Assembly (NCBI RefSeq): GCF_017876395.1
Contig: NZ_JAGINX010000002.1
Span: 1-48,067 of the forward strand
Source: Nesterenkonia lacusekhoensis
Lineage (GTDB): Bacteria > Actinomycetota > Actinomycetes > Actinomycetales > Micrococcaceae
Length of the DNA stretch: 48,067 nt
Direction of reading: 5' to 3'
The notes under the pieces were generated by a model that searched no databases, was not told where the DNA came from, and saw only the letters and a program-made list of their open reading frames with translations. Both the position numbers and the translations under genes were made by a program. Below are positions 1 through 48,067 of the stretch, piece by piece (the stretch's first letter is position 1; each line of letters starts with the position of its first letter).

Positions 1-204
1 GCACGACCGCTGAACCGACACAGTATCACGCAAGATTACGCGGGTTCGAATCGTCCCTGTGGGTCTGAATGGGTCCGTTGCGAGGGGTCCTCCTGAAACT
101 GTCAGGATGCCTCCGAGGGGCCCGCCCCTCCTCCGTGTCGGTGCCCGACCCTAGGCTGACCTGCATCACTTGAGTCGAACATACTTTCGAAGGATGCTTA
201 AGCC
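1..204. other. Non-coding left end with palindromes
   Basis: No convincing gene. There is a perfect hairpin at 115-130 (GAGGGGC/GCCCCTC) without a T-run, and a small palindrome CCTGA-N5-TCAGG at 92-106. The same TCAGGA motif occurs twice beside the integrase at the right end, so it could be an integrase arm-type site. A T-loop-like string at 41-52 does not fold into a tRNA arm. The region probably lies near the left prophage boundary, but no copy of the right-end tRNA 3' sequence is visible here. Confidence 0.4.
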
Positions 205-498
205 ATGCTCACCACCCAGACCCCTGCAGCAGTCCGTGTCGCCTGCGCCGACGACGGCAGCCCACGCCGGCTCATCTGGGGCGGCCGGCGCCTGACTGTG
301 ATCCGGAAGCCGATCCCGTGGATCGGCCGCCGCTCATGGTGGGAACTGACCCGCCGTGCCGAGCGTGGCACGACGGCGGCGATCTTCGAGCGGGACATGT
401 GGCACGTCGAAGCCAGAGACGTCGACACCGGCGAGGTGCTGACCCTGGACCTGGCCGTGGAGGAGCACGGCTGGGAAGTCGCCGATGAGCACCTATGA
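205..498 (+). CDS. DUF6504-like small protein
   Basis: 97 aa, basic and Trp-rich. It has a core pattern of 'IWGGRRLTV' followed by 'RRSWWE', then a short beta-rich stretch ending 'GWEVADEHL'. This resembles the actinobacterial DUF6504 family, small proteins often found beside Y-family polymerase genes; no such polymerase is present here, so the role is open. There is only a poor ribosome site (GAAGGA about 11 nt upstream). The gene overlaps the next one by 14 nt, so the two are probably co-translated. Family assignment is from pattern memory and is moderate. Confidence 0.6.
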   Translation: MLTTQTPAAVRVACADDGSPRRLIWGGRRLTVIRKPIPWIGRRSWWELTRRAERGTTAAIFERDMWHVEARDVDTGEVLTLDLAVEEHGWEVADEHL

Positions 499-784
499 CG
501 AGCCCGTCGAGCCGGAGGCCACCAGGATCTACCGAACGATGATCGACGCGCACACATCAGCATTCGGCTCACCTGACCGGCGGCACTGCGCCTACCTATG
601 GGGCCTTGCCAGGGAGCTGGTCATGCGGGAAGGGCTGCAGCTGCACTGGGGAACCATGGAGCCCACCGGAGTCCTGCCCGTCCGTGAGGGTCGGTCGCGT
701 GGCCAGCAGGTCGCCGCAGTGGAACGACTAGGCCGGGACGCCTTTGTGGCCATGCGGTGGGCGTCGAAGTGGCGGGCTGAGTGA
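485..784 (+). CDS. Hypothetical protein, 99 aa
   Basis: A small soluble protein with no recognised motif. It is mostly helical with a charged C-terminus (ends 'WASKWRAE'). Its start lies inside the end of the preceding gene. Its TGA stop (782-784) overlaps a GTG that would start the next, frame-disrupted gene. The region after the stop stays open in the same frame, so a nonsense mutation or readthrough joining both parts cannot be excluded, but a separate overlapping gene is more likely. Confidence 0.6.
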   Translation: MSTYDEPVEPEATRIYRTMIDAHTSAFGSPDRRHCAYLWGLARELVMREGLQLHWGTMEPTGVLPVREGRSRGQQVAAVERLGRDAFVAMRWASKWRAE

Positions 785-1141
785 ACACCCGCTGCCCGGC
801 GAGAGTACAAGCGCGCCGAGCGCGCCCGAACCCTGCAAGCATTCGAACCGGCCGATCACGGGCTAACCGGCACGTACCAGCGCGGCTGTGACTGTGACGA
901 ATGCGCAGAGGCGACACGGCAGTACCTGGCACGGCGCAATGAGCGGAGCCGCGAGACAGCACACGCGCACGGCGGCCGGTGGTCAGGTAAGGAGATCCTG
1001 TACGTACTGAGGAAGGACCTTACGATGGGGCAGATCTCCCGAGACCTGGGCCGCATGTACAGCGCGATCTCCAATGTGCGCACCGCCGTGGCCGCCGGCC
1101 ACCCTCGATACATGGCTCTGCTGCGCAGCGAGGAGTCCTAG
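781..1141 (+). pseudogene. Frameshifted small phage-type protein with GC-C-C motif
   Basis: Frame 785-1141 is open for 118 codons and reads like a real protein: a TPAARREYKRAERARTL start region, then 'GTYQRGCDCDECAEATRQY', a Cys cluster common in small actinophage proteins, and a C-terminal HTH-like stretch ('LTMGQISRDLGRMYSAISN'). It has no ATG, GTG or TTG before codon 80. The only sensible start is the GTG at 781, overlapping the previous stop as GTGA, but that GTG is one frame off. A 1-nt insertion or 2-nt deletion just after the start would explain this. It could also be a sequencing error or programmed +1 shift. Confidence 0.6.
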
Positions 1142-1199
1142 CTGTCGTGCCTCCGGCGACCTTGAGGCGAGGAGAGGGCCAATCTCGGGCTGTGGCCAG

Positions 1200-1212
1200 T
1201 AGGATCGCAGTC
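1200..1212 (+). promoter_or_regulatory. Predicted -10 box for leaderless start at 1213
   Basis: TAGGAT at 1200-1205 ends 7 nt before the ATG at 1213. With a normal 6-7 nt gap to the transcription start, the mRNA would begin at or next to the A of ATG. No Shine-Dalgarno sequence is present. No -35 box is recognisable. Confidence 0.4.
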
Positions 1213-1647
1213 ATGGATTCCACCGAACTTCAACCGGACCTCGACTACGCATTCCTCGCAGAGTATGCCCGCGCTGAGGGAAATAGTCTGACCGCCATCG
1301 GGGCCAGTTTTACTCAAATTGACGTCCCGCAAGTTCCAGCGCAGTTCATGCTGTATGTCGCGGGCAGAATCCGGGCGAAAGAAGCCGGCGACCCATTCCC
1401 CCTCAGCTTGCGAGTCGGCCCAGATGACGCCAGCGACAGGATTCAGCTTGAGACGTCCCTCGACCCCAAAAGTGCCGTGCACCCCTACCGGGGTCGAGTT
1501 GGCATCATATTCGCAGTAGGCATTCCTTTGGGCATCGACGTGGCGGGATTACACAGGGTCGACATCGTCCTCGGGGAGGAGCAGGCCCGGACTCTCTACT
1601 TCTCAGTGAACGATCTCGCATCCGACGGCCTCGCGGCGGCACGATGA
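1213..1647 (+). CDS. DUF6941 family protein
   Basis: 144 aa from the ATG at 1213. An upstream in-frame ATG at 1147 exists, but the extra N-terminus is low-complexity and not family-like. The start 'DYAFLAEYARAEGNSLTAIG' followed by 'IDVPQVPA' matches DUF6941, small beta-rich proteins of unknown function common in actinobacteria and phages. The stop overlaps the next ATG (ATGA), coupling it to a DUF4258 gene. The predicted transcript is leaderless. Function unknown. Confidence 0.65.
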   Translation: MDSTELQPDLDYAFLAEYARAEGNSLTAIGASFTQIDVPQVPAQFMLYVAGRIRAKEAGDPFPLSLRVGPDDASDRIQLETSLDPKSAVHPYRGRVGIIFAVGIPLGIDVAGLHRVDIVLGEEQARTLYFSVNDLASDGLAAAR

Positions 1648-1895
1648 ATCTGGTTCCTATCCCTCACTGCAAACGGCGGATGAGCCAGCGCAACATATCG
1701 TGGAGCGAAGTCTCCCAGGTCCTCTATGAGCACAAGCGCGGTGTGTCGTTCCCGAGCCCGGACCATCCGATGCGGCGCGTGTACACCTTGAGTCTAGAGC
1801 GGGGCTCGCTGTGCGTTGTCACACAGCCGGCAATCGAGGACACGGCACCGGATGGCAACGTGCAAGTCATCACGGTGTACTACCGGGACGAGTAG
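1644..1895 (+). CDS. DUF4258-like protein, possible toxin partner
   Basis: 83 aa. It shows the DUF4258 layout: an N-terminal 'PHCKRRMSQRNISWSEVSQVL' helix pair (20 of these residues are diagnostic: H, R, R-x-I-S, E-V, V-L), a central turn, then beta strands ending 'VQVITVYYRDE'. DUF4258 proteins share a RelE/BrnT-like appearance and are often encoded beside DUF2283 proteins, as here, in a toxin-antitoxin-like arrangement. It overlaps the upstream gene by 4 nt and lacks its own ribosome site. The toxin role is inference; no catalytic residue is proven. Confidence 0.6.
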   Translation: MNLVPIPHCKRRMSQRNISWSEVSQVLYEHKRGVSFPSPDHPMRRVYTLSLERGSLCVVTQPAIEDTAPDGNVQVITVYYRDE

Positions 1896-1951
1896 CTGTA
1901 AACTCACAAGACAACGAAGGCATACCCCGCGTAGCCTCCGGAGAGGAAGAC

Positions 1952-2293
1952 ATGCACCCAGAAGACACCACTTACTTTGACGCTAACTTTGGAGTTGGCT
2001 ATGCCAAGGTCTCGGGCGGCGAGGTTGCTCGTACTCTTGAGTACTCAGAAAGTATCGTTCTTGACATGGACTCTTCCGACCGACTCGTCGGCATCGAGGT
2101 TCTCGGTCGAGTTCCTTCCCTCCCCGTCCAAGAGATGGCCCAGAAGTTCAGCTGGGGACCATCGACTGTAGCGCGTGCAGCAGAAGCTGCTAGACGGCTT
2201 CGCAGCCTAATGGACGCAAGTTCGTCCGTATCTGGCGACGGAGTCATTAATCAAGTCAATGGTTGGTCCAACCCGGGTCTCGTAACCACCTAG
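1952..2293 (+). CDS. DUF2283-like protein, possible antitoxin partner
   Basis: 113 aa from the ATG at 1952, which has GAGAGGAAG 5 nt upstream. The N-terminal half follows the DUF2283 pattern: a Tyr-Asp start, a strand-turn with 'GGEVARTLEYSESIVLDMD', then 'DRLVGIEVLG'. After it comes an extra tail with an HTH-like stretch ('VQEMAQKFSWGPSTVARAA'), absent from the minimal family, which could bind DNA and autoregulate. It sits 56 nt after the DUF4258 gene and just before a strong terminator, closing the transcription unit. Confidence 0.6.
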   Translation: MHPEDTTYFDANFGVGYAKVSGGEVARTLEYSESIVLDMDSSDRLVGIEVLGRVPSLPVQEMAQKFSWGPSTVARAAEAARRLRSLMDASSSVSGDGVINQVNGWSNPGLVTT

Positions 2294-2308
2294 CTGGCCG
2301 ACAAGAAG

Positions 2309-2347
2309 AAGGGCCCCACTGCCTCGTCGAGGCAGTGGGGCCCTTCT
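2309..2347 (+). terminator. Strong intrinsic terminator
   Basis: A nearly perfect 18-bp inverted repeat, arms AAGGGCCCCACTGCCTCG and its complement with almost no loop, followed by a short T-rich run. It ends the 1213-2293 unit. The symmetry means it could also stop leftward transcription. Confidence 0.8.
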
Positions 2348-2356
2348 GTGCACGTC

Positions 2357-2440
2357 GAGGTTCAGCAGTGCGAGCACCGGCGGCACCAGGGCGGCCACGG
2401 CTGTCAGGATCACGCCGAACTCGGCCACGGCGATCTCGGT
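2357..2440. repeat. 84-bp direct repeat, copy 1
   Basis: Identical to 3850-3933 except for one base (C versus T at 2425). Both copies are holin coding sequence on the minus strand. The two copies bracket the HTH and membrane-protein genes at 2551-3689. Confidence 0.95.
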
Positions 2441-2545
2441 CGCCTGGCGGACTCGCTGGATGCTGCCCGGAGCGCAGATCTCTGCGATGACCGCGATGAT
2501 CAGGGCGAAGAGTCCCAGCTGTCGCGCCCCGCCCAGATAGGATCA
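2357..2545 (-). pseudogene. Remnant of a second holin gene
   Basis: Read on the minus strand, this encodes 'VIAEICAPGSIQRVRQATEI' and the following 'EFGVILTAVAALVPPVLALL', matching the middle and second membrane segment of the intact holin at 3784-4074. The 5' end with the first membrane segment is largely lost and has no start codon. The reading frame runs out of homology just before the terminator at 2309-2347. One 84-bp block is almost identical to the intact gene while the rest has diverged. Confidence 0.85.
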
Positions 2546-2550
2546 TAGCC
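2538..2550 (+). promoter_or_regulatory. Predicted -10 box for leaderless start at 2551
   Basis: TAGGAT at 2538-2543 followed by 7 nt and the ATG at 2551, the same arrangement as at 1200. It lies inside the degraded 5' end of the holin remnant. No Shine-Dalgarno is visible. Confidence 0.4.
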
Positions 2551-2751
2551 ATGCGCCGCTTCTACACGATCCCCGAAGTCGCCGAGGCCTTCGCCACCTC
2601 AGAGGCCCAGATCCGCAGCCTGCTGAAGTCTGGCGAGCTCGAGGGCATCCAGATCGGAGGCCGCGGTCAGTGGCGCATCGAAGACACCAAGGTTGATGAG
2701 TACATCCAGCGGATGTACGCGGAGCAGCGGGATCACCAGGAAACCTTCTAG
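2551..2751 (+). CDS. Small HTH (excisionase/BldC-like) DNA-binding protein
   Basis: 66 aa, a single winged-helix MerR/excisionase-type domain: 'FYTIPEVAEAFATSEAQIRS' is the helix-turn-helix, 'GQWRIEDTKVDEYIQ' the wing and last helix. Proteins of this size in actinobacteria include phage excisionases and small BldC-like regulators. It is far from the integrase (45 kb away in the prophage, though close if the phage circularises), so either an excisionase or a regulator of the adjacent membrane protein is possible. The predicted mRNA is leaderless. Confidence 0.7.
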   Translation: MRRFYTIPEVAEAFATSEAQIRSLLKSGELEGIQIGGRGQWRIEDTKVDEYIQRMYAEQRDHQETF

Positions 2752-2927
2752 TCTGCCAGAAATCCAGGCCCGCCTTCTTGCTCGAGACTTCCTCCCCGCC
2801 AGCTGGACGTTAGGGGCTAGAATCCCTGACACGACGCAGGGGTCGTATACGAGCCGAGCGTACTGCCCCACGTCGCTTGCATCTGTCATGAGCGCACACA
2901 ATTGCTCACATCTTGAAGGGGGAAGCT

Positions 2928-3689
2928 GTGACCGAACCTACCTATCCCGCACCGGGATACCAGCCGTACGGAGGGTACGCACCCGCACCCGAGCCGCCGA
3001 AGAAGGGAATCGGCATCACCGCAATGGTGCTCGGCATCGTTGCATTGGTATTTGCATTTATTCCGGTCATCGGACTCCTGAGTCTTGCGCTTGGCCCCGT
3101 TGCCGTAGTCCTTGGCGTCATCGCGCTTGTCAAGCGTAGGGGCCGCGGGCAGGGCATCGCTGGCGTCATCACTGGCGCGTTCGGATTCATCGTCTCTCTC
3201 GCAGGTGTCGTCCTGTTCGGAGCCTTCATGTCCGCCATGGATGAGGAAGAGGAGCGCGAGGATGTTGAAGAGCAGGTCGAGGAGGCGGCCGAAGAGGCCG
3301 GTGAAGACGACGCCGAGGTAGAGGAAATCGAAGAGGAGGTGGCTCAGGAGGCAGAGGAACCTGCTGAGGAACCTACCGGTGAGTGGGTCGAGGTTGCTTC
3401 TCTCTCGGGGACGGGCGACCAGCGCGGGGAGGTCTTCGAGGTTGAGGGCGATGCGCGGATCACCTATGAGTTCAACGAGTCTGGCGGTATGGCAGAAGGC
3501 TTTGGGCTCGGCGCTATCTACGTGGTGAGCGAAGGTGAAACCCTCGCAGAGGATGGCGGGATCCCTGAGCAGATGATCAGCGGGTCTGAGTCTGGCGAGA
3601 CGATGTTCTACCAGACCGGTAGTTTCTACCTGGATGTGTCTGCAGCGAACTACGACTCTTGGACTGTGACTGTCGAGCAGCAAGAGTAG
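2928..3689 (+). CDS. Membrane protein with acidic linker and extracellular domain
   Basis: 253 aa from the GTG at 2928, preceded by AAGGGGG about 7 nt upstream; an upstream in-frame TTG at 2913 would place the ribosome site inside the gene. Layout: Pro/Tyr/Gly-rich N-terminus (1-25), three membrane segments (about 29-50, 53-70, 82-106, DUF4190-like), a very Glu-rich linker (about 108-150), then a beta-rich C-terminal domain (about 155-253). Base use is lower in GC than the structural genes. It is flanked by holin repeats and its own terminator, typical of a lysogenic-conversion gene. A role in surface alteration or superinfection exclusion is a guess. Confidence 0.75.
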   Translation: MTEPTYPAPGYQPYGGYAPAPEPPKKGIGITAMVLGIVALVFAFIPVIGLLSLALGPVAVVLGVIALVKRRGRGQGIAGVITGAFGFIVSLAGVVLFGAFMSAMDEEEEREDVEEQVEEAAEEAGEDDAEVEEIEEEVAQEAEEPAEEPTGEWVEVASLSGTGDQRGEVFEVEGDARITYEFNESGGMAEGFGLGAIYVVSEGETLAEDGGIPEQMISGSESGETMFYQTGSFYLDVSAANYDSWTVTVEQQE

Positions 3690-3706
3690 CAACCCCGAGC
3701 GACACG

Positions 3707-3752
3707 AAAAGAGCCGCCCCACCCTGCAGCAGCAAGGTGGGGCGGCTTCTTC
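3707..3752 (+). terminator. Intrinsic terminator after membrane protein
   Basis: Inverted repeat with arms AAGAGCCGCCCCACC and GGTGGGGCGGCTTCTT and a 12-nt loop, ending in TTCTT. It separates the plus-strand cassette from the minus-strand holin and probably works in both directions. Confidence 0.8.
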
Positions 3753-3783
3753 GTGCGCGCTCCACACTGGGAGCGTACCCGGG

Positions 3784-4074
3784 TCATGGTTGGTCGATGA
3801 CCTCTTCCGGGTCGTACTCGTCCAGCGGGTTGGCCGGCTCGTCGTCGGTGAGGTTCAGCAGTGCGAGCACCGGCGGCACCAGGGCGGCCACGGCTGTCAG
3901 GATCACGCCGAACTCGGTCACGGCGATCTCGGTAGCTTCCCGAACTCGCTGGATGCTGCCGGGCGCGTAGAGCTCTGCGATGACCGCGGCCACCAGAGCG
4001 AGGATTGCTGCGCCGCCGACCGCGTACAGCACGGCGCGGGGCACCTTAGCGAGAGTGTGCTTCTTCTGGGCCAT
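3784..4074 (-). CDS. Phage holin
   Basis: 96 aa with two membrane segments (about 13-31 and 54-73), a basic N-terminus (MAQKKH) and an acidic tail ending 'DEYDPEEVIDQP', the usual form of actinophage holins that permeabilise the membrane so endolysin reaches the wall. It lies 2 nt after the endolysin stop, as the last gene of the lysis unit. A broken second copy lies at 2357-2545. The central region is unusually similar between copies at DNA level. Confidence 0.85.
   Translation of the reverse strand: MAQKKHTLAKVPRAVLYAVGGAAILALVAAVIAELYAPGSIQRVREATEIAVTEFGVILTAVAALVPPVLALLNLTDDEPANPLDEYDPEEVIDQP
3850..3933. repeat. 84-bp direct repeat, copy 2
   Basis: Matches 2357-2440 with one difference. 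It codes for the holin loop and second membrane segment. Homologous recombination between the two copies would delete the 1.5-kb cassette between them. Confidence 0.95.
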
Positions 4075-4076
4075 GA

Positions 4077-5225
4077 TCAGTAGACCTTTCCGTCGTATCC
4101 ACGTGTCTTAGCGTGTGCGCTGGGCGGCTGGGGCTTCAGGTGCCGTCGCTGGTCATTGAGGAATGCTTTCTCAGCGCGGGTGAGCTCATCGGTCCACGCG
4201 CCGTTGGACACGTCGCCGGAGAAGAAGCCTCGGTCCCGGAGGGCGCGCTTCAGGCCACGCCCGTACTTCCCGGTCCGCTTCTTTCCCCAGCCGACGCCGT
4301 AGCCCTTGCCGGACTTCGCGGCAGGGTTCCACGCACCACGTAGCCAGCGCTTGATCGCGGCGTGCACGCTGCCATCCCGGTCGTTCCAATCACCGGTGCG
4401 TCGTAGCAGGTCTTCCCAGGCCAGGAAGAACTCGCGGGAGCGGTCGTTGGTCAGCGGGAGGTCCCGGTCGGGCCACTGGCCATGATGCAGGACGTCATTC
4501 GACCCGCCGTTCTTGACCTTCCGCACCGCAGACTTGGGCACCCACAGGTCGCCCACGCCGGTCCACCACTGCGAGTCCTGGCCGGAGCCGATCAGCAGCT
4601 CGCCCTCCTTCACGTCCCGGACCTTCTTGTGCGTGGACAGAGGGCCGCTACGAAGCTCGGTGTCGCGGGTGGCGCGGAGGAAACCGGTCAGGTTGTTCTT
4701 CGGCTTGGTGGTGGCCGGGGCTGCGCCGCTGTCGGCCCGGACAGCGCGGAGCGGGCCGACCGAGTTCTTGCCGGAACAGGCCGTGGCGAAGACATCGCGG
4801 TGCAGCGCGGTGAAGCGGTCGGTGGTCCACCAGCCCTGCTTGCGCCCATAGTCCAGGAGCCAAGCAGTGGCCGCGACCTGTGCGGCAGTCAGGGATTCGC
4901 GCTCGTAGTTGCCGATGAAGCAGATCGCCGCGCCGCCGGTGTTGCGGTTCAGCGTGTGGGCGGAGACACGGCCGATGCTCACACCCTGGAAGATGCGGCC
5001 AGACGGCGGGATCAGGAAGGTGTAGGACATACCCACGCCGTAGGTGGCCTGGCCGACGGCCTCGACGGTGCGGACGGCGGCACAGTCCTGGGCGAAGGTG
5101 GCATTCGCACCACTATGCCCTGTCACACTGTGATGACCATACACGGCCAGCCTTCCGACCGGGCGATTACCGTAGCCGTCCTGGAATCGAGCGCCCCAGG
5201 AGGCTCGGGAGATGATCGTGCTCAT
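4077..5225 (-). CDS. Endolysin, N-acetylmuramoyl-L-alanine amidase
   Basis: 382 aa. Residues 1-165 are an Amidase_2/PGRP domain that cuts between muramic acid and the stem peptide. Likely zinc ligands are His31 or His32 ('YGHHSVTG'), His142 and Cys150 ('LHRDVFATACSG'); Tyr69 is in the usual active-site area. After a Pro/Ala/Lys linker, residues about 180-240 look like an SH3-type wall-binding domain ('LRSGPLSTHKKVRDVKEGE'). The rest (about 245-382) is a Trp-rich domain that may bind the actinobacterial wall. No signal peptide, so export depends on the adjacent holin. It starts 4 nt inside the 52-aa gene upstream. Confidence 0.9.
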   Translation of the reverse strand: MSTIISRASWGARFQDGYGNRPVGRLAVYGHHSVTGHSGANATFAQDCAAVRTVEAVGQATYGVGMSYTFLIPPSGRIFQGVSIGRVSAHTLNRNTGGAAICFIGNYERESLTAAQVAATAWLLDYGRKQGWWTTDRFTALHRDVFATACSGKNSVGPLRAVRADSGAAPATTKPKNNLTGFLRATRDTELRSGPLSTHKKVRDVKEGELLIGSGQDSQWWTGVGDLWVPKSAVRKVKNGGSNDVLHHGQWPDRDLPLTNDRSREFFLAWEDLLRRTGDWNDRDGSVHAAIKRWLRGAWNPAAKSGKGYGVGWGKKRTGKYGRGLKRALRDRGFFSGDVSNGAWTDELTRAEKAFLNDQRRHLKPQPPSAHAKTRGYDGKVY

Positions 5226-5380
5226 GCCTCCACCTCCTCTGCTTCAGTCAGCTCTTCGGCGTGAACCTTCTCCAGGTCCAGGCCGCTGTCCTTGTCGTCG
5301 GGGTCTGCGTCCAGTAGCGATGTGTCTACGTCGTCGTCAAGCTCGATAGGGATGTCGTCATGGACCATGTGCTTCCCCAT
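5222..5380 (-). CDS. Small acidic protein upstream of endolysin
   Basis: 52 aa, start ATG at 5380 with a strong ribosome site (GAAGGAGGAG) about 5 nt upstream. It is very acidic, with 'ELDDDVD' and 'DADPDDKDSG' stretches, and has no membrane segment. Its stop overlaps the endolysin start (ATGA), so the pair is translationally coupled. No family recognised; position suggests a lysis-associated or regulatory role. Confidence 0.7.
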   Translation of the reverse strand: MGKHMVHDDIPIELDDDVDTSLLDADPDDKDSGLDLEKVHAEELTEAEEVEA

Positions 5381-5400
5381 AGGCTCCTCCTTCAGGGCAT

Positions 5401-5430
5401 GAGAAACCCCCGTCCATATGGAGCGGGGGG
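5401..5430 (-). terminator. Hairpin downstream of 5444-5773
   Basis: Stem CCCCCGC/G(A)CGGGGG with a 10-nt loop, followed on the minus strand by TTTCTC. It lies between the coiled-coil membrane protein and the lysin cassette and may partly terminate or attenuate tail-operon transcription. Confidence 0.55.
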
Positions 5431-5443
5431 TCAGTTGGTGTGG

Positions 5444-5773
5444 TCAGTGGCCTTCAGGCCAGGGCGGCAGGCTGTCTGGGTCAGCCTGGTAGGTGACAAT
5501 CGTGTGCTGTCTCAGTCGGTAGGCGTACTCCCAGTACAGTGCGGTTCGGCGCTGGTGGCGGATGGACTCTGCCCGAACCTCATCGGCCTCAGCCTCAGCG
5601 TCCCGGACCTCCTGCTTCAAGGCGGCGATGGTGTCTCGGCGGTCCTTAGCCTGGGCTCTTTCTCGCTCGTGTCGGCCTTTGAGCCAGTCCCACGCGCCTT
5701 TGATGAACGCGGTCAGCAGTAGTGAGAGTGATCCGCCGCCGAGTAGGTAGATCAGAGGATTCTCTTCCCCCAT
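5444..5773 (-). CDS. Membrane-anchored coiled-coil protein
   Basis: 109 aa: one N-terminal membrane segment (about 7-26, 'LIYLLGGGSLSLLLTAFIKG'), then a long charged coiled coil (about 32-78, heptad-rich, Glu/Arg/Ala) and a short tail. Proteins of this shape in phage lysis regions include spanin-like and second-holin proteins. Its place between tail fibre genes and endolysin fits a lysis accessory role, but no sequence family is certain. Confidence 0.65.
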   Translation of the reverse strand: MGEENPLIYLLGGGSLSLLLTAFIKGAWDWLKGRHERERAQAKDRRDTIAALKQEVRDAEAEADEVRAESIRHQRRTALYWEYAYRLRQHTIVTYQADPDSLPPWPEGH

Positions 5774-5789
5774 GAGAGCCCTCCTCCTC

Positions 5790-6230
5790 CTAGGTCACGG
5801 GGTCGTAGTTCGCTTTCCGGATTCTCAGCCACCTTGCGGCCAGCCCTCCGAGGGCGATGACGATGAACCCGATCTGTAGCCACCTGTTCCCGTCGCTGAG
5901 GACTTGGGCCTCGACGACGCTATAGAGGTAGAGGCATCCGGCGACGAATAGGAACCCTACGGCGAGCGGCCGCTCTATCCACCACCAGCCAGTGATGCTG
6001 GTGATCACACCTACCGCACCGGCGAAGATCATCAGCGAGGAGATACTGGTGACCAGGAAGTCACCGAGGATCACCGACGTGGTGCGGGGCGGGTGCAGGA
6101 ATGAGAGCGCGCCGAAGATGATTGCGGTGGTGTAGACCCCGACTGCTTGGACCAGTGTGACCGACTTCGGCTCCTCGATGAACGCCCAGACCCTCGATAC
6201 TAGCCCGAGTGGTGCGCGTGGCTTACTCAT
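5790..6230 (-). CDS. Four-helix membrane protein
   Basis: 146 aa with four hydrophobic segments (about 22-45, 52-78, 84-105, 113-133) and a basic start (MSKPRAPLG). This is a typical size for an accessory membrane protein in actinophage lysis cassettes and could be a holin or antiholin-like partner of the 96-aa holin. The gene is 16 nt upstream of the coiled-coil membrane gene. The family is not recognised. Confidence 0.65.
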   Translation of the reverse strand: MSKPRAPLGLVSRVWAFIEEPKSVTLVQAVGVYTTAIIFGALSFLHPPRTTSVILGDFLVTSISSLMIFAGAVGVITSITGWWWIERPLAVGFLFVAGCLYLYSVVEAQVLSDGNRWLQIGFIVIALGGLAARWLRIRKANYDPVT

Positions 6231-6256
6231 CGCCCCTCCTCATTGTGGTCAGGCTG

Positions 6257-7045
6257 TTAGGCATCCTGATCACCTCCACTCATGTACCGCTCACGCGCCA
6301 TCTCTTCCGGCGACTTGTTCGGCTGGGGCTGCTCATCATCTGCGGTTACTGCTAGGTGCGGTTCGAGGGGGTCAAGCTCGATGCTGGTCTGTGAATGCTG
6401 GAACCGTGTCTCCCGATACGCGATATCTAGAGCGTGTTCACGTAGCACCTGTACGCACTTTGCCCGGTCCTCTTTGCACAGGAACCCATCGCGGTCGCAC
6501 TGTGATTCTTCTTCACAGGTGGGCGCGGAAATCTTCATCTCCCCCGCCTCTTTATCTACACGTGTGACGACGGTGCGACGCACGAGCGACGGGGTACGCT
6601 TCGGTTTAGGGACGCCCAGCGCTTCACAGGATGCTTCCCGAGCCTGGTCCAGTGCGCACACTCCCCGCTCATCACGGGGCAAAGCATGGAACGCCGCCAG
6701 AGTGCTACGGAGGAGAGGCGAACGCGGGTCGTCAGCGGTCTTACCTTCGGCCTGAGCCTTCAGGTACTCCCGCTCCCGTTTCTCCTCTCTCTCCCGCAGC
6801 ATCTCGTAGGGCGCTGTCCACACGTCGTTATACCCCGTTACCGGGCATGACTCCGGCTCCTTCGCGTTCACCCGTGCGTCTATGATCGCGTCTAGGCAGT
6901 CGGCTAGGTCGTCGTATCCCAGCAGTTCGGACCATGACGCGACCGCCTGAAGCGGCACCGCAACGCCACGCACACCCTCCTCATCGTCCGGCTTCTGCAA
7001 GTCCACAAGGAATGAGCGAGACTCATCATCATAAGTAATCTTCAT
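6257..7045 (-). CDS. Hypothetical protein after tail fibre gene
   Basis: 262 aa, soluble and charged. An N-terminal beta region ('MKITYDDESRSFLVDLQKPD') is followed by a long helical charged part (about 80-105) and a C-terminal segment with five Cys (one near 142, four in 175-205, 'CEEESQCDRDGFLCKEDRAKC'), possibly a small metal or disulfide knot. It is transcribed with the tail genes, 3 nt after the fibre gene stop. A chaperone or fibre-associated role is possible; no family recognised. Confidence 0.6.
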   Translation of the reverse strand: MKITYDDESRSFLVDLQKPDDEEGVRGVAVPLQAVASWSELLGYDDLADCLDAIIDARVNAKEPESCPVTGYNDVWTAPYEMLREREEKREREYLKAQAEGKTADDPRSPLLRSTLAAFHALPRDERGVCALDQAREASCEALGVPKPKRTPSLVRRTVVTRVDKEAGEMKISAPTCEEESQCDRDGFLCKEDRAKCVQVLREHALDIAYRETRFQHSQTSIELDPLEPHLAVTADDEQPQPNKSPEEMARERYMSGGDQDA

Positions 7046-7048
7046 AGG

Positions 7049-10000
7049 TCAGCCTCTCCAGAAAGACACGTAGCGACAGCGGAACGTGTCTGCCGCAAGG
7101 GGGTCCGCATACAAGGACATGAAAATTGCTCCGAAACCTGACGGACCGATACCAACTGTGTTCACAGACAGATGCCGCCGCGGGTCGTTCGGCAAAGGCG
7201 TCATCACCGGGCCGGAGTTAGAGCTAGGGCGCGGCTCCGGGTAAACGACATCCCACCGCTCGAGTGCCCCTTCGGCCGGGCTAAACTTGAATCCGGGGGA
7301 AAGCCCGTACACGAACATGTCCCGCGCCGTGCCATCGTCGAACGGCATCCGCCCCTGAACACGAAGTCGCCCCCGGTCTGGGACTAGGCCGCCCTCTGCC
7401 GAGCGCGATCCCATGCGAAGATCGCCCGTGATCGCCAGATATGCCAGCTCATTCCGCGCGCCACCCAGGCGCGCAACGGTCCTTCCCGAGTCATCAGCCG
7501 CGACGAAGTTTCCGTTAGCCCCGTCCTGGCGCATGACCGCGCCACCGCTGGAAGGCCAGTCGGGGGATGTCCTGAACTCTCCGCCGGTGAACGTGGTGCC
7601 CTCAATCTCTCCACCCACAATGCGGGCAGAGTTGATCGTCATAGAGTCGATAGCGTTTGCCGCGATCATGTCAGCATTCACCGTCAGGAACTGTCCGATT
7701 TCGGCGGTCATCTGTTCGGTGACATTCAGGTGCTCGACATCGATAGTGCCGGTGGCGATGATGTCCCCAGTGATGATCCGCTCTGTGGTGAGCTGGATTG
7801 CCTCGATCACACGTGAGCGCAGGGTGTTGACGAACGCCGAGTCTGCGAACAGGCTGTCAATATCGATCCGCGACGCCGAGAGCTGCCCGGTGGTGATCCG
7901 GTCGGCATTGAGCTGGACTATGGAGGCGATGGCCACCGCTAGTTCAGCCACGTTCAGTCGATCCGCGTCGATAGTCCCTGCGGTGATCTGAGATGCGTGC
8001 AGTTCAAGGAACTCACCGACTGCGGCGGCAATCTCATCGGCGATAATGTGCCGGGCACGCACCGCACCATCGACGATCAGCTCGCCGTTCTCCATGTGCC
8101 GGAGCTTGAAGTCCTGCCAGTGGCCGCGCATGGCGACACCTGCTGAGACGTCAAACTCGACCCGCAGATACCGTAACTGCTCATCAGTGTTGTGGATCTC
8201 TAGCGCATACTCGTGCCATCCAGACTGAATAGACACAGAATCGGCGCGGCCAATGAACGAGCCATCAGCGTCACGCACCAGGAAGGACACAGTTGGTGCC
8301 ACACCCGACCCTCCACCCCACCCGTAGAAGGTCAGCTTGAAACTGTCGTTGGGTGACATGGGGATGCCCAGACCTGAACCTGGAGCGTACTCTACTGTGG
8401 TGCGCTCGTGAGATTCGGTGCCATCATCGATACGGATAGCGCGCATACCCCGGCCCTGGCCGGGGATGGTGCGCCACCGGTTCGTGTCGCCGCGAACACG
8501 GGTCCACGGTCTGGTGTTGTCACCGTTGGCGGCAAGGTCTTCGATGGCCTCCTGTGGCATCAGGTTCTCAGTGTCAGCGATAGCCATGTGCCGGGCGCTG
8601 ATAGCACCCGCCGCGATGGATTCGGCGGTGACCTCGATGATGTTGGCAATCTCACCGGCCAGCTGCTCGACATTGATTTCCAGAGCGTCCAGGGTGAGGA
8701 AGTTGGCGACCGCACCGGCGACCTCTTCAGCATTGAGTCGTGACGTGTCGATACTGCCGCTAGTGATCTGCCCAGCATCCAGCTCAATGATCGTCGCCAG
8801 GTGTGCGGCCAGGCCCTCGGTGTCAATCTGGTCCGCAGTCAGCTCCAAGAATTGACCGACTGCACCAGCGACCTCATTCGCAATGATCTGGTCCGCACCG
8901 ACAGTGCCGTCAATCAGCAGTTTCCCTGAGAGTCGCCTCCTGTATCGGAACCCGGCAAAGTGAGCGTTGCCGCCGCCATCAGGCATCGCAGATGACGCCG
9001 TGAACTCCAAGGTCATTCGACGGATACTGGTGTTGTCTGGGACTTTCCACGCGAATGAGTTGTCCCCACTAGACCATGTCCCGACTGTGTCGCGGTCAAC
9101 GTATGTGCCGTCTTCCTGAGCGTACCGAACTTGCAGGAACAAGTACCCGGATGCTGCGGCAGACACCCATCCACGCGCAGTGAGGCTAAACTCCTCCCCG
9201 GCCTCCGTACTGATCCCCATCCCGCTAGGGCCGTCAAAGCTTAGCCGGGAGGTGGTGCCTTGAACCCAGTTCGACGCCTGGAACCGTACGGCATTCGAGG
9301 CATTGAGTTGTCCAGGGTAGCCCATCCACCCTGTAGCCCCGCCCGTGATTGCGGACCAGAACGCAGAATCAAACCCCTGGTAGCGGAGTTCTTCAATGTG
9401 TTCATAATTGAGCAGGTTCTCGAAGTCACCAATGCGAACACTGGTCGCACTAATCGCGCCAACATCGCGCCACTCGTTGGCATCCTCAAGCCCGGAAGCA
9501 AGATCAGACTCCAGACCAGGCAGTCGCACATCCCGAAGGTTCTCCATGCCAAGGCGGGTCTCCGACAGGGTTCCCTCAGCGGCCTCCAGGTCCCGCTCAT
9601 TATCGGACAGTCGGCCATCCAGGGCAGGCAGAACCTCGCCCTCAAGATGCTGCCCCGTAGCCTGCGCCTGATCTGCCGCGCTCTGAGCATTGGTGATCCG
9701 CCGGTCATAATCCGCGACCGCCGACTCAATCCCATCAAGGGCACTATCCAGCGCAGGCAGACGATTCTCCCGCAGATCGGCCAGGTCAGCCTGAGAGGCA
9801 GCGACATCCTGCTCAGCAGCATCCAGGCGAGACTCAGCCTCACTGACTGCTTGCTCTGCGGCCTCCAGGTCAGCCTTGAGCTGCGGGAAATCAACCTCAT
9901 CCCACTCATCAGCAATCTCGCCGACCCGGCCCATCGCCGCATCAATATCATCCTGTGCCTGGTCGATCCGCTGCTGAGCCTCATCCAGATCAGCGCGCAT

Positions 10001-10822
10001 CTGCTCTGTGTCCGCAGGCCGCTCCGGGGTCACCGTCACAATCGCCGACCACAAGGATTCGTTGCCGGTGGTGTCCACCGCGGTGGCCCAGATCTCGTGT
10101 GGGATCCGGTCCGGCAGGGCGATAGTCGTCCTCGACCCCGCCTCAGTGAGGTGGTCCAGACGCCGCGGGTCCCCCGGTTCCCCATTCGGGTCCCCGGCAG
10201 GGTGCATCTGCCGCCCATAGAACTGGACATGGCTCATGTCCACCGGAGTGGGGTCAGAGAGCTCCCCGCCCCACTCCAGCAGCACCAGGCCCATCTCATT
10301 ACGGGCCCCGATGCCGACCGGAGGCGGAGGCGGGGTCATATCCACCGGGGTCTGGTACGGCACGGTGACGCTGTAGGCGCTGTGGCGTCCGTTGTTGTCC
10401 ACCAGCCGCACCCGGAACTCCATGGTGGTCCCGGCGGGGAGGTCGTCGACGGTCAGCTCGGCCTCACCGTCGAAGTCCTCTGTACCGAGGATCCTCCACG
10501 GCGCGTTCCGGTTCAGGTCCCGGCCCCACAGCTCGTAAGACACCCAGTAGGGCCCCTGCCTGCCAGTCTCGTCTCCTTCGACCGGCTCCAGCTCGTCCAG
10601 CTCCTCCTCCGGGACGTCCTCGGCCTCCTCGTCCTCGTCGATGAGATCCACATAGTCCGGGTCTACCTCGGACCAGGACCCCACCCGCTCGGGGCGGTCG
10701 GGGGCCGTAGATTCGTACCCGTCGGAGGGCCCGGCCTCACCGGAGAGGACCTCCCCCTCTACTACCTCGTCGACCGGTTCCTCTTCGGGGGTGAGGCCGT
10801 CCATATCGCGGATATCCGACAC
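7049..10822 (-). CDS. Large minor tail/fibre protein with Fn3, coiled coil and repeats
   Basis: 1257 aa. An acidic N-terminus (1-80) is followed by one or two fibronectin III-like domains (about 85-265), a coiled coil (about 270-450), then two related beta-sandwich modules (about 460-625 and 735-905), each followed by short repeats of the type 'AxxIxAGxIxAxxLN', and a distinct C-terminal tip (about 1080-1257). The layout is that of a receptor-binding tail-tip protein; the paired modules resemble carbohydrate-binding domains. It is last of the tail-tip genes and so the best candidate for host recognition. Confidence 0.85.
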   Translation of the reverse strand: MSDIRDMDGLTPEEEPVDEVVEGEVLSGEAGPSDGYESTAPDRPERVGSWSEVDPDYVDLIDEDEEAEDVPEEELDELEPVEGDETGRQGPYWVSYELWGRDLNRNAPWRILGTEDFDGEAELTVDDLPAGTTMEFRVRLVDNNGRHSAYSVTVPYQTPVDMTPPPPPVGIGARNEMGLVLLEWGGELSDPTPVDMSHVQFYGRQMHPAGDPNGEPGDPRRLDHLTEAGSRTTIALPDRIPHEIWATAVDTTGNESLWSAIVTVTPERPADTEQMRADLDEAQQRIDQAQDDIDAAMGRVGEIADEWDEVDFPQLKADLEAAEQAVSEAESRLDAAEQDVAASQADLADLRENRLPALDSALDGIESAVADYDRRITNAQSAADQAQATGQHLEGEVLPALDGRLSDNERDLEAAEGTLSETRLGMENLRDVRLPGLESDLASGLEDANEWRDVGAISATSVRIGDFENLLNYEHIEELRYQGFDSAFWSAITGGATGWMGYPGQLNASNAVRFQASNWVQGTTSRLSFDGPSGMGISTEAGEEFSLTARGWVSAAASGYLFLQVRYAQEDGTYVDRDTVGTWSSGDNSFAWKVPDNTSIRRMTLEFTASSAMPDGGGNAHFAGFRYRRRLSGKLLIDGTVGADQIIANEVAGAVGQFLELTADQIDTEGLAAHLATIIELDAGQITSGSIDTSRLNAEEVAGAVANFLTLDALEINVEQLAGEIANIIEVTAESIAAGAISARHMAIADTENLMPQEAIEDLAANGDNTRPWTRVRGDTNRWRTIPGQGRGMRAIRIDDGTESHERTTVEYAPGSGLGIPMSPNDSFKLTFYGWGGGSGVAPTVSFLVRDADGSFIGRADSVSIQSGWHEYALEIHNTDEQLRYLRVEFDVSAGVAMRGHWQDFKLRHMENGELIVDGAVRARHIIADEIAAAVGEFLELHASQITAGTIDADRLNVAELAVAIASIVQLNADRITTGQLSASRIDIDSLFADSAFVNTLRSRVIEAIQLTTERIITGDIIATGTIDVEHLNVTEQMTAEIGQFLTVNADMIAANAIDSMTINSARIVGGEIEGTTFTGGEFRTSPDWPSSGGAVMRQDGANGNFVAADDSGRTVARLGGARNELAYLAITGDLRMGSRSAEGGLVPDRGRLRVQGRMPFDDGTARDMFVYGLSPGFKFSPAEGALERWDVVYPEPRPSSNSGPVMTPLPNDPRRHLSVNTVGIGPSGFGAIFMSLYADPLAADTFRCRYVSFWRG

Positions 10823-10860
10823 GCTGGACTCCTATCTGTATAACTGATTGAAGGTGGCCG

Positions 10861-12765
10861 CTACCCCACCGGGGCGGGGTCATCGGAGTCATCTGGATCC
10901 GGGATGAATCCGTCATCCCCTGGGTCTGTCTCCTCGTCCGGTAGGGAGCCTTCGTCGTAGGTGTCTGGGTCCTCCGGCTCCGGGAGCCCCGGGTCGGCAA
11001 ACTCTGGCCGGAGCACCACCACGGGCGACCCGTCGGAGGTGAACCTGACGCTGCTGCTGATCCCCGTGAGTGTCGGCGCGAAGTACGGCTCAGTGGTAGA
11101 CAGCGGCGGCTCCAGCGCCGGATCACGGGGCACATGACCCTGGAGGTGATCCACACCGCCGACGGTCTTGGACATGGTCCGGGCGAAGCTGGTCGCGCTC
11201 CGCTGGAACCGCTCGTCCAGGGTGACCACGGCGGTGACCGGCTCATCCGGGGACCAGCTCAGAACGATCTGATTGACCCGCCGGCGTGACCGTTCGCCCT
11301 CGTGGTCCCAGACGCTGATCCAGTGGCCCGGCTGGTAGTCCACCATCGGGATAGCGCTCGACGGGCCGAGGGTGACGCCCAGGGTCTCTTCGATCTTGAA
11401 CCGGCGCTGGGCGGCCTGCCGTTCCCGGTGGGTCAGAGATCGTGCCTGATCCCTGGTCTCTGCCTCCGGCTCACTGATCGTTCCTTCCCAGAAGCCCCAG
11501 GCTGTCCGGGACGAGTCTCCCCCGGCCTGGTATGGGAGCCGGTGAGCGTAGCCGGTGCCGTCGAGGACCATGGCCACGCTGTAGTGCTGGAACCTGGATC
11601 CGCGCTGATTCGCAGAGGTTAGGTCCCGGCCCAGCAGCAGGTTCACCCGGTCGGACTGGTCGACCTCCAGGCCACCGGCCCGGGTGATGTGCAGCCGGGA
11701 GAACGACGTCTTGAAGTCGATCAGGCCGCGCTCCCGGAAGTCCAGCAGCACCTGCAGCAGGGAACCGCCCAGCGGGAAGTCGTGATTCGTACGGGACTCC
11801 GCTGGCCACAGAACCCCGGCGCTGTCCCGGGCGTTGCTGAAGGTACGCTGACGACCCTTCAGCACATCCCACCGGGGTGACTCGAAGCCCTCGGCCTCAT
11901 CCCGGCGGATACCCTCAGCCCACAACGTGGCCAGGGTGCGGCCCGGGCTGGAGTTGTAGAAGAACCGGCGCCCACCCACCGAGGTCTCCCGAGCGGCGCG
12001 CTCGGCCTTGTCGAACCGGTCCCGCGCACTGTTGTACCGGTGGCGGAGGTTCGCGACCTCGACGCCCAGCTCCGTCAGCCGCTCTTTATTGCGGGGCCAG
12101 GCGGACATGGACAGGGCTCGCCACGTGTCGCTGGGCCGGTGGTAGTAGTACAGACGGCCGTCGTGGGAGGCGTTGGACGCCAGCGACCCGTGCGGGACGT
12201 TGCGGGTATTCGAGATCCAGTAGACCCCGTAGTAGGCGTAATTCTTGCCGCCCAGGCCGTGGCGTCGTCGCACCCAGGTGGCCAGCTCCTCGAAGCGTTC
12301 CAGCGCCCGCTCATAGGGTCCCTGGACCTCACGCAGTCGCTCCTGGGCAATGTCATAGGCCCGGTTCAGGTTCCTGGCGTTCGGGGCCAGGCCGATCTTC
12401 ACCTTGTCCAACAGCATCAGCGCGTTCGGGCACCGGTAATGGATGAGGTTAGTCTCTTCCACCCGGTCCTCCTCGTAGGTGTCCACGATGAACCGACCAT
12501 CATCCAGCGGCTTGTACTCCAGGTCGCGTTGATCCCACATCTCCACCTGGATCTCATAGTCGCCCTGCAGACTCGCCGCACCGGCGGAGTCCTTGTAGGT
12601 GCGGATATCCAGCACCCCGGGCTCACCCTCCGAGTTGAAGGACACGCTGGCGTCGAAGACATCCACGACCTCGCCCCGATAGGAGCGGGCACCGTACTGG
12701 CCAGGCTCCACCAGCCGCAGTCTAAGCCCGTGGTCTTGGTTGCCTTCCAGAATCTGTGCAGACAT
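10861..12765 (-). CDS. Minor tail protein, ReqiPepy6 Gp37-like
   Basis: 634 aa. The N-terminal half ('FNSEGEPGVLDIRTYKDS' and 'DGRFIVDTYEED') is typical of the siphovirus Gp37-like tail protein family, thought to form the tail hub or baseplate core below the distal tail ring. A long acidic Asp/Pro/Glu tail fills the last 60 residues. It sits between the Dit-like gene and the fibre gene, the expected order for tail-tip assembly. Confidence 0.85.
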   Translation of the reverse strand: MSAQILEGNQDHGLRLRLVEPGQYGARSYRGEVVDVFDASVSFNSEGEPGVLDIRTYKDSAGAASLQGDYEIQVEMWDQRDLEYKPLDDGRFIVDTYEEDRVEETNLIHYRCPNALMLLDKVKIGLAPNARNLNRAYDIAQERLREVQGPYERALERFEELATWVRRRHGLGGKNYAYYGVYWISNTRNVPHGSLASNASHDGRLYYYHRPSDTWRALSMSAWPRNKERLTELGVEVANLRHRYNSARDRFDKAERAARETSVGGRRFFYNSSPGRTLATLWAEGIRRDEAEGFESPRWDVLKGRQRTFSNARDSAGVLWPAESRTNHDFPLGGSLLQVLLDFRERGLIDFKTSFSRLHITRAGGLEVDQSDRVNLLLGRDLTSANQRGSRFQHYSVAMVLDGTGYAHRLPYQAGGDSSRTAWGFWEGTISEPEAETRDQARSLTHRERQAAQRRFKIEETLGVTLGPSSAIPMVDYQPGHWISVWDHEGERSRRRVNQIVLSWSPDEPVTAVVTLDERFQRSATSFARTMSKTVGGVDHLQGHVPRDPALEPPLSTTEPYFAPTLTGISSSVRFTSDGSPVVVLRPEFADPGLPEPEDPDTYDEGSLPDEETDPGDDGFIPDPDDSDDPAPVG

Positions 12766-12774
12766 TCGGGCCTC

Positions 12775-13764
12775 CTAGAAGTACTTGGGGCGGACGGCGA
12801 TCATCACGTACGCCGGGGAGCCCACACGGACGTTGACCCGGCCGACCGCCCGACCATCCCCTGGGATGCCGGGGGTGATCAGCAGGGCGGTGCCTTGCCG
12901 CCTGCCGTGGGAGTACATGTGTTGCTCGTACGGGGTATCGATATCCCAGTCCCGGGTCGTGTTGTCGGTAGGACGGCCCGCCCGGTTCTCGAAGGTGCGG
13001 AAGATCCACCAGCGAGCCCACGGGGTCAGCATCGAAGCAACGAAACCGACGCCGCCGAGGTTCGTGAACCGGTACCAGTTCGCACCGTCCCGGGCGGGCT
13101 CCTGTGCGGGACGGACCGCGACACGGGCGTCCTCCACCGGGGCATCACCCATCGGCACATTCACAGCCGTCGTCCGGCCCGGCTCCAGCAGACCGACGTC
13201 CACATACTCCCAGTCCCCGAACCACGTGCCCGCCGGGTTGCGGGCCACGATGGTGAGGGTGCTGTGAGCGAAGGTCGGCGCGTCCTGCTGATCCCAGTCG
13301 GACTCGAAGTAGACCGCACACGACTGCTTTCCCGAGCCGCCGACTGTGCGGTCCAGGCGCAGATTCCCGTCAACCATCTGGCGGCCCACCTGGACCCGCC
13401 GCATGAACTCCGAGATGTTCTGCCGCAGGAACAGGGCCCGCTCCTGCGGGTCCCTCCCCCACTGCTGATAGCGGGGGTCCTGCGGATCCGCGCAGATCGG
13501 ATAGAACTTGATCCGGATCGGGATCAGCCGGGCAGCCAGAGGCATCAGCGCGCTACGTCGCTCCCCCTGGCCACCCGGGATGTTCCAGCTGGTCACACGG
13601 CCCCCGGAGTACCGGGGCAGCACCTCAGTGCCCGACAGCAGCTCCCACACCCCATCACGCCAGGTGTGGAACTTGGACGCCGGGTTCTCCCACCGGTCGT
13701 CGTCGAGGTTCACGCCCTGCAGGTGCAGGGTGACCTTCTCCCCAGAGTGGAGTCCTGTGCTCAT
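12775..13764 (-). CDS. Distal tail (Dit-like) protein
   Basis: 329 aa from the ATG at 13764, whose ATGA overlaps the tape measure stop; upstream open sequence in this frame belongs to the tape measure gene read out of frame. Beta-rich with 'VTLHLQGVNLDDDRWENPAS' and repeated short Arg/Gly turns, ending 'AYVMIAVRPKYF'. Position directly after the tape measure and before the Gp37-like gene marks it as the distal tail protein joining tube and tip. Confidence 0.8.
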   Translation of the reverse strand: MSTGLHSGEKVTLHLQGVNLDDDRWENPASKFHTWRDGVWELLSGTEVLPRYSGGRVTSWNIPGGQGERRSALMPLAARLIPIRIKFYPICADPQDPRYQQWGRDPQERALFLRQNISEFMRRVQVGRQMVDGNLRLDRTVGGSGKQSCAVYFESDWDQQDAPTFAHSTLTIVARNPAGTWFGDWEYVDVGLLEPGRTTAVNVPMGDAPVEDARVAVRPAQEPARDGANWYRFTNLGGVGFVASMLTPWARWWIFRTFENRAGRPTDNTTRDWDIDTPYEQHMYSHGRRQGTALLITPGIPGDGRAVGRVNVRVGSPAYVMIAVRPKYF

Positions 13765-16700
13765 CCGAAGCTCCCTCCACCCAGTGCGGCCGGGTACTCC
13801 AGTGCGTCCTTCACGGACTGCTCTGTGGGCACCCCACGGGGGTTGTTGATCGCGTGAATGGTGACTTGGTTGTGGGTGCCGCCCTGGCCTTGCATGGCGG
13901 CGGCGAGGGCGCGGGTGTCCACTGCGGGACGCGGCGCCGACGGCTGGGCGAACTCGCGCACCTGCCCCTGGTAGCCGTTGCGGCCACCGGCGGCGTACCC
14001 GGACAGCTGGGCGGCGTACCGCCGGATGCCGTAAGGGTCGTCCTGGTTGACCGCCTGCAGCAGCCCGTCGTACTTGTCGCTGCTGCGCCGGTTGATGATC
14101 CACTCACGGTCATCCACCCACGCTGTCGGCTGGCCAGCCCGGTTCAGCCCCAGGATCTGGTCAGTGCCCAGGCCCGTGGACGGCAGCCGGCCACCGGAGG
14201 CGTACGCCGCCAGGCCAGTGCCGACACCGGCCCGGCCGCCATGGGCCCGGTTGATGAAGGGACTCCCGGCCCCCGAGCCGAAACCGCCCTGATTGACGAG
14301 ACCGCCGAAGGTCGCGGTGATCGTCGTCGTACGGTTCCGGGCGGTGTGGTTCAGGTCAGTCTCTGCTCCGTAGGTGTTCGCGCTAGCAGTAACCGTGGCG
14401 GACCCGTCCCGGATGTTGTCGATGTCCCACTGCACGATGTTGACGGTGTTACCGTCGTCCACTGCGACCGTAGCCTGCCCGTTCGAGACACCGAGGATCT
14501 CGGCCTGGACCTCCTGCACGGTTCCCTCATCGTCAACGAGCACCATGGCGTCGCCATCAGTGACACCATCGATAGCGCCCTGCACCTCCAGGACGGTCCC
14601 CTCGTCGGTGGCATAGACGCCGACAGTCTTATCCTGGATCTCATCAATCTGCGCCTGTGTCAGCTCCACAGTCTCAGTGGCGCCGGAACCATCCACATCG
14701 ATTCTCACCTGCTTCATCTCTGGAATGTTCTCCAGCTTGATGTTCAGGGCGTCCACCCCGTCCGAGGCGAAGTCCTCGAAGTACGCCTCCACGTCAGTTC
14801 GGTGCTCTTCCGGGATCTGCATGAACGCGGCCGCGTAATCGTGTGCCTGCTCTTCGGAGTATCCCATCTGCTCAGCCGTCGTGACCAGGTGATCATAGGT
14901 GGACTGGAGGCCATCAGCCACAGACTCAGCAGAGTCTCCGGCAGCCAGGTTGGCCTCTGCGAGTGCCCACGACTCTTCCCCGAGGGCACGGAAGGCCCGG
15001 TGGTTATCGATGCCCGCCTGGGTGGAGCGGTCCATGGTGTTGCCGTTATCCTCGATGGCGTCATCGAGGTCCCAAAGAGCCTCGTTGTAGCTCATCAGAG
15101 CCTCACTGGCGTCCAGCTGGATGATACCCAGGCGGGTATAGGCGTCCACGATCTCTCCGAGTGCGGACGCTGCGATGTCTGCTTGTTCGGCCAGTTCGCC
15201 CATGAGCGCCCCAGTGGTGGAGAGGCCGCCTTCAACCTCTGAAGTGATCCCTGCGACGCTCTCCATCCCATCGGCCAGATCGTTCGATGCCTCGGCCGCG
15301 CCGACAGCATCGGGGACGATTCCTTGGAGCATCCACCGAAGCATCTCGGTCTCGTCGACAGAGACACCGAGGCTACCGGCGTAGTCGTAGAGGGCTGATT
15401 CCAGCTCCGGGAACTTGTTGACGATCTCATCGCTGGAGTATCCGGCGGCGTGCAGCTCGTCCGCGTAGTTGCTCATGGCTTCGACGGCAGTGTCTATGCT
15501 GCCGCTGGCGGCCATGTTCGCCAGCGCGTCATCTGTCTGGGCGATGGCATCCTCAGCATCTGCCATGTCAGAGGCGAAGAAACGAACCGCGTCACCGACG
15601 AGCGGAATGTCGCTGGTGAGGCCATAGAGCTTGTCCTGAACGAACCCTGTGCGGTCTCCCACTTCAAGCGTTGCGCCACTGAGCTCATCGAACGCGCCCA
15701 CCATGTCGTCCACGCCTTCACGTGAACGCACCAGTGTGCCCAGCAGGTGGTCGCTACCGTCCAGGTGGGCGAACTGGTCGTTCATGACTTTCCCGGCGTC
15801 GGCAGCGCGGCGGAGTCCGTTCTCTAGCTCCCCGGAGCTGATCGCTCCTTCGCGCAGGTTTTCCTCCAGGTGGTTGACCACGGCCATGCCGCCCAGGGCT
15901 ACGGCCGCGATACCGGCGGCGATGCCGATACGACGCAGCCCTCCAGCGATGCCTGCGCCGCCAGTGGCGAAGTTGGCCAGGGCAGTCCAAGCCGTGCCAG
16001 CGTTGGAGGCCATGGTGCGCAGATGCGGGAGCGCGGCCACGAGGGCGCCGCCGAACACTGTGATGCCTCCTGCTGCCGCTGCGCCCAGGCCTGCGACCTG
16101 CAGTAGCGGGTCCGGCAGTTCCAGCAGAGCGGACCCGAAGTCCGCGGCCTGGTTGATAGCTTCGACCAGGAATCCTCCACCGTCCGGGGACACCAAGGGT
16201 GTGGCGATGATGGATCCGATGTCACGGATACGGGCCCGGATGCGGTCCAGGGAGCCTTCCATGGTGTCGCGCAGACCCTCTGCAGCACCATCGAACTGGT
16301 TCATCATGCCCGTGGTGAGAGCATCAATCGCGGTCTCAGCATCCAGGGCGCCGGCGGTGATCTGCTCTCGGATCTGGTTGCCGGAGACGCCCATGGCGTC
16401 ACCGATCAGGTCGGCGGCGTTGATGCCCATCTGCCCCAGACGCTGGAGCTCCCGGCCAGTGATACGGCCCTGGCCCTCGACCTGGCCGAGGATGTCCACC
16501 AGCTGCATGATCTCGGCGTCACCGCCACCGATGGCGGCCACAGCGTTCTGGACACCCTCAAGCGTGGGGACGACACGCTCGGCTTCCATGCCGAAGGCCA
16601 TGAGCTGCTGCTGGGCGGTGATCCAGGTGTCACGGGCGAACGGGGACTCGTCAGCGAACGCGTGCAGCTGCTCCATCTGGGCGGCGGCGGCCTCTGCGGA

Positions 16701-17492
16701 GCCTGCCATGGTCTCGAGCGCACGACCTGCTACCTGCTGCAGCGTGTTGTACTCGATGCCCGTCTGGATGACGTTCCCCATCAGCGCGGACAGTCCACCG
16801 CCCGCGATAGCCATGGCCCCACCCATCTGGTGGAATGCTGATGCATTGGCCTCAGCTGTCCCTAGCAGCTCGGCACCGTGCTGCTGGGCGTTGGCGAACC
16901 CCTGCCCAAGGCTAGTCAGCGCACCAGAGAATCCGGTGGAGTAAGACATCCCGGAGGCGAAGGAGGAGGACAGTCCGTCGATTCCGGCGGATGCCTGCTG
17001 AGCGATGGACCCGTGAGCCTGCATGGCAGCGGAGGCATCTTGCATGGCCCCTGCCGCGGTCTGCGACTGGGCGCCCACCGTGGCCAGCGTTCCCTCGAAC
17101 TGCTGGGCTCCGGCCGATGCGGCCAGCATGTCCGCAGTCGCAGCCTGAGACTGTGCCCCCACGCTGGACAGACCAGCCGAGGCAGTCTCGGCTGATGCCC
17201 CGGCAGACTCGATGCCGGCAGAGGCATCCTGGGCGGCAGCAGACGCAGAGTCCATACCGCCGGCCATGCTCTCCGCGGACCCGGATGCGTTCTCCATGGA
17301 GGAGGCGGCACTGTCCGCACTGGAGGCGGCCTGGTCCAGGTCGGAGGCGACGCTGGTGTCCGCCGATATGCTGATGTCCCCGAGTCGGTCCGCCGCGTCA
17401 GCGACACGGGTAGCGGCCTGCTCGGCCTGCTGCATGGCAGACAGGTACGCCTGGATCTCTGCGGACAGCCTGACTCTCACGTCACGGGCCAT
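13761..17492 (-). CDS. Tape measure protein
   Basis: 1243 aa. A long Ala/Ser/Gln/Gly-rich helical N-terminal third is followed by the conserved tape-measure core (about 210-400, 'ALTTGMMNQFDGAAEG'), hydrophobic segments near 470-545, more helices, and near 980-1075 three to four degenerate beta repeats ('VDDEGTVxxVQxxIxGV'). At the usual ~0.15 nm per residue it predicts a tail near 185 nm, hence a siphovirus. The ribosome site GAGGAGG lies 5 nt upstream. A plus-strand gene starts just beyond its 5' end. Confidence 0.95.
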   Translation of the reverse strand: MARDVRVRLSAEIQAYLSAMQQAEQAATRVADAADRLGDISISADTSVASDLDQAASSADSAASSMENASGSAESMAGGMDSASAAAQDASAGIESAGASAETASAGLSSVGAQSQAATADMLAASAGAQQFEGTLATVGAQSQTAAGAMQDASAAMQAHGSIAQQASAGIDGLSSSFASGMSYSTGFSGALTSLGQGFANAQQHGAELLGTAEANASAFHQMGGAMAIAGGGLSALMGNVIQTGIEYNTLQQVAGRALETMAGSAEAAAAQMEQLHAFADESPFARDTWITAQQQLMAFGMEAERVVPTLEGVQNAVAAIGGGDAEIMQLVDILGQVEGQGRITGRELQRLGQMGINAADLIGDAMGVSGNQIREQITAGALDAETAIDALTTGMMNQFDGAAEGLRDTMEGSLDRIRARIRDIGSIIATPLVSPDGGGFLVEAINQAADFGSALLELPDPLLQVAGLGAAAAGGITVFGGALVAALPHLRTMASNAGTAWTALANFATGGAGIAGGLRRIGIAAGIAAVALGGMAVVNHLEENLREGAISSGELENGLRRAADAGKVMNDQFAHLDGSDHLLGTLVRSREGVDDMVGAFDELSGATLEVGDRTGFVQDKLYGLTSDIPLVGDAVRFFASDMADAEDAIAQTDDALANMAASGSIDTAVEAMSNYADELHAAGYSSDEIVNKFPELESALYDYAGSLGVSVDETEMLRWMLQGIVPDAVGAAEASNDLADGMESVAGITSEVEGGLSTTGALMGELAEQADIAASALGEIVDAYTRLGIIQLDASEALMSYNEALWDLDDAIEDNGNTMDRSTQAGIDNHRAFRALGEESWALAEANLAAGDSAESVADGLQSTYDHLVTTAEQMGYSEEQAHDYAAAFMQIPEEHRTDVEAYFEDFASDGVDALNIKLENIPEMKQVRIDVDGSGATETVELTQAQIDEIQDKTVGVYATDEGTVLEVQGAIDGVTDGDAMVLVDDEGTVQEVQAEILGVSNGQATVAVDDGNTVNIVQWDIDNIRDGSATVTASANTYGAETDLNHTARNRTTTITATFGGLVNQGGFGSGAGSPFINRAHGGRAGVGTGLAAYASGGRLPSTGLGTDQILGLNRAGQPTAWVDDREWIINRRSSDKYDGLLQAVNQDDPYGIRRYAAQLSGYAAGGRNGYQGQVREFAQPSAPRPAVDTRALAAAMQGQGGTHNQVTIHAINNPRGVPTEQSVKDALEYPAALGGGSFG

Positions 17493-17507
17493 GTCGGACC
17501 TCCTCGA

Positions 17508-17520
17508 TATGCTGTTGAAT
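17508..17520 (+). promoter_or_regulatory. Predicted -10 box for leaderless start at 17521
   Basis: TATGCT at 17508-17513 then 7 nt and the ATG at 17521. It lies in the short leader of the tape measure gene on the opposite strand. No Shine-Dalgarno or clear -35. Confidence 0.35.
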
Positions 17521-18054
17521 ATGAATCACTTGCAGAGGACGGGGATCGTGGCCGGTAGTGCACTGCTGCTTATTGGCTGCGCAGACAGTGGCACGGCGCC
17601 GAGTAGTCAGGGCACGGAAGTTGATGGCTCTACACGGGACATGAAGACCACCGAGGCAGCCACTGAGGAAAACTCCATGGAGGGCGTCGAGCCTGAGCTT
17701 CCGTGGTCTGTAGAGGCTGCTAGCGATTCCGCGACCATGCGAGAACTTTTGGTTCGCAATGGGCTCGAATGCCCGTCAGATGAGGCGGAATCTCACGAAT
17801 CCGTTGATCATGACGACTTCCACTGGATCGACTGCGGCGACGCAGACGGGACGTTCATCTACTACGACGGATATATCGGATTCGACTCGTCAGAGGCGTT
17901 GATTCAGGACAGCTTCGAGACTGCTGTCAATGAGGGGAAAGGCATCGCTTGGACTGAGCATCATGCTGTACTCAGCTTGTCTGATGATCAACTAGAAACC
18001 GCTCACTGGGTGATGCAAGAGTCAGCCTTGGGCAAGTTAGACCCCAACCCCTAG
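17521..18054 (+). CDS. Lipoprotein, lysogenic-conversion candidate (moron)
   Basis: 177 aa on the strand opposite to the tail operon. The N-terminus is a lipoprotein signal: basic start, hydrophobic 'GIVAGSALLLIGC' with lipobox LIGC and Cys20, then a Ser/Thr/Gly/Glu linker. The mature part has two further Cys (about 81 and 101) and Asp/Glu/Tyr-rich beta stretches ('DDFHWIDCGDADGTFIYYDG'). It would sit on the outer face of the membrane. The orientation, surface location and lower GC than neighbours suggest expression from the prophage; superinfection exclusion is plausible but unproven. Its stop shares CTAG with the chaperone stop. Confidence 0.85.
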   Translation: MNHLQRTGIVAGSALLLIGCADSGTAPSSQGTEVDGSTRDMKTTEAATEENSMEGVEPELPWSVEAASDSATMRELLVRNGLECPSDEAESHESVDHDDFHWIDCGDADGTFIYYDGYIGFDSSEALIQDSFETAVNEGKGIAWTEHHAVLSLSDDQLETAHWVMQESALGKLDPNP

Positions 18055-19030
18055 TCGAACATGCCTGGCGGCAGGTTGATCACGTCCGGGTCCATGTCCG
18101 TGGCCGCCGACTGCTTCACCGGCATCCACATCACACCGTGATCCGGGATGCTGGACTTCTGCGCCTGCTCCTGCTTCTCCTCCACCACCGCGGAGGCGTG
18201 ACACACCTCCCGCTGAGCCTGGAATGACCCACCAGACCGGCACACACTGCGCGGGTAGCCGCACTTCGGGCACAGCCCACGCTTATGCACCGTGTACGCC
18301 ATCATCAGACGCAAGTTCCGGCCCCGAAGATCACCCTCCACTGCCCCCGGGTCAGCGACCATGAAATCAGAGGGGACCCGACCCCACTCCTGGGAGGCCT
18401 CACAGGCCAGTAGCCCTACACCTCCGTGCGGGGACGCGAGCCATTCCGTGAGAAAGGGCTATCAACACGGGGCGTCTTGTTCTGCGCCACCAGGTACGCC
18501 TGCTTCAGCTGAGCCCACTGCCCGCCGGCCAGGGGCCCTTCTGCGAGCTGCCGCCACTGGTCGGCGGTCAGCTTCTTCCCGTTGATGGTGGCGGCCTGCG
18601 CCAGGACCAGGGCGGTGCCCTTCACCGTCTCGGTGTACTTCCGCTTCTCCCCCGGGTACCGCTGCTTGAAGGTCTCCTCGATCTCCTCATGCTCAGCGTC
18701 AGACAGCGCGGTGACCTCCACCTCAGCCTTCGAGGCCCGGACCTTCTCCTCCAGCTCGTCGTGGCGCTGCTGCAGCTCCAGGAGCGGGTCAGCGTCACCC
18801 ATGGTCGCGTCCGGGTCCGGTTCTCCCGTGTCCTGGGCCTGCAGCTGGTTGATCTCCTTGGCGACCTTGCGGGCCTCCTCCAGAAGGGACGGGTCACGGT
18901 AGATGGTGACGGTCTCCCGGGAGCGGCCGGCGTTGCCGGTGGCGAGCCATTCTTCGAGGTTGAAGGCGTCCAGGTCGGGCTTCAGCGCGCCAGTGTCCTG
19001 GGTGTCGGGGGTGGTGTTCTGTTCGGTCAT
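18051..19030 (-). CDS. Tail assembly chaperone GT fusion (-1 frameshift product)
   Basis: Predicted 326-aa product: 193 residues of the first chaperone frame, then a -1 slip and 133 residues of the second frame down to 18051. The second frame opens right at the slippery site (its upstream TAG is directly before CCC TTT) and has no good start of its own. Its C-terminal part has 'CPKCGYPRSVC' and a later 'REVCHASAVVE', as in other actinophage GT proteins. The ratio of short to fused protein controls tail tube assembly around the tape measure encoded next. Confidence 0.85.
18416..19030 (-). CDS. Tail assembly chaperone, short (G-like) form
   Basis: 204 aa, helical and charged, with 'FNLEEWLATGNAGRSRETVT' near the start and 'MTADQWRQLAEGP'-like text (LTADQW) near residue 165, both usual in actinophage chaperones. 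It lies between the major tail protein and the tape measure, the canonical position. Eleven residues after the slip site it stops at 18416. A plus-strand gene begins just past its 5' end. Confidence 0.9.
   Translation of the reverse strand: MTEQNTTPDTQDTGALKPDLDAFNLEEWLATGNAGRSRETVTIYRDPSLLEEARKVAKEINQLQAQDTGEPDPDATMGDADPLLELQQRHDELEEKVRASKAEVEVTALSDAEHEEIEETFKQRYPGEKRKYTETVKGTALVLAQAATINGKKLTADQWRQLAEGPLAGGQWAQLKQAYLVAQNKTPRVDSPFSRNGSRPRTEV
18452..18458 (-). other. Slippery heptamer CCCTTTC for -1 frameshifting
   Basis: On the minus strand the zero-frame codons are AGC CCT TTC, giving C CCT TTC, an exact X XXY YYZ heptamer. Slipping back one base re-pairs the two tRNAs on CCC and TTT and continues in the frame of the second chaperone part. 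The overlap between the two frames runs from 18452 to the stop at 18416. Confidence 0.85.
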
Positions 19031-19101
19031 GTCAGGCTCCTAGAGAGTTGAAAGTGGATAGTGTTAACCCCGCCACTCGCAACCAAGAGACAGGGGAAGT
19101 A

Positions 19102-19428
19102 ATGGGTTACATGTATGTCCAGCAGCACGGCGCTGGAGTTATGGTCGGTGTGCCCGATGCCGCTGCCGCCGCGATGGAAGCCCTCGTGAAGAAGCGATTT
19201 GCAGAGGGCAAGGGCTTCATCATCGATGGACTCGGTGACAGCTCCTTTCAAGAGCCGAACTTGCCGGTTGAAGCTGGGGAGACCAGCACAGTCCTGGTGC
19301 ATCCCAATGCCCATGTGGTGTTCACCTACAAGGAACCAACCTTGGAAGACGCCCAGGCGCAGATGAACATCATTGGCCAGTTCTTGGAAGAGTCGGGAAC
19401 GATCCGACTATCCCAGGAGCAGGTCTAA
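19102..19428 (+). CDS. Hypothetical plus-strand insert in tail operon
   Basis: 108 aa from the ATG at 19102 (ribosome site AGGGGAAG 4 nt upstream); the frame also opens from a TTG at 19048 without a ribosome site. Soluble, mixed alpha/beta: 'YVQQHGAGVMVGVPDAAAAA', a helix, strands, then a C-terminal helix. No family recognised. It is antisense to the flanking tail genes and ends by overlapping the stop of the small minus-strand gene at 19425, just as the lipoprotein gene overlaps the chaperone stop. Probably expressed in the lysogen. Confidence 0.7.
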   Translation: MGYMYVQQHGAGVMVGVPDAAAAAMEALVKKRFAEGKGFIIDGLGDSSFQEPNLPVEAGETSTVLVHPNAHVVFTYKEPTLEDAQAQMNIIGQFLEESGTIRLSQEQV

Positions 19429-19550
19429 CGGCTCTTCGTTTCCCGCACCGGGTAGTGCACAGCGATGTTTTGCCGCTGGGGCTTGCGAACGCTCTTCAGC
19501 AGCACGACAGCTATCGTTGTCGCCGCGACAGCGGTGATCCAGTTACTCAT
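19425..19550 (-). CDS. Very small membrane protein
   Basis: 41 aa, ATG at 19550 with AAGGAG 8 nt upstream. One membrane segment (about 3-18, 'NWITAVAATTIAVVLL') followed by a basic tail (KSVRKPQRQ). It lies between the major tail gene and the chaperone gene. Single-span miniproteins occur in phage late operons, but no family is recognised. The good ribosome site and hydrophobic pattern support it. Confidence 0.55.
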   Translation of the reverse strand: MSNWITAVAATTIAVVLLKSVRKPQRQNIAVHYPVRETKSR

Positions 19551-19587
19551 GATCAGGCTCCTTGTAGCCAGGCTCTTTCAGGGGTGA

Positions 19588-19629
19588 CCGTGGCCGGGAG
19601 CGAGCCTGACAAACTACTCCCGGCCACGG
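19588..19629 (-). terminator. Hairpin after major tail gene
   Basis: Perfect 13-bp arms (CCGTGGCCGGGAG and complement) with a 16-nt loop and no T-run. It may lower transcription downstream of the highly expressed major tail gene or protect its mRNA 3' end. Confidence 0.5.
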
Positions 19630-19645
19630 CGTCTATAAGGGGCGG

Positions 19646-20206
19646 TCAGGCGCCGGAGTCGCCGCCGGTGCCACCGGAGGCGGCGACCTCACCGTTCAGC
19701 TCGGCGCGGATCTCACGCACCGGGATCGGGGTCTTGATGTAGCCCTCCATGGTCTGCTGGCGCTGCCAGTTATCCACAGTCCCCCGGAACGCGGAATACT
19801 CGTCACCGGACTCCCAGTCCTCATCGAACCGCTTTCCGGTGTGGCGCTCCACGAAGGTGACCTCAGTGCCCTTGTGCTTCAGGGCCTGGAAGATCTCGTC
19901 GGCTTCCTCATCGCCCACGCCCGGGTTCTCCTCGTTGAAGAACCGGAACGGCTCGATGTTGCCCTCGAAGTTGGATCCGCCCAGGGTCTCGGGGGTTCCC
20001 TCCTCACACAGGGCGGCGTCAGTGGTGTCGGTGTCGGACTCGGTTGCGGAGAACCGGGTGCCATCACGGGTGACACGGCAGGACGCTTCGATGCCCTCGT
20101 TGAGGACATCAGCGGGGATGCCCTGAAGGGGGCCGGTGTAGCCCAGCAGGATGGTCAGCTTCTTGTGCTCCTGCGCATAGGTGCGCGGCGGGATCACGGT
20201 AGCCAT
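19646..20206 (-). CDS. Major tail protein
   Basis: 186 aa, beta-rich, acidic, with 'TVIPPRTYAQEHKKLTILLG' at the start and 'GTEVTFVERHTGKRFDEDW' in the middle; the C-terminus is Gly/Ser-rich. Length, composition, a hairpin after it and the position between the tail terminator and chaperone genes identify the tail tube subunit. The start overlaps the stop of the 65-aa gene upstream by 1 nt. Confidence 0.85.
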   Translation of the reverse strand: MATVIPPRTYAQEHKKLTILLGYTGPLQGIPADVLNEGIEASCRVTRDGTRFSATESDTDTTDAALCEEGTPETLGGSNFEGNIEPFRFFNEENPGVGDEEADEIFQALKHKGTEVTFVERHTGKRFDEDWESGDEYSAFRGTVDNWQRQQTMEGYIKTPIPVREIRAELNGEVAASGGTGGDSGA

Positions 20207-20403
20207 TACTTGGCCTCCTTCTTCTCAGCAGCGGTGCTCTTCGCGGGCTCGGTGACCTGCTTGGTCTGGGTGGTCTTGGATCGGGTGGACGGCGCAGGCT
20301 CCAGCCAGGGGCTGCGCTCGATCACGTGCGGGAATTCGCGGACGATCTCGCCCGTCTTCTTGTTCTTGGCCTTGACTCGGCCATCACCGACGTGGTGCGA
20401 CAT
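20206..20403 (-). CDS. Small basic protein before major tail gene
   Basis: 65 aa, start 'MSHHVGDGRVKAKNKKTGEI' then a Lys/Thr/Ala-rich disordered tail. Similar short basic proteins precede the major tail gene in many actinophages; function unknown. Its stop and the next start overlap (TAATG type), so both are translated together. Confidence 0.65.
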   Translation of the reverse strand: MSHHVGDGRVKAKNKKTGEIVREFPHVIERSPWLEPAPSTRSKTTQTKQVTEPAKSTAAEKKEAK

Positions 20404-20441
20404 GTGTATATCTCCTGATCAGGTGAAGGGGCAGTGCAATG

Positions 20442-20466
20442 GCCCCCACCGGTACCGGGAGGGGGC
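20442..20466 (-). terminator. Weak hairpin in connector-tail gap
   Basis: 6-bp GCCCCC/GGGGGC stem enclosing a smaller ACCGG/CCGGT palindrome; no T-run. It may be an attenuator or an mRNA stability element between the tail terminator gene and the major tail unit. Confidence 0.35.
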
Positions 20467-20495
20467 TGTCAGGCTCAGGCTTGGAGTTGGTCGGG

Positions 20496-20927
20496 TTATC
20501 CGATGAGGGACCAGTAGAAGTAGGTGTACGGGCGGTCCAGGTGCGGGTCATCATGGATGGGCTGCACTGGGTCGTCCTCGGTGGCGTGCCTCAGGGTGAA
20601 CTGGCCGATCTGCAGGCCGGTCAGTGCCTGCGCTACACGGTCGATGGCCTCGTCGAGGTGGTTCTCGTTGTCCGCGAAGAGCAGGGTCTGGAACCGGTGG
20701 ACCCGGGCGTCCAGCACCTGCTTGCCATCCAGGGCTGTGTCGCTTACTGGGACGGGGGTGCGGGTGCGAAGGATCGCACCCGGGAGGATGCGGCCCCACG
20801 CGTCTGTTGGGAGAGACTGGGCGGCCTTCCGCCGGTACACGTTCGGGGTATCCGCACCGTCGAAGGTGAAGATCTCTTCCAGCGGCTCCAGGATGGCCTG
20901 CACAGCGTCTGCGACGGTGAGGTTCAT
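20496..20927 (-). CDS. Tail terminator/head-tail joining protein
   Basis: 143 aa. 'NLTVADAVQAILEPLEEIFT' at the start and the later 'VHRFQTLLFADNENHLDEAI' and 'FTLRHATEDDPVQPIHDDPH' are typical of the tail completion proteins that cap the tube at the head end. Position between the gp10-like gene and the major tail gene agrees. It overlaps the upstream gene by 4 nt. Confidence 0.7.
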   Translation of the reverse strand: MNLTVADAVQAILEPLEEIFTFDGADTPNVYRRKAAQSLPTDAWGRILPGAILRTRTPVPVSDTALDGKQVLDARVHRFQTLLFADNENHLDEAIDRVAQALTGLQIGQFTLRHATEDDPVQPIHDDPHLDRPYTYFYWSLIG

Positions 20928-21265
20928 AGGACGTTCCTCCCTACCTGCGCCATGGCCTGTTCGAACGACGGAGCCACAGCCTCTAGGGCGCTTTGCATGA
21001 ACATCATCGGCTCGATGTACACGGTTCCATGCTCCAAAAAGTGTGCGTAGCTCACCGCAGGAGCGACCTCGACGCTCATGCCGCCGCTGCCTTCGCGCAT
21101 GTGCATGCTGGCCCGCAGTGCCCCGGTGTCTACCGGCGCGTTTGCTCTGGCGTGGTTCTGGATCGCGAGCCCGGAGGAGCGGACTACCTGTGAGGCTCTG
21201 GTGCGGACAGTGCGCTGGGCGGTGTTGAGGTCGCTGGCCAGTGCTCTGAGTTCTGCTCCGGCCAT
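20924..21265 (-). CDS. HK97 gp10-like tail-component protein
   Basis: 113 aa. 'ARANAPVDTGALRASM' and 'YAHFLEHGT' are the signature of the HK97 gp10 family, neck proteins that help tail attachment. Order head closure, gp10, tail terminator is standard. Confidence 0.85.
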   Translation of the reverse strand: MAGAELRALASDLNTAQRTVRTRASQVVRSSGLAIQNHARANAPVDTGALRASMHMREGSGGMSVEVAPAVSYAHFLEHGTVYIEPMMFMQSALEAVAPSFEQAMAQVGRNVL

Positions 21266-21274
21266 GATGTCCTC

Positions 21275-21724
21275 CTAGCCCTGCTGGGTGGTGTGCACCT
21301 GCACGTACAGGTCCCGATTGAAAGCCTCGGTCTCGTGGGGTGCGGACAGGATCTGCATGACCTGGCCCTCCAGGCCGGTGGCCTCGCGGTTGCCGGTGAC
21401 CTGCAGCCGGTGGGCGTTGCTGTCCTTACCGGTCCGCAGGTCCGGAACGAGCCGGGCAGGAATCTGCACCAGATACGCCTGCGTATCGAACACCTGACCG
21501 CTGGCGGCCACAGCCTGCTGATCAGACAGCGCCCGGATACGTGCCGGCACGTAGTCCACGAGCACCGGGTCCACGGGGTCCGGCTGGTCTCCCCACGGGT
21601 CTGGGGCGGGGATGTCCGCCTGGGGTCGCAGGATCTGCACCCGGGAGCGCATGGCGGTCTCCACTGAAGGCTGGTGATGCTGTGACCACCCGTCCGGGAT
21701 CATGCGGGTATTCGGCAGTGGCAT
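21275..21724 (-). CDS. Head closure/connector protein (DUF6093-like)
   Basis: 149 aa, beta-rich, with 'MIPDGWSQHHQPSVETAMRS' at the start, as in the actinophage DUF6093-type head-tail stopper proteins. The start overlaps the adaptor stop by 1 nt. The function is assigned mostly from gene order. Confidence 0.65.
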   Translation of the reverse strand: MPLPNTRMIPDGWSQHHQPSVETAMRSRVQILRPQADIPAPDPWGDQPDPVDPVLVDYVPARIRALSDQQAVAASGQVFDTQAYLVQIPARLVPDLRTGKDSNAHRLQVTGNREATGLEGQVMQILSAPHETEAFNRDLYVQVHTTQQG

Positions 21725-22089
21725 CAGTACACGCCCCCTGTCCGGTACTCCTCACCCTCGGCCCGCCGTGATCCGCCGAAGGGGACCAGCCGCAGGGAAC
21801 CGCCCTGCGCGGCCTCCTCCGCCTCAGCTTCGGCGTCGAAGTCCTGGGCCAGCCCGCGGAGCGCCTCAGCGACCGCCCGGCCGTCCGTCCTCAGATCTTG
21901 GGTGGAGATGACCTTGGAGACCAGCACCTCGGATGCGGCAATGATGCGTAGAGCACGGGCCGAAGCCCGGTTAGCGGACCCATCGAACGTCTTCAGCAGC
22001 AGCTCGAGGTCCTCATCGGACAGCGCCGGGTCATCCCCCATGTCGGAGATGTTCAGCCGGACCAGGGGCACAAGCTCGGAGTGGGCCAT
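21724..22089 (-). CDS. Head-tail adaptor (gp6-like)
   Basis: 121 aa, helical, 'PALSDEDLELLLKTFDGSAN' followed by 'RASARALRIIAASEVLVSK', the usual layout of the helical ring adaptor bound under the portal. It is the first gene after the major capsid gene. Confidence 0.75.
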   Translation of the reverse strand: MAHSELVPLVRLNISDMGDDPALSDEDLELLLKTFDGSANRASARALRIIAASEVLVSKVISTQDLRTDGRAVAEALRGLAQDFDAEAEAEEAAQGGSLRLVPFGGSRRAEGEEYRTGGVY

Positions 22090-22162
22090 GATGACCGTCC
22101 TTCCTGGGGCCTGCGCCCCTGGTATCGGCTGCTATTCAGTTGGTGCGGTAGTTGGCCCGGGC

Positions 22163-23260
22163 TCAGCCCTGGCCGGTGGAGGCGAAGGTGCCCTGCGTGA
22201 AGGCAGGTGCGGCGCCGATGACGTACCGGCCACGGTAGGCCAGCGTGTCGTTGTCGAAGGAGCCCTCCTCGAATCCGACCTCGCCGCCGCCGATACGGTT
22301 GCCCTGGTTGTTCTGCACACGCAGATCAACGTCGGGGTGTCCGTTCAGGTAGGCGTGGACGAGTGCCGGGTTCTCGGATGCGCCGTTGGGCAGCAGGGCC
22401 CAAGCGGAAGTGCGCAGCTCCGGGGACAGGAGACGGCCGAACTCTCGGGACGCCTGGACGGTCACACCTGCCAGCGGGTTGGACAGCTCCCGCTGGATCT
22501 CGGTGCCGCCCTCGGTGGTGGTCTCCCGGATGGTGGAGACACCCACGATCTCCTGGGCGGTGCGCTCCAGGGTCGGGGGCACGACCAGCACAGCGTTGGT
22601 GGAGTCCACCAGGTCGTCGCCGCGGTGGTTCTCGGCGTGCGACAGGTGATCCAGAGCGGCGCGCAGGTTGGTGTGGCTCAGGGCCAGGTCGCTGACCTCG
22701 GAGAAGAGCTCACCGTTCAGCTCCCCGGCTCCGGGCTGACCGGTGACCAGGTTCTCGTACACCTTCCGGTTGCGGGTGTTGGCGGCGCCGCGGCCCAGCA
22801 GTCCGGGGAAGTCGGCCAGGCTGGAGAAGTCGCCGGAGAGGAACAGCTCCCAGGTGATCGGGTAGACCCGGCCGGTCTTGCCGACTCGGAACTCGATCTG
22901 GGTCTCGGCGAACGGGTTGTCGGTCTTGTACTCCTCACCCTCGGCCACGTCCTCGAAGTAGGTCTCTCCGAAGATGTCGCGCAGCCGCTGGACCCGGAAG
23001 TCGTTCACACCCTGACGGGTGGTGATCGCGGTGGTCTCATCGGAGACCGCACGGTAGGCGGCGCGAGCCTGGATCTCGAAAGCCGAGCCCAGCAGGGTCG
23101 GGAAGTCCGAGGTGGAGAATGCCTCCTGAAGCATGGCCTTGTGGGTGGGGCCACCGTTCAGGGCCTGGTTGAACAGGCGTGCGGCTTCCTGGACTGCCTT
23201 CTTGTTGGGGGTGCTGGCCGCCGGTGCGGACTCCAGCACATCCTTCATAGTCTTCGCCAT
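22163..23260 (-). CDS. Major capsid protein
   Basis: 365 aa, HK97-fold type by length, position and composition: a helical N-terminal arm, then 'RAAYRAVSDETTAITTRQGV' and 'EEYKTDNPFAETQIEFRVGK' and a central 'YENLVTGQPGAGELNG'. Ribosome site AAAGGAAA lies about 10 nt upstream. It follows the decoration gene and a protease/scaffold gene. No delta-domain is obvious at the N-terminus, consistent with a separate scaffold. Confidence 0.9.
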   Translation of the reverse strand: MAKTMKDVLESAPAASTPNKKAVQEAARLFNQALNGGPTHKAMLQEAFSTSDFPTLLGSAFEIQARAAYRAVSDETTAITTRQGVNDFRVQRLRDIFGETYFEDVAEGEEYKTDNPFAETQIEFRVGKTGRVYPITWELFLSGDFSSLADFPGLLGRGAANTRNRKVYENLVTGQPGAGELNGELFSEVSDLALSHTNLRAALDHLSHAENHRGDDLVDSTNAVLVVPPTLERTAQEIVGVSTIRETTTEGGTEIQRELSNPLAGVTVQASREFGRLLSPELRTSAWALLPNGASENPALVHAYLNGHPDVDLRVQNNQGNRIGGGEVGFEEGSFDNDTLAYRGRYVIGAAPAFTQGTFASTGQG

Positions 23261-23293
23261 GATGGGGTGTTTCCTTTCTAGAGTGTGCTGGGG

Positions 23294-23701
23294 TCAGGCC
23301 GCGCCGCCGGTGTCGCCACCGGAGATGGGCTGCAGGTAGCCGAACGGGGCAACCTCGAGCGTGCCGCCGCCGGATCCCTTCTCCCCCAGGGCGATGCCGT
23401 AGGGCTGGTCACCGGCGGTCATAGTCAGGCCGGAGCCACCCAGGTACACCACGTCGCCGGGGGACGCTGCGCCGGTGACAGTGAAGTCTGCCGAGCCGAT
23501 GAGCTTCACCGTGGCGCGGGGATCGCCCGGGATGGATGCCTCGATGACGTTGCCGTCGCGGTCGTACTCGACGCCGTGCGGGTCAGTAACTGCCAGGCCG
23601 GCGATGTTGCCGACCACCACCGGGTCACCGGAGCGCACGCCGGCGCCCACGGGCAGGGTGATGGAATCAAGTGCCTTCGGGTAGCGGATGTTCAGTGCCA
23701 T
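23294..23701 (-). CDS. Capsid decoration protein (DUF2190-like)
   Basis: 135 aa, Gly-rich beta protein with 'GAGVRSGDPVVVGNIAGLAV' and 'ASPGDVVYLGGSGLTM', matching the DUF2190 family of capsid cement proteins. Its start overlaps the protease stop (TGATG), the usual place just before the major capsid gene. Confidence 0.8.
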   Translation of the reverse strand: MALNIRYPKALDSITLPVGAGVRSGDPVVVGNIAGLAVTDPHGVEYDRDGNVIEASIPGDPRATVKLIGSADFTVTGAASPGDVVYLGGSGLTMTAGDQPYGIALGEKGSGGGTLEVAPFGYLQPISGGDTGGAA

Positions 23702-24108
23702 CAGCGACGGCCCTCCTCGAGGATTGTGAGGACGTCATCTTCAGTGACGTCCTGGTCTGCGGACTCTGTGACAGGGGTGGTGCCCCCGAAGCCCTCCACC
23801 TTGGGGGCACGGTCGGACTCGGACAGTTCTGCGGCCATCTCCTCGGCCTCAGCCTTGAAGGCGTCGGCGTCGAACTCAGCGCCGCGGATGGCGTTCTCGA
23901 CCAGGCGTGCCTTCAGCTTCGGGGCGGTGATGCCTTCGAACGCGGCGGCGACGATGGCGTCTGCTTCGACCCGGCGGGTGGACTCGGCCAGCTGTGCCTC
24001 GGCCTGTTCGGCGCGGTTGACCGCCTCGGTCTTCTCAGCTTCGAGCGTCTCTACGCGCCCGGCAGCTTCCTGGAGCCGGGACAGCTCCGATTCGGTGATC
24101 TCAGCCAT
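23701..24108 (-). CDS. Nested scaffold protein from internal start
   Basis: 135 aa in the same frame as the protease. AAGGAG lies 6 nt before the internal ATG at 24108, and the linker just before it is Pro/Ser-rich, a natural domain boundary. The product, 'MAEITESELSRLQEAAGRVE' onward, is a coiled coil with acidic C-terminus. This matches the known strategy of lambda C/Nu3, where protease-scaffold and free scaffold come from one gene. Confidence 0.55.
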   Translation of the reverse strand: MAEITESELSRLQEAAGRVETLEAEKTEAVNRAEQAEAQLAESTRRVEADAIVAAAFEGITAPKLKARLVENAIRGAEFDADAFKAEAEEMAAELSESDRAPKVEGFGGTTPVTESADQDVTEDDVLTILEEGRR

Positions 24109-24750
24109 GCTTGTCTCCTTGCGGTCGGCTGGGTGTGCGGTCTCCACTGCGGGCGCGGTGGAGCTGTCAGGCTCAGGACTGGTGGCGACTGTCTCGGCCG
24201 CGTGGCGGGGCTGGTAAGTGCCCCCGTTGCGCTCGATGAGCTCCCGGCGGGTGGACTCGAGCAGCTCGATCACACTGCCCCGGTCTGCCTCCTGCAGGAC
24301 CTTGCCGCCTCGGCCGGCGCGGGTCACCAGGTCCACCGACTGGGCCTCAGTGATCCGCTGGATGGTGCCGTCGTCTGCCTGCTCGGCGACGGCTCGGATA
24401 GACAGGCCGATATCGCCGGACCGTTCCCGCACGGCGTCGGCCAGGGACGGGTAGGGCTTGTACCGGGCCTCGAGTGCGCGGGTCTGCTCGTTCCACACCG
24501 CGTCAGTGGTGAGGGTGCCGGAGAGGTCCATCACCGACCGCTCTGGGCGTTCCATGGCCTCGGTGGCGGTGGGGTGGTCCATGTAGACGTGTAGGCCCTT
24601 GTGGAACACGTTCTCTTCAGCCGCCAGCCGGAGCGTGTCTCCCGGGTACTTGCCGGACGAACCGGTGCCCTCACTGATGATCTGGACCAGCATGGACCCG
24701 TCCGCGGCGGTGGTCAGGGTGCCGGCAGATTCTTTGATCTCCACGGTCAT
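23701..24750 (-). CDS. Capsid maturation protease with C-terminal scaffold
   Basis: 349 aa from the ATG at 24750; the open frame upstream of it is not protein-like. Residues 1-130 are a prohead protease: 'SSGKYPGDTLRLAAEENVFH' then 'YMDHPTATE' with the likely catalytic His, and 'GLSIRA' with the likely Ser. After a Pro/Ser linker, residues 215-349 form a coiled coil plus acidic tail ending 'ILEEGRR', a scaffold. An internal in-frame start gives the scaffold alone (see 23701-24108). Confidence 0.85.
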   Translation of the reverse strand: MTVEIKESAGTLTTAADGSMLVQIISEGTGSSGKYPGDTLRLAAEENVFHKGLHVYMDHPTATEAMERPERSVMDLSGTLTTDAVWNEQTRALEARYKPYPSLADAVRERSGDIGLSIRAVAEQADDGTIQRITEAQSVDLVTRAGRGGKVLQEADRGSVIELLESTRRELIERNGGTYQPRHAAETVATSPEPDSSTAPAVETAHPADRKETSMAEITESELSRLQEAAGRVETLEAEKTEAVNRAEQAEAQLAESTRRVEADAIVAAAFEGITAPKLKARLVENAIRGAEFDADAFKAEAEEMAAELSESDRAPKVEGFGGTTPVTESADQDVTEDDVLTILEEGRR

Positions 24751-24764
24751 GTTGGGCCTCCCCG

Positions 24765-24776
24765 TATTCTGTTGGG
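24765..24776 (+). promoter_or_regulatory. Predicted -10 box for leaderless start at 24777
   Basis: TATTCT at 24765-24770, exactly 6 nt before the ATG at 24777, so transcription would start at the A of the start codon. It lies upstream of the minus-strand protease start, back to back. Confidence 0.4.
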
Positions 24777-24944
24777 ATGGGTAATAAGTGGTTCTCGCAT
24801 CTGGTGGACGACAGCGCGTCTTACTGCGGCAGGTGTGGTGGTGCACTGAAGCTGGCCGGTATTGACAGGTCGGTGACCCCCACACAGGTGCTATCGGTGT
24901 GTGAGCTGTGCGAAACCCCACACGCCTCGGTCAGAGGGCGCTGA
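24777..24944 (+). CDS. Small zinc-ribbon protein on the plus strand
   Basis: 55 aa. Two knuckles, 'CGRCGG' (Cys17, Cys20) and 'CELCE' (Cys42, Cys45), spaced 21 residues apart, form a plausible zinc ribbon. It is antisense to the head genes, fills the 180-nt gap between protease and MuF-like genes, and its end overlaps the MuF-like stop by 14 nt. No Shine-Dalgarno; a -10 box sits 6 nt upstream. No family recognised; may be a lysogenic regulator. Confidence 0.55.
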   Translation: MGNKWFSHLVDDSASYCGRCGGALKLAGIDRSVTPTQVLSVCELCETPHASVRGR

Positions 24945-25980
24945 CCGGCGTCGGCTGCCAAGAGGGCCGCCAGTCCGGGTTCTCCCGCCGTTGAGCCAGG
25001 TCCTCCCACTGGAGGTCGCCGTTCTGCCATGCCTGGTAGCGGGTGGGACCCATCATGGTGCGCTGTGACTGCTCGTCGAGGCTGTTGAAGAACGCGAGCC
25101 CGTCACCGTCGCTGATGACCCCGGGCGGCTCCGGCACTCCCTCGATCCCCAACTCGGACCAGGACTTGAGGGCCGCCACGCTAGTGCACCGACAATTCGG
25201 GTGACCTTCAGGGCCGAACTGCTCCGGCGGGTGCAGCGTGCCGTGTTGCACAGCGCACGCGATACAGGTGTCGGCATCGAGTGTCGCCATCCACCGCCAC
25301 CCGTCGGCCACATCCGTATTGGCCTCCAGGGTGAGCATGTCTGCCGCCCGGGCCGCATCAAGCTGCTCTGTCCGGGCGATGGTCATCGCCCGTCCGAGGC
25401 CACCGGTGAAGCCACGCTCAGCGTCGCGGATCATCCGGTGGGCTGTTGCCCTCGGGTTGTCGCCCGCGGCCATACCCCGGGTGAGTGCCTGGCGCATGGT
25501 GCGCTCCATGTCCTCGGTGAGCGGCTGGGTGCGGGAGACGATGCTGCCGGTGGTGCGAGCCACCATTGCGGCCAGGGCGTCCTCATCCACTGCGGAGAAC
25601 GCGACCCGTGCCCCGCTGTTGCCGGGTGGCAGTTGGGTGCGCAGCTGGTCCAGGGTGGCGGGCGGCTGGGCCTGGACGATCTCTTCGATGTCCCTGCCGA
25701 TCCTCTCCCCCGCGTAGGTGGAGAGCTCTTCCACCCGCTCGTGGGTGATCTGCAGGGACTGCTGCAGCAGCTCGGAGCGCTCCAGGTGCGCGGTGGTGAC
25801 CGGTGCGCCTGTGGTGGCGTGGTCCAGCAGTTCGGCCAGGGTGCGCCGATACTCGGGCTCCAGGGTGTCCCAGGCGTCGGCCCACGCGTCAGCCAGGGCC
25901 AGGACGGTGGTGTCGTTGAGCTCAATCAGCTCCTGCCGCCGTGCCTGAGCGAGGCGGCGGGTCTCATCGTTGATGCTCAC
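24931..25980 (-). CDS. MuF-like head morphogenesis protein
   Basis: 349 aa. N-terminal helices (1-180) are followed by the MuF domain: 'RTEQLDAARAADM', 'WRWMATLDADTCIACAVQHG' and 'EGHPNCRCTSVAAL', with the conserved Cys and His residues. MuF proteins enter the procapsid with the portal and help assembly; some carry C-terminal toxins, but here the C-terminal part is short (about 75 aa) and not toxin-like. It follows the portal gene by 7 nt. Confidence 0.9.
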   Translation of the reverse strand: MSINDETRRLAQARRQELIELNDTTVLALADAWADAWDTLEPEYRRTLAELLDHATTGAPVTTAHLERSELLQQSLQITHERVEELSTYAGERIGRDIEEIVQAQPPATLDQLRTQLPPGNSGARVAFSAVDEDALAAMVARTTGSIVSRTQPLTEDMERTMRQALTRGMAAGDNPRATAHRMIRDAERGFTGGLGRAMTIARTEQLDAARAADMLTLEANTDVADGWRWMATLDADTCIACAVQHGTLHPPEQFGPEGHPNCRCTSVAALKSWSELGIEGVPEPPGVISDGDGLAFFNSLDEQSQRTMMGPTRYQAWQNGDLQWEDLAQRRENPDWRPSWQPTPVSAL

Positions 25981-25987
25981 CGGCTGA

Positions 25988-27520
25988 TCACTCCCTCTGG
26001 TTGAGGTTGCCTGACCGTCCCGCCCGTGCGGCTCGCATGGCCGCGGCTCCTTCGGCTTGTTCCACTGTGGCCTGCGGGTGGATGAAGTTCCCGGCGTCGT
26101 CGGTGAACTGGGAAACGATCTCGTCCACGTCCCGCACCCTCAGCGCACGGAGCAGCAGCCGCATAGTCGTCGCCGGAGGCATCTTCTCGGTGGCGTCAGC
26201 CTGGGCGATGGCCTGGGTGAGGGTCTCCACCGGTGTGTCATCCAGCGGCGGGAACGCGATGGTGAGTGTGCCCTCGCCGCCGGGCCATTCCACCCGCCGG
26301 TGGTCACCCACCTGGACCACGTGGCGACGATACTTCCGAAGCCTGCCCTGGGGTGCCACAGCGGCCTGCAGCATCACATACTCCAGGATCTGCCGGCGGG
26401 CCTCCCGCCACACCTCCTGCTTCGCCTCCATGATCAGCCGTGTCGGAAGGTTCAGCGTCTCCGCCACAGCCCTGGCACCGGTCTGGCCCGGGTCGGACAT
26501 GAGAGTGGTGACCGGCAGGCCCAGCGCGGCAGCGACCATGGTGGCAATAGGCCGGGCGGACTCACTGTCGATGGTCGCCCCGGTCTTCGGCATCGGCACA
26601 AGGTCGGTGTCACCGGTGAGGACAGCGGACCCGCCTGCCCCGTTGGCGTCGAGCCCGGCCATCTGGGCGCGCATCTGCTGCGACTGGGAGGCGTTCTTGC
26701 CGGTGGCCTTCCACGCGATCCGGGACAGCGCCTTCACCAGTCGGTGCCAGTCGTGCAGGAACTCGGAGTACATACGAGCCCAACCCACAGCTGAGAATGC
26801 GTCGGCGGTGCCCCACTGTTGTCCCTTCAGCTGGTTCACAGCCACGTGGTAGACCGGGGTGTCCCACTGGACCGGCGCGGTCTCGTTCGGCCCCACAGTG
26901 ACCCGGCGGTGCCGAGTACGCGGGGCGTGCCGCAGCGCCGGGTAGGCGGCCTTCCGGACCATGGTGCGCCCAGCTTCGGGCACGTACTCGGACCACTGGC
27001 GGACGTAGAACTGCACCGTCTCCCGGTCCCCGGGGGCGGTGATCATTCCGGTGATCTCTTCCATCGGGATGTCCCGGATGGTGACCTCACCGGACATGGG
27101 GTTGGTCGGCAGGGCGAAGAACACGTTCCCGTCAGTGCCCAGGGCGATCTGGTTGCGCTCCTGGGCTTGGGCACCGGAGAAGACTTTCCGCACGCTGGGG
27201 TCGTCCAGCCAGTCCTGCACCACACCGTTGGTCGCCTCGTCATCGGTGGACGTGCCGACGCCCTGACCGAACACGTAGGCGGAGACCAGGTGCAGGCCCC
27301 GGCGGATCAGCGGGTTCGCGATGGCCATGACCCGGTGCTGCTCAGCATGAGCGATGATGCCCTCGCGGGACATGTCACGCTCACCCTGCATGGTCAGCTG
27401 GGTCCATCCCCGGTCCTCACGCTGCAGGTCCTGTATGGATTCCTGCAGCTGCTCGATCTTGAACAGGGCTGTGGCGAGCTCTCCGGTGTGCTGGGTGGTC
27501 TCCTGGACTGGTGCTGTCAC
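25988..27520 (-). CDS. Portal protein
   Basis: 510 aa. 'PLIRRGLHLVSAYVFGQGVG', 'IRDIPMEEITGMITAPGD' and 'ALGLPVTTLMSDPGQTGARA' are typical of siphovirus portal proteins, the 12-fold ring through which DNA enters and leaves. Standard place between large terminase and MuF-like gene. Confidence 0.92.
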   Translation of the reverse strand: MTAPVQETTQHTGELATALFKIEQLQESIQDLQREDRGWTQLTMQGERDMSREGIIAHAEQHRVMAIANPLIRRGLHLVSAYVFGQGVGTSTDDEATNGVVQDWLDDPSVRKVFSGAQAQERNQIALGTDGNVFFALPTNPMSGEVTIRDIPMEEITGMITAPGDRETVQFYVRQWSEYVPEAGRTMVRKAAYPALRHAPRTRHRRVTVGPNETAPVQWDTPVYHVAVNQLKGQQWGTADAFSAVGWARMYSEFLHDWHRLVKALSRIAWKATGKNASQSQQMRAQMAGLDANGAGGSAVLTGDTDLVPMPKTGATIDSESARPIATMVAAALGLPVTTLMSDPGQTGARAVAETLNLPTRLIMEAKQEVWREARRQILEYVMLQAAVAPQGRLRKYRRHVVQVGDHRRVEWPGGEGTLTIAFPPLDDTPVETLTQAIAQADATEKMPPATTMRLLLRALRVRDVDEIVSQFTDDAGNFIHPQATVEQAEGAAAMRAARAGRSGNLNQRE

Positions 27521-27556
27521 CTTCGACCACCTCTTCTCTATGGGTGCGTGTGGGGG

Positions 27557-29065
27557 TTACCAGGCCCCGGCGATCAGGGCGTCGTCTTCGTACTCGTCAG
27601 GCTCAATGATCTGGCCGATGCCACCGTCGATTCGGTCCTGCAGGAGCGCCTTCACCGCCTGGGACAGGGCGTCCACAGTGTCGTCATGGGCCGCGTTCGG
27701 GAAGTTCATCGCCTCTTCCAGCAGATCCCCGGCACCGGGCAGCAGGCTGGTCTCTGGGATGACCACGTTGCCGCTCATCACGTACGGTGCGATGGCGTTG
27801 GCTCGGGCGTACTTGGAGCCCTGCGGCTCCACTGGAATGATCCCGGGAACTTCAGAGCGCAGCATGCTGATGACCGCGGGGCCATTGGCCTTGTCCTCCA
27901 CCAGAATCCCGTACGCCTGGGGGTATCGGGCGTGCATCCGTTTGATCGCGTCGATCGTGGTGGTGAAGTTCATCCGTTCCCGCACCTGATCGATCAGGTA
28001 GACGGTTGATCCGATGCGCAGCCATACCTGGCCGACCACGTAGTCGGAATCCTTCGCGTCCTTGAAGGTCAGATCCCAGGACTGGATGAGCTCGTGATCG
28101 TCCCTTGCCCCAACGCCAGGCAGGTGACGCACTCCGTCGCCGCGCTCGGTCCACATGGGGTGTGTGTACCGGTGCCAGTCGTCGGTCTTGGGGAGAACGC
28201 CGCCTTCGTCCGGTGAGGGCCGGCCTTGGTAGAGGGCGGCCCAGGTGCGGGGGCTGGTGTTGCGTTCCCGCTGCTCCCACTGGGCACGGTTCCGCCCGGA
28301 GGGGATGCGCAGGTACTCCCCCGGCTCACGGCCGAGCGGGTCTGTTTCGCCCTTCTCGGGCCGGTGGTCGGCTTTGGCAGGGATGTTGGTGAATTCCCAC
28401 TCGTCGCCGTTCTCTGCCAGGAGGCGTCCTGCTAGGTCGCGCTGGTCCCAACGCGTCTGGATGACGACTACGGGAGCGCCGGGTGACAGGCGGGTCTGTG
28501 CGGTGGTGTTCCACCAGTCCCAGAGGCGTTCCTGGTAGGTCTTAGACGCTGCTTGCTCTGCGTCCTTCACCGGGTCATCGATGATGAGCAGGTCCACGGG
28601 GCGGCCGGTGAGCGCGCCGCCGACGCCAACGCTGTACACGCCGCCCTGGTATCCGGTGACCATCCACTCTGATTGGGATGACACGTCGTCGCGGACTTTG
28701 AGCATGCCGAGCTTGTCGGCGTTCTGGCGTATGTCGTCACGGATGGTGCGACCCCAGCGGCGGGCGACGCCCATCTCGTAGGAGGCGATTGCGATCCGTG
28801 TGTCTGGGTTCTGGGTGAGCGCCCAGAGTGCGAACCGCCTGGCGGCGAGTTGTGATTTTCCAGACTGCGGTGGAACGGAGAGGATCATGCGGCTGTCGGG
28901 CCGGTTGTAGAGGTCGACTAGTCGGTCGTTGATGTAGTCGATGACTGGTGCGCGCCGGTGTTTGGGGTCGAGTTCGTCGGCCATGTCCGCGGGGCTGTCC
29001 CAGCGCTTGGTGGGCGGATCGAATCGTTGGGCCACCAGCTCCCACAGATCCGTTGCCGACGTCAT
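27557..29065 (-). CDS. terL: Terminase large subunit
   Basis: 502 aa. ATPase domain: Walker A 'VPPQSGKS' (64-71), Walker B 'DLLIIDDP' (158-165), coupling motif near 'VVVIQTRWDQRD'. RNase H-like nuclease: 'QSWDLTFKDAKDSD' (first Asp), 'YGILVEDKANGPA' (Glu/Asp) and 'NAAHDDTVDALSQA' (final Asp). It packages DNA with the portal and cuts concatemers. The HNH gene directly upstream suggests a cos-type phage. Confidence 0.95.
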   Translation of the reverse strand: MTSATDLWELVAQRFDPPTKRWDSPADMADELDPKHRRAPVIDYINDRLVDLYNRPDSRMILSVPPQSGKSQLAARRFALWALTQNPDTRIAIASYEMGVARRWGRTIRDDIRQNADKLGMLKVRDDVSSQSEWMVTGYQGGVYSVGVGGALTGRPVDLLIIDDPVKDAEQAASKTYQERLWDWWNTTAQTRLSPGAPVVVIQTRWDQRDLAGRLLAENGDEWEFTNIPAKADHRPEKGETDPLGREPGEYLRIPSGRNRAQWEQRERNTSPRTWAALYQGRPSPDEGGVLPKTDDWHRYTHPMWTERGDGVRHLPGVGARDDHELIQSWDLTFKDAKDSDYVVGQVWLRIGSTVYLIDQVRERMNFTTTIDAIKRMHARYPQAYGILVEDKANGPAVISMLRSEVPGIIPVEPQGSKYARANAIAPYVMSGNVVIPETSLLPGAGDLLEEAMNFPNAAHDDTVDALSQAVKALLQDRIDGGIGQIIEPDEYEDDALIAGAW

Positions 29066-29074
29066 GGAGGCCTC

Positions 29075-29572
29075 CTATGCGGCCGCCCTGTCTGCCGTGT
29101 TGTGGGTGAAGAGGCGGTTTCGCAGGTCGATGGCGGCCTGCTCTGCTTCAGCGATGGTCTCGTATACGCCGCCGTAGTATTCGCGATAGTTGTGCTTGAC
29201 CCTCACGCGCCATTTGTCGCCATCTCTGGAGACGCCGCGGACGCCGGATGCGTTGCCCCGGTACGCGCCGCGCAGGTTCTCCATGTTCTGCTTCCGGGTG
29301 GTGACCCGTAAGTGCACCGGGTTGGCACAGGCGCGGTTTCCGCAGATGTGGTCCAGGTCTGTGCCGGCAGGGATGGGGCCGTGGTGGCGCTCGTAGTTCC
29401 AGCGGTGGACTCTGACGACGCGCTGCCCGTCCCAGATGACGCCATACCCGTTGGGTCGGATCGCTCCGGTCCAGATCAGGCAGTCACCTTCCCGCTTGGT
29501 GCGGTGGGCGAAGGATGCCTCTGGGGACTTGAAGATGCGGCGTTTGGGCGCGGTAGGGTTGGGCACTGTCAT
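29075..29572 (-). CDS. HNH endonuclease with AP2-like domain
   Basis: 165 aa from the ATG at 29572 (AGGAGA 6 nt upstream). The central HNH_3 domain: 'VRVHRWNYERHHGPIPAGTD', then 'LDHICGNRACANPVHLRVTT' with the His, Asn and Cys residues. The C-terminal stretch 'GVRGVSRDGDKWRVRVKHNY' onward is an AP2-like DNA-binding module. This pairing is common in phage homing endonucleases; as neighbour of terL it may instead assist cos cleavage, as HNH proteins do in HK97-like phages. Confidence 0.85.
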   Translation of the reverse strand: MTVPNPTAPKRRIFKSPEASFAHRTKREGDCLIWTGAIRPNGYGVIWDGQRVVRVHRWNYERHHGPIPAGTDLDHICGNRACANPVHLRVTTRKQNMENLRGAYRGNASGVRGVSRDGDKWRVRVKHNYREYYGGVYETIAEAEQAAIDLRNRLFTHNTADRAAA

Positions 29573-29645
29573 CACATCTCCTACATGTGGTGGCCGTGTC
29601 CCCGGCTGTTGGCGCAGTGCGGGGACTTTCTCTATGCGGTTTGGG

Positions 29646-29755
29646 TCGGCGGTGCCGGGATCGAACCGGCCCCTGATACCCGTATCGGCGTCATCGCTTG
29701 TGGTGGACGAGAGGCCGTGAGATACGGGAACGCTCCCCGTTGGAGCTGACCGCCG
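29646..29755 (-). tRNA. tRNA-like element with oversized anticodon region
   Basis: On the minus strand the ends are tRNA-like: acceptor strands CGGCGGT (29755-29749) and ACCGCCG (29653-29647), D-arm GCTC-N7-GAGC and T-arm GCCGG-TTCGATC-CCGGC, with discriminator A. The middle is wrong: 61 nt instead of about 23-40, holding an 8-bp stem CCCGTATC/GATACGGG with a 34-nt loop and no anticodon loop with U33. Total 110 nt. Possibly an interrupted or degenerate tRNA, or a tRNA mimic; no amino acid can be assigned. Confidence 0.45.
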
Positions 29756-29906
29756 TGTTGGGTTGGGGCGCAGGTGCACCTGGCGGTAGAGGAATCGTGA
29801 CCGCGTCGTGGGTGCCCTTCAGGATGAGCGCCTGTTGACGCCCCAACCTTCTGCATCTGTACGGGTTCATGATCACGGGGCGCTGGGCCGTGTCGTGGCA
29901 TGAAAA

Positions 29907-29931
29907 AAGCCCCGCCGTGTGGCTGGGGCTT
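29907..29931 (-). terminator. Strong intrinsic terminator before late operon
   Basis: AAGCCCC/GGGGCTT stem with an 11-nt loop, followed on the minus strand by six T. It should stop early/middle transcription from 29997 upward, and any promoter in 29960-29996 would need antitermination to pass it. Confidence 0.85.
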
Positions 29932-29996
29932 GATAGGGTTCGGTCCCCCTTGGGGGCACTTTTCCGAACTTATGTTCTATCCTAGCTCACTTGCTC

Positions 29997-30815
29997 TCAT
30001 GCTGCACGCTCTTTCTTGTGGCGTGTGCCGCCGTGGTTGGCGCGCTTGGTGGTCATGGTGTCGTATACCTGGGCCATGGTGTAGAGGCTGGTGCCGTCGG
30101 GGGTGGCCCAGAGGGTGCGGAGGTCGCCACGCCTGGCCCACCGTTTGGCTGAGGACAGGGAGATCTTGAAGCCCGCACTGGTGAGGGCTTTGACGATGAT
30201 GGCCAGGGGTGCGGCTTGTTCCCATGCGCTGCTGACGGCGGCTTGCATGCGCTCTGCCTGGTGGTGGGTGGTGCCGCAGGTGTCGCAGCGGGCTTCGGGG
30301 CGGTCTTTGATGCCGCGTACGTCGCCGGGGCACTCCTCCCCTGTCTCCTGGTCGATGGTGCGGCAGGTGCCGAGGAGCACCCGGTCCGGCGGCAGGTCCA
30401 CTACCATGCGGCACCGCTGGTAGGCGTCGAGGATCTCGTCTGTGAGCTGGCCGGAGTCGGTGCGGCTGCGGATGTTGTTGAGGTGCCCGAGGATGCGCCG
30501 GGAGTAGCTCACAGCGTTGCTGGTGCCGTGGTCTTGTTCGAGGGTGTCTGCCCAGGCGCGCAGCACAGCGGTGAGGTCCTCCCCCGGGTCACGGGCGGCA
30601 CCATTCACCGGCTCGGCGGGGCCTGCGTGGGTGGCTCCTCCTTCTTGGCCGGGACGGGTAAGGACGTCCTCCCGGGCGAGGGTGGTGAGGAGCTCTCGGG
30701 AGAGGCCAGGGATGTCTCGGAGAGCTGTTTCGAGGCGTTCGAGGCAGGTGTGGCAGATGGTGATGCCTGGTGGCAGGTTGCGGGTGTTGCGGCAGTAGGT
30801 GCATTCAGTGGTCAT
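29997..30815 (-). CDS. Phage zinc-ribbon and HTH protein
   Basis: 272 aa. The N-terminus has a zinc knuckle pair ('CTYCRNTRNLPPGITICHTC'). Residues about 150-175 have a second set ('GTCRTIDQETGEECPG' then 'RCDTCGTTH'), and the C-terminus an HTH-like part ('IIVKALTSAGFKISLSSAKR' with 'YTMAQVYDTM'). Proteins like this are frequent in actinophages before the terminase region and may regulate late genes. It is the last gene before the late control region. Confidence 0.7.
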   Translation of the reverse strand: MTTECTYCRNTRNLPPGITICHTCLERLETALRDIPGLSRELLTTLAREDVLTRPGQEGGATHAGPAEPVNGAARDPGEDLTAVLRAWADTLEQDHGTSNAVSYSRRILGHLNNIRSRTDSGQLTDEILDAYQRCRMVVDLPPDRVLLGTCRTIDQETGEECPGDVRGIKDRPEARCDTCGTTHHQAERMQAAVSSAWEQAAPLAIIVKALTSAGFKISLSSAKRWARRGDLRTLWATPDGTSLYTMAQVYDTMTTKRANHGGTRHKKERAA

Positions 30816-31063
30816 GGTCGGCTCCTTCGTGTCACGTGGTCGAGGTTGAATCCGATGCGGGGACGGCGGCGCTCCTCTGGGTCTTCTGACCAGTCCTCGT
30901 CCCTATGTGGGGCGTCGGCGTTGAGCTCGTCCCGCTGGTGTTGGCCGGTGGCCTCCACCAGGGACGGCGCTAGGTCCACTTCGCGGGGCGGCTCCTGGGG
31001 ATTGCGCAGGTCCTCAGCGTGGGCTTCGAGGCAGGCGCAGACGGCTCGGTACAGGCGGATCAT
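30812..31063 (-). CDS. Hypothetical protein, 83 aa
   Basis: Starts 'MIRLYRAVCACLEAHAEDLR', then a hydrophilic Pro/Glu/Asp-rich and basic tail. Start overlaps the stop of the upstream gene and its stop overlaps the next start, both as ATGA. No family recognised; likely disordered after residue 25. Confidence 0.6.
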   Translation of the reverse strand: MIRLYRAVCACLEAHAEDLRNPQEPPREVDLAPSLVEATGQHQRDELNADAPHRDEDWSEDPEERRRPRIGFNLDHVTRRSRP

Positions 31064-31338
31064 TCGCTGTCCTCCATCGCCGGGTCGGGGTCTGCTATCG
31101 GAATGACAACGGTCTCTGTCCTGTAGCCCTGGCCGTTCGCGTTCAGGTAGCGAGCCTTGGTCCACCCGTTCTCTGTCCACATCTTGTAGCGCACCACCTT
31201 GACCTCGTGGGCGGTGATGGTGACTGACTTGATCTCATCGGCCTGCAGGTCCAGGTTCTCTAGGCCGAGGATGAGTTCTTGCCTGGTGATTGCCTCTGGT
31301 AGCTGAGCGTTTGCGTTGGGCAGTCCGTCGTAGATCAT
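31060..31338 (-). CDS. Hypothetical protein, 92 aa
   Basis: Alpha then beta: 'ITRQELILGLENLDLQADEI' followed by strands 'SVTITAHEVKVVRYKMW' and 'GYRTETVVIPIAD', acidic end. No family recognised. It begins immediately after the stop of the HGG-motif gene and overlaps the next gene by 4 nt. Confidence 0.6.
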   Translation of the reverse strand: MIYDGLPNANAQLPEAITRQELILGLENLDLQADEIKSVTITAHEVKVVRYKMWTENGWTKARYLNANGQGYRTETVVIPIADPDPAMEDSE

Positions 31339-31938
31339 TCACTTCTCCTCTGCTACGAGCCCACGCAGCACCTGCGGGACGATGGTGGGTACTTTCTTCT
31401 GCTGCTCCGCGGACAGCTCCAGGGCGTCCAGAATCCTGTTGATAGCCCCGGCCAGGTGCACCGCCTGCGCCTCCTGCAGCTCGATCTGCCGGCGCTCCAC
31501 ACCAGCCTTGAGCGCCAGGGCGGAGTACTTGGCCAGCTGGTCCTCAGCCTCCCTGAGTAGCCGCCACCAGATGTTCGCCTGGGACTCGTGGGTCTTCACA
31601 TCCACCGGGCCCTGAGCGCCGATGCCCTCATCATGCTTCGACACGCCCCAGGTGAGGGACTCGGAGCCGCCCTCCCCTGGGTCGGGGTCAACCTCCTGCA
31701 CCTTCTGGCGGAGCCATAGGGTCTCGGCGTGTTTCCACTTCACAAGCTGAAGCAGGGCCTCTGCCGGGTCCACGTCGTCCTGGACGTCACCCAGGGTCTT
31801 CAAGATCGTCTCTGCCTGCGCCCGGGCGGCGGCTTTCTCAGTCTTCCCGCCGTGCATCCGGCAGCGCCTGGCTCCTTGGACTGGTGGGTTGGGGCAGGTT
31901 CCGCCGTTGCGGGTCTTTGCCCCGCATGGTTCTCGCAT
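31339..31938 (-). CDS. Small terminase-like protein with CxxK...HGG motif
   Basis: 199 aa. The N-terminal 'CGAKTRNGGTCPNPPVQGAR' followed by 'CRMHGG' is a small Cys/His zinc-like motif, then helices with 'DVDPAEALLQLVKW' and 'LWLRQKVQE'. This protein type is widespread in actinophages and prophages near packaging genes and is often taken as small terminase. The large terminase lies 2.3 kb downstream, so the assignment is likely but not proven. Confidence 0.6.
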   Translation of the reverse strand: MREPCGAKTRNGGTCPNPPVQGARRCRMHGGKTEKAAARAQAETILKTLGDVQDDVDPAEALLQLVKWKHAETLWLRQKVQEVDPDPGEGGSESLTWGVSKHDEGIGAQGPVDVKTHESQANIWWRLLREAEDQLAKYSALALKAGVERRQIELQEAQAVHLAGAINRILDALELSAEQQKKVPTIVPQVLRGLVAEEK

Positions 31939-31969
31939 GGGGTCACCTCGTTTCTCAGTGGTGCATGGG

Positions 31970-32017
31970 GATCAACGTCGTGGGGTTGATCGGATGTTCT
32001 TCAACCGTGTGGGGTTG
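31970..32017. repeat. Paired hairpins with repeated CAAC/GGGGTTG motif
   Basis: Two neighbouring inverted repeats: GATCAAC-N8-GTTGATC (31970-31991) and CAACC-N4-GGTTG (32002-32017), both containing TGGGGTTG. They fill the 79-nt gap between the VRR-NUC and small-terminase-like genes. They could be terminators or terminase/cos binding sites. Confidence 0.5.
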
Positions 32018-32368
32018 CTACCAGTTCCTCCCTCCCGGGTTCAGGGCTTCGTGGATCTCTCGTGAGGCCCAGTGGCGTGGTCGCCAGACGGCTACGTCTC
32101 CGCCGGCCTTCTCGATGACGGCCATGGCGTCACGCTGGGCAGGACTGATCCGGCCCTTTTCTGTCTTCAGCTCACGGAGGAGGATGCCGTGCTCTGGATG
32201 CGCCATGTACAGGTCGGGAAACCCGGGTGTGCTCCTGTCACTCCGGTAGGTGTGGTAGACCCACCAGCCGAGTTGTCGGGCGAGGTTGATGACCTGCTGC
32301 TGGAAGGTCTTCTCTGGCCACTTGCTGATCTGCTCGAGCCGCCAGTCTGCTGCGGTGGTTGTGGGCAT
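32018..32368 (-). CDS. VRR-NUC domain nuclease
   Basis: 116 aa from ATG 32368 (AAGG 5 nt upstream); an ATG 18 nt earlier is possible. The PD-(D/E)xK core is visible: 'STPGFPDLYMAHPEHGILLR' with Asp, then 'ELKTEKGRISPAQRDAM' with the Glu-x-Lys, then 'GGDVAVWRP'. VRR-NUC proteins cut branched DNA structures such as Holliday junctions and are common in phage replication regions. A terminator follows the preceding gene and lies at its start. Confidence 0.85.
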   Translation of the reverse strand: MPTTTAADWRLEQISKWPEKTFQQQVINLARQLGWWVYHTYRSDRSTPGFPDLYMAHPEHGILLRELKTEKGRISPAQRDAMAVIEKAGGDVAVWRPRHWASREIHEALNPGGRNW

Positions 32369-32390
32369 GTGGGCCTTTCTGGGCATGAAG

Positions 32391-32416
32391 AAGCCCCCAC
32401 CGCATGGAGGGGGCTC
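32391..32416 (-). terminator. Intrinsic terminator
   Basis: AGCCCCC/GGGGGCT stem (with ACC/GG extension) and a short loop, then CTTCTTC on the minus strand. It separates the VRR-NUC gene from the upstream early genes. Confidence 0.7.
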
Positions 32417-32430
32417 TATGGTTGGGCGGT

Positions 32431-32442
32431 TATGCTCGGTGC
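32431..32442 (+). promoter_or_regulatory. Predicted -10 box for leaderless start at 32443
   Basis: TATGCT at 32431-32436, 6 nt before the ATG at 32443, the same box sequence as before the lipoprotein gene at 17521. No -35 is recognisable. Confidence 0.35.
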
Positions 32443-32532
32443 ATGATTCTCAGGTCGATTTTGATGAGGCTGGGCCGGATGTTGTTCCGGCGGTTGCGTC
32501 GTGGTGGCCAGCAGCAACCGCGACGGAGGTAG
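32443..32532 (+). CDS. Tiny Arg-rich protein or small RNA
   Basis: 29 codons encoding an amphipathic, strongly basic peptide with 'MILRSILMRLGRMLFRRLRR' and an Arg-rich end. It lies antisense in a 200-nt gap between two hairpins. The start fits a leaderless mRNA, but the coding length is too short to be sure. The transcript may instead be a small RNA. Confidence 0.35.
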   Translation: MILRSILMRLGRMLFRRLRRGGQQQPRRR

Positions 32533-32551
32533 CTAGGCCCGGCATGAGTAA

Positions 32552-32574
32552 GGCCCCCACCGTGTGGTGAGGGC
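32552..32574 (-). terminator. Hairpin after 44-aa gene
   Basis: GGCCC(CC)AC / GTG(G)TGAGGGCC stem with a short loop, followed on the minus strand by TTACTC. It is a weaker member of the hairpin family seen after several early genes. Confidence 0.5.
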
Positions 32575-32594
32575 CGGTGCTGGTGTGCGTCGGG

Positions 32595-32729
32595 CTACTT
32601 GGCTCGCTTCTGACCTTCGTCGAAGATCTTCTTGGCCATCTTGCTGATGTCCTGTTGGGACTGTCCGGGCGGGAGATTCTTGCGGAGCTCGGCTTCAATC
32701 TCCTGTAGGTTCTTCTTCTTGTCTGCCAT
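32595..32729 (-). CDS. Small basic helical protein, 44 aa
   Basis: Start ATG at 32729 with GAGAGGAAG 3-4 nt upstream. 'MADKKKNLQEIEAELRKNLP' and 'DISKMAKKIFDEGQKRAK' are both helical and charged. It is bracketed by a terminator. No family recognised; possibly a DNA- or protein-binding modulator. Confidence 0.65.
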   Translation of the reverse strand: MADKKKNLQEIEAELRKNLPPGQSQQDISKMAKKIFDEGQKRAK

Positions 32730-32774
32730 GGCTTCCTCTCTCGGTGCTGCGGCGCAGTTGCGCCTATGCTCAGG

Positions 32775-33092
32775 TTACGGCGACGGCCGCTCCTCCTCGA
32801 TCACCAGCCCGGCGGCTTCGAGCGCGGCGCGGACCATAGAGAACTCCAGGTCCATTCCGTCGTTGAAGACCTCGATATCCACGGCACCGTCGCGTGCGTA
32901 CTGGCAGAGCATCGCGTTCGCCGCCGCCGCAGCCTGCTCCAGCTGCTCCGCGCTGATGGTGCGACCTGCGATGAAGCCGTGCTGGAACCCGAGGTTGGCC
33001 CCTTCGCTCGGGTTGTCGGGGAATACGTGGTCTGCTTTGGTTTCGGCTTCCATGTTCAGGCGTTCTATTGCTTTCTCCCGGTCAGTGCTCAT
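32775..33092 (-). CDS. Hypothetical protein, 105 aa
   Basis: Helical, acidic: 'STDREKAIERLNMEAETKAD' at the start and 'EQLEQAAAAANAMLCQYARD' in the middle. Start ATG at 33092 lies within the end of the preceding gene (11-nt overlap). No family recognised. Confidence 0.6.
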   Translation of the reverse strand: MSTDREKAIERLNMEAETKADHVFPDNPSEGANLGFQHGFIAGRTISAEQLEQAAAAANAMLCQYARDGAVDIEVFNDGMDLEFSMVRAALEAAGLVIEEERPSP

Positions 33093-33411
33093 CGTTGTCT
33101 CCGTTCTCGAGGCCCTCGGCTCGCTTCCTGAGCCATTGAACGTCTGCATATCGCTCCGTGTGGCTGAAGGTGGGCTGTGGCCTGCCGATGTAGTTGTTGA
33201 CGTCCGCCTGGGTGCTCTCGTCCAGTCGCTCGGCGGCTTCTCTCAGCGCCTCGGCCTTGGCCTTCCGGATCTCCTCGGCGTACCAGCGATCAAACAGTGC
33301 TCCTGCATCGCCTCTAGCCATACCTTCGAGCAATCCCTCCAAGTCAATGGGCTGATAAGCGATGTACGTTGAGCGCACATCTTCCCTCGTCGGCGTGCGA
33401 TCACTCATCAT
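33082..33411 (-). CDS. Hypothetical protein, 109 aa
   Basis: Helical; 'FDRWYAEEIRKAKAEALREA' and 'YIGRPQPTFSHTERYADVQW' can be seen. Two consecutive ATGs start it (33411 and 33408) with AGGAGA upstream. It overlaps both neighbours by about 11 nt, an ordinary early-operon arrangement. No family recognised. Confidence 0.6.
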   Translation of the reverse strand: MMSDRTPTREDVRSTYIAYQPIDLEGLLEGMARGDAGALFDRWYAEEIRKAKAEALREAAERLDESTQADVNNYIGRPQPTFSHTERYADVQWLRKRAEGLENGDNDEH

Positions 33412-33799
33412 CTTCTCCTGTCAGCTCGTTGGTTAGGGCACGGACGGTCGGGCAGGGCCATTCGGGTGGTCCGGCCAAACTGGCGGCGTCCTGCATGTCA
33501 GCGCATTCGCCACAAGTCCAGTCCTCGACCAGTTCGTGGCAGTAGAACTCCCCGGCATCGTCATCGGATTGGATGTGCTCTTCGCGGTGCTCTTCGTCGG
33601 TGTTGGTGCAGTCGTCCTCGTGGCCGTATAGAGGCACCTTCCGATGCTCCTTCAGCACCGCCTCTACGGCGGCGACCAGGCGCGGCACGTCAGCCTGGGA
33701 TCGCTCTAGGTCGGAGATCTGGTCAAATGCGTCCCCCTCCCACTTAGAGCGGTCGAACCGTGTCTTGATCTGGTCCAGCGCGTCCTTCAGGTCGCTCAT
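33401..33799 (-). CDS. Hypothetical Cys-containing protein, 132 aa
   Basis: From ATG 33799. 'MSDLKDALDQIKTRFDRSKW' is helical; the C-terminal half has many Asp/Glu and a group of Cys/His ('DDCTNTDEEH', 'FYCHELVEDWTCGECADMQD') that may bind zinc. Start overlaps the upstream stop as ATGA. Confidence 0.6.
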   Translation of the reverse strand: MSDLKDALDQIKTRFDRSKWEGDAFDQISDLERSQADVPRLVAAVEAVLKEHRKVPLYGHEDDCTNTDEEHREEHIQSDDDAGEFYCHELVEDWTCGECADMQDAASLAGPPEWPCPTVRALTNELTGEDDE

Positions 33800-34431
33800 G
33801 CGTCCTCCTCGGGCAGGTACAGGACGGTGAGCGGAGCATGACTGAGCGCCAGTGAGCTGGAGATCTGACACGTCGCTCCAGTCGTCCACCAGCCTTCACT
33901 GCCCTGCTCGAGCGCGTCACCGTAGCGCCCTCGGAGGATGGCTTCCTTCGGCAACTCCTCCAGCTGCTCCAGGGTGCTGATCGTGTCGCCCACCTTCACC
34001 GTCTCCGGCTCCTCGGCGGGGGTGTCCTCCAGCAGGACGAGGGTGGCAGTCGGGAGGATGTCTCGTCGCTGCGCCCCGCGGCCAATTCCAAACCCGTTAA
34101 TTTGATGATCGCGGAAGACACGACCGGTGACCCACTTCGCGGGGTTGCCTCGGAAGGCGACCGCGATCCACTGCCCCTCCTCCAGCTCGTCGGTGGGGAT
34201 GACGCGGGGCACGGTGTCGCGGTTTGCGAGCTGCGCTTTCAGTTCGTCCACACGGGAAGCGAGCTCGGTCTGGTCTCGGTTCAGTCCGTCGCGCTCACGT
34301 TCCAGTTCCAGGTAGCGCTGCTCTGCGGTTTCCAGCGCTTTCGCCTTGCTCGTCGCCAGGTTCTCCAGCGCATCCAGCTGGTCGGTGATCTCGCGGCGGA
34401 TCTTGCTGATGCTTTGCAGCGGCGTGCTCAT
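33796..34431 (-). CDS. Coiled-coil protein with C-terminal beta domain
   Basis: 211 aa from the ATG at 34431 (GAGAGGA 8 nt upstream). Residues 1-75 form a coiled coil ('EITDQLDALENLATSKAKAL'), the rest is beta-rich with 'LEEGQWIAVAFRGNPAKW'. Open sequence upstream in this frame lacks a ribosome site. Function unknown; it is the first gene after the terminator that ends the replication unit. Confidence 0.6.
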   Translation of the reverse strand: MSTPLQSISKIRREITDQLDALENLATSKAKALETAEQRYLELERERDGLNRDQTELASRVDELKAQLANRDTVPRVIPTDELEEGQWIAVAFRGNPAKWVTGRVFRDHQINGFGIGRGAQRRDILPTATLVLLEDTPAEEPETVKVGDTISTLEQLEELPKEAILRGRYGDALEQGSEGWWTTGATCQISSSLALSHAPLTVLYLPEEDA

Positions 34432-34547
34432 GATGTGGTCCTCTCGGTTTCTTGTTGTGCGCCCGTGGGGGAGCGCTGCGCGGCCTCGCAGGCCGGTCGG
34501 GTGGGTGTATGGGGTCGCGGTGCTCCGCATCCCTGTGGGCATAGAAG

Positions 34548-34572
34548 GAGCCCCGCCATGTTGGCAGGGCTC
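34548..34572 (-). terminator. Intrinsic terminator after dnaB
   Basis: GAGCCC(C)GCC / GGC(A)GGGCTC stem with 5-nt loop, followed on the minus strand by CTTCT. It ends the 36788-34589 replication unit. Confidence 0.7.
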
Positions 34573-34588
34573 GAGGGTGGTGCGCGGG

Positions 34589-35890
34589 TCAGCTGCTTCG
34601 TGGGTCTCGGATGGTGGCGTAGTGGCCCCAGAAGTCCAGGGTTGCCTTCCCTGGTCGCCCGTGGCGGTTCTTCGCCACCCGGAAATCGATCTCGTGCATC
34701 TTGTCCGGGTCATCGGCCAGACGGTGCAGCAGGATCACTGCGTCACTGTCCTGCTCGATGGCCCCAGACTCCCTCAGGTCCGCCAGTTGTGGAAGCTTGT
34801 CCTCCCGTTGGGCGCTTCCGCGGTTCAGCTGTGACAGCAGGATCACTGGCACCTGGTGCTCTTTGGCCAGGATCTTCAGCTCCCGAGTGAGACTGGCGAT
34901 GTACTCGTGCCGTGGTCGCTTGTCGCCTGGTGGTGACTCGATCAGCTGCAGGTAGTCCAGCACCACACCGGCCAGGGGCGCACGCGTCCGAGCGGCGGCG
35001 GTGACGAAGCGTCGGATCTCACCGATGGTCGCGTTGGGTCGGTCCATGATGGTCAGCGACAGCTTCTCCAGGGCCGGGACGGCGTGGGCGATCTTGTTCC
35101 AGTCGTCCTCGGTCAGCTCCCGGTCCCTGATCCTCCCGAAGGGCACCTTCGCGGCGGCGCTGAGCATCCGGTTATGCAGCTCGGCGGTCGACATCTCCAG
35201 GCTGATGAACGGCACCGAACCGTGTCGGGCCAGGGCGGTCGCCAACTGGACCCCGGCCACGGTCTTGCCTGCACCCGGGCGGGCGCCGATGGTGTACAGG
35301 GCGCCCGGGATGAGACCGCCCAGCATGTCGTCCAGCGATGGCCACGGGGTGGGGATGTACTTCCGCTCCGATTCGAGTTCCGCCAGCGATTCGGCCAGAG
35401 TCTCCTCGGTGAACCTCACTGGGTCCAGCGCGGCGGCCGGGGTGATCCCATCCAGGGCCTTCTGGGCTTTCTCCTGGATCTGCTGTGGGTCCGCGTGGGA
35501 GTCCACCATCACCCGGATCTCGTTGGCTGCCTGAAGCGCTCTGCGCCGTGCGGCTCCTTCGATCACGATGTGGGCGTAGTACTCGGCGGAGGACGGCGTG
35601 GCGGTCCGTGAGGCCAGCGCGTGCAGGTACCCGCTATCGACGCGGGCCTGATGCTTGATCAGCTCCTCCGCCACCGTCACCTGGTCCGGGGGCACTCCCC
35701 GAGCTTTCAGAGTGAGGGCGGCGTGATGGATCTGCTCGTGCTGGGGGCTGGCATAGTCCGCCGGCTCCACGGTCAGGTAGTCCAGGACCCGGCCAGAGCT
35801 GAGGAGGATCGCGCCCAGGAGGTTCCGCTCCGCTTCGGCGGTGTTCTCAGAATGGGAAGACGGGCTCCCCTCTGGTGGCGCGCTGTTCAA
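34589..35890 (-). CDS. dnaB: Replicative DNA helicase, DnaB type
   Basis: 433 aa. N-terminal DnaB domain (about 18-120, 'AERNLLGAILLSSGRVLDYL'), then RecA-like helicase: Walker A 'GARPGAGKT' (202-210), 'PFISLEMSTAELHNRMLS', Walker B 'GVVLDYLQLI', 'VILLSQLNR' and 'LRESGAIEQDSDAVILLHR'. It unwinds the origin for phage replication and is loaded presumably by the product of the overlapping upstream gene. Confidence 0.95.
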   Translation of the reverse strand: MNSAPPEGSPSSHSENTAEAERNLLGAILLSSGRVLDYLTVEPADYASPQHEQIHHAALTLKARGVPPDQVTVAEELIKHQARVDSGYLHALASRTATPSSAEYYAHIVIEGAARRRALQAANEIRVMVDSHADPQQIQEKAQKALDGITPAAALDPVRFTEETLAESLAELESERKYIPTPWPSLDDMLGGLIPGALYTIGARPGAGKTVAGVQLATALARHGSVPFISLEMSTAELHNRMLSAAAKVPFGRIRDRELTEDDWNKIAHAVPALEKLSLTIMDRPNATIGEIRRFVTAAARTRAPLAGVVLDYLQLIESPPGDKRPRHEYIASLTRELKILAKEHQVPVILLSQLNRGSAQREDKLPQLADLRESGAIEQDSDAVILLHRLADDPDKMHEIDFRVAKNRHGRPGKATLDFWGHYATIRDPRSS

Positions 35891-36788
35891 GTTTCTCCTC
35901 CGCTCGTCGGTAGTCGTCTTCGGTGTAGTCCCATGCGGACCGGGATGGCTGCTGGGATGGTGGTGGTCCGGGCTTCTCCTTGATGAGCCATTGGGTGAAG
36001 GCGGCGTTCCAGTTCACTGCGCGACGGTCGTGGGCTTCTGCGTGTGCCCTGAATGAGGCCGCCACCTGGTCCAGGTCCAGGTTCTTCTGCTCGGCGCGTG
36101 CCTGGTGCTCTTTCGTGGGCGCCCAGTCGGGTGGCAGAGGGGTTGATGGCTTCTTGCGCCCGTGCTCTCTGTCTTCTTTAGAAGACGTAGATGTAGCTGT
36201 AGTTGTGTGCAACCCCAAACCTTGGGCAGAGCTTGGGGGAAACTCTGCCCCTGTGTGCAACCCCAAATCTTGGGCAACGTTTGGGTCAAACGTCGGGCAA
36301 GGTTTGGGTGAAATGAAGTCTTCGATGGGTGCCGATGGCTCCCCCAGTAGGTTCACCACACGCTCATGCTTCAACCCCGCCCAGTCATGTCCGGCATCCA
36401 CCAGCTTCCGCAGCTCATGGATGATCACCGCCCGGATCTCCTGGGAGGCGGTGGCCCCATAGGCGTTCACCATGGACACGGTGAGGCGCGGCTGCTTCAG
36501 CAGGCCGTCATGCTTCAGGAAAGACCTCACCAACACCTCTTCGGTGTCCTCATCGATGAGGATGAACCGCTTGGACTCCAGTGACCTTCCGACCTCCTCA
36601 ACGTGGTCGCCGGTGCTGTCTGTGGCCAGCTTCGCCAGTCGCTTGGGCCGCCATTCAGCCACCCCCGCGTAGCTGAGACTGTCGTGGGTCAGCAGCGTGA
36701 AGTAGAGGCGCTGCTCTGCCTCTGTGAGGTCGCGGAAGTCCTGTGATATCCAGATGTCCAGCCTGATATTTGCCAGCTCCCTAGCCAT
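35847..36788 (-). CDS. Replication initiator/helicase loader-like protein
   Basis: 313 aa. N-terminal winged-helix part ('ANIRLDIWISQDFRDLTEAE', 'LTHDSLSYAGVAEWRPKRLA') typical of phage replisome organizers; Pro/Ser/Thr-rich middle with an internal 16-residue repeat ('AQDLGLHTG' and 'AQGLGLHTT'), then a C-terminal domain with 'HDRRAVNWNAAFTQWLIKE', as in helicase loaders. The DNA of the middle carries iteron-like repeats (36204-36310). It overlaps dnaB by 44 nt. Confidence 0.8.
   Translation of the reverse strand: MARELANIRLDIWISQDFRDLTEAEQRLYFTLLTHDSLSYAGVAEWRPKRLAKLATDSTGDHVEEVGRSLESKRFILIDEDTEEVLVRSFLKHDGLLKQPRLTVSMVNAYGATASQEIRAVIIHELRKLVDAGHDWAGLKHERVVNLLGEPSAPIEDFISPKPCPTFDPNVAQDLGLHTGAEFPPSSAQGLGLHTTTATSTSSKEDREHGRKKPSTPLPPDWAPTKEHQARAEQKNLDLDQVAASFRAHAEAHDRRAVNWNAAFTQWLIKEKPGPPPSQQPSRSAWDYTEDDYRRAEEKLEQRATRGEPVFPF
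36204..36310. repeat. Iteron-like repeats, candidate phage origin
   Basis: Two 25-bp direct repeats, differing by one base, at 36204-36228 and 36252-36276 (period 48 bp): core TGTGTGCAACCCCAAA then TTGGGCA. Further TTGGG elements follow at 36232, 36281 and 36303. The area is lower in GC than its surroundings. In lambda-like phages the origin lies inside the initiator gene in exactly this way. Confidence 0.65.
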
Positions 36789-37015
36789 CAGGGTGTCCCC
36801 TCCTTTCGTGATGCTTCTCGGATCGTCGCCTTCACCTCGGTGTCAGTCACGCCGTGGCGCAGGGCTATGCGCGTGTAGTGCGCCACGGATCGCCGGTTCA
36901 CTTGGCAGTCGTTGTGGGCCAGCTCGGTGGCTGCCAAGTCCAGGTAGTACAGCGACCAGGCGCGGACACTGATCTGGCGTTGTTCCTGCGGGGTGATGAT
37001 GCTGTTCAGTTCCAT
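36788..37015 (-). CDS. Hypothetical helical protein, 75 aa
   Basis: From ATG 37015, preceded by AAAGGAGG about 5 nt upstream. Helical throughout ('EQRQISVRAWSLYYLDLAAT', 'HGVTDTEVKATIREASRKEG'). It is the first gene of the replication unit and abuts the initiator gene. Could be a small regulator; no family recognised. Confidence 0.65.
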   Translation of the reverse strand: MELNSIITPQEQRQISVRAWSLYYLDLAATELAHNDCQVNRRSVAHYTRIALRHGVTDTEVKATIREASRKEGTP

Positions 37016-37043
37016 GTGTGCACCTCCTTTCGGGCATAGAAAA

Positions 37044-37061
37044 GCGCCCTCTGTGGGGCGC
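37044..37061 (-). terminator. Intrinsic terminator
   Basis: GCGCCC/GGGCGC stem with 6-nt loop, followed on the minus strand by TTTTC. It isolates the replication unit from the small Cys-protein genes to its right. Confidence 0.7.
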
Positions 37062-37076
37062 GTGTGGGACGTTGGG

Positions 37077-37364
37077 TCAGGTTTTCTGCCAGCCGCTGTG
37101 CGGAGTGTGCTCCCACCCCTCATTCCGCCAGCAGTCGGCGCACATGCGCCGTGGGTCGTCTTGGTAGACGCGGGGGTTGAAGATGATCCGGCCTAGGAAG
37201 ATCACCAGCGGCTCCCGGTCCCCCTTGGTCAGGATGTGGCCGCAGCCGTCGCACTGGATCACCCACGGGTCAGTGGACTTGATGCCGTGCACCATGCCTG
37301 GCTCGTCGGGCAGGGTCACCGTGAACAGGGCGTCCTGGTGGACGGTGGTCACTCGTCCACCCAT
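37077..37364 (-). CDS. Small zinc-ribbon protein, 95 aa
   Basis: Two Cys pairs, 'CDGCG' (about 38-41) and 'CADCW' (about 75-78), separated by a beta-rich part, suggest a zinc ribbon. The start may be the ATG at 37364, or the GTG at 37352 whose GTGA overlaps the upstream stop. No family recognised. Confidence 0.65.
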   Translation of the reverse strand: MGGRVTTVHQDALFTVTLPDEPGMVHGIKSTDPWVIQCDGCGHILTKGDREPLVIFLGRIIFNPRVYQDDPRRMCADCWRNEGWEHTPHSGWQKT

Positions 37365-37504
37365 TCGACGGTGAACTCACGGGCGCCCAGGAGCGTGTCT
37401 CCCTTCTCTCGGCTCCGCACGGTCACTTCTGGTGACATATGGCCCGTCCAGAGCTCGTATCCCGTGTGCTCCTGCCCCTCGGGGGTGGTGATCTTCCAAG
37501 GCAC
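37349..37504 (-). CDS. Small beta protein, 51 aa
   Basis: GTG start at 37504, supported by GAGAGGAGG 5 nt upstream. 'VPWKITTPEGQEHTGYELWT' then 'VTVRSREKGDTLLGAREFTV' suggests a small beta barrel. Its end overlaps the next gene. Too short to assign a family. Confidence 0.6.
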   Translation of the reverse strand: MPWKITTPEGQEHTGYELWTGHMSPEVTVRSREKGDTLLGAREFTVEWVDE

Positions 37505-37515
37505 GGGGCCTCCTC

Positions 37516-38073
37516 TCAGAACAGCACCAGCTGCTCAGGTTCAGTTGGTGCAGCAGGCGCGGTGGCCCTGCGCATGTACTCGGCGGGGTCTTCGCCCCGG
37601 TTGACCGCATGGATGAGGCGGAACCCGCCACGGGCGTCCACCTCGGTCCAGGCCGCGGCCCAAGCTCGGGACAGGAGCGGCAGAGGGAAGTCCGTGCGAT
37701 GCTCGGGCAGGTCGCCGTCCAACATCCGCGTCATGCAGCAGGAGGCGGACAGCACCTCCACGGGTGCGTACCGGTCGGGGTAGAACGCGGTGGTGACCAG
37801 CTGCCCGGACCCGCAGTCACACGTGGGCCAGTCGTGCCACCCCTCTGGGGCGTCCGGTACGGGGCCAGCCCTTCGTGCCAGCCAATGACCACAGCAGCGG
37901 GACTGGTAGTGACTGTGAGCAAGCATGGCCCGGCAGGCGTCCAGGTCCACGCCGTGCTTGATGCCCCAGTCGTTGTCATCCATACGGCACTCCCCGCAGA
38001 GCTGACCCGGCCAGCCATTCGGAAGCTGGGCGGGGCCGATGGTCGGTTCCGGTGTCCCGGTGAAGTCGCTCAT
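37516..38073 (-). CDS. Cys-rich phage protein, 185 aa
   Basis: From ATG 38073, coupled by ATGA to the 44-aa gene upstream. Many Cys/His pairs ('CGECRMDDND', 'SRCCGHWLARR', 'TCDCGSGQ', 'SASCCMTRML') indicate several metal sites. C-terminal half is helical ('LLSRAWAAAWTEVDARGGFR'). No family recognised. Confidence 0.65.
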   Translation of the reverse strand: MSDFTGTPEPTIGPAQLPNGWPGQLCGECRMDDNDWGIKHGVDLDACRAMLAHSHYQSRCCGHWLARRAGPVPDAPEGWHDWPTCDCGSGQLVTTAFYPDRYAPVEVLSASCCMTRMLDGDLPEHRTDFPLPLLSRAWAAAWTEVDARGGFRLIHAVNRGEDPAEYMRRATAPAAPTEPEQLVLF

Positions 38074-38204
38074 GTCTCCTCCTGCTGGAGCGCGATCCTG
38101 CATGCGAAGCAGATCAGGCGCCGGTACAGCACGACGACAGCCTCCACATACTCGGGAGACAGAGCCGTCATCAGCTCGCCGCAGCGTCGGCACGTATAGC
38201 TCAT
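38070..38204 (-). CDS. Tiny zinc-knuckle protein, 44 aa
   Basis: 'YTCRRCGELM' and 'ICFACRIALQQ' form two CxxC knuckles, 25 residues apart, with a helix between. Start overlaps the upstream stop and its own stop overlaps the next start (ATGA both sides), so it is a genuine operon member. Confidence 0.7.
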   Translation of the reverse strand: MSYTCRRCGELMTALSPEYVEAVVVLYRRLICFACRIALQQEET

Positions 38205-38404
38205 GGTCGCCTCCGCCCATCTGGTCGCCGGGTGTCAGGCCAGTAGATCTCCAGATCCGTGGCCAGAGACCGCTCAGCAGCAGCCTTCGACGCCTTGCGC
38301 ATGTCCTCGGCGTGGTGGGAGCACTGCCAGCTCTTCGAACAGGTGCCCCAGGGATTCCAGCAGCAGGTTCGGCGGCATGGGGTCGCTTGAATGTGGGGTG
38401 CCAT
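38201..38404 (-). CDS. Cys-rich small protein, 67 aa
   Basis: From ATG 38404 (GGAGGAG 5-6 nt upstream). N-terminal 'CRRTCCWNPWGTCSKSWQCS' followed by HH is a dense Cys/His cluster repeatedly seen in small actinophage proteins; the rest is basic. Likely zinc-binding, role unknown. Confidence 0.65.
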   Translation of the reverse strand: MAPHIQATPCRRTCCWNPWGTCSKSWQCSHHAEDMRKASKAAAERSLATDLEIYWPDTRRPDGRRRP

Positions 38405-38583
38405 CACCACTCCTCCAGGTAGAGGCGTTCATCTTCACCGTGGTTTCGGTCCTCCCGGCGTCCGATGTCATGCATCAGCCGGTCTCGCTTGTAGTGCTCG
38501 GTGTCGCGTCGGATCATCAGCAGCCCGGCCACCAGGACGGCGGCCAGGATCGCGATGAGCACCCACATCAGTGGGTAGTCCAT
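38404..38583 (-). CDS. Single-span membrane protein, 59 aa
   Basis: ATG at 38583. Membrane segment about 5-23 ('LMWVLIAILAAVLVAGLLMI') then a charged cytoplasmic tail rich in Arg, Asp and Glu. It follows the ssb unit after two hairpins. Function unknown. Confidence 0.6.
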   Translation of the reverse strand: MDYPLMWVLIAILAAVLVAGLLMIRRDTEHYKRDRLMHDIGRREDRNHGEDERLYLEEW

Positions 38584-38608
38584 AGGGGTGGTCCTCTCAT
38601 CAAGAAGT

Positions 38609-38665
38609 CCCCGGCCAGCAGCGCCAGCCGGGGACAAAAGGAAAGCCGCCCCACAAGGAGCGGCT
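38609..38665 (-). terminator. Tandem hairpins after ssb
   Basis: First AGCCGC(CCC)/GGAGCGGCT (38644-38665) followed on the minus strand by TTCCTTTTG, then CCCCGGC/GCCGGGG (38609-38633) followed by ACTTCTTG. The first looks like a normal intrinsic terminator for the ssb operon. Confidence 0.7.
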
Positions 38666-38705
38666 ACGGTTGCGGTTTAGAGGGGTGCGGAAAGGGAGAA
38701 GCGGA

Positions 38706-39206
38706 TCAGAACGGGGGCTCGCTGCTTCCCGGGGTGTCCCAGGAGCCTCCGCCGGCGGCCGCGCCGCCCCACGGGTCCGCGGCAGGCTGCTGCGCGCCCC
38801 ACCCGGACTGCTGGGCCTGGCCACCACCGAAGCCACCGCCCTGCTGAGCCTGGCCCTTCTGGACCTTCGCCACCTGTGCAGTCTGGAATCGCAGTGACGG
38901 GCCGATGTAATCCACATCGATCTCCAAGTTCGTGCGCTTCTGCCCCTCCCTGTCAGTCCAAGCGGTGGTCTTCTGGGTGCCCACCACGATGACCTCGAGG
39001 CCCTTCCGCAGAGTCTCGGCGGCGTTGACGGCGTTCTGCCGCCAGATATTCAGCCGGTAGAAGGTCGGTTCCCCGTCCTGCCACTGACCGTTGACCTTGA
39101 CCCTGTTGTTCTCGGCCAGGTTCGCGTTCAGCACCGGGGTCTCTCCGGCGTAGCGGAGCTGGTCTGGATCGGCGGTCAGGTTGCCGACGACGGTGATGAT
39201 GCTCAT
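38706..39206 (-). CDS. ssb: Single-stranded DNA-binding protein
   Basis: 166 aa: OB-fold (1-110) with 'MSIITVVGNLTADPDQLRYA', 'FYRLNIWRQNAVNAAETLRK' and 'GLEVIVVGTQKTTAWTDREG', then a Gly/Gln-rich linker and the acidic tip ending 'SSEPPF' that recruits partner proteins. It protects ssDNA in replication and recombination. The start overlaps the NrdH gene by 4 nt. Confidence 0.95.
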   Translation of the reverse strand: MSIITVVGNLTADPDQLRYAGETPVLNANLAENNRVKVNGQWQDGEPTFYRLNIWRQNAVNAAETLRKGLEVIVVGTQKTTAWTDREGQKRTNLEIDVDYIGPSLRFQTAQVAKVQKGQAQQGGGFGGGQAQQSGWGAQQPAADPWGGAAAGGGSWDTPGSSEPPF

Positions 39207-39481
39207 GCTGCTGCCTCCTGCAGGTGTGCGGTGATGTGCTTCTCGATCAGGTCCGGGCGGTAGCCCTGCCAGTGGGTATCCTCGGTGGCCCCCGGCTCAC
39301 GGACGATCACCACAGGGGCCTTCGAGTAGTCCATCTCCTTGATCGCGGCCATCGCCTCAGAGTCGGTGGACAGGTCCACCACCTCGTAGGTGACGCCGTG
39401 CTTATCCAGGTGGCGGTAGGTGGCCTTGCACTGGACACAGATCGGGGTGCTGTACACGGTCACAGTTGGCAGGTCAGCCAT
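39203..39481 (-). CDS. nrdH: NrdH-type glutaredoxin-like redoxin
   Basis: 92 aa with the thioredoxin fold and the NrdH active site 'CVQC' (Cys15, Cys18) in 'VYSTPICVQCKATYRHLDKH', and 'KAPVVIV', then 'WQGYRPDLIEKH'. NrdH donates electrons to class Ib ribonucleotide reductase. Here it stands without nrdE/F/I, between ssb and small phage genes, so it would feed the host reductase to raise dNTP supply during phage replication. Confidence 0.9.
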   Translation of the reverse strand: MADLPTVTVYSTPICVQCKATYRHLDKHGVTYEVVDLSTDSEAMAAIKEMDYSKAPVVIVREPGATEDTHWQGYRPDLIEKHITAHLQEAAA

Positions 39482-39662
39482 TGGTCTCCTTCAGTGGTCG
39501 GATGGTGATGTTGTGCCCGATAGTCGGGTCTTTCTGGTCCTCGTAGATCGGTGCCGTGTGGGCCTCACAGAGGCGAGCAGGGCCCGACGGCGCACTCCAA
39601 CTGATCCAGTGGGTGGCGACCTCGGGGCAGGCGTCGGGGCCGGTGCCGTAGTCGCAGGTCAT
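39474..39662 (-). CDS. Hypothetical protein, 62 aa
   Basis: 'CDYGTGPDACPEVATHWISW' and 'RLCEAHTAPIYED' give three Cys and two His, a possible small zinc site. Overlaps both neighbours by 4-8 nt. Confidence 0.65.
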   Translation of the reverse strand: MTCDYGTGPDACPEVATHWISWSAPSGPARLCEAHTAPIYEDQKDPTIGHNITIRPLKETNG

Positions 39663-39910
39663 GCCGCAGCCTCCCGCACCCGCTCAGTTAGAGCGCACCG
39701 GCATGCGTCCAGGTCAGCCCACGCCTGGCAGTCCAGGGACGGCTCCACTGACTCGGCGCGCAGCATGTCCTCCACCTCGTCCAACAGGTCCAGCATCCGG
39801 GCCTCGGTAGGGCGCCAGTCGCCGCAGCGGATAACGTTGGCGCGGACCGTGTCCGCCCGGATCTCGTCTGGGTCGATCAGGATCGGCTCAGCGTCAACGA
39901 GCATGGTCAT
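39659..39910 (-). CDS. Hypothetical protein, 83 aa
   Basis: Acidic and helical, with 'IDPDEIRADTVRANVIRCGD' and 'EARMLDLLDEVEDMLRAESV'. ATGA overlaps on both sides. No family recognised. Confidence 0.65.
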   Translation of the reverse strand: MTMLVDAEPILIDPDEIRADTVRANVIRCGDWRPTEARMLDLLDEVEDMLRAESVEPSLDCQAWADLDACRCALTERVREAAA

Positions 39911-40419
39911 GACTGCTCACCTTCCTCCAGCAGAGGCACCGTGCCCCGCAGCGCCTCCTGCGCGATCTGGTGCTCCTTCCAGCCCTTCTGGAAGCTGGCA
40001 CGCAGATACGGGCGCCCTTCCACCAGCTTCAGACCCGGAACCACCTCGCCGGTCTCCACATCGACCAGTTCGCCGTGCTCGGTCTCCTCCAGAGACAGCT
40101 GGTCCAACACGTTCGGCTTCGGGCGGGTCTCCGTCACCGTCTCCACCAGCTCCGGGTGAGACGCCTTCAGGTATCCGACGAAGCGGGACTCGTTGACCGG
40201 CTTCAGCTTCGGTTCCGGCTGCACCAGCGACAGCTGGCCCACCTTCTCCCCCGACGATGGGTGCACCACCACACGCCGGTCCGTGGACTTCTCCGGGTCC
40301 GCCAGATCACGGACCATCTCGTCAGTCAGCTCCTCGGACAGTTCCTTCTCCATCGTGGTCACCAGCTTCTTCGCGTCGCGAAGCGCCAGCACCTTCTGGT
40401 GCAACGACAGATCACTCAT
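39907..40419 (-). CDS. Hypothetical protein downstream of recT, 170 aa
   Basis: Helical N-terminus ('LHQKVLALRDAKKLVTTMEK') then a mixed domain with 'FVGYLKASHPELVETVTETR' and a conserved-looking 'GEVVPGLKLVEGRPYLRASF'. Genes of this type accompany recT in actinophages, and it overlaps recT by 8 nt, so a recombination partner is likely. No nuclease motif is seen, so it is not an obvious RecE/YqaJ. Confidence 0.65.
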   Translation of the reverse strand: MSDLSLHQKVLALRDAKKLVTTMEKELSEELTDEMVRDLADPEKSTDRRVVVHPSSGEKVGQLSLVQPEPKLKPVNESRFVGYLKASHPELVETVTETRPKPNVLDQLSLEETEHGELVDVETGEVVPGLKLVEGRPYLRASFQKGWKEHQIAQEALRGTVPLLEEGEQS

Positions 40420-41254
40420 TGGTGTCCTCCTCTACAAGCTCAGCGTCAATTGGTTCCTGTACCGTCTGCGCGCCCTCGACCGGTGCGCCATCACCGCTCT
40501 CAGCGGATGGTGGGGCGTCCGACTTGGCCTGCTCAGCCTTCTCCGCCAGCTCCCGGCCACGGGCCACCGCATGCTCATACAGCGGGTGCCCATCCCCCAT
40601 CTGCCGGACGATCAGCCTCAGCCTCTCCAGGTCATTCCACGCGCCTCGCAGCGCCTGCTCCACAGGGTCATGCTCGGTGCGCGGCTCAGCGGCAGGTGAC
40701 GCGGCCGACTGGGCCGGGGCGGCAGGCTGAGACGGCTCCTGGTCGGAGATCTCCATCAGCTCCTGGGGGGTATATTTCAATCCGCCCAGCACCTCAGAGC
40801 AGGCAAGGCGGACACACTCAGCGATAGCGCGCCACTTCAGCATCAGCGCCGGGTCCTTCGCCCAGTGCCCCTTGCCCCACAGGCCGGAGTCGATGGCCTT
40901 CTGCTTGGTCCACTCACTGGTGTGCTCATAGTCCGGGTCGTCTTTGCGGATGATGCTGCACACCGCCCGCTCAGCGTCACCGGTGACCCGGACCTTGTGG
41001 CCAGCGGAACGGGCCAGGGACTGCATCAGGGAAGCGCTCATGGCGGGCTTGCCGCTGATGACGTTGATCTCGTTGATGGCGACCATCTGGTGGATGCCCA
41101 GCGCGTCGCCGTACTCCATGGCCAGCAGCACGTTGGCGGGCTGACGCTGGTATGACTTCGGGAGCAGCCCGGACTGGGCCAGGTGCTCGGCGTAGGTGAT
41201 CTTGTCAGTGAGGCTGACCTGCTGCGAGGCCGCCCTGGTGATCTCTGTGCTCAT
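40412..41254 (-). CDS. recT: RecT family ssDNA annealing protein
   Basis: 280 aa from ATG 41254; a longer frame exists but lacks support. 'YAEHLAQSGLLPKSYQRQPA', 'NVLLAMEYGDALGIHQMVAI', 'SGKPAMSASLMQSLARSAGH' and 'MLKWRAIAECVRLACSEVLG' are clear RecT/Bet features. The tail (about 180-280) is Pro/Ala/Glu-rich and disordered. It anneals complementary strands during phage recombination, with ssb downstream in the same operon. Confidence 0.9.
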   Translation of the reverse strand: MSTEITRAASQQVSLTDKITYAEHLAQSGLLPKSYQRQPANVLLAMEYGDALGIHQMVAINEINVISGKPAMSASLMQSLARSAGHKVRVTGDAERAVCSIIRKDDPDYEHTSEWTKQKAIDSGLWGKGHWAKDPALMLKWRAIAECVRLACSEVLGGLKYTPQELMEISDQEPSQPAAPAQSAASPAAEPRTEHDPVEQALRGAWNDLERLRLIVRQMGDGHPLYEHAVARGRELAEKAEQAKSDAPPSAESGDGAPVEGAQTVQEPIDAELVEEDTNE

Positions 41255-41429
41255 AGTTCTCTCTCGCTCGTTCGAGGTCGTGTCGGTGGGTGGTGAGGGC
41301 GGTGAAGTAGATCGCGCCGACGGCCAGCAGCAGGGCCAGCCCGTCGAACGCCATGGACCGCCAGGTGTGCAGAAACAAGAAGGCCGCACATGTGAGTGCG
41401 GCCAGGGCGGGAGTGATCGTCTGTCTCAT
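41205..41429 (-). CDS. Two-span membrane protein, 74 aa
   Basis: Two hydrophobic segments (about 7-22 and 28-45) and a charged C-terminus. The start overlaps the HTH gene stop as ATGA, while the end overlaps recT by 50 nt in another frame. No family recognised. Confidence 0.55.
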   Translation of the reverse strand: MRQTITPALAALTCAAFLFLHTWRSMAFDGLALLLAVGAIYFTALTTHRHDLERARENYEHRDHQGGLAAGQPH

Positions 41430-41779
41430 TCGGCTTGCCTGCCGATCCCGATCAGGTCAGTCAGTGTCTGGCCAGGACGGACACGGCCACGCGACTCGAA
41501 CCACGCCAGCAGCGCGTCACGGTCCCGAGCCACGTTCTGAGTCCGTGCACTCCCCCGGTTGATCACCAGGTCATCCACCTGGTCCCCGATGCGGCGCAGA
41601 ATCCGCACCTGCACCTCGTTCTCCCCGGACAGGATCTTCCGGATGGTGCGCGGGTCCACGCCCATGGCGACGGCGCATCCGCTGACCGTCCTCCCCTGCT
41701 CCAGCAGCGGCGTGATCCGTGCTGCCACCTTCCTCACTTGTGGGTCGGTGCACGGGACGCGTCGAATATCGGTAGCCAT
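41426..41779 (-). CDS. HTH DNA-binding protein, 117 aa
   Basis: From ATG 41779. Residues about 20-60 form an HTH ('GRTVSGCAVAMGVDPRTIRK', then 'ILSGENEVQVRILRRIGDQV'), followed by a basic C-terminus. Could be a middle-gene regulator. It overlaps its neighbours by 1-4 nt. Confidence 0.7.
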   Translation of the reverse strand: MATDIRRVPCTDPQVRKVAARITPLLEQGRTVSGCAVAMGVDPRTIRKILSGENEVQVRILRRIGDQVDDLVINRGSARTQNVARDRDALLAWFESRGRVRPGQTLTDLIGIGRQAE

Positions 41780-42057
41780 CAGGCGGCCTCCTCCAGGTTG
41801 TCGTAGAGGTCGCCCATCCGGTCCCGGATCGCGTCCTCGCTCAGGTTCTGTGCTCGCAGGTCGTTCCACTGCTCGAGTGCGGCCACCTGTGTGGCGCCGT
41901 CGTGCAGTGCCTCGGCCTGGGCCAGCAGTCGGGCAGTGAAGGTGTGCAGGTCCTCCAGCTGGCCCGCCCGCATACGACGGCGGATCATCAGGTGCATCTG
42001 GTGGACCGTGTTCAAGTCGTCTTCGGCGCGGGCGAGGCCGGCGTCCACGGCGCTCAT
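41779..42057 (-). CDS. Helical protein, 92 aa
   Basis: Fully helical with 'DDLNTVHQMHLMIRRRMRAG' and 'ALEQWNDLRAQNLSEDAIRD'. No family recognised. ATGA overlap with the upstream gene. Confidence 0.65.
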   Translation of the reverse strand: MSAVDAGLARAEDDLNTVHQMHLMIRRRMRAGQLEDLHTFTARLLAQAEALHDGATQVAALEQWNDLRAQNLSEDAIRDRMGDLYDNLEEAA

Positions 42058-42281
42058 GAGCCGACCTCCTGAGCTTCCGCGGTGTACGTGTCTTCCAGGT
42101 TCAGATCGCTGCGGATCTCCCGGATCAGTGCCTGCATCTGGTGGAGTGCACCGTCAGCGGCGGCGATACGGTCACGGTCCGCCAGCCGTAGGAATCGGTC
42201 CCACTCGGTGGTCACTGTGGCGGACAGCTGGGAGAGGCGCTGCACCTCGTTGCTGATCTTCGGTGAGAGATAGCTGCTCAT
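42054..42281 (-). CDS. Helical protein, 75 aa
   Basis: Coiled-coil-like: 'NEVQRLSQLSATVTTEWDRF' and 'ALHQMQALIREIRSDLNLED'. Overlaps both neighbours by 4 nt. Confidence 0.65.
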   Translation of the reverse strand: MSSYLSPKISNEVQRLSQLSATVTTEWDRFLRLADRDRIAAADGALHQMQALIREIRSDLNLEDTYTAEAQEVGS

Positions 42282-42415
42282 CGTCCGATCCTTTCCGCGG
42301 CCAGGTAGGCCAGCTTCACGCCCTTGTGGTCATTGATCGCCCGCGCCAGCTCCACCCGGCGCTGCAGGGCCTCCAGAGCTTTCTCCTGCTGTGCGCGCTT
42401 CTCCTCCGAGCTCAT
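42278..42415 (-). CDS. Small charged helical protein, 45 aa
   Basis: 'MSSEEKRAQQEKALEALQRR' onward, one continuous charged helix. ATGA overlaps at both ends show it is translated within the operon. Confidence 0.65.
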   Translation of the reverse strand: MSSEEKRAQQEKALEALQRRVELARAINDHKGVKLAYLAAERIGR

Positions 42416-42648
42416 GCGGCCTCCCTCATCGCCCGGTCAGTGGCGGTCTCACCGGTGGGGTCCTGGTACTGGATCACGGTCAGCAGCTCGATGGGTGACA
42501 ACTTCAGCAGGTGGTTCAGCTTCGAGTTCACGAAGTTCCACGGCAGACCGAAGTGCTCCACCATGTGCGCCACCCGGTCGAACCTGCCGGTGACGATGGC
42601 TTTCACATCGTTCTGGACGTCCTCTACGTCCTGGATGGTGAATCGCAT
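42412..42648 (-). CDS. Hypothetical protein, 78 aa
   Basis: From ATG 42648 (GGGAGAAG upstream). 'FTIQDVEDVQNDVKAIVTGR' then 'HFGLPWNFVNSKLNHLLKLS'. First gene after the 115-nt operator-bearing gap. No family recognised. Confidence 0.65.
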   Translation of the reverse strand: MRFTIQDVEDVQNDVKAIVTGRFDRVAHMVEHFGLPWNFVNSKLNHLLKLSPIELLTVIQYQDPTGETATDRAMREAA

Positions 42649-42688
42649 AGTCTTCTCCCTACTCACGTGCGATAACTCGATCTGCACG

Positions 42689-42718
42689 CCTCACACCCCG
42701 GGGGTGAGGAAAGCTCAC
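42689..42718. promoter_or_regulatory. Candidate third repressor operator
   Basis: A palindrome GTGAG-GAAAG-CTCAC at 42704-42718 has the same half-sites as the two promoter operators at 44770 and 44858. It partly overlaps a longer CCTCAC...GTGAGG palindrome (42689-42709). It lies in a 115-nt gap inside the early operon, so it may control an internal promoter or act as a roadblock. Confidence 0.5.
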
Positions 42719-42736
42719 GGGGTAACGGATAGATAG

Positions 42737-42751
42737 GTGCCGCAGAGTGCG
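42737..42751. other. Perfect hairpin in early operon gap
   Basis: GCCGCA-GAG-TGCGGC, a 6-bp stem with 3-nt loop and no T-run. It lies just after the stop of the 82-aa gene and could slow transcription before the 42704 operator. Confidence 0.4.
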
Positions 42752-42763
42752 GCGAAGGTGGGG

Positions 42764-43012
42764 TCAGGCGAACGGGTCAGATTCGTCCACCGGCGCACTA
42801 GGACCCCGGTAGGTGGTGGTGATGTACCGGACGATCTGCGCCTCCAGCTCAACGGTCCACAGGAGTGGGCCGGTGCGCTTCCGCTGGATGTACAGTCCCG
42901 ACTCTCGGGCGATCTCGCGCAGCATCTCCGGGGTGACACCGATCCGGTCGCTGACTGGGCCAGTGCCTTCCAGGATCTTCTGGCGCTCAGGCGCGGCGGT
43001 CTGAGTGGTCAT
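42764..43012 (-). CDS. Hypothetical protein, 82 aa
   Basis: From ATG 43012. 'SDRIGVTPEMLREIARESGL' looks like an HTH, followed by 'PLLWTVELEAQIVRYITTTY' strands and helix. Small DNA-binding protein possible. ATGA overlap with the gene above. Confidence 0.6.
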   Translation of the reverse strand: MTTQTAAPERQKILEGTGPVSDRIGVTPEMLREIARESGLYIQRKRTGPLLWTVELEAQIVRYITTTYRGPSAPVDESDPFA

Positions 43013-43191
43013 GCGGGTACCCCCAATAGTGTGTGGCGCATTTCGCGGCGTTCTTGTGGGGTGTTGCCGGACAGCCATCCAAGATCAGCCATAATCACGG
43101 ACCCCCATTCGGTGCCGTACTCCCGTGCCGTCTCGTTGATCTCTTCCCACTGCTCATCAGTGAGGGTCAGAGTCACCTTGTGCTTACTCAT
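43009..43191 (-). CDS. Small ribbon-helix-helix-like protein, 60 aa
   Basis: 'KHKVTLTLTDEQWEEINETA' is a strand-helix start typical of RHH antitoxin/repressor proteins, then a second helix and 'QERREMRHTLLG'. It may regulate the early operon or neutralise a neighbour. Overlaps both flanking genes. Confidence 0.6.
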   Translation of the reverse strand: MSKHKVTLTLTDEQWEEINETAREYGTEWGSVIMADLGWLSGNTPQERREMRHTLLGVPA

Positions 43192-44057
43192 CAGGCGGCC
43201 TCCAGTTCTTTGAAATCCGCGGTGGGCAGCCCTTTGCGGATCAGCAGGTCACGAAGGTCTACCTCGGGGCGTCCTGGTCGGACGTAGGTGGACTCCCGGC
43301 GCTTGCCGGCCACCATGGGGCCGTCCAGCATGAAGTAGGGCTTGCCCTTGTAGGTGGGGTGCATGTGCTCATACCCGTTCTTCTTCTCCCCGTTCTTGCC
43401 TGTGCGGGTTCCGCGCTGGTCGATCAGCAGGCCGGAGGAGTAGAGCAGCTCGAAGAACTGCCGCTCGGACACGTCCGGGAAGTAGTGCTTGTGGAACTTC
43501 CGCAGGTTCAGCCCGCGGTTGGAGTTGACCGCCGTGACGATCTCCTCGGCCTCTTCGGCGCGGGCTTCTGCGAGTTCGCGCTTCTCCCACTGGTCAGCGG
43601 CCAGGCGCAGGGCCTCGCTCATTGACTGTGGGACCGGAAGTGAAGGGGTCGCATTTGAAATGCGACCGGTCTCAGCTTCACGGGTGCGGACTGCGAAGTA
43701 GGACTGCGCCGCGGCAACTTCGGGCTTGCGAGGGTCGCCGTTCATGGCGACCAGGTAGGCGGCGTACCGGGTGAGGAGCACATCTGCGGCGGGGCGACCC
43801 CACTGGGACTTTTTGACGGCTCCGGCAAAAAGGTCTGTCACGTTCCGTCCCTGGTTCTCAGCGGTGCGCTGGGCGCGCTCTACGGCGTCCTCGAATCTGC
43901 GCCACGAGTCGTACCCCAGAAGTTCCATCAGGTCACGCCCTGACCAGAACTCGACACCATCGGCACGGTGCTGCTTGATCTGATCGAACGGGCTGGCCCC
44001 GGAGTTTTTCCCGGCGCCGGGAAAAAGGCCCAGTTCCTCTCGGATGACTTCCACCAT
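43191..44057 (-). CDS. Antirepressor with DinD-like N-terminus and KilAC C-terminus
   Basis: 288 aa. Residues 20-140 match DinD ('SPFDQIKQHRADGVEFWSGR', 'LMELLGYDSWRRFEDAVERA', 'TRYAAYLVAMNGDPRKPEVA', 'AAQSYFAVRTREAE'), a family that in E. coli is SOS-induced. Residues 195-288 are a KilAC domain ('NLRKFHKHYFPDVSERQFFE', 'MVAGKRRESTYVRPG') seen in phage antirepressors. As first large gene of the leftward operon it likely inactivates the repressor to drive induction. Confidence 0.8.
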   Translation of the reverse strand: MVEVIREELGLFPGAGKNSGASPFDQIKQHRADGVEFWSGRDLMELLGYDSWRRFEDAVERAQRTAENQGRNVTDLFAGAVKKSQWGRPAADVLLTRYAAYLVAMNGDPRKPEVAAAQSYFAVRTREAETGRISNATPSLPVPQSMSEALRLAADQWEKRELAEARAEEAEEIVTAVNSNRGLNLRKFHKHYFPDVSERQFFELLYSSGLLIDQRGTRTGKNGEKKNGYEHMHPTYKGKPYFMLDGPMVAGKRRESTYVRPGRPEVDLRDLLIRKGLPTADFKELEAA

Positions 44058-44390
44058 TCAGGCCACCTCCCGGCGCTTCTCAGACAGGTCCGACACCTCA
44101 GCGGTGCGCTCCCCCAAGTACTTCACGTACAGGACGGTGCCCCGCACTGCGGCGTCCCACGCGCCCTCCTGGAATGCGCGGAGCTTGCCCCGCTTGATGT
44201 GAGTCCGGGAAGCATCCAGGGAGGTCTTCGGCCTGCCGGGGATCTCGAACATGACCCACGCTCCAGGGTTGTCGCGGCACTCTGCGGCCACTGCCTCCCA
44301 CAGGGGCGAGGTGCGGCTGTTCTTGCCACGCTCACCATCGGGCAGGTGGTCCGCGGTGCCCTTGATCTTCAACTGCTGTATCGTTGACAT
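44058..44390 (-). CDS. Hypothetical early protein, 110 aa
   Basis: From ATG 44390, with AAAGGGA 8 nt upstream. Mixed alpha/beta, 'PGAWVMFEIPGRPKTSLDAS' and 'IKRGKLRAFQEGAWDAAVRG'. Directly adjacent (TGA-ATG) to the antirepressor. No family recognised. Confidence 0.65.
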   Translation of the reverse strand: MSTIQQLKIKGTADHLPDGERGKNSRTSPLWEAVAAECRDNPGAWVMFEIPGRPKTSLDASRTHIKRGKLRAFQEGAWDAAVRGTVLYVKYLGERTAEVSDLSEKRREVA

Positions 44391-44414
44391 TGATTGGTTC
44401 CCTTTCTGGGATCT

Positions 44415-44453
44415 AGGCCCGTACCTGCTTGCTCCAGGTGCGGGCCTTTTCTT
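44415..44453 (+). terminator. Plus-direction terminator inside the minus operon
   Basis: AGGCCCGTACCTG / CAGGTGCGGGCCT, 13 bp with one mismatch and 7-nt loop, followed only on the plus strand by TTTTCTT. The minus side lacks a T-run. It appears to stop rightward (antisense) transcription before it enters the cro-repressor region. Confidence 0.7.
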
Positions 44454-44721
44454 ATGCGGCTGTGGACAACGGTGAATTACCAGTGAACGTGTTGAGCAAA
44501 AAGAGTTCACGGGTGGGCACCTCCAGCGCTTTCGCAATGGCGGCCGCAGTATCCACAGAGCATGTGGTCCGGTGTCGCTGCAGGTTCGTGATCGTCGTCG
44601 GAACAATCCCGGCGCGGCGGGCAATCTCTGCCTTGGTGAGGCCACTGAATCGGATGGCCATACTCAGTGCCCGCCGATCCACGGTGGCGTTGCCTCGGCG
44701 TCGCCCCTCTTCGTAGGTCAT
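44452..44721 (-). CDS. Cro-like XRE regulator
   Basis: 89 aa from ATG 44721 with AAGGAGGGG 3 nt upstream. Residues 25-75 are an XRE-type HTH ('LTKAEIARRAGIVPTTITNL', 'SVDTAAAIAKALEVPTRELF'). First gene of the leftward early operon, divergent from the larger repressor. The promoter TTGTGA-17-TATAGT lies 40 nt upstream. By position it is the lytic (Cro) regulator. Confidence 0.8.
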   Translation of the reverse strand: MTYEEGRRRGNATVDRRALSMAIRFSGLTKAEIARRAGIVPTTITNLQRHRTTCSVDTAAAIAKALEVPTRELFLLNTFTGNSPLSTAA

Positions 44722-44760
44722 ATCCCCTCCTTCCTTCGTGCTGTTCATCGGTTAATCACC

Positions 44761-44789
44761 ACTATACATGTGAGGTTCCTCCCTCACAA
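44761..44789 (-). promoter_or_regulatory. Early leftward promoter with operator in spacer
   Basis: On the minus strand TTGTGA (44789-44784), 17-nt spacer, TATAGT (44766-44761). The palindrome GTGAGG-N6-CCTCAC (44770-44787) covers the -35 and the spacer, so bound repressor would block polymerase. It drives cro and the downstream early genes. Confidence 0.75.
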
Positions 44790-44797
44790 GCCGACCC

Positions 44798-44826
44798 CTG
44801 AAATCTCCTCGATCCCCTTATTTCAG
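44798..44826. promoter_or_regulatory. Central inverted repeat between divergent promoters
   Basis: CTGAAAT-N15-ATTTCAG, perfect 7-bp half-sites midway between the two promoters and unlike the GTGAG operators. It could be the site of a different regulator, for example the Cro-like protein or an antirepressor complex. Confidence 0.4.
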
Positions 44827-44855
44827 GCGCTTCAAGCAAATTACATGGATGTTGT

Positions 44856-44883
44856 TTGTGAGCCCCGGCCTCACGCGTAGGCT
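44856..44883 (+). promoter_or_regulatory. Repressor promoter with operator in spacer
   Basis: TTGTGA (44856-44861), 16-nt spacer, TAGGCT (44878-44883). The palindrome GTGAG-N7-CTCAC (44858-44874) overlaps the -35 and spacer exactly as in the opposite promoter, so the repressor probably limits its own synthesis. The start point would be near 44890, giving a 30-nt leader with GAAGG before GTG 44920. Confidence 0.7.
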
Positions 44884-44919
44884 TGCCTTGTCCTGTTGTT
44901 GGCCTGAAGGATTACTGCC

Positions 44920-45492
44920 GTGAGAGACCTACAAACCCTGATCCGCTCCGAGATGGACGCCCGCGACCTCACCTATAGAGCAGTCGCAGAGAACGCTCAG
45001 CGGCAGGGGTACAAGGTCTCTCACGCCACGGTCACCAACTATGTGAAGGGGAAGACTCGGGCCTACACCCGGGATTCTCTGATCGCCATCGCAGCGGGCA
45101 TAGGGGTGCCCGCGGAGAAGCTTTTGTCCGCTGCTGACATGCAACCCCTGGGGGAACTATTCGAGCTCCCCGAAGAGGCGGCACTGCTGGATCCGCACGA
45201 GAGAGAAGCTGTCCGCTCCGTGGTGAACGCATTCCTTCAGAGCAAGCGGCAGAGGGCAGCCCCGGCTCTGAGCGATCACGCTGGCGGGTTGGAGGCCATA
45301 CGGCGCCATATGGAGCGCACAGGACAACTAGACGAGGAGGTGGCGAGTGATGACGACTCGACCCCCATGTACCAGGCCGCAGGGAGTGCGGCCACAGAAG
45401 ACCCCGACGACTACGACCTAGCCGCAGACGACAGCCTGCACCAAGGCGACCACGGGCAGATCGGGCCGGATGATATCGAGCACACGACATGA
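44920..45492 (+). CDS. Phage repressor (immunity, XRE)
   Basis: 190 aa, GTG start. N-terminal XRE domain (about 5-75): 'MDARDLTYRAVAENAQRQGY' and 'VSHATVTNYVKGKTRAYTRD', then a linker and a helical part ('DPHEREAVRSVVNAFLQSKR') and an acidic disordered tail. There is no LexA-like Ser/Lys peptidase domain, so self-cleavage on SOS is not expected; the ImmA/IrrE gene nearby is the likely protease, as in ImmR/ImmA. The stop overlaps the HicA-like start (ATGA). Confidence 0.85.
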   Translation: MRDLQTLIRSEMDARDLTYRAVAENAQRQGYKVSHATVTNYVKGKTRAYTRDSLIAIAAGIGVPAEKLLSAADMQPLGELFELPEEAALLDPHEREAVRSVVNAFLQSKRQRAAPALSDHAGGLEAIRRHMERTGQLDEEVASDDDSTPMYQAAGSAATEDPDDYDLAADDSLHQGDHGQIGPDDIEHTT

Positions 45493-45746
45493 TGGCGTCG
45501 CCGTACCCTTCAATGAAGGTGAAGCGATTCCGTCGGATGCTCGGGCGCGCCTTCGGCTATGAGCGGGTCAAGGGCCGGGGCAAAGGCTCCCACACCATCC
45601 TGCGCAGCAACCGGGGGTACCCCGATCTCGTTGACGGATTCCATGATGGAGCAGAGATCCCGCCACACCGGGTGAAGCGTATACTGATAGATGACGTAGG
45701 CCTGACCAACCAGCAGGCACTAGAGGTGGTGAGAGAGCATGGATAA
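45489..45746 (+). CDS. HicA-like toxin
   Basis: 85 aa. The HicA double-stranded RNA-binding-like fold is suggested by 'KVKRFRRMLGRAFGYERVKG' then 'GKGSHTILRS' with the catalytic-type His35, and 'IPPHRVKRILIDDVGL'. HicA toxins cleave mRNA and are neutralised by HicB. It overlaps the repressor stop by 4 nt and the next gene by 8 nt. It is a little longer than the minimal family because of an N-terminal extension with two extra Met. Confidence 0.75.
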   Translation: MMASPYPSMKVKRFRRMLGRAFGYERVKGRGKGSHTILRSNRGYPDLVDGFHDGAEIPPHRVKRILIDDVGLTNQQALEVVREHG

Positions 45747-46362
45747 CCTTCACATCGTGTTCACTGAGTACCCCGGATATGGCTGGTCCACCAGCTCTCC
45801 CCAGGTGCGCGGCCTCGCATGCTTCTATCCCACTGTCGATGAAGCGCAGCTGAACCTGGATGACGCGCTCCTCACCGCTGGCGTTGAGTACGGCAATGCG
45901 ATGATCCACCAGCACGAAGAGAAGTTCCTGACGGACGATGACGGGAACGAGTACCTGGTGCGCTTCTCTGTCTCCGATGCCAGCTTCGATGCTGCCAGCC
46001 GACTGATGGGATCAATCCATCGTGGCGATATTGAGCCGGACATGATCCCCATGAACCGGTCCGGAGACCGTCAGATCATTGGCGTGGATTCCACCCAGAC
46101 CCTGCGCTGGGTGAGTGATCAACTCCGGGAGGATGAGGCCGCCCTGGTCTGCTACCACCAGGGCGACGATGTTGTGTACCACTTGCCGTATGGGAACTCA
46201 TCGCGGCTGGTAAATGGCTGGGACATGGATGACCTCGGACTCAGCATGGACAGCACTGTCGAGGACGCAGTAGACGCGGTAATCTCCCGGGAGGCAAGCA
46301 CCCTGGAGAATCACGAAATCCCGGCAGCGGATGTGCGCCGAAGCCTCGTTGTAGCCCACTAG
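45739..46362 (+). CDS. HicB-like antitoxin with long C-terminal extension
   Basis: 207 aa. The first 50 residues follow the HicB pattern ('FTEYPGYGWSTSSPQVRGLA', 'YPTVDEAQLNLDDALL'), a partial RNase H-like fold that binds HicA. The remaining 150 residues are unusual: acidic mixed alpha/beta, no obvious DNA-binding HTH or RHH, so autoregulation may be left to the phage repressor. It follows HicA by overlap. Antitoxin role is inferred from domain and order. Confidence 0.6.
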   Translation: MDNLHIVFTEYPGYGWSTSSPQVRGLACFYPTVDEAQLNLDDALLTAGVEYGNAMIHQHEEKFLTDDDGNEYLVRFSVSDASFDAASRLMGSIHRGDIEPDMIPMNRSGDRQIIGVDSTQTLRWVSDQLREDEAALVCYHQGDDVVYHLPYGNSSRLVNGWDMDDLGLSMDSTVEDAVDAVISREASTLENHEIPAADVRRSLVVAH

Positions 46363-46407
46363 CTAGTCTCCACTCCTCTGTCATCAGCCCATGTCAGACC
46401 ATGGCTG

Positions 46408-46419
46408 TAGCGTCCAGGC
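46408..46419 (+). promoter_or_regulatory. Predicted -10 box for leaderless start at 46420
   Basis: TAGCGT at 46408-46413, 6 nt before ATG 46420. The 57-nt gap after the HicB-like gene holds no terminator, so ImmA may be made both from the repressor transcript and from this box. Confidence 0.35.
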
Positions 46420-46794
46420 ATGGCTGATCTTGAGGGGATCGCTCACCGGATGGGCGTGCGTGTGGAGCACCGGACCAGTCTGCGCCGAGGCAGGTGGGGA
46501 GAATACGACCACCGGCACCGGGAGATCCGGCTGCTGACTGGGCTTGGTCCGGTGCAGTACCGGTCCACCCTGGCCCACGAGCTGGGGCACGCCCACCACG
46601 GCCACTGGTGGACCAGCCTGCGGCATGAGGACCAGGCCGACACCTACGCCGCATGGCTGCTTATCAGCCCCGCAGAATGGACGCTGGCGACCGCCATCTA
46701 CCCCGACTGCCCTCAGTCCGTAGCCGCTGAGCTGGGGGTACTCCCCCGGCTGGTAGAGATCTACGCGGGCACCATCTCACCGGTCACCAGGTGA
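46420..46794 (+). CDS. ImmA/IrrE family metalloprotease
   Basis: 124 aa. Zinc protease motif 'HELGH' (53-57) in 'RSTLAHELGHAHHGHWW', then 'DQADTYAAWLLI' with a third ligand candidate Asp74. ImmA-type enzymes cleave the XRE repressor of their own element to trigger induction. Its place after the repressor unit supports that role. The end overlaps the integrase end by 11 nt on the opposite strand. Confidence 0.85.
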   Translation: MADLEGIAHRMGVRVEHRTSLRRGRWGEYDHRHREIRLLTGLGPVQYRSTLAHELGHAHHGHWWTSLRHEDQADTYAAWLLISPAEWTLATAIYPDCPQSVAAELGVLPRLVEIYAGTISPVTR

Positions 46795-47920
46795 CCACCA
46801 GAGCCGCCGACTGATCATCTTCCATGCTGATCATGTCGTAGATCCGCAGCGTGTACTCCAGACGCTCATGGCCGACCCGCTTCTGCACCACGTTGGGGCG
46901 GACGCCCTTCCGCAGCAGGTGAGCGATGTGGTTGTGCCGCAGATCGTGCACCCAAGGGCGCTCCATGAGCACGCCCTCGCTCTCGAGCTGGTGCATCAGC
47001 GGCTGCCAGCACTGCTTGTGGAAGGTGCCGTTGTAGAGCTGCTGGGCGGGCGCGTCCGTGTCGGGGAAGATCAGGTCGTTGCCGCGCAGCCCTTCCGCGT
47101 GTGCCCAGAGAGCGCGGGACAGTTCCAGGTCGAGGGGCACGTCGCGGCGACTCATCATCGTCTTGGTCAACCCGATGCGCTTGTTGTTCTTGATGGCGCG
47201 CCGGATACGGATGGTGACCTGCCCGGTGTCCGGGTCGCGGTGCAGATCCTTACGGCGTAGCTCCACCAGCTCACCCCACCGCATGCCGGTGACGGTCAGG
47301 GTCCAGATGATCAGCCGGAAGAATGGAGTCTGCGCCCGCTCTCGGAGGGTGCGCAGCTGCTCGAGGCTGAGGTCTACCGGCTCATGGGTGGGCAGCTCAT
47401 CGCGTTTGCCCAGCACGCCGAAGGCTGGGTTCTCCTTCAGGCGTTTCCCCACCTGTCGTTTCAGCGCGGAGGAGACGACGGCGTGCCGGTTGCTCTTGGT
47501 CTTCCACGCGGCCGGCTCGCCTTCCGGGCTGGCCTTGGTGATGTTGGAGCGCAGCCCGTCCAGCCATGTGGCGATGGCCTTCGGCTCCAGCTCGGACAGC
47601 GCAATGCCGGCCAGCTCGGTGCCGCGGAGGTGCCGGTCCATGTCGCGCCGGTACTTGCGGCTGGTGTCGGTGTCTTTCAGGTCGTCCAGGTACTCCTGAA
47701 CGGCGTCCCAGACGGTGTAGCCGGCTGAGTCGGCCTGCTTCTTCGCCTGCCGAGCGAGACTGAGGGTGTTCTGGTTGGCGTCCAGGTAGAGCTTCAGGGT
47801 CTCGGCCTTGCCTCTGTCCCGGAAGCTCTGCGAGGTGTCCTTGCGGAGCTCTCGGTCGTACCACTTCACGTAGTAGGACCGGGTGCCATCTTTCCGGGTG
47901 TGAGTTGTCAGGCTCGCCAT
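46784..47920 (-). CDS. int: Tyrosine integrase
   Basis: 378 aa. An N-terminal arm-binding region ('RSYYVKWYDRELRKDTSQSF'), core-binding domain (about 70-165), and catalytic domain with Arg214 ('TGMRWGELVELRRKD'), Lys near 253, His325 and Arg328 ('WVHDLRHNHIAHLLRKG'), His351 ('VGHERLEYTLRIYD') and Tyr361. It recombines attP with the tRNA gene at the right edge. No strong Shine-Dalgarno; TACAGT lies 8 nt upstream. Confidence 0.95.
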   Translation of the reverse strand: MASLTTHTRKDGTRSYYVKWYDRELRKDTSQSFRDRGKAETLKLYLDANQNTLSLARQAKKQADSAGYTVWDAVQEYLDDLKDTDTSRKYRRDMDRHLRGTELAGIALSELEPKAIATWLDGLRSNITKASPEGEPAAWKTKSNRHAVVSSALKRQVGKRLKENPAFGVLGKRDELPTHEPVDLSLEQLRTLRERAQTPFFRLIIWTLTVTGMRWGELVELRRKDLHRDPDTGQVTIRIRRAIKNNKRIGLTKTMMSRRDVPLDLELSRALWAHAEGLRGNDLIFPDTDAPAQQLYNGTFHKQCWQPLMHQLESEGVLMERPWVHDLRHNHIAHLLRKGVRPNVVQKRVGHERLEYTLRIYDMISMEDDQSAALVVTW

Positions 47921-48040
47921 AAGCGATGACTGTAGCGGCCGCCGGGGACACCGCGTGTTGACACGGTTTCAGGAAAATCTGGGTTCCTATCAGGAAACCC
48001 CCGCCTGTCCGGGGAAATCCCTGGTCAGACGGGGGTCTAT
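47921..48040. other. Attachment region with candidate arm sites and terminator
   Basis: Between integrase start and tRNA. TCAGGAAA occurs at about 47969 and 47990, possible integrase arm-type sites. A hairpin CCCCCGCCTG/CAGACGGGGG (47998-48035), with TTTCC after it on the minus strand, is the transcription terminator of the tRNA. The crossover (attR) is expected at or near the tRNA 3' end. Confidence 0.6.
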
Positions 48041-48067
48041 TGGCGGAGGCGGGGGGATTTGAACCCC
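48041..48067 (-). tRNA. 3' end of a tRNA, probably tRNA-Ser (partial)
   Basis: Minus strand: CCA is encoded at 48043-48041, discriminator G, acceptor strand CGCCTCC, T-stem CCCCC and T-loop TTCAAAT up to the window end. A GGAGGCG acceptor stem with G73 is usual for bacterial tRNA-Ser; the anticodon is outside. It is the likely attB gene for the prophage. Confidence 0.8.

Follow-up and report, generated by a model that had tools for sequence, protein, structure and literature searches.

A probable prophage immunity operon in Nesterenkonia lacusekhoensis with a putative HicA-type toxin-antitoxin pair between its repressor and ImmA-type protease genes

The window analysed here is the complete contig C2 (48,067 bp) of the two-contig, 2.74-Mb genome of Nesterenkonia lacusekhoensis. 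In it, a phage-type repressor gene and the gene of an ImmA-type protease are separated by two genes that resemble a toxin-antitoxin pair. The locus raises the question of what such a pair does between two immunity genes: whether it belongs to the immunity switch, landed there by chance or is cargo made wherever the repressor is made. With a probability of roughly 0.6, we take the locus for a repressor-ImmA-type immunity operon of a prophage, in which a slot between both genes accommodates exchangeable toxin-antitoxin or defence cargo expressed in lysogeny.

The locus and its control region

The four open reading frames lie where the first-pass annotation had placed them, the first two sharing 4 nt (45489-45492) and the second and third 8 nt (45739-45746), and the cluster sits between divergent cro and antirepressor genes on one side and an integrase gene on the other. 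The XRE repressor gene (44920-45492, forward strand; PHROG repressor, E 4.5e-6; 33% identity to the repressor of an Arthrobacter agilis prophage) is followed on the same strand by the HicA-like toxin gene (45489-45746), the gene of a long, 207-residue HicB-like partner (45739-46362) and that of an ImmA/IrrE-type M78 metalloprotease (46420-46794). The protease matches PF06114 above the cut-off (E 5.3e-6) and has the motif HELGH at residues 53-57; its HExxH was also viewed in an alignment of four operon ImmA proteins. M78 is a family which we take to be COG2856. With an XRE repressor and an M78 protease encoded together, the locus has the composition of an ImmR/ImmA module.

A tyrosine integrase gene (46784-47920, reverse strand; PF00589, E 6.4e-16) converges on immA and overlaps its end by 11 nt. 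Beyond it lies an attachment-core-like stretch (48043-48067) that is identical in 25 of 25 bases to G000:C1:1926213-1926237, where an intact chromosomal tRNA-Ser gene has its 3' end. The divergent lytic side holds a Cro-like XRE regulator (44452-44748, reverse strand; PF01381, 25.8 bits with a cut-off of 23) and includes an antirepressor-like gene (43191-44057, reverse strand), for which the Bro-N match passes the cut-off (PF02498, E 4.7e-8) and the weak ANT/KilAC match (PF03374, E 0.036) falls under it.

Two operator-like dyads lie inside the 171-bp stretch between the cro-like gene and the repressor gene (44749-44919), namely GTGAG-N8-CTCAC at 44770-44787, with perfect 7-bp arms at 44769-44788, and GTGAG-N7-CTCAC at 44858-44874. 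Any such dyad with a spacer of 4-12 was found in 0 of 2000 dinucleotide shuffles of this stretch, the pattern having been picked post hoc, and the whole window contains three exact dyads compared to a shuffle mean of 1.0. A simple scan for terminator-like sites gave none between the repressor gene and immA, its two sites being at 44415-44447, and a promoter scan was uninformative (one found, 0.8 expected). Close to its C-terminus the repressor has the motif DDYDLAA (residues 163-169, 45406-45426), of which DYDLAA resembles how the host tmRNA tag ends; in the toxin-dock reading given further below, which we deem unlikely, an ImmA cut behind it could turn it into a ClpXP degron. As a search key the motif is unspecific: one of 78 viral stretches consisted of an HTH repressor with a following ImmA match (L140).

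The toxin-like protein and its long partner

The HicA assignment of the first-pass annotation held up in structure prediction, where AF2 combined with VIA-align gave the dsRBD-like alpha-beta-beta-beta-alpha fold for the modelled protein. The Gly-Ser-His catalytic motif of HicA is present at residues 33-35. The protein misses the curated cut-off of PF07927 because it scores 24.3 bits and 27 are needed; a protein 66% identical to it (P0004) has PF07927 in its precomputed annotation. A HicA profile compared with PDB sequences found three HicA chains and one unrelated response regulator, and in the profile alignment the histidine of the motif is opposite an alanine in chains 4c26 (E 0.0075) and 6g26 (E 0.026). 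HicA of B. pseudomallei is non-toxic with the substitution H24A, and its NMR structure is that of HicA(H24A) (PMC3969222).

A phmmer search of HicA against PDB sequences gave a single, spurious row, and for neither the HicA nor the partner model did Foldseek alone list anything at E <= 0.001, unrelated proteins ranking first. No match to the window HicA was obtained by tblastn in phage and plasmid records. PADLOC reported nothing for HicA, the partner and the three fused proteins given to it, and for ImmA weak M78-type rows only. A second PF07927 match in the genome (26195-26314, within a 510-aa ORF) was taken as chance.

Conservation of the catalytic residue was followed in 21 sequences, an alignment without the truncated HicA of L007. 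The G-S-H histidine is kept in all 19 unfused proteins, which include near copies and in which the motif reads SSH in five and SAH in one, whereas it is kept in neither of the two fused proteins described below; a further conserved histidine persists in 18 of these 19 and is absent from both fused forms. Judging from its sequence, the window gene product is likely a HicA-type toxin and a predicted RNase.

The partner is more difficult to classify. It has no match in Pfam or NCBIfam, its best PHROG is at E 0.21 and no HTH or RHH element was seen in the secondary structure of its AF2 model, and it is therefore named HicB-like only; its family carries the annotation 'hypothetical'. The first-pass annotation had described a HicB-like protein lacking a visible DNA-binding domain and extended by 150 residues. 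The absence of a visible domain and the long extension stand, but the HicB identity is weak: a HicB antitoxin would be expected to have an N-terminal partial RNase H fold, and residues 1-89 are at best weakly HicB-like. The extension amounts to about 118 residues. HicB proteins without a DNA-binding domain are described as common in a review (PMC11594946).

Recurrence, exchange and fusion of the genes between repressor and protease

The order repressor, HicA, long partner and ImmA recurs in other prophages and phages, and the linkage noticed in the first pass is conserved. It was found in an A. agilis prophage (L005, the same locus as L010 and L011), in the Gordonia phages Phabuloso, LitninMcQueen and Kamaru (ON526981, PP208924, PP978784) and in G876, an actinobacterial prophage in a genome of another family. 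In all four operon types compared (window, A. agilis, Phabuloso, G876), hicA and hicB share 8 nt. A nucleotide-level search of phage DNA for the locus gave no match, the repressor protein found none among phage records, and single proteins of the locus found none among viral contigs, for which a profile search returned the A. agilis prophage contig as its only match. In genome samples that all share G000, the frequency was 5 of 395 for the family, 2 of 396 for the order and 19 of 394 for the class, 17 of these 19 being f36 genomes with E values of 6e-9 or weaker; among phage records it was 3 of 50,697.

The pair also occurs elsewhere. With the ImmA profile, which is not fully sensitive and misses an M78 protein of G1241 that Pfam finds, 12 loci carried HicA and the long partner without an ImmA match in the stretch examined. 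They belong to Pseudarthrobacter (L004), Paeniglutamicibacter (L006), Arthrobacter liuii (L008, integrase nearby), G638 (L031) and G1210 (L181, where the contig stops 561 bp past the pair), together with seven f36 loci (L033, L034, L036, L037, L041, L048 and L050). As chromosomal loci without an ImmA match carry the pair too, it can do without the immunity genes.

Such occurrences away from immunity genes, and the unrelated genes that fill the same slot in other prophages (see below), would be expected of a mobile hicAB module that landed behind a repressor by chance and persists by addiction, unlinked to immunity. We consider this distinctly unlikely, since four distant lineages (window, A. 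agilis, Gordonia phages and G876) carry the pair in the same position with its overlaps conserved, and the operon copies group together. Their support is 93/92 in a first tree, where the group includes P0001 and P0040 and from which P0033, P0038 and P0042 were left out as partial, short or with an odd end (alignment A4 left out P0038 and P0042). It is 98/96 in a second tree, which took in 20 of the P proteins and excluded the f36 rows, and where the copies group with G1188 and with P0001, P0040 and G1210 of unknown context. The operon label needs three changes on both trees because of these unknown-context rows (P0001 and P0040, in the second tree also G1210), and the tree tool flags long branches.

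What fills the interval differs between phages. In an unrelated faecal phage (MT835780; L065) an E3-type pair alone occupies it, the order being XRE (PF01381, E 1.4e-14), Cytotoxic (E 7.9e-14), an antitoxin-like protein without a Pfam match and M78 (E 2.3e-16). A scan with the ImmA profile gave 19 viral loci, whose gene orders were classed by reading and two of which (L080 and L081) share one contig; the set is neither complete nor unbiased, as it omits the A. agilis contig although the ImmA of that contig is in the query. The repressor gene is directly before immA in 13 of them, genes intervene in four and two are unclear (L067, L083). The intervening genes encode a 132-aa membrane-like protein (L072), a lipoprotein-like protein and Abi_2 (E 1.6e-42; L079, whose 'repressor' has no HTH match), a lipoprotein-like protein (L080), and a 301-aa protein that matches GAF below the threshold, followed by a protein of the SocA_Panacea antitoxin family (E 1.5e-20; L081). 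With 13 of 19 loci direct and 4 of 19 with genes between, a cargo slot seems to describe the interval better than one obligatory unit does. The proposal that immunity and addiction form one regulatory unit thus survives in part: by their architecture the genes make up one apparent operon, but the cargo pattern argues against an obligatory unit. On the first-pass view the phage repressor may also take over autoregulation from the antitoxin, and repressor cleavage may alter toxin control.

It is also conceivable that ImmA belongs to the toxin system and has as its substrate the long partner, alone or in complex with the repressor, whereby the signal that induces the prophage would also free the toxin. 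In G1188 the order is HicA, long partner, ImmA and integrase, with no repressor gene seen directly before, and in G845 and G1241 an E3-type Cytotoxic gene, an antitoxin-like gene and an M78 gene (Pfam E 1.2e-8 and 8.1e-8) follow each other, likewise with no repressor directly before. A three-component protease, Xre and toxin system has moreover been proposed for RelE/PIN toxins (PMC2701414). Toxin-antitoxin-M78 units without an adjacent repressor, taken together with that prediction, lend some plausibility to an action of ImmA on the pair. The G1188 ImmA, however, matches only the ImmA profile built here (E 1.8e-26) and no Pfam family at E <= 0.1; in G845 an XRE-like gene, recognised by reading, sits roughly 1 kb upstream in the opposite orientation; the pair is found at the 12 loci without ImmA, within the limits of that profile; and M78 directly behind a phage repressor with no toxin between is the arrangement of the 13 loci. 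We regard protease gating of the toxin as unlikely.

In the Gordonia phages both middle genes are fusions. Their 'HicA-like toxin' has 168 residues, of which the first 80 are HicA-like (24% identity, pairwise E 6e-8); in Phabuloso residues 113-166 match PF09000 (Cytotoxic, E 4.8e-13) and residues 107-159 match colicin E3 chains (best E 4.8e-5). The 'HicB-like antitoxin' has 284 residues, of which 70-272 are similar to the window partner (34%, E 6e-31), 7-71 to a small protein of phage UFJF_PfPro and 8-70 to the MT835780 protein encoded right after the free-standing Cytotoxic gene. The added N-terminal domain is kin of the protein that follows a stand-alone E3-type toxin in MT835780, G845 and G1241, and it is presumed to be the antitoxin of the E3-type toxin; a classical HicB as N-terminus was dropped, as the domain matches the protein beside E3-type toxins instead. 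By sequence G876 carries the same two fusions, its E3-type domain having been found with a Cytotoxic profile built here of which G876 is itself one row. One toxin-antitoxin pair inserted at the hicA/hicB junction would explain both fusions at once. P0040 is unfused, yet it groups near the Gordonia fusion in the first tree, and its position therefore fits one fusion with a loss as well as two fusions.

The fused forms, which keep a HicA domain without its active-site histidine, could be taken to mean that the pair is not a toxin system but part of the lysis-lysogeny switch, with the partner binding the repressor or ImmA and HicA acting as a scaffold or mRNA tuner; the partner's long, conserved extension without an assigned function would agree with this. 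We find it quite improbable, since every unfused HicA aligned has kept the histidine, the same pair is present where no ImmA was found, and the forms without the histidine bear a different toxin domain, a pattern that suggests selection for toxicity. A broader reading, tentative and unlikely in our view, is that the interval is a general toxin dock and that toxin, antitoxin and M78 form a portable protease-gated unit which senses induction or attack and accepts any toxin, be it HicA, an E3-type rRNase or a fusion, the decayed HicA and long partner then being a mere dock.

Proposed mechanism and comparison with known systems

In the preferred reading, that of an immunity operon with a cargo slot, the repressor of the lysogen would hold the divergent lytic promoter via the two dyads and would be co-transcribed with hicA, the long hicB-like gene and immA. 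HicA would act as an RNase silenced by the long partner, the translation of which may be coupled to that of the toxin by the 8-nt overlap. Since its synthesis would be confined to cells that make the repressor, the pair may serve as a lysogeny-linked defence and as a prophage addiction module. Such a defence may abort infections or exclude other phages, in the manner of lambda rexAB and of genes 43/44 of Gordonia phage CarolAnn. ImmA, at the operon end, is expected to cleave the repressor upon induction, whereupon synthesis of the pair would stop or change. The contents of the slot would be exchangeable: in the Gordonia phages and G876 the genes of an E3-type rRNase and of the antitoxin presumed for it would have entered where hicA meets hicB and become fused in frame to both, as the active site of HicA decayed.

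In the recurring arrangement one unit encodes the immunity of the prophage, a protease presumed to cleave the repressor and a predicted toxin, and the protease, Xre and toxin prediction of 2009 can thereby be put to the test in Gordonia and Arthrobacter phages that grow in culture. The double fusion amounts to a natural experiment, in which one insertion would yield both chimeras and the HicA histidine is gone in both. The interval between repressor and ImmA is a place to look for new toxins and defence genes.

With type II HicAB systems (B. pseudomallei, E. coli, Adephagia gp91/gp90) the pair shares the dsRBD-like fold, the G-S-H motif, an adjacent partner and the toxin-first order, except that in Adephagia the order is reversed, with the antitoxin upstream. 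It differs in its partner of 207 aa, which has an uncharacterised extension and no HTH or RHH seen, and in its place inside a phage repressor operon. Adephagia gp91/gp90 is a functional phage toxin-antitoxin pair whose antitoxin is lysogenically expressed (PMC11373665). The two cargo genes directly behind a repressor, with expression expected in the lysogen, are reminiscent of lambda cI-rexAB and of CarolAnn 43/44. In PMC6426606 rexAB is described as co-expressed with cI, and CarolAnn 43/44 as co-transcribed with the repressor and defending against phage Kita. The proteins are unrelated, however: a HicA-type RNase is predicted here, an ImmA-type protease closes the operon, and the likeness is known from architecture.

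Like ImmR/ImmA of ICEBs1 and other XRE and M78 pairs, the locus has a repressor and a HExxH protease in one apparent operon with an adjacent integrase, but here a toxin-antitoxin pair lies between the two genes and repressor cleavage is putative. Makarova et al. (2009) predicted a three-component system of COG2856 protease, Xre and RelE/PIN toxin that is abundant in phages and prophages (PMC2701414). Protease, Xre and toxin are likewise in one predicted operon here, whereas the toxins are HicA and a colicin-E3-type rRNase, each toxin has a separate antitoxin-like partner and the Xre protein is the phage repressor; with a toxin that is HicA-like and not RelE/PIN, the locus at most works like this class.

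The first-pass annotation had supposed the arrangement to be undescribed. For the HicA version and the double fusion no description was found in the texts consulted on HicA, ImmA and phage repressors, colicin E3 and Gordonia phages; but the general kind was predicted in 2009, and two of the three Gordonia records name HicA-like and HicB-like products, so that the neighbourhood is already in public annotation. The Gordonia product names are silent on the fusions, and in Kamaru the two are hypothetical proteins. Phabuloso, LitninMcQueen and Kamaru have the same order as the window, from the cro-like gene and repressor through HicA-like, HicB-like and metalloprotease genes to the integrase, but both of their middle genes are fusions, one with the E3-type rRNase and the other with the antitoxin presumed for it, and they have lost the HicA histidine that the window protein retains.

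The repressor tail

A motif of the type D-[YV]-[DG]-[LI]-A-[AS] was present in the repressor tails of three of the five operon loci checked, i.e. in the window (45406-45426), in the A. agilis prophage L011 (3885) and in L053 (5783). It also occurred in four of the 19 viral loci found with the ImmA profile (L079, 2196; L080, 3081; L081, 816; L083, 3338), and was absent from both Gordonia phage loci checked (L027 and L028). The motif resembles the end of the host tmRNA tags AESKRTDFALAA and ANSDVKQNEFALAA, and because of this resemblance it could be speculated that cleavage of the repressor behind the motif exposes an SsrA-like degron. The host genome contains two tmRNA genes exceeding the Rfam cut-off (G000:C1:1582429-1582804 and G000:C1:777051-777418), and their tag peptides differ.

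The gene slot between repressor and ImmA

The fused HicA/HicB-like genes of the Gordonia phages were nearly identical (at least 99 %) when L027 (3678-5648) was compared with L028/L029 (3573-5648). The repressor N-termini of L027 and L028/L029 were quite unlike, whereas the repressor tails were similar. The DNA-binding part thus varies, while the cargo and the repressor tail are kept together.

Two repressor-ImmA operons, one at each end, were found on the single viral contig IMGVR_UViG_2541047015 (L080 and L081), and the genes between repressor and ImmA differ between them. Genes for an E3-type toxin (colicin-E3-type rRNase), an antitoxin-like protein and an M78 protease follow each other in L178 (G1241) and L179 (G845), with no repressor directly upstream of the row in either locus.

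The prophage contig

The prophage forms a separate contig, the terminal stretch of which (48043-48067) is identical to the end of a tRNA-Ser gene (G000:C1:1926213-1926237) that is intact on the chromosome contig. Either this copy of the prophage is extrachromosomal or has been excised, or the assembly is split at this place. At the left end of the window two small genes abut, a DUF6941 gene (1147-1644, E 6.3e-9) and a DUF4258-like gene (1644-1892, 21.9 bits, below the cut-off of 25), which could be a second toxin-antitoxin-like pair.

Variation of the HicA and long HicB-like pair

In genomes of group f36 of the class sample, the HicA profile detected no HicA upstream of some long HicB-like genes (L035, L039, L040, L042-L047, L049, L051, L052). 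By our reading, a few of the reading frames stopping at the start of these genes retain a short HicA-like end, as though HicA had decayed. In an Actinomycetota MAG (L009, 3998-4442) a HicA of the same family (43 % identity) is followed by a short HicB-like ORF, which gave DUF1902 and HicB_lk_antitox matches, both sub-threshold. Since HicA precedes a short HicB-like ORF in L009, the long protein is not the sole partner of this HicA type.
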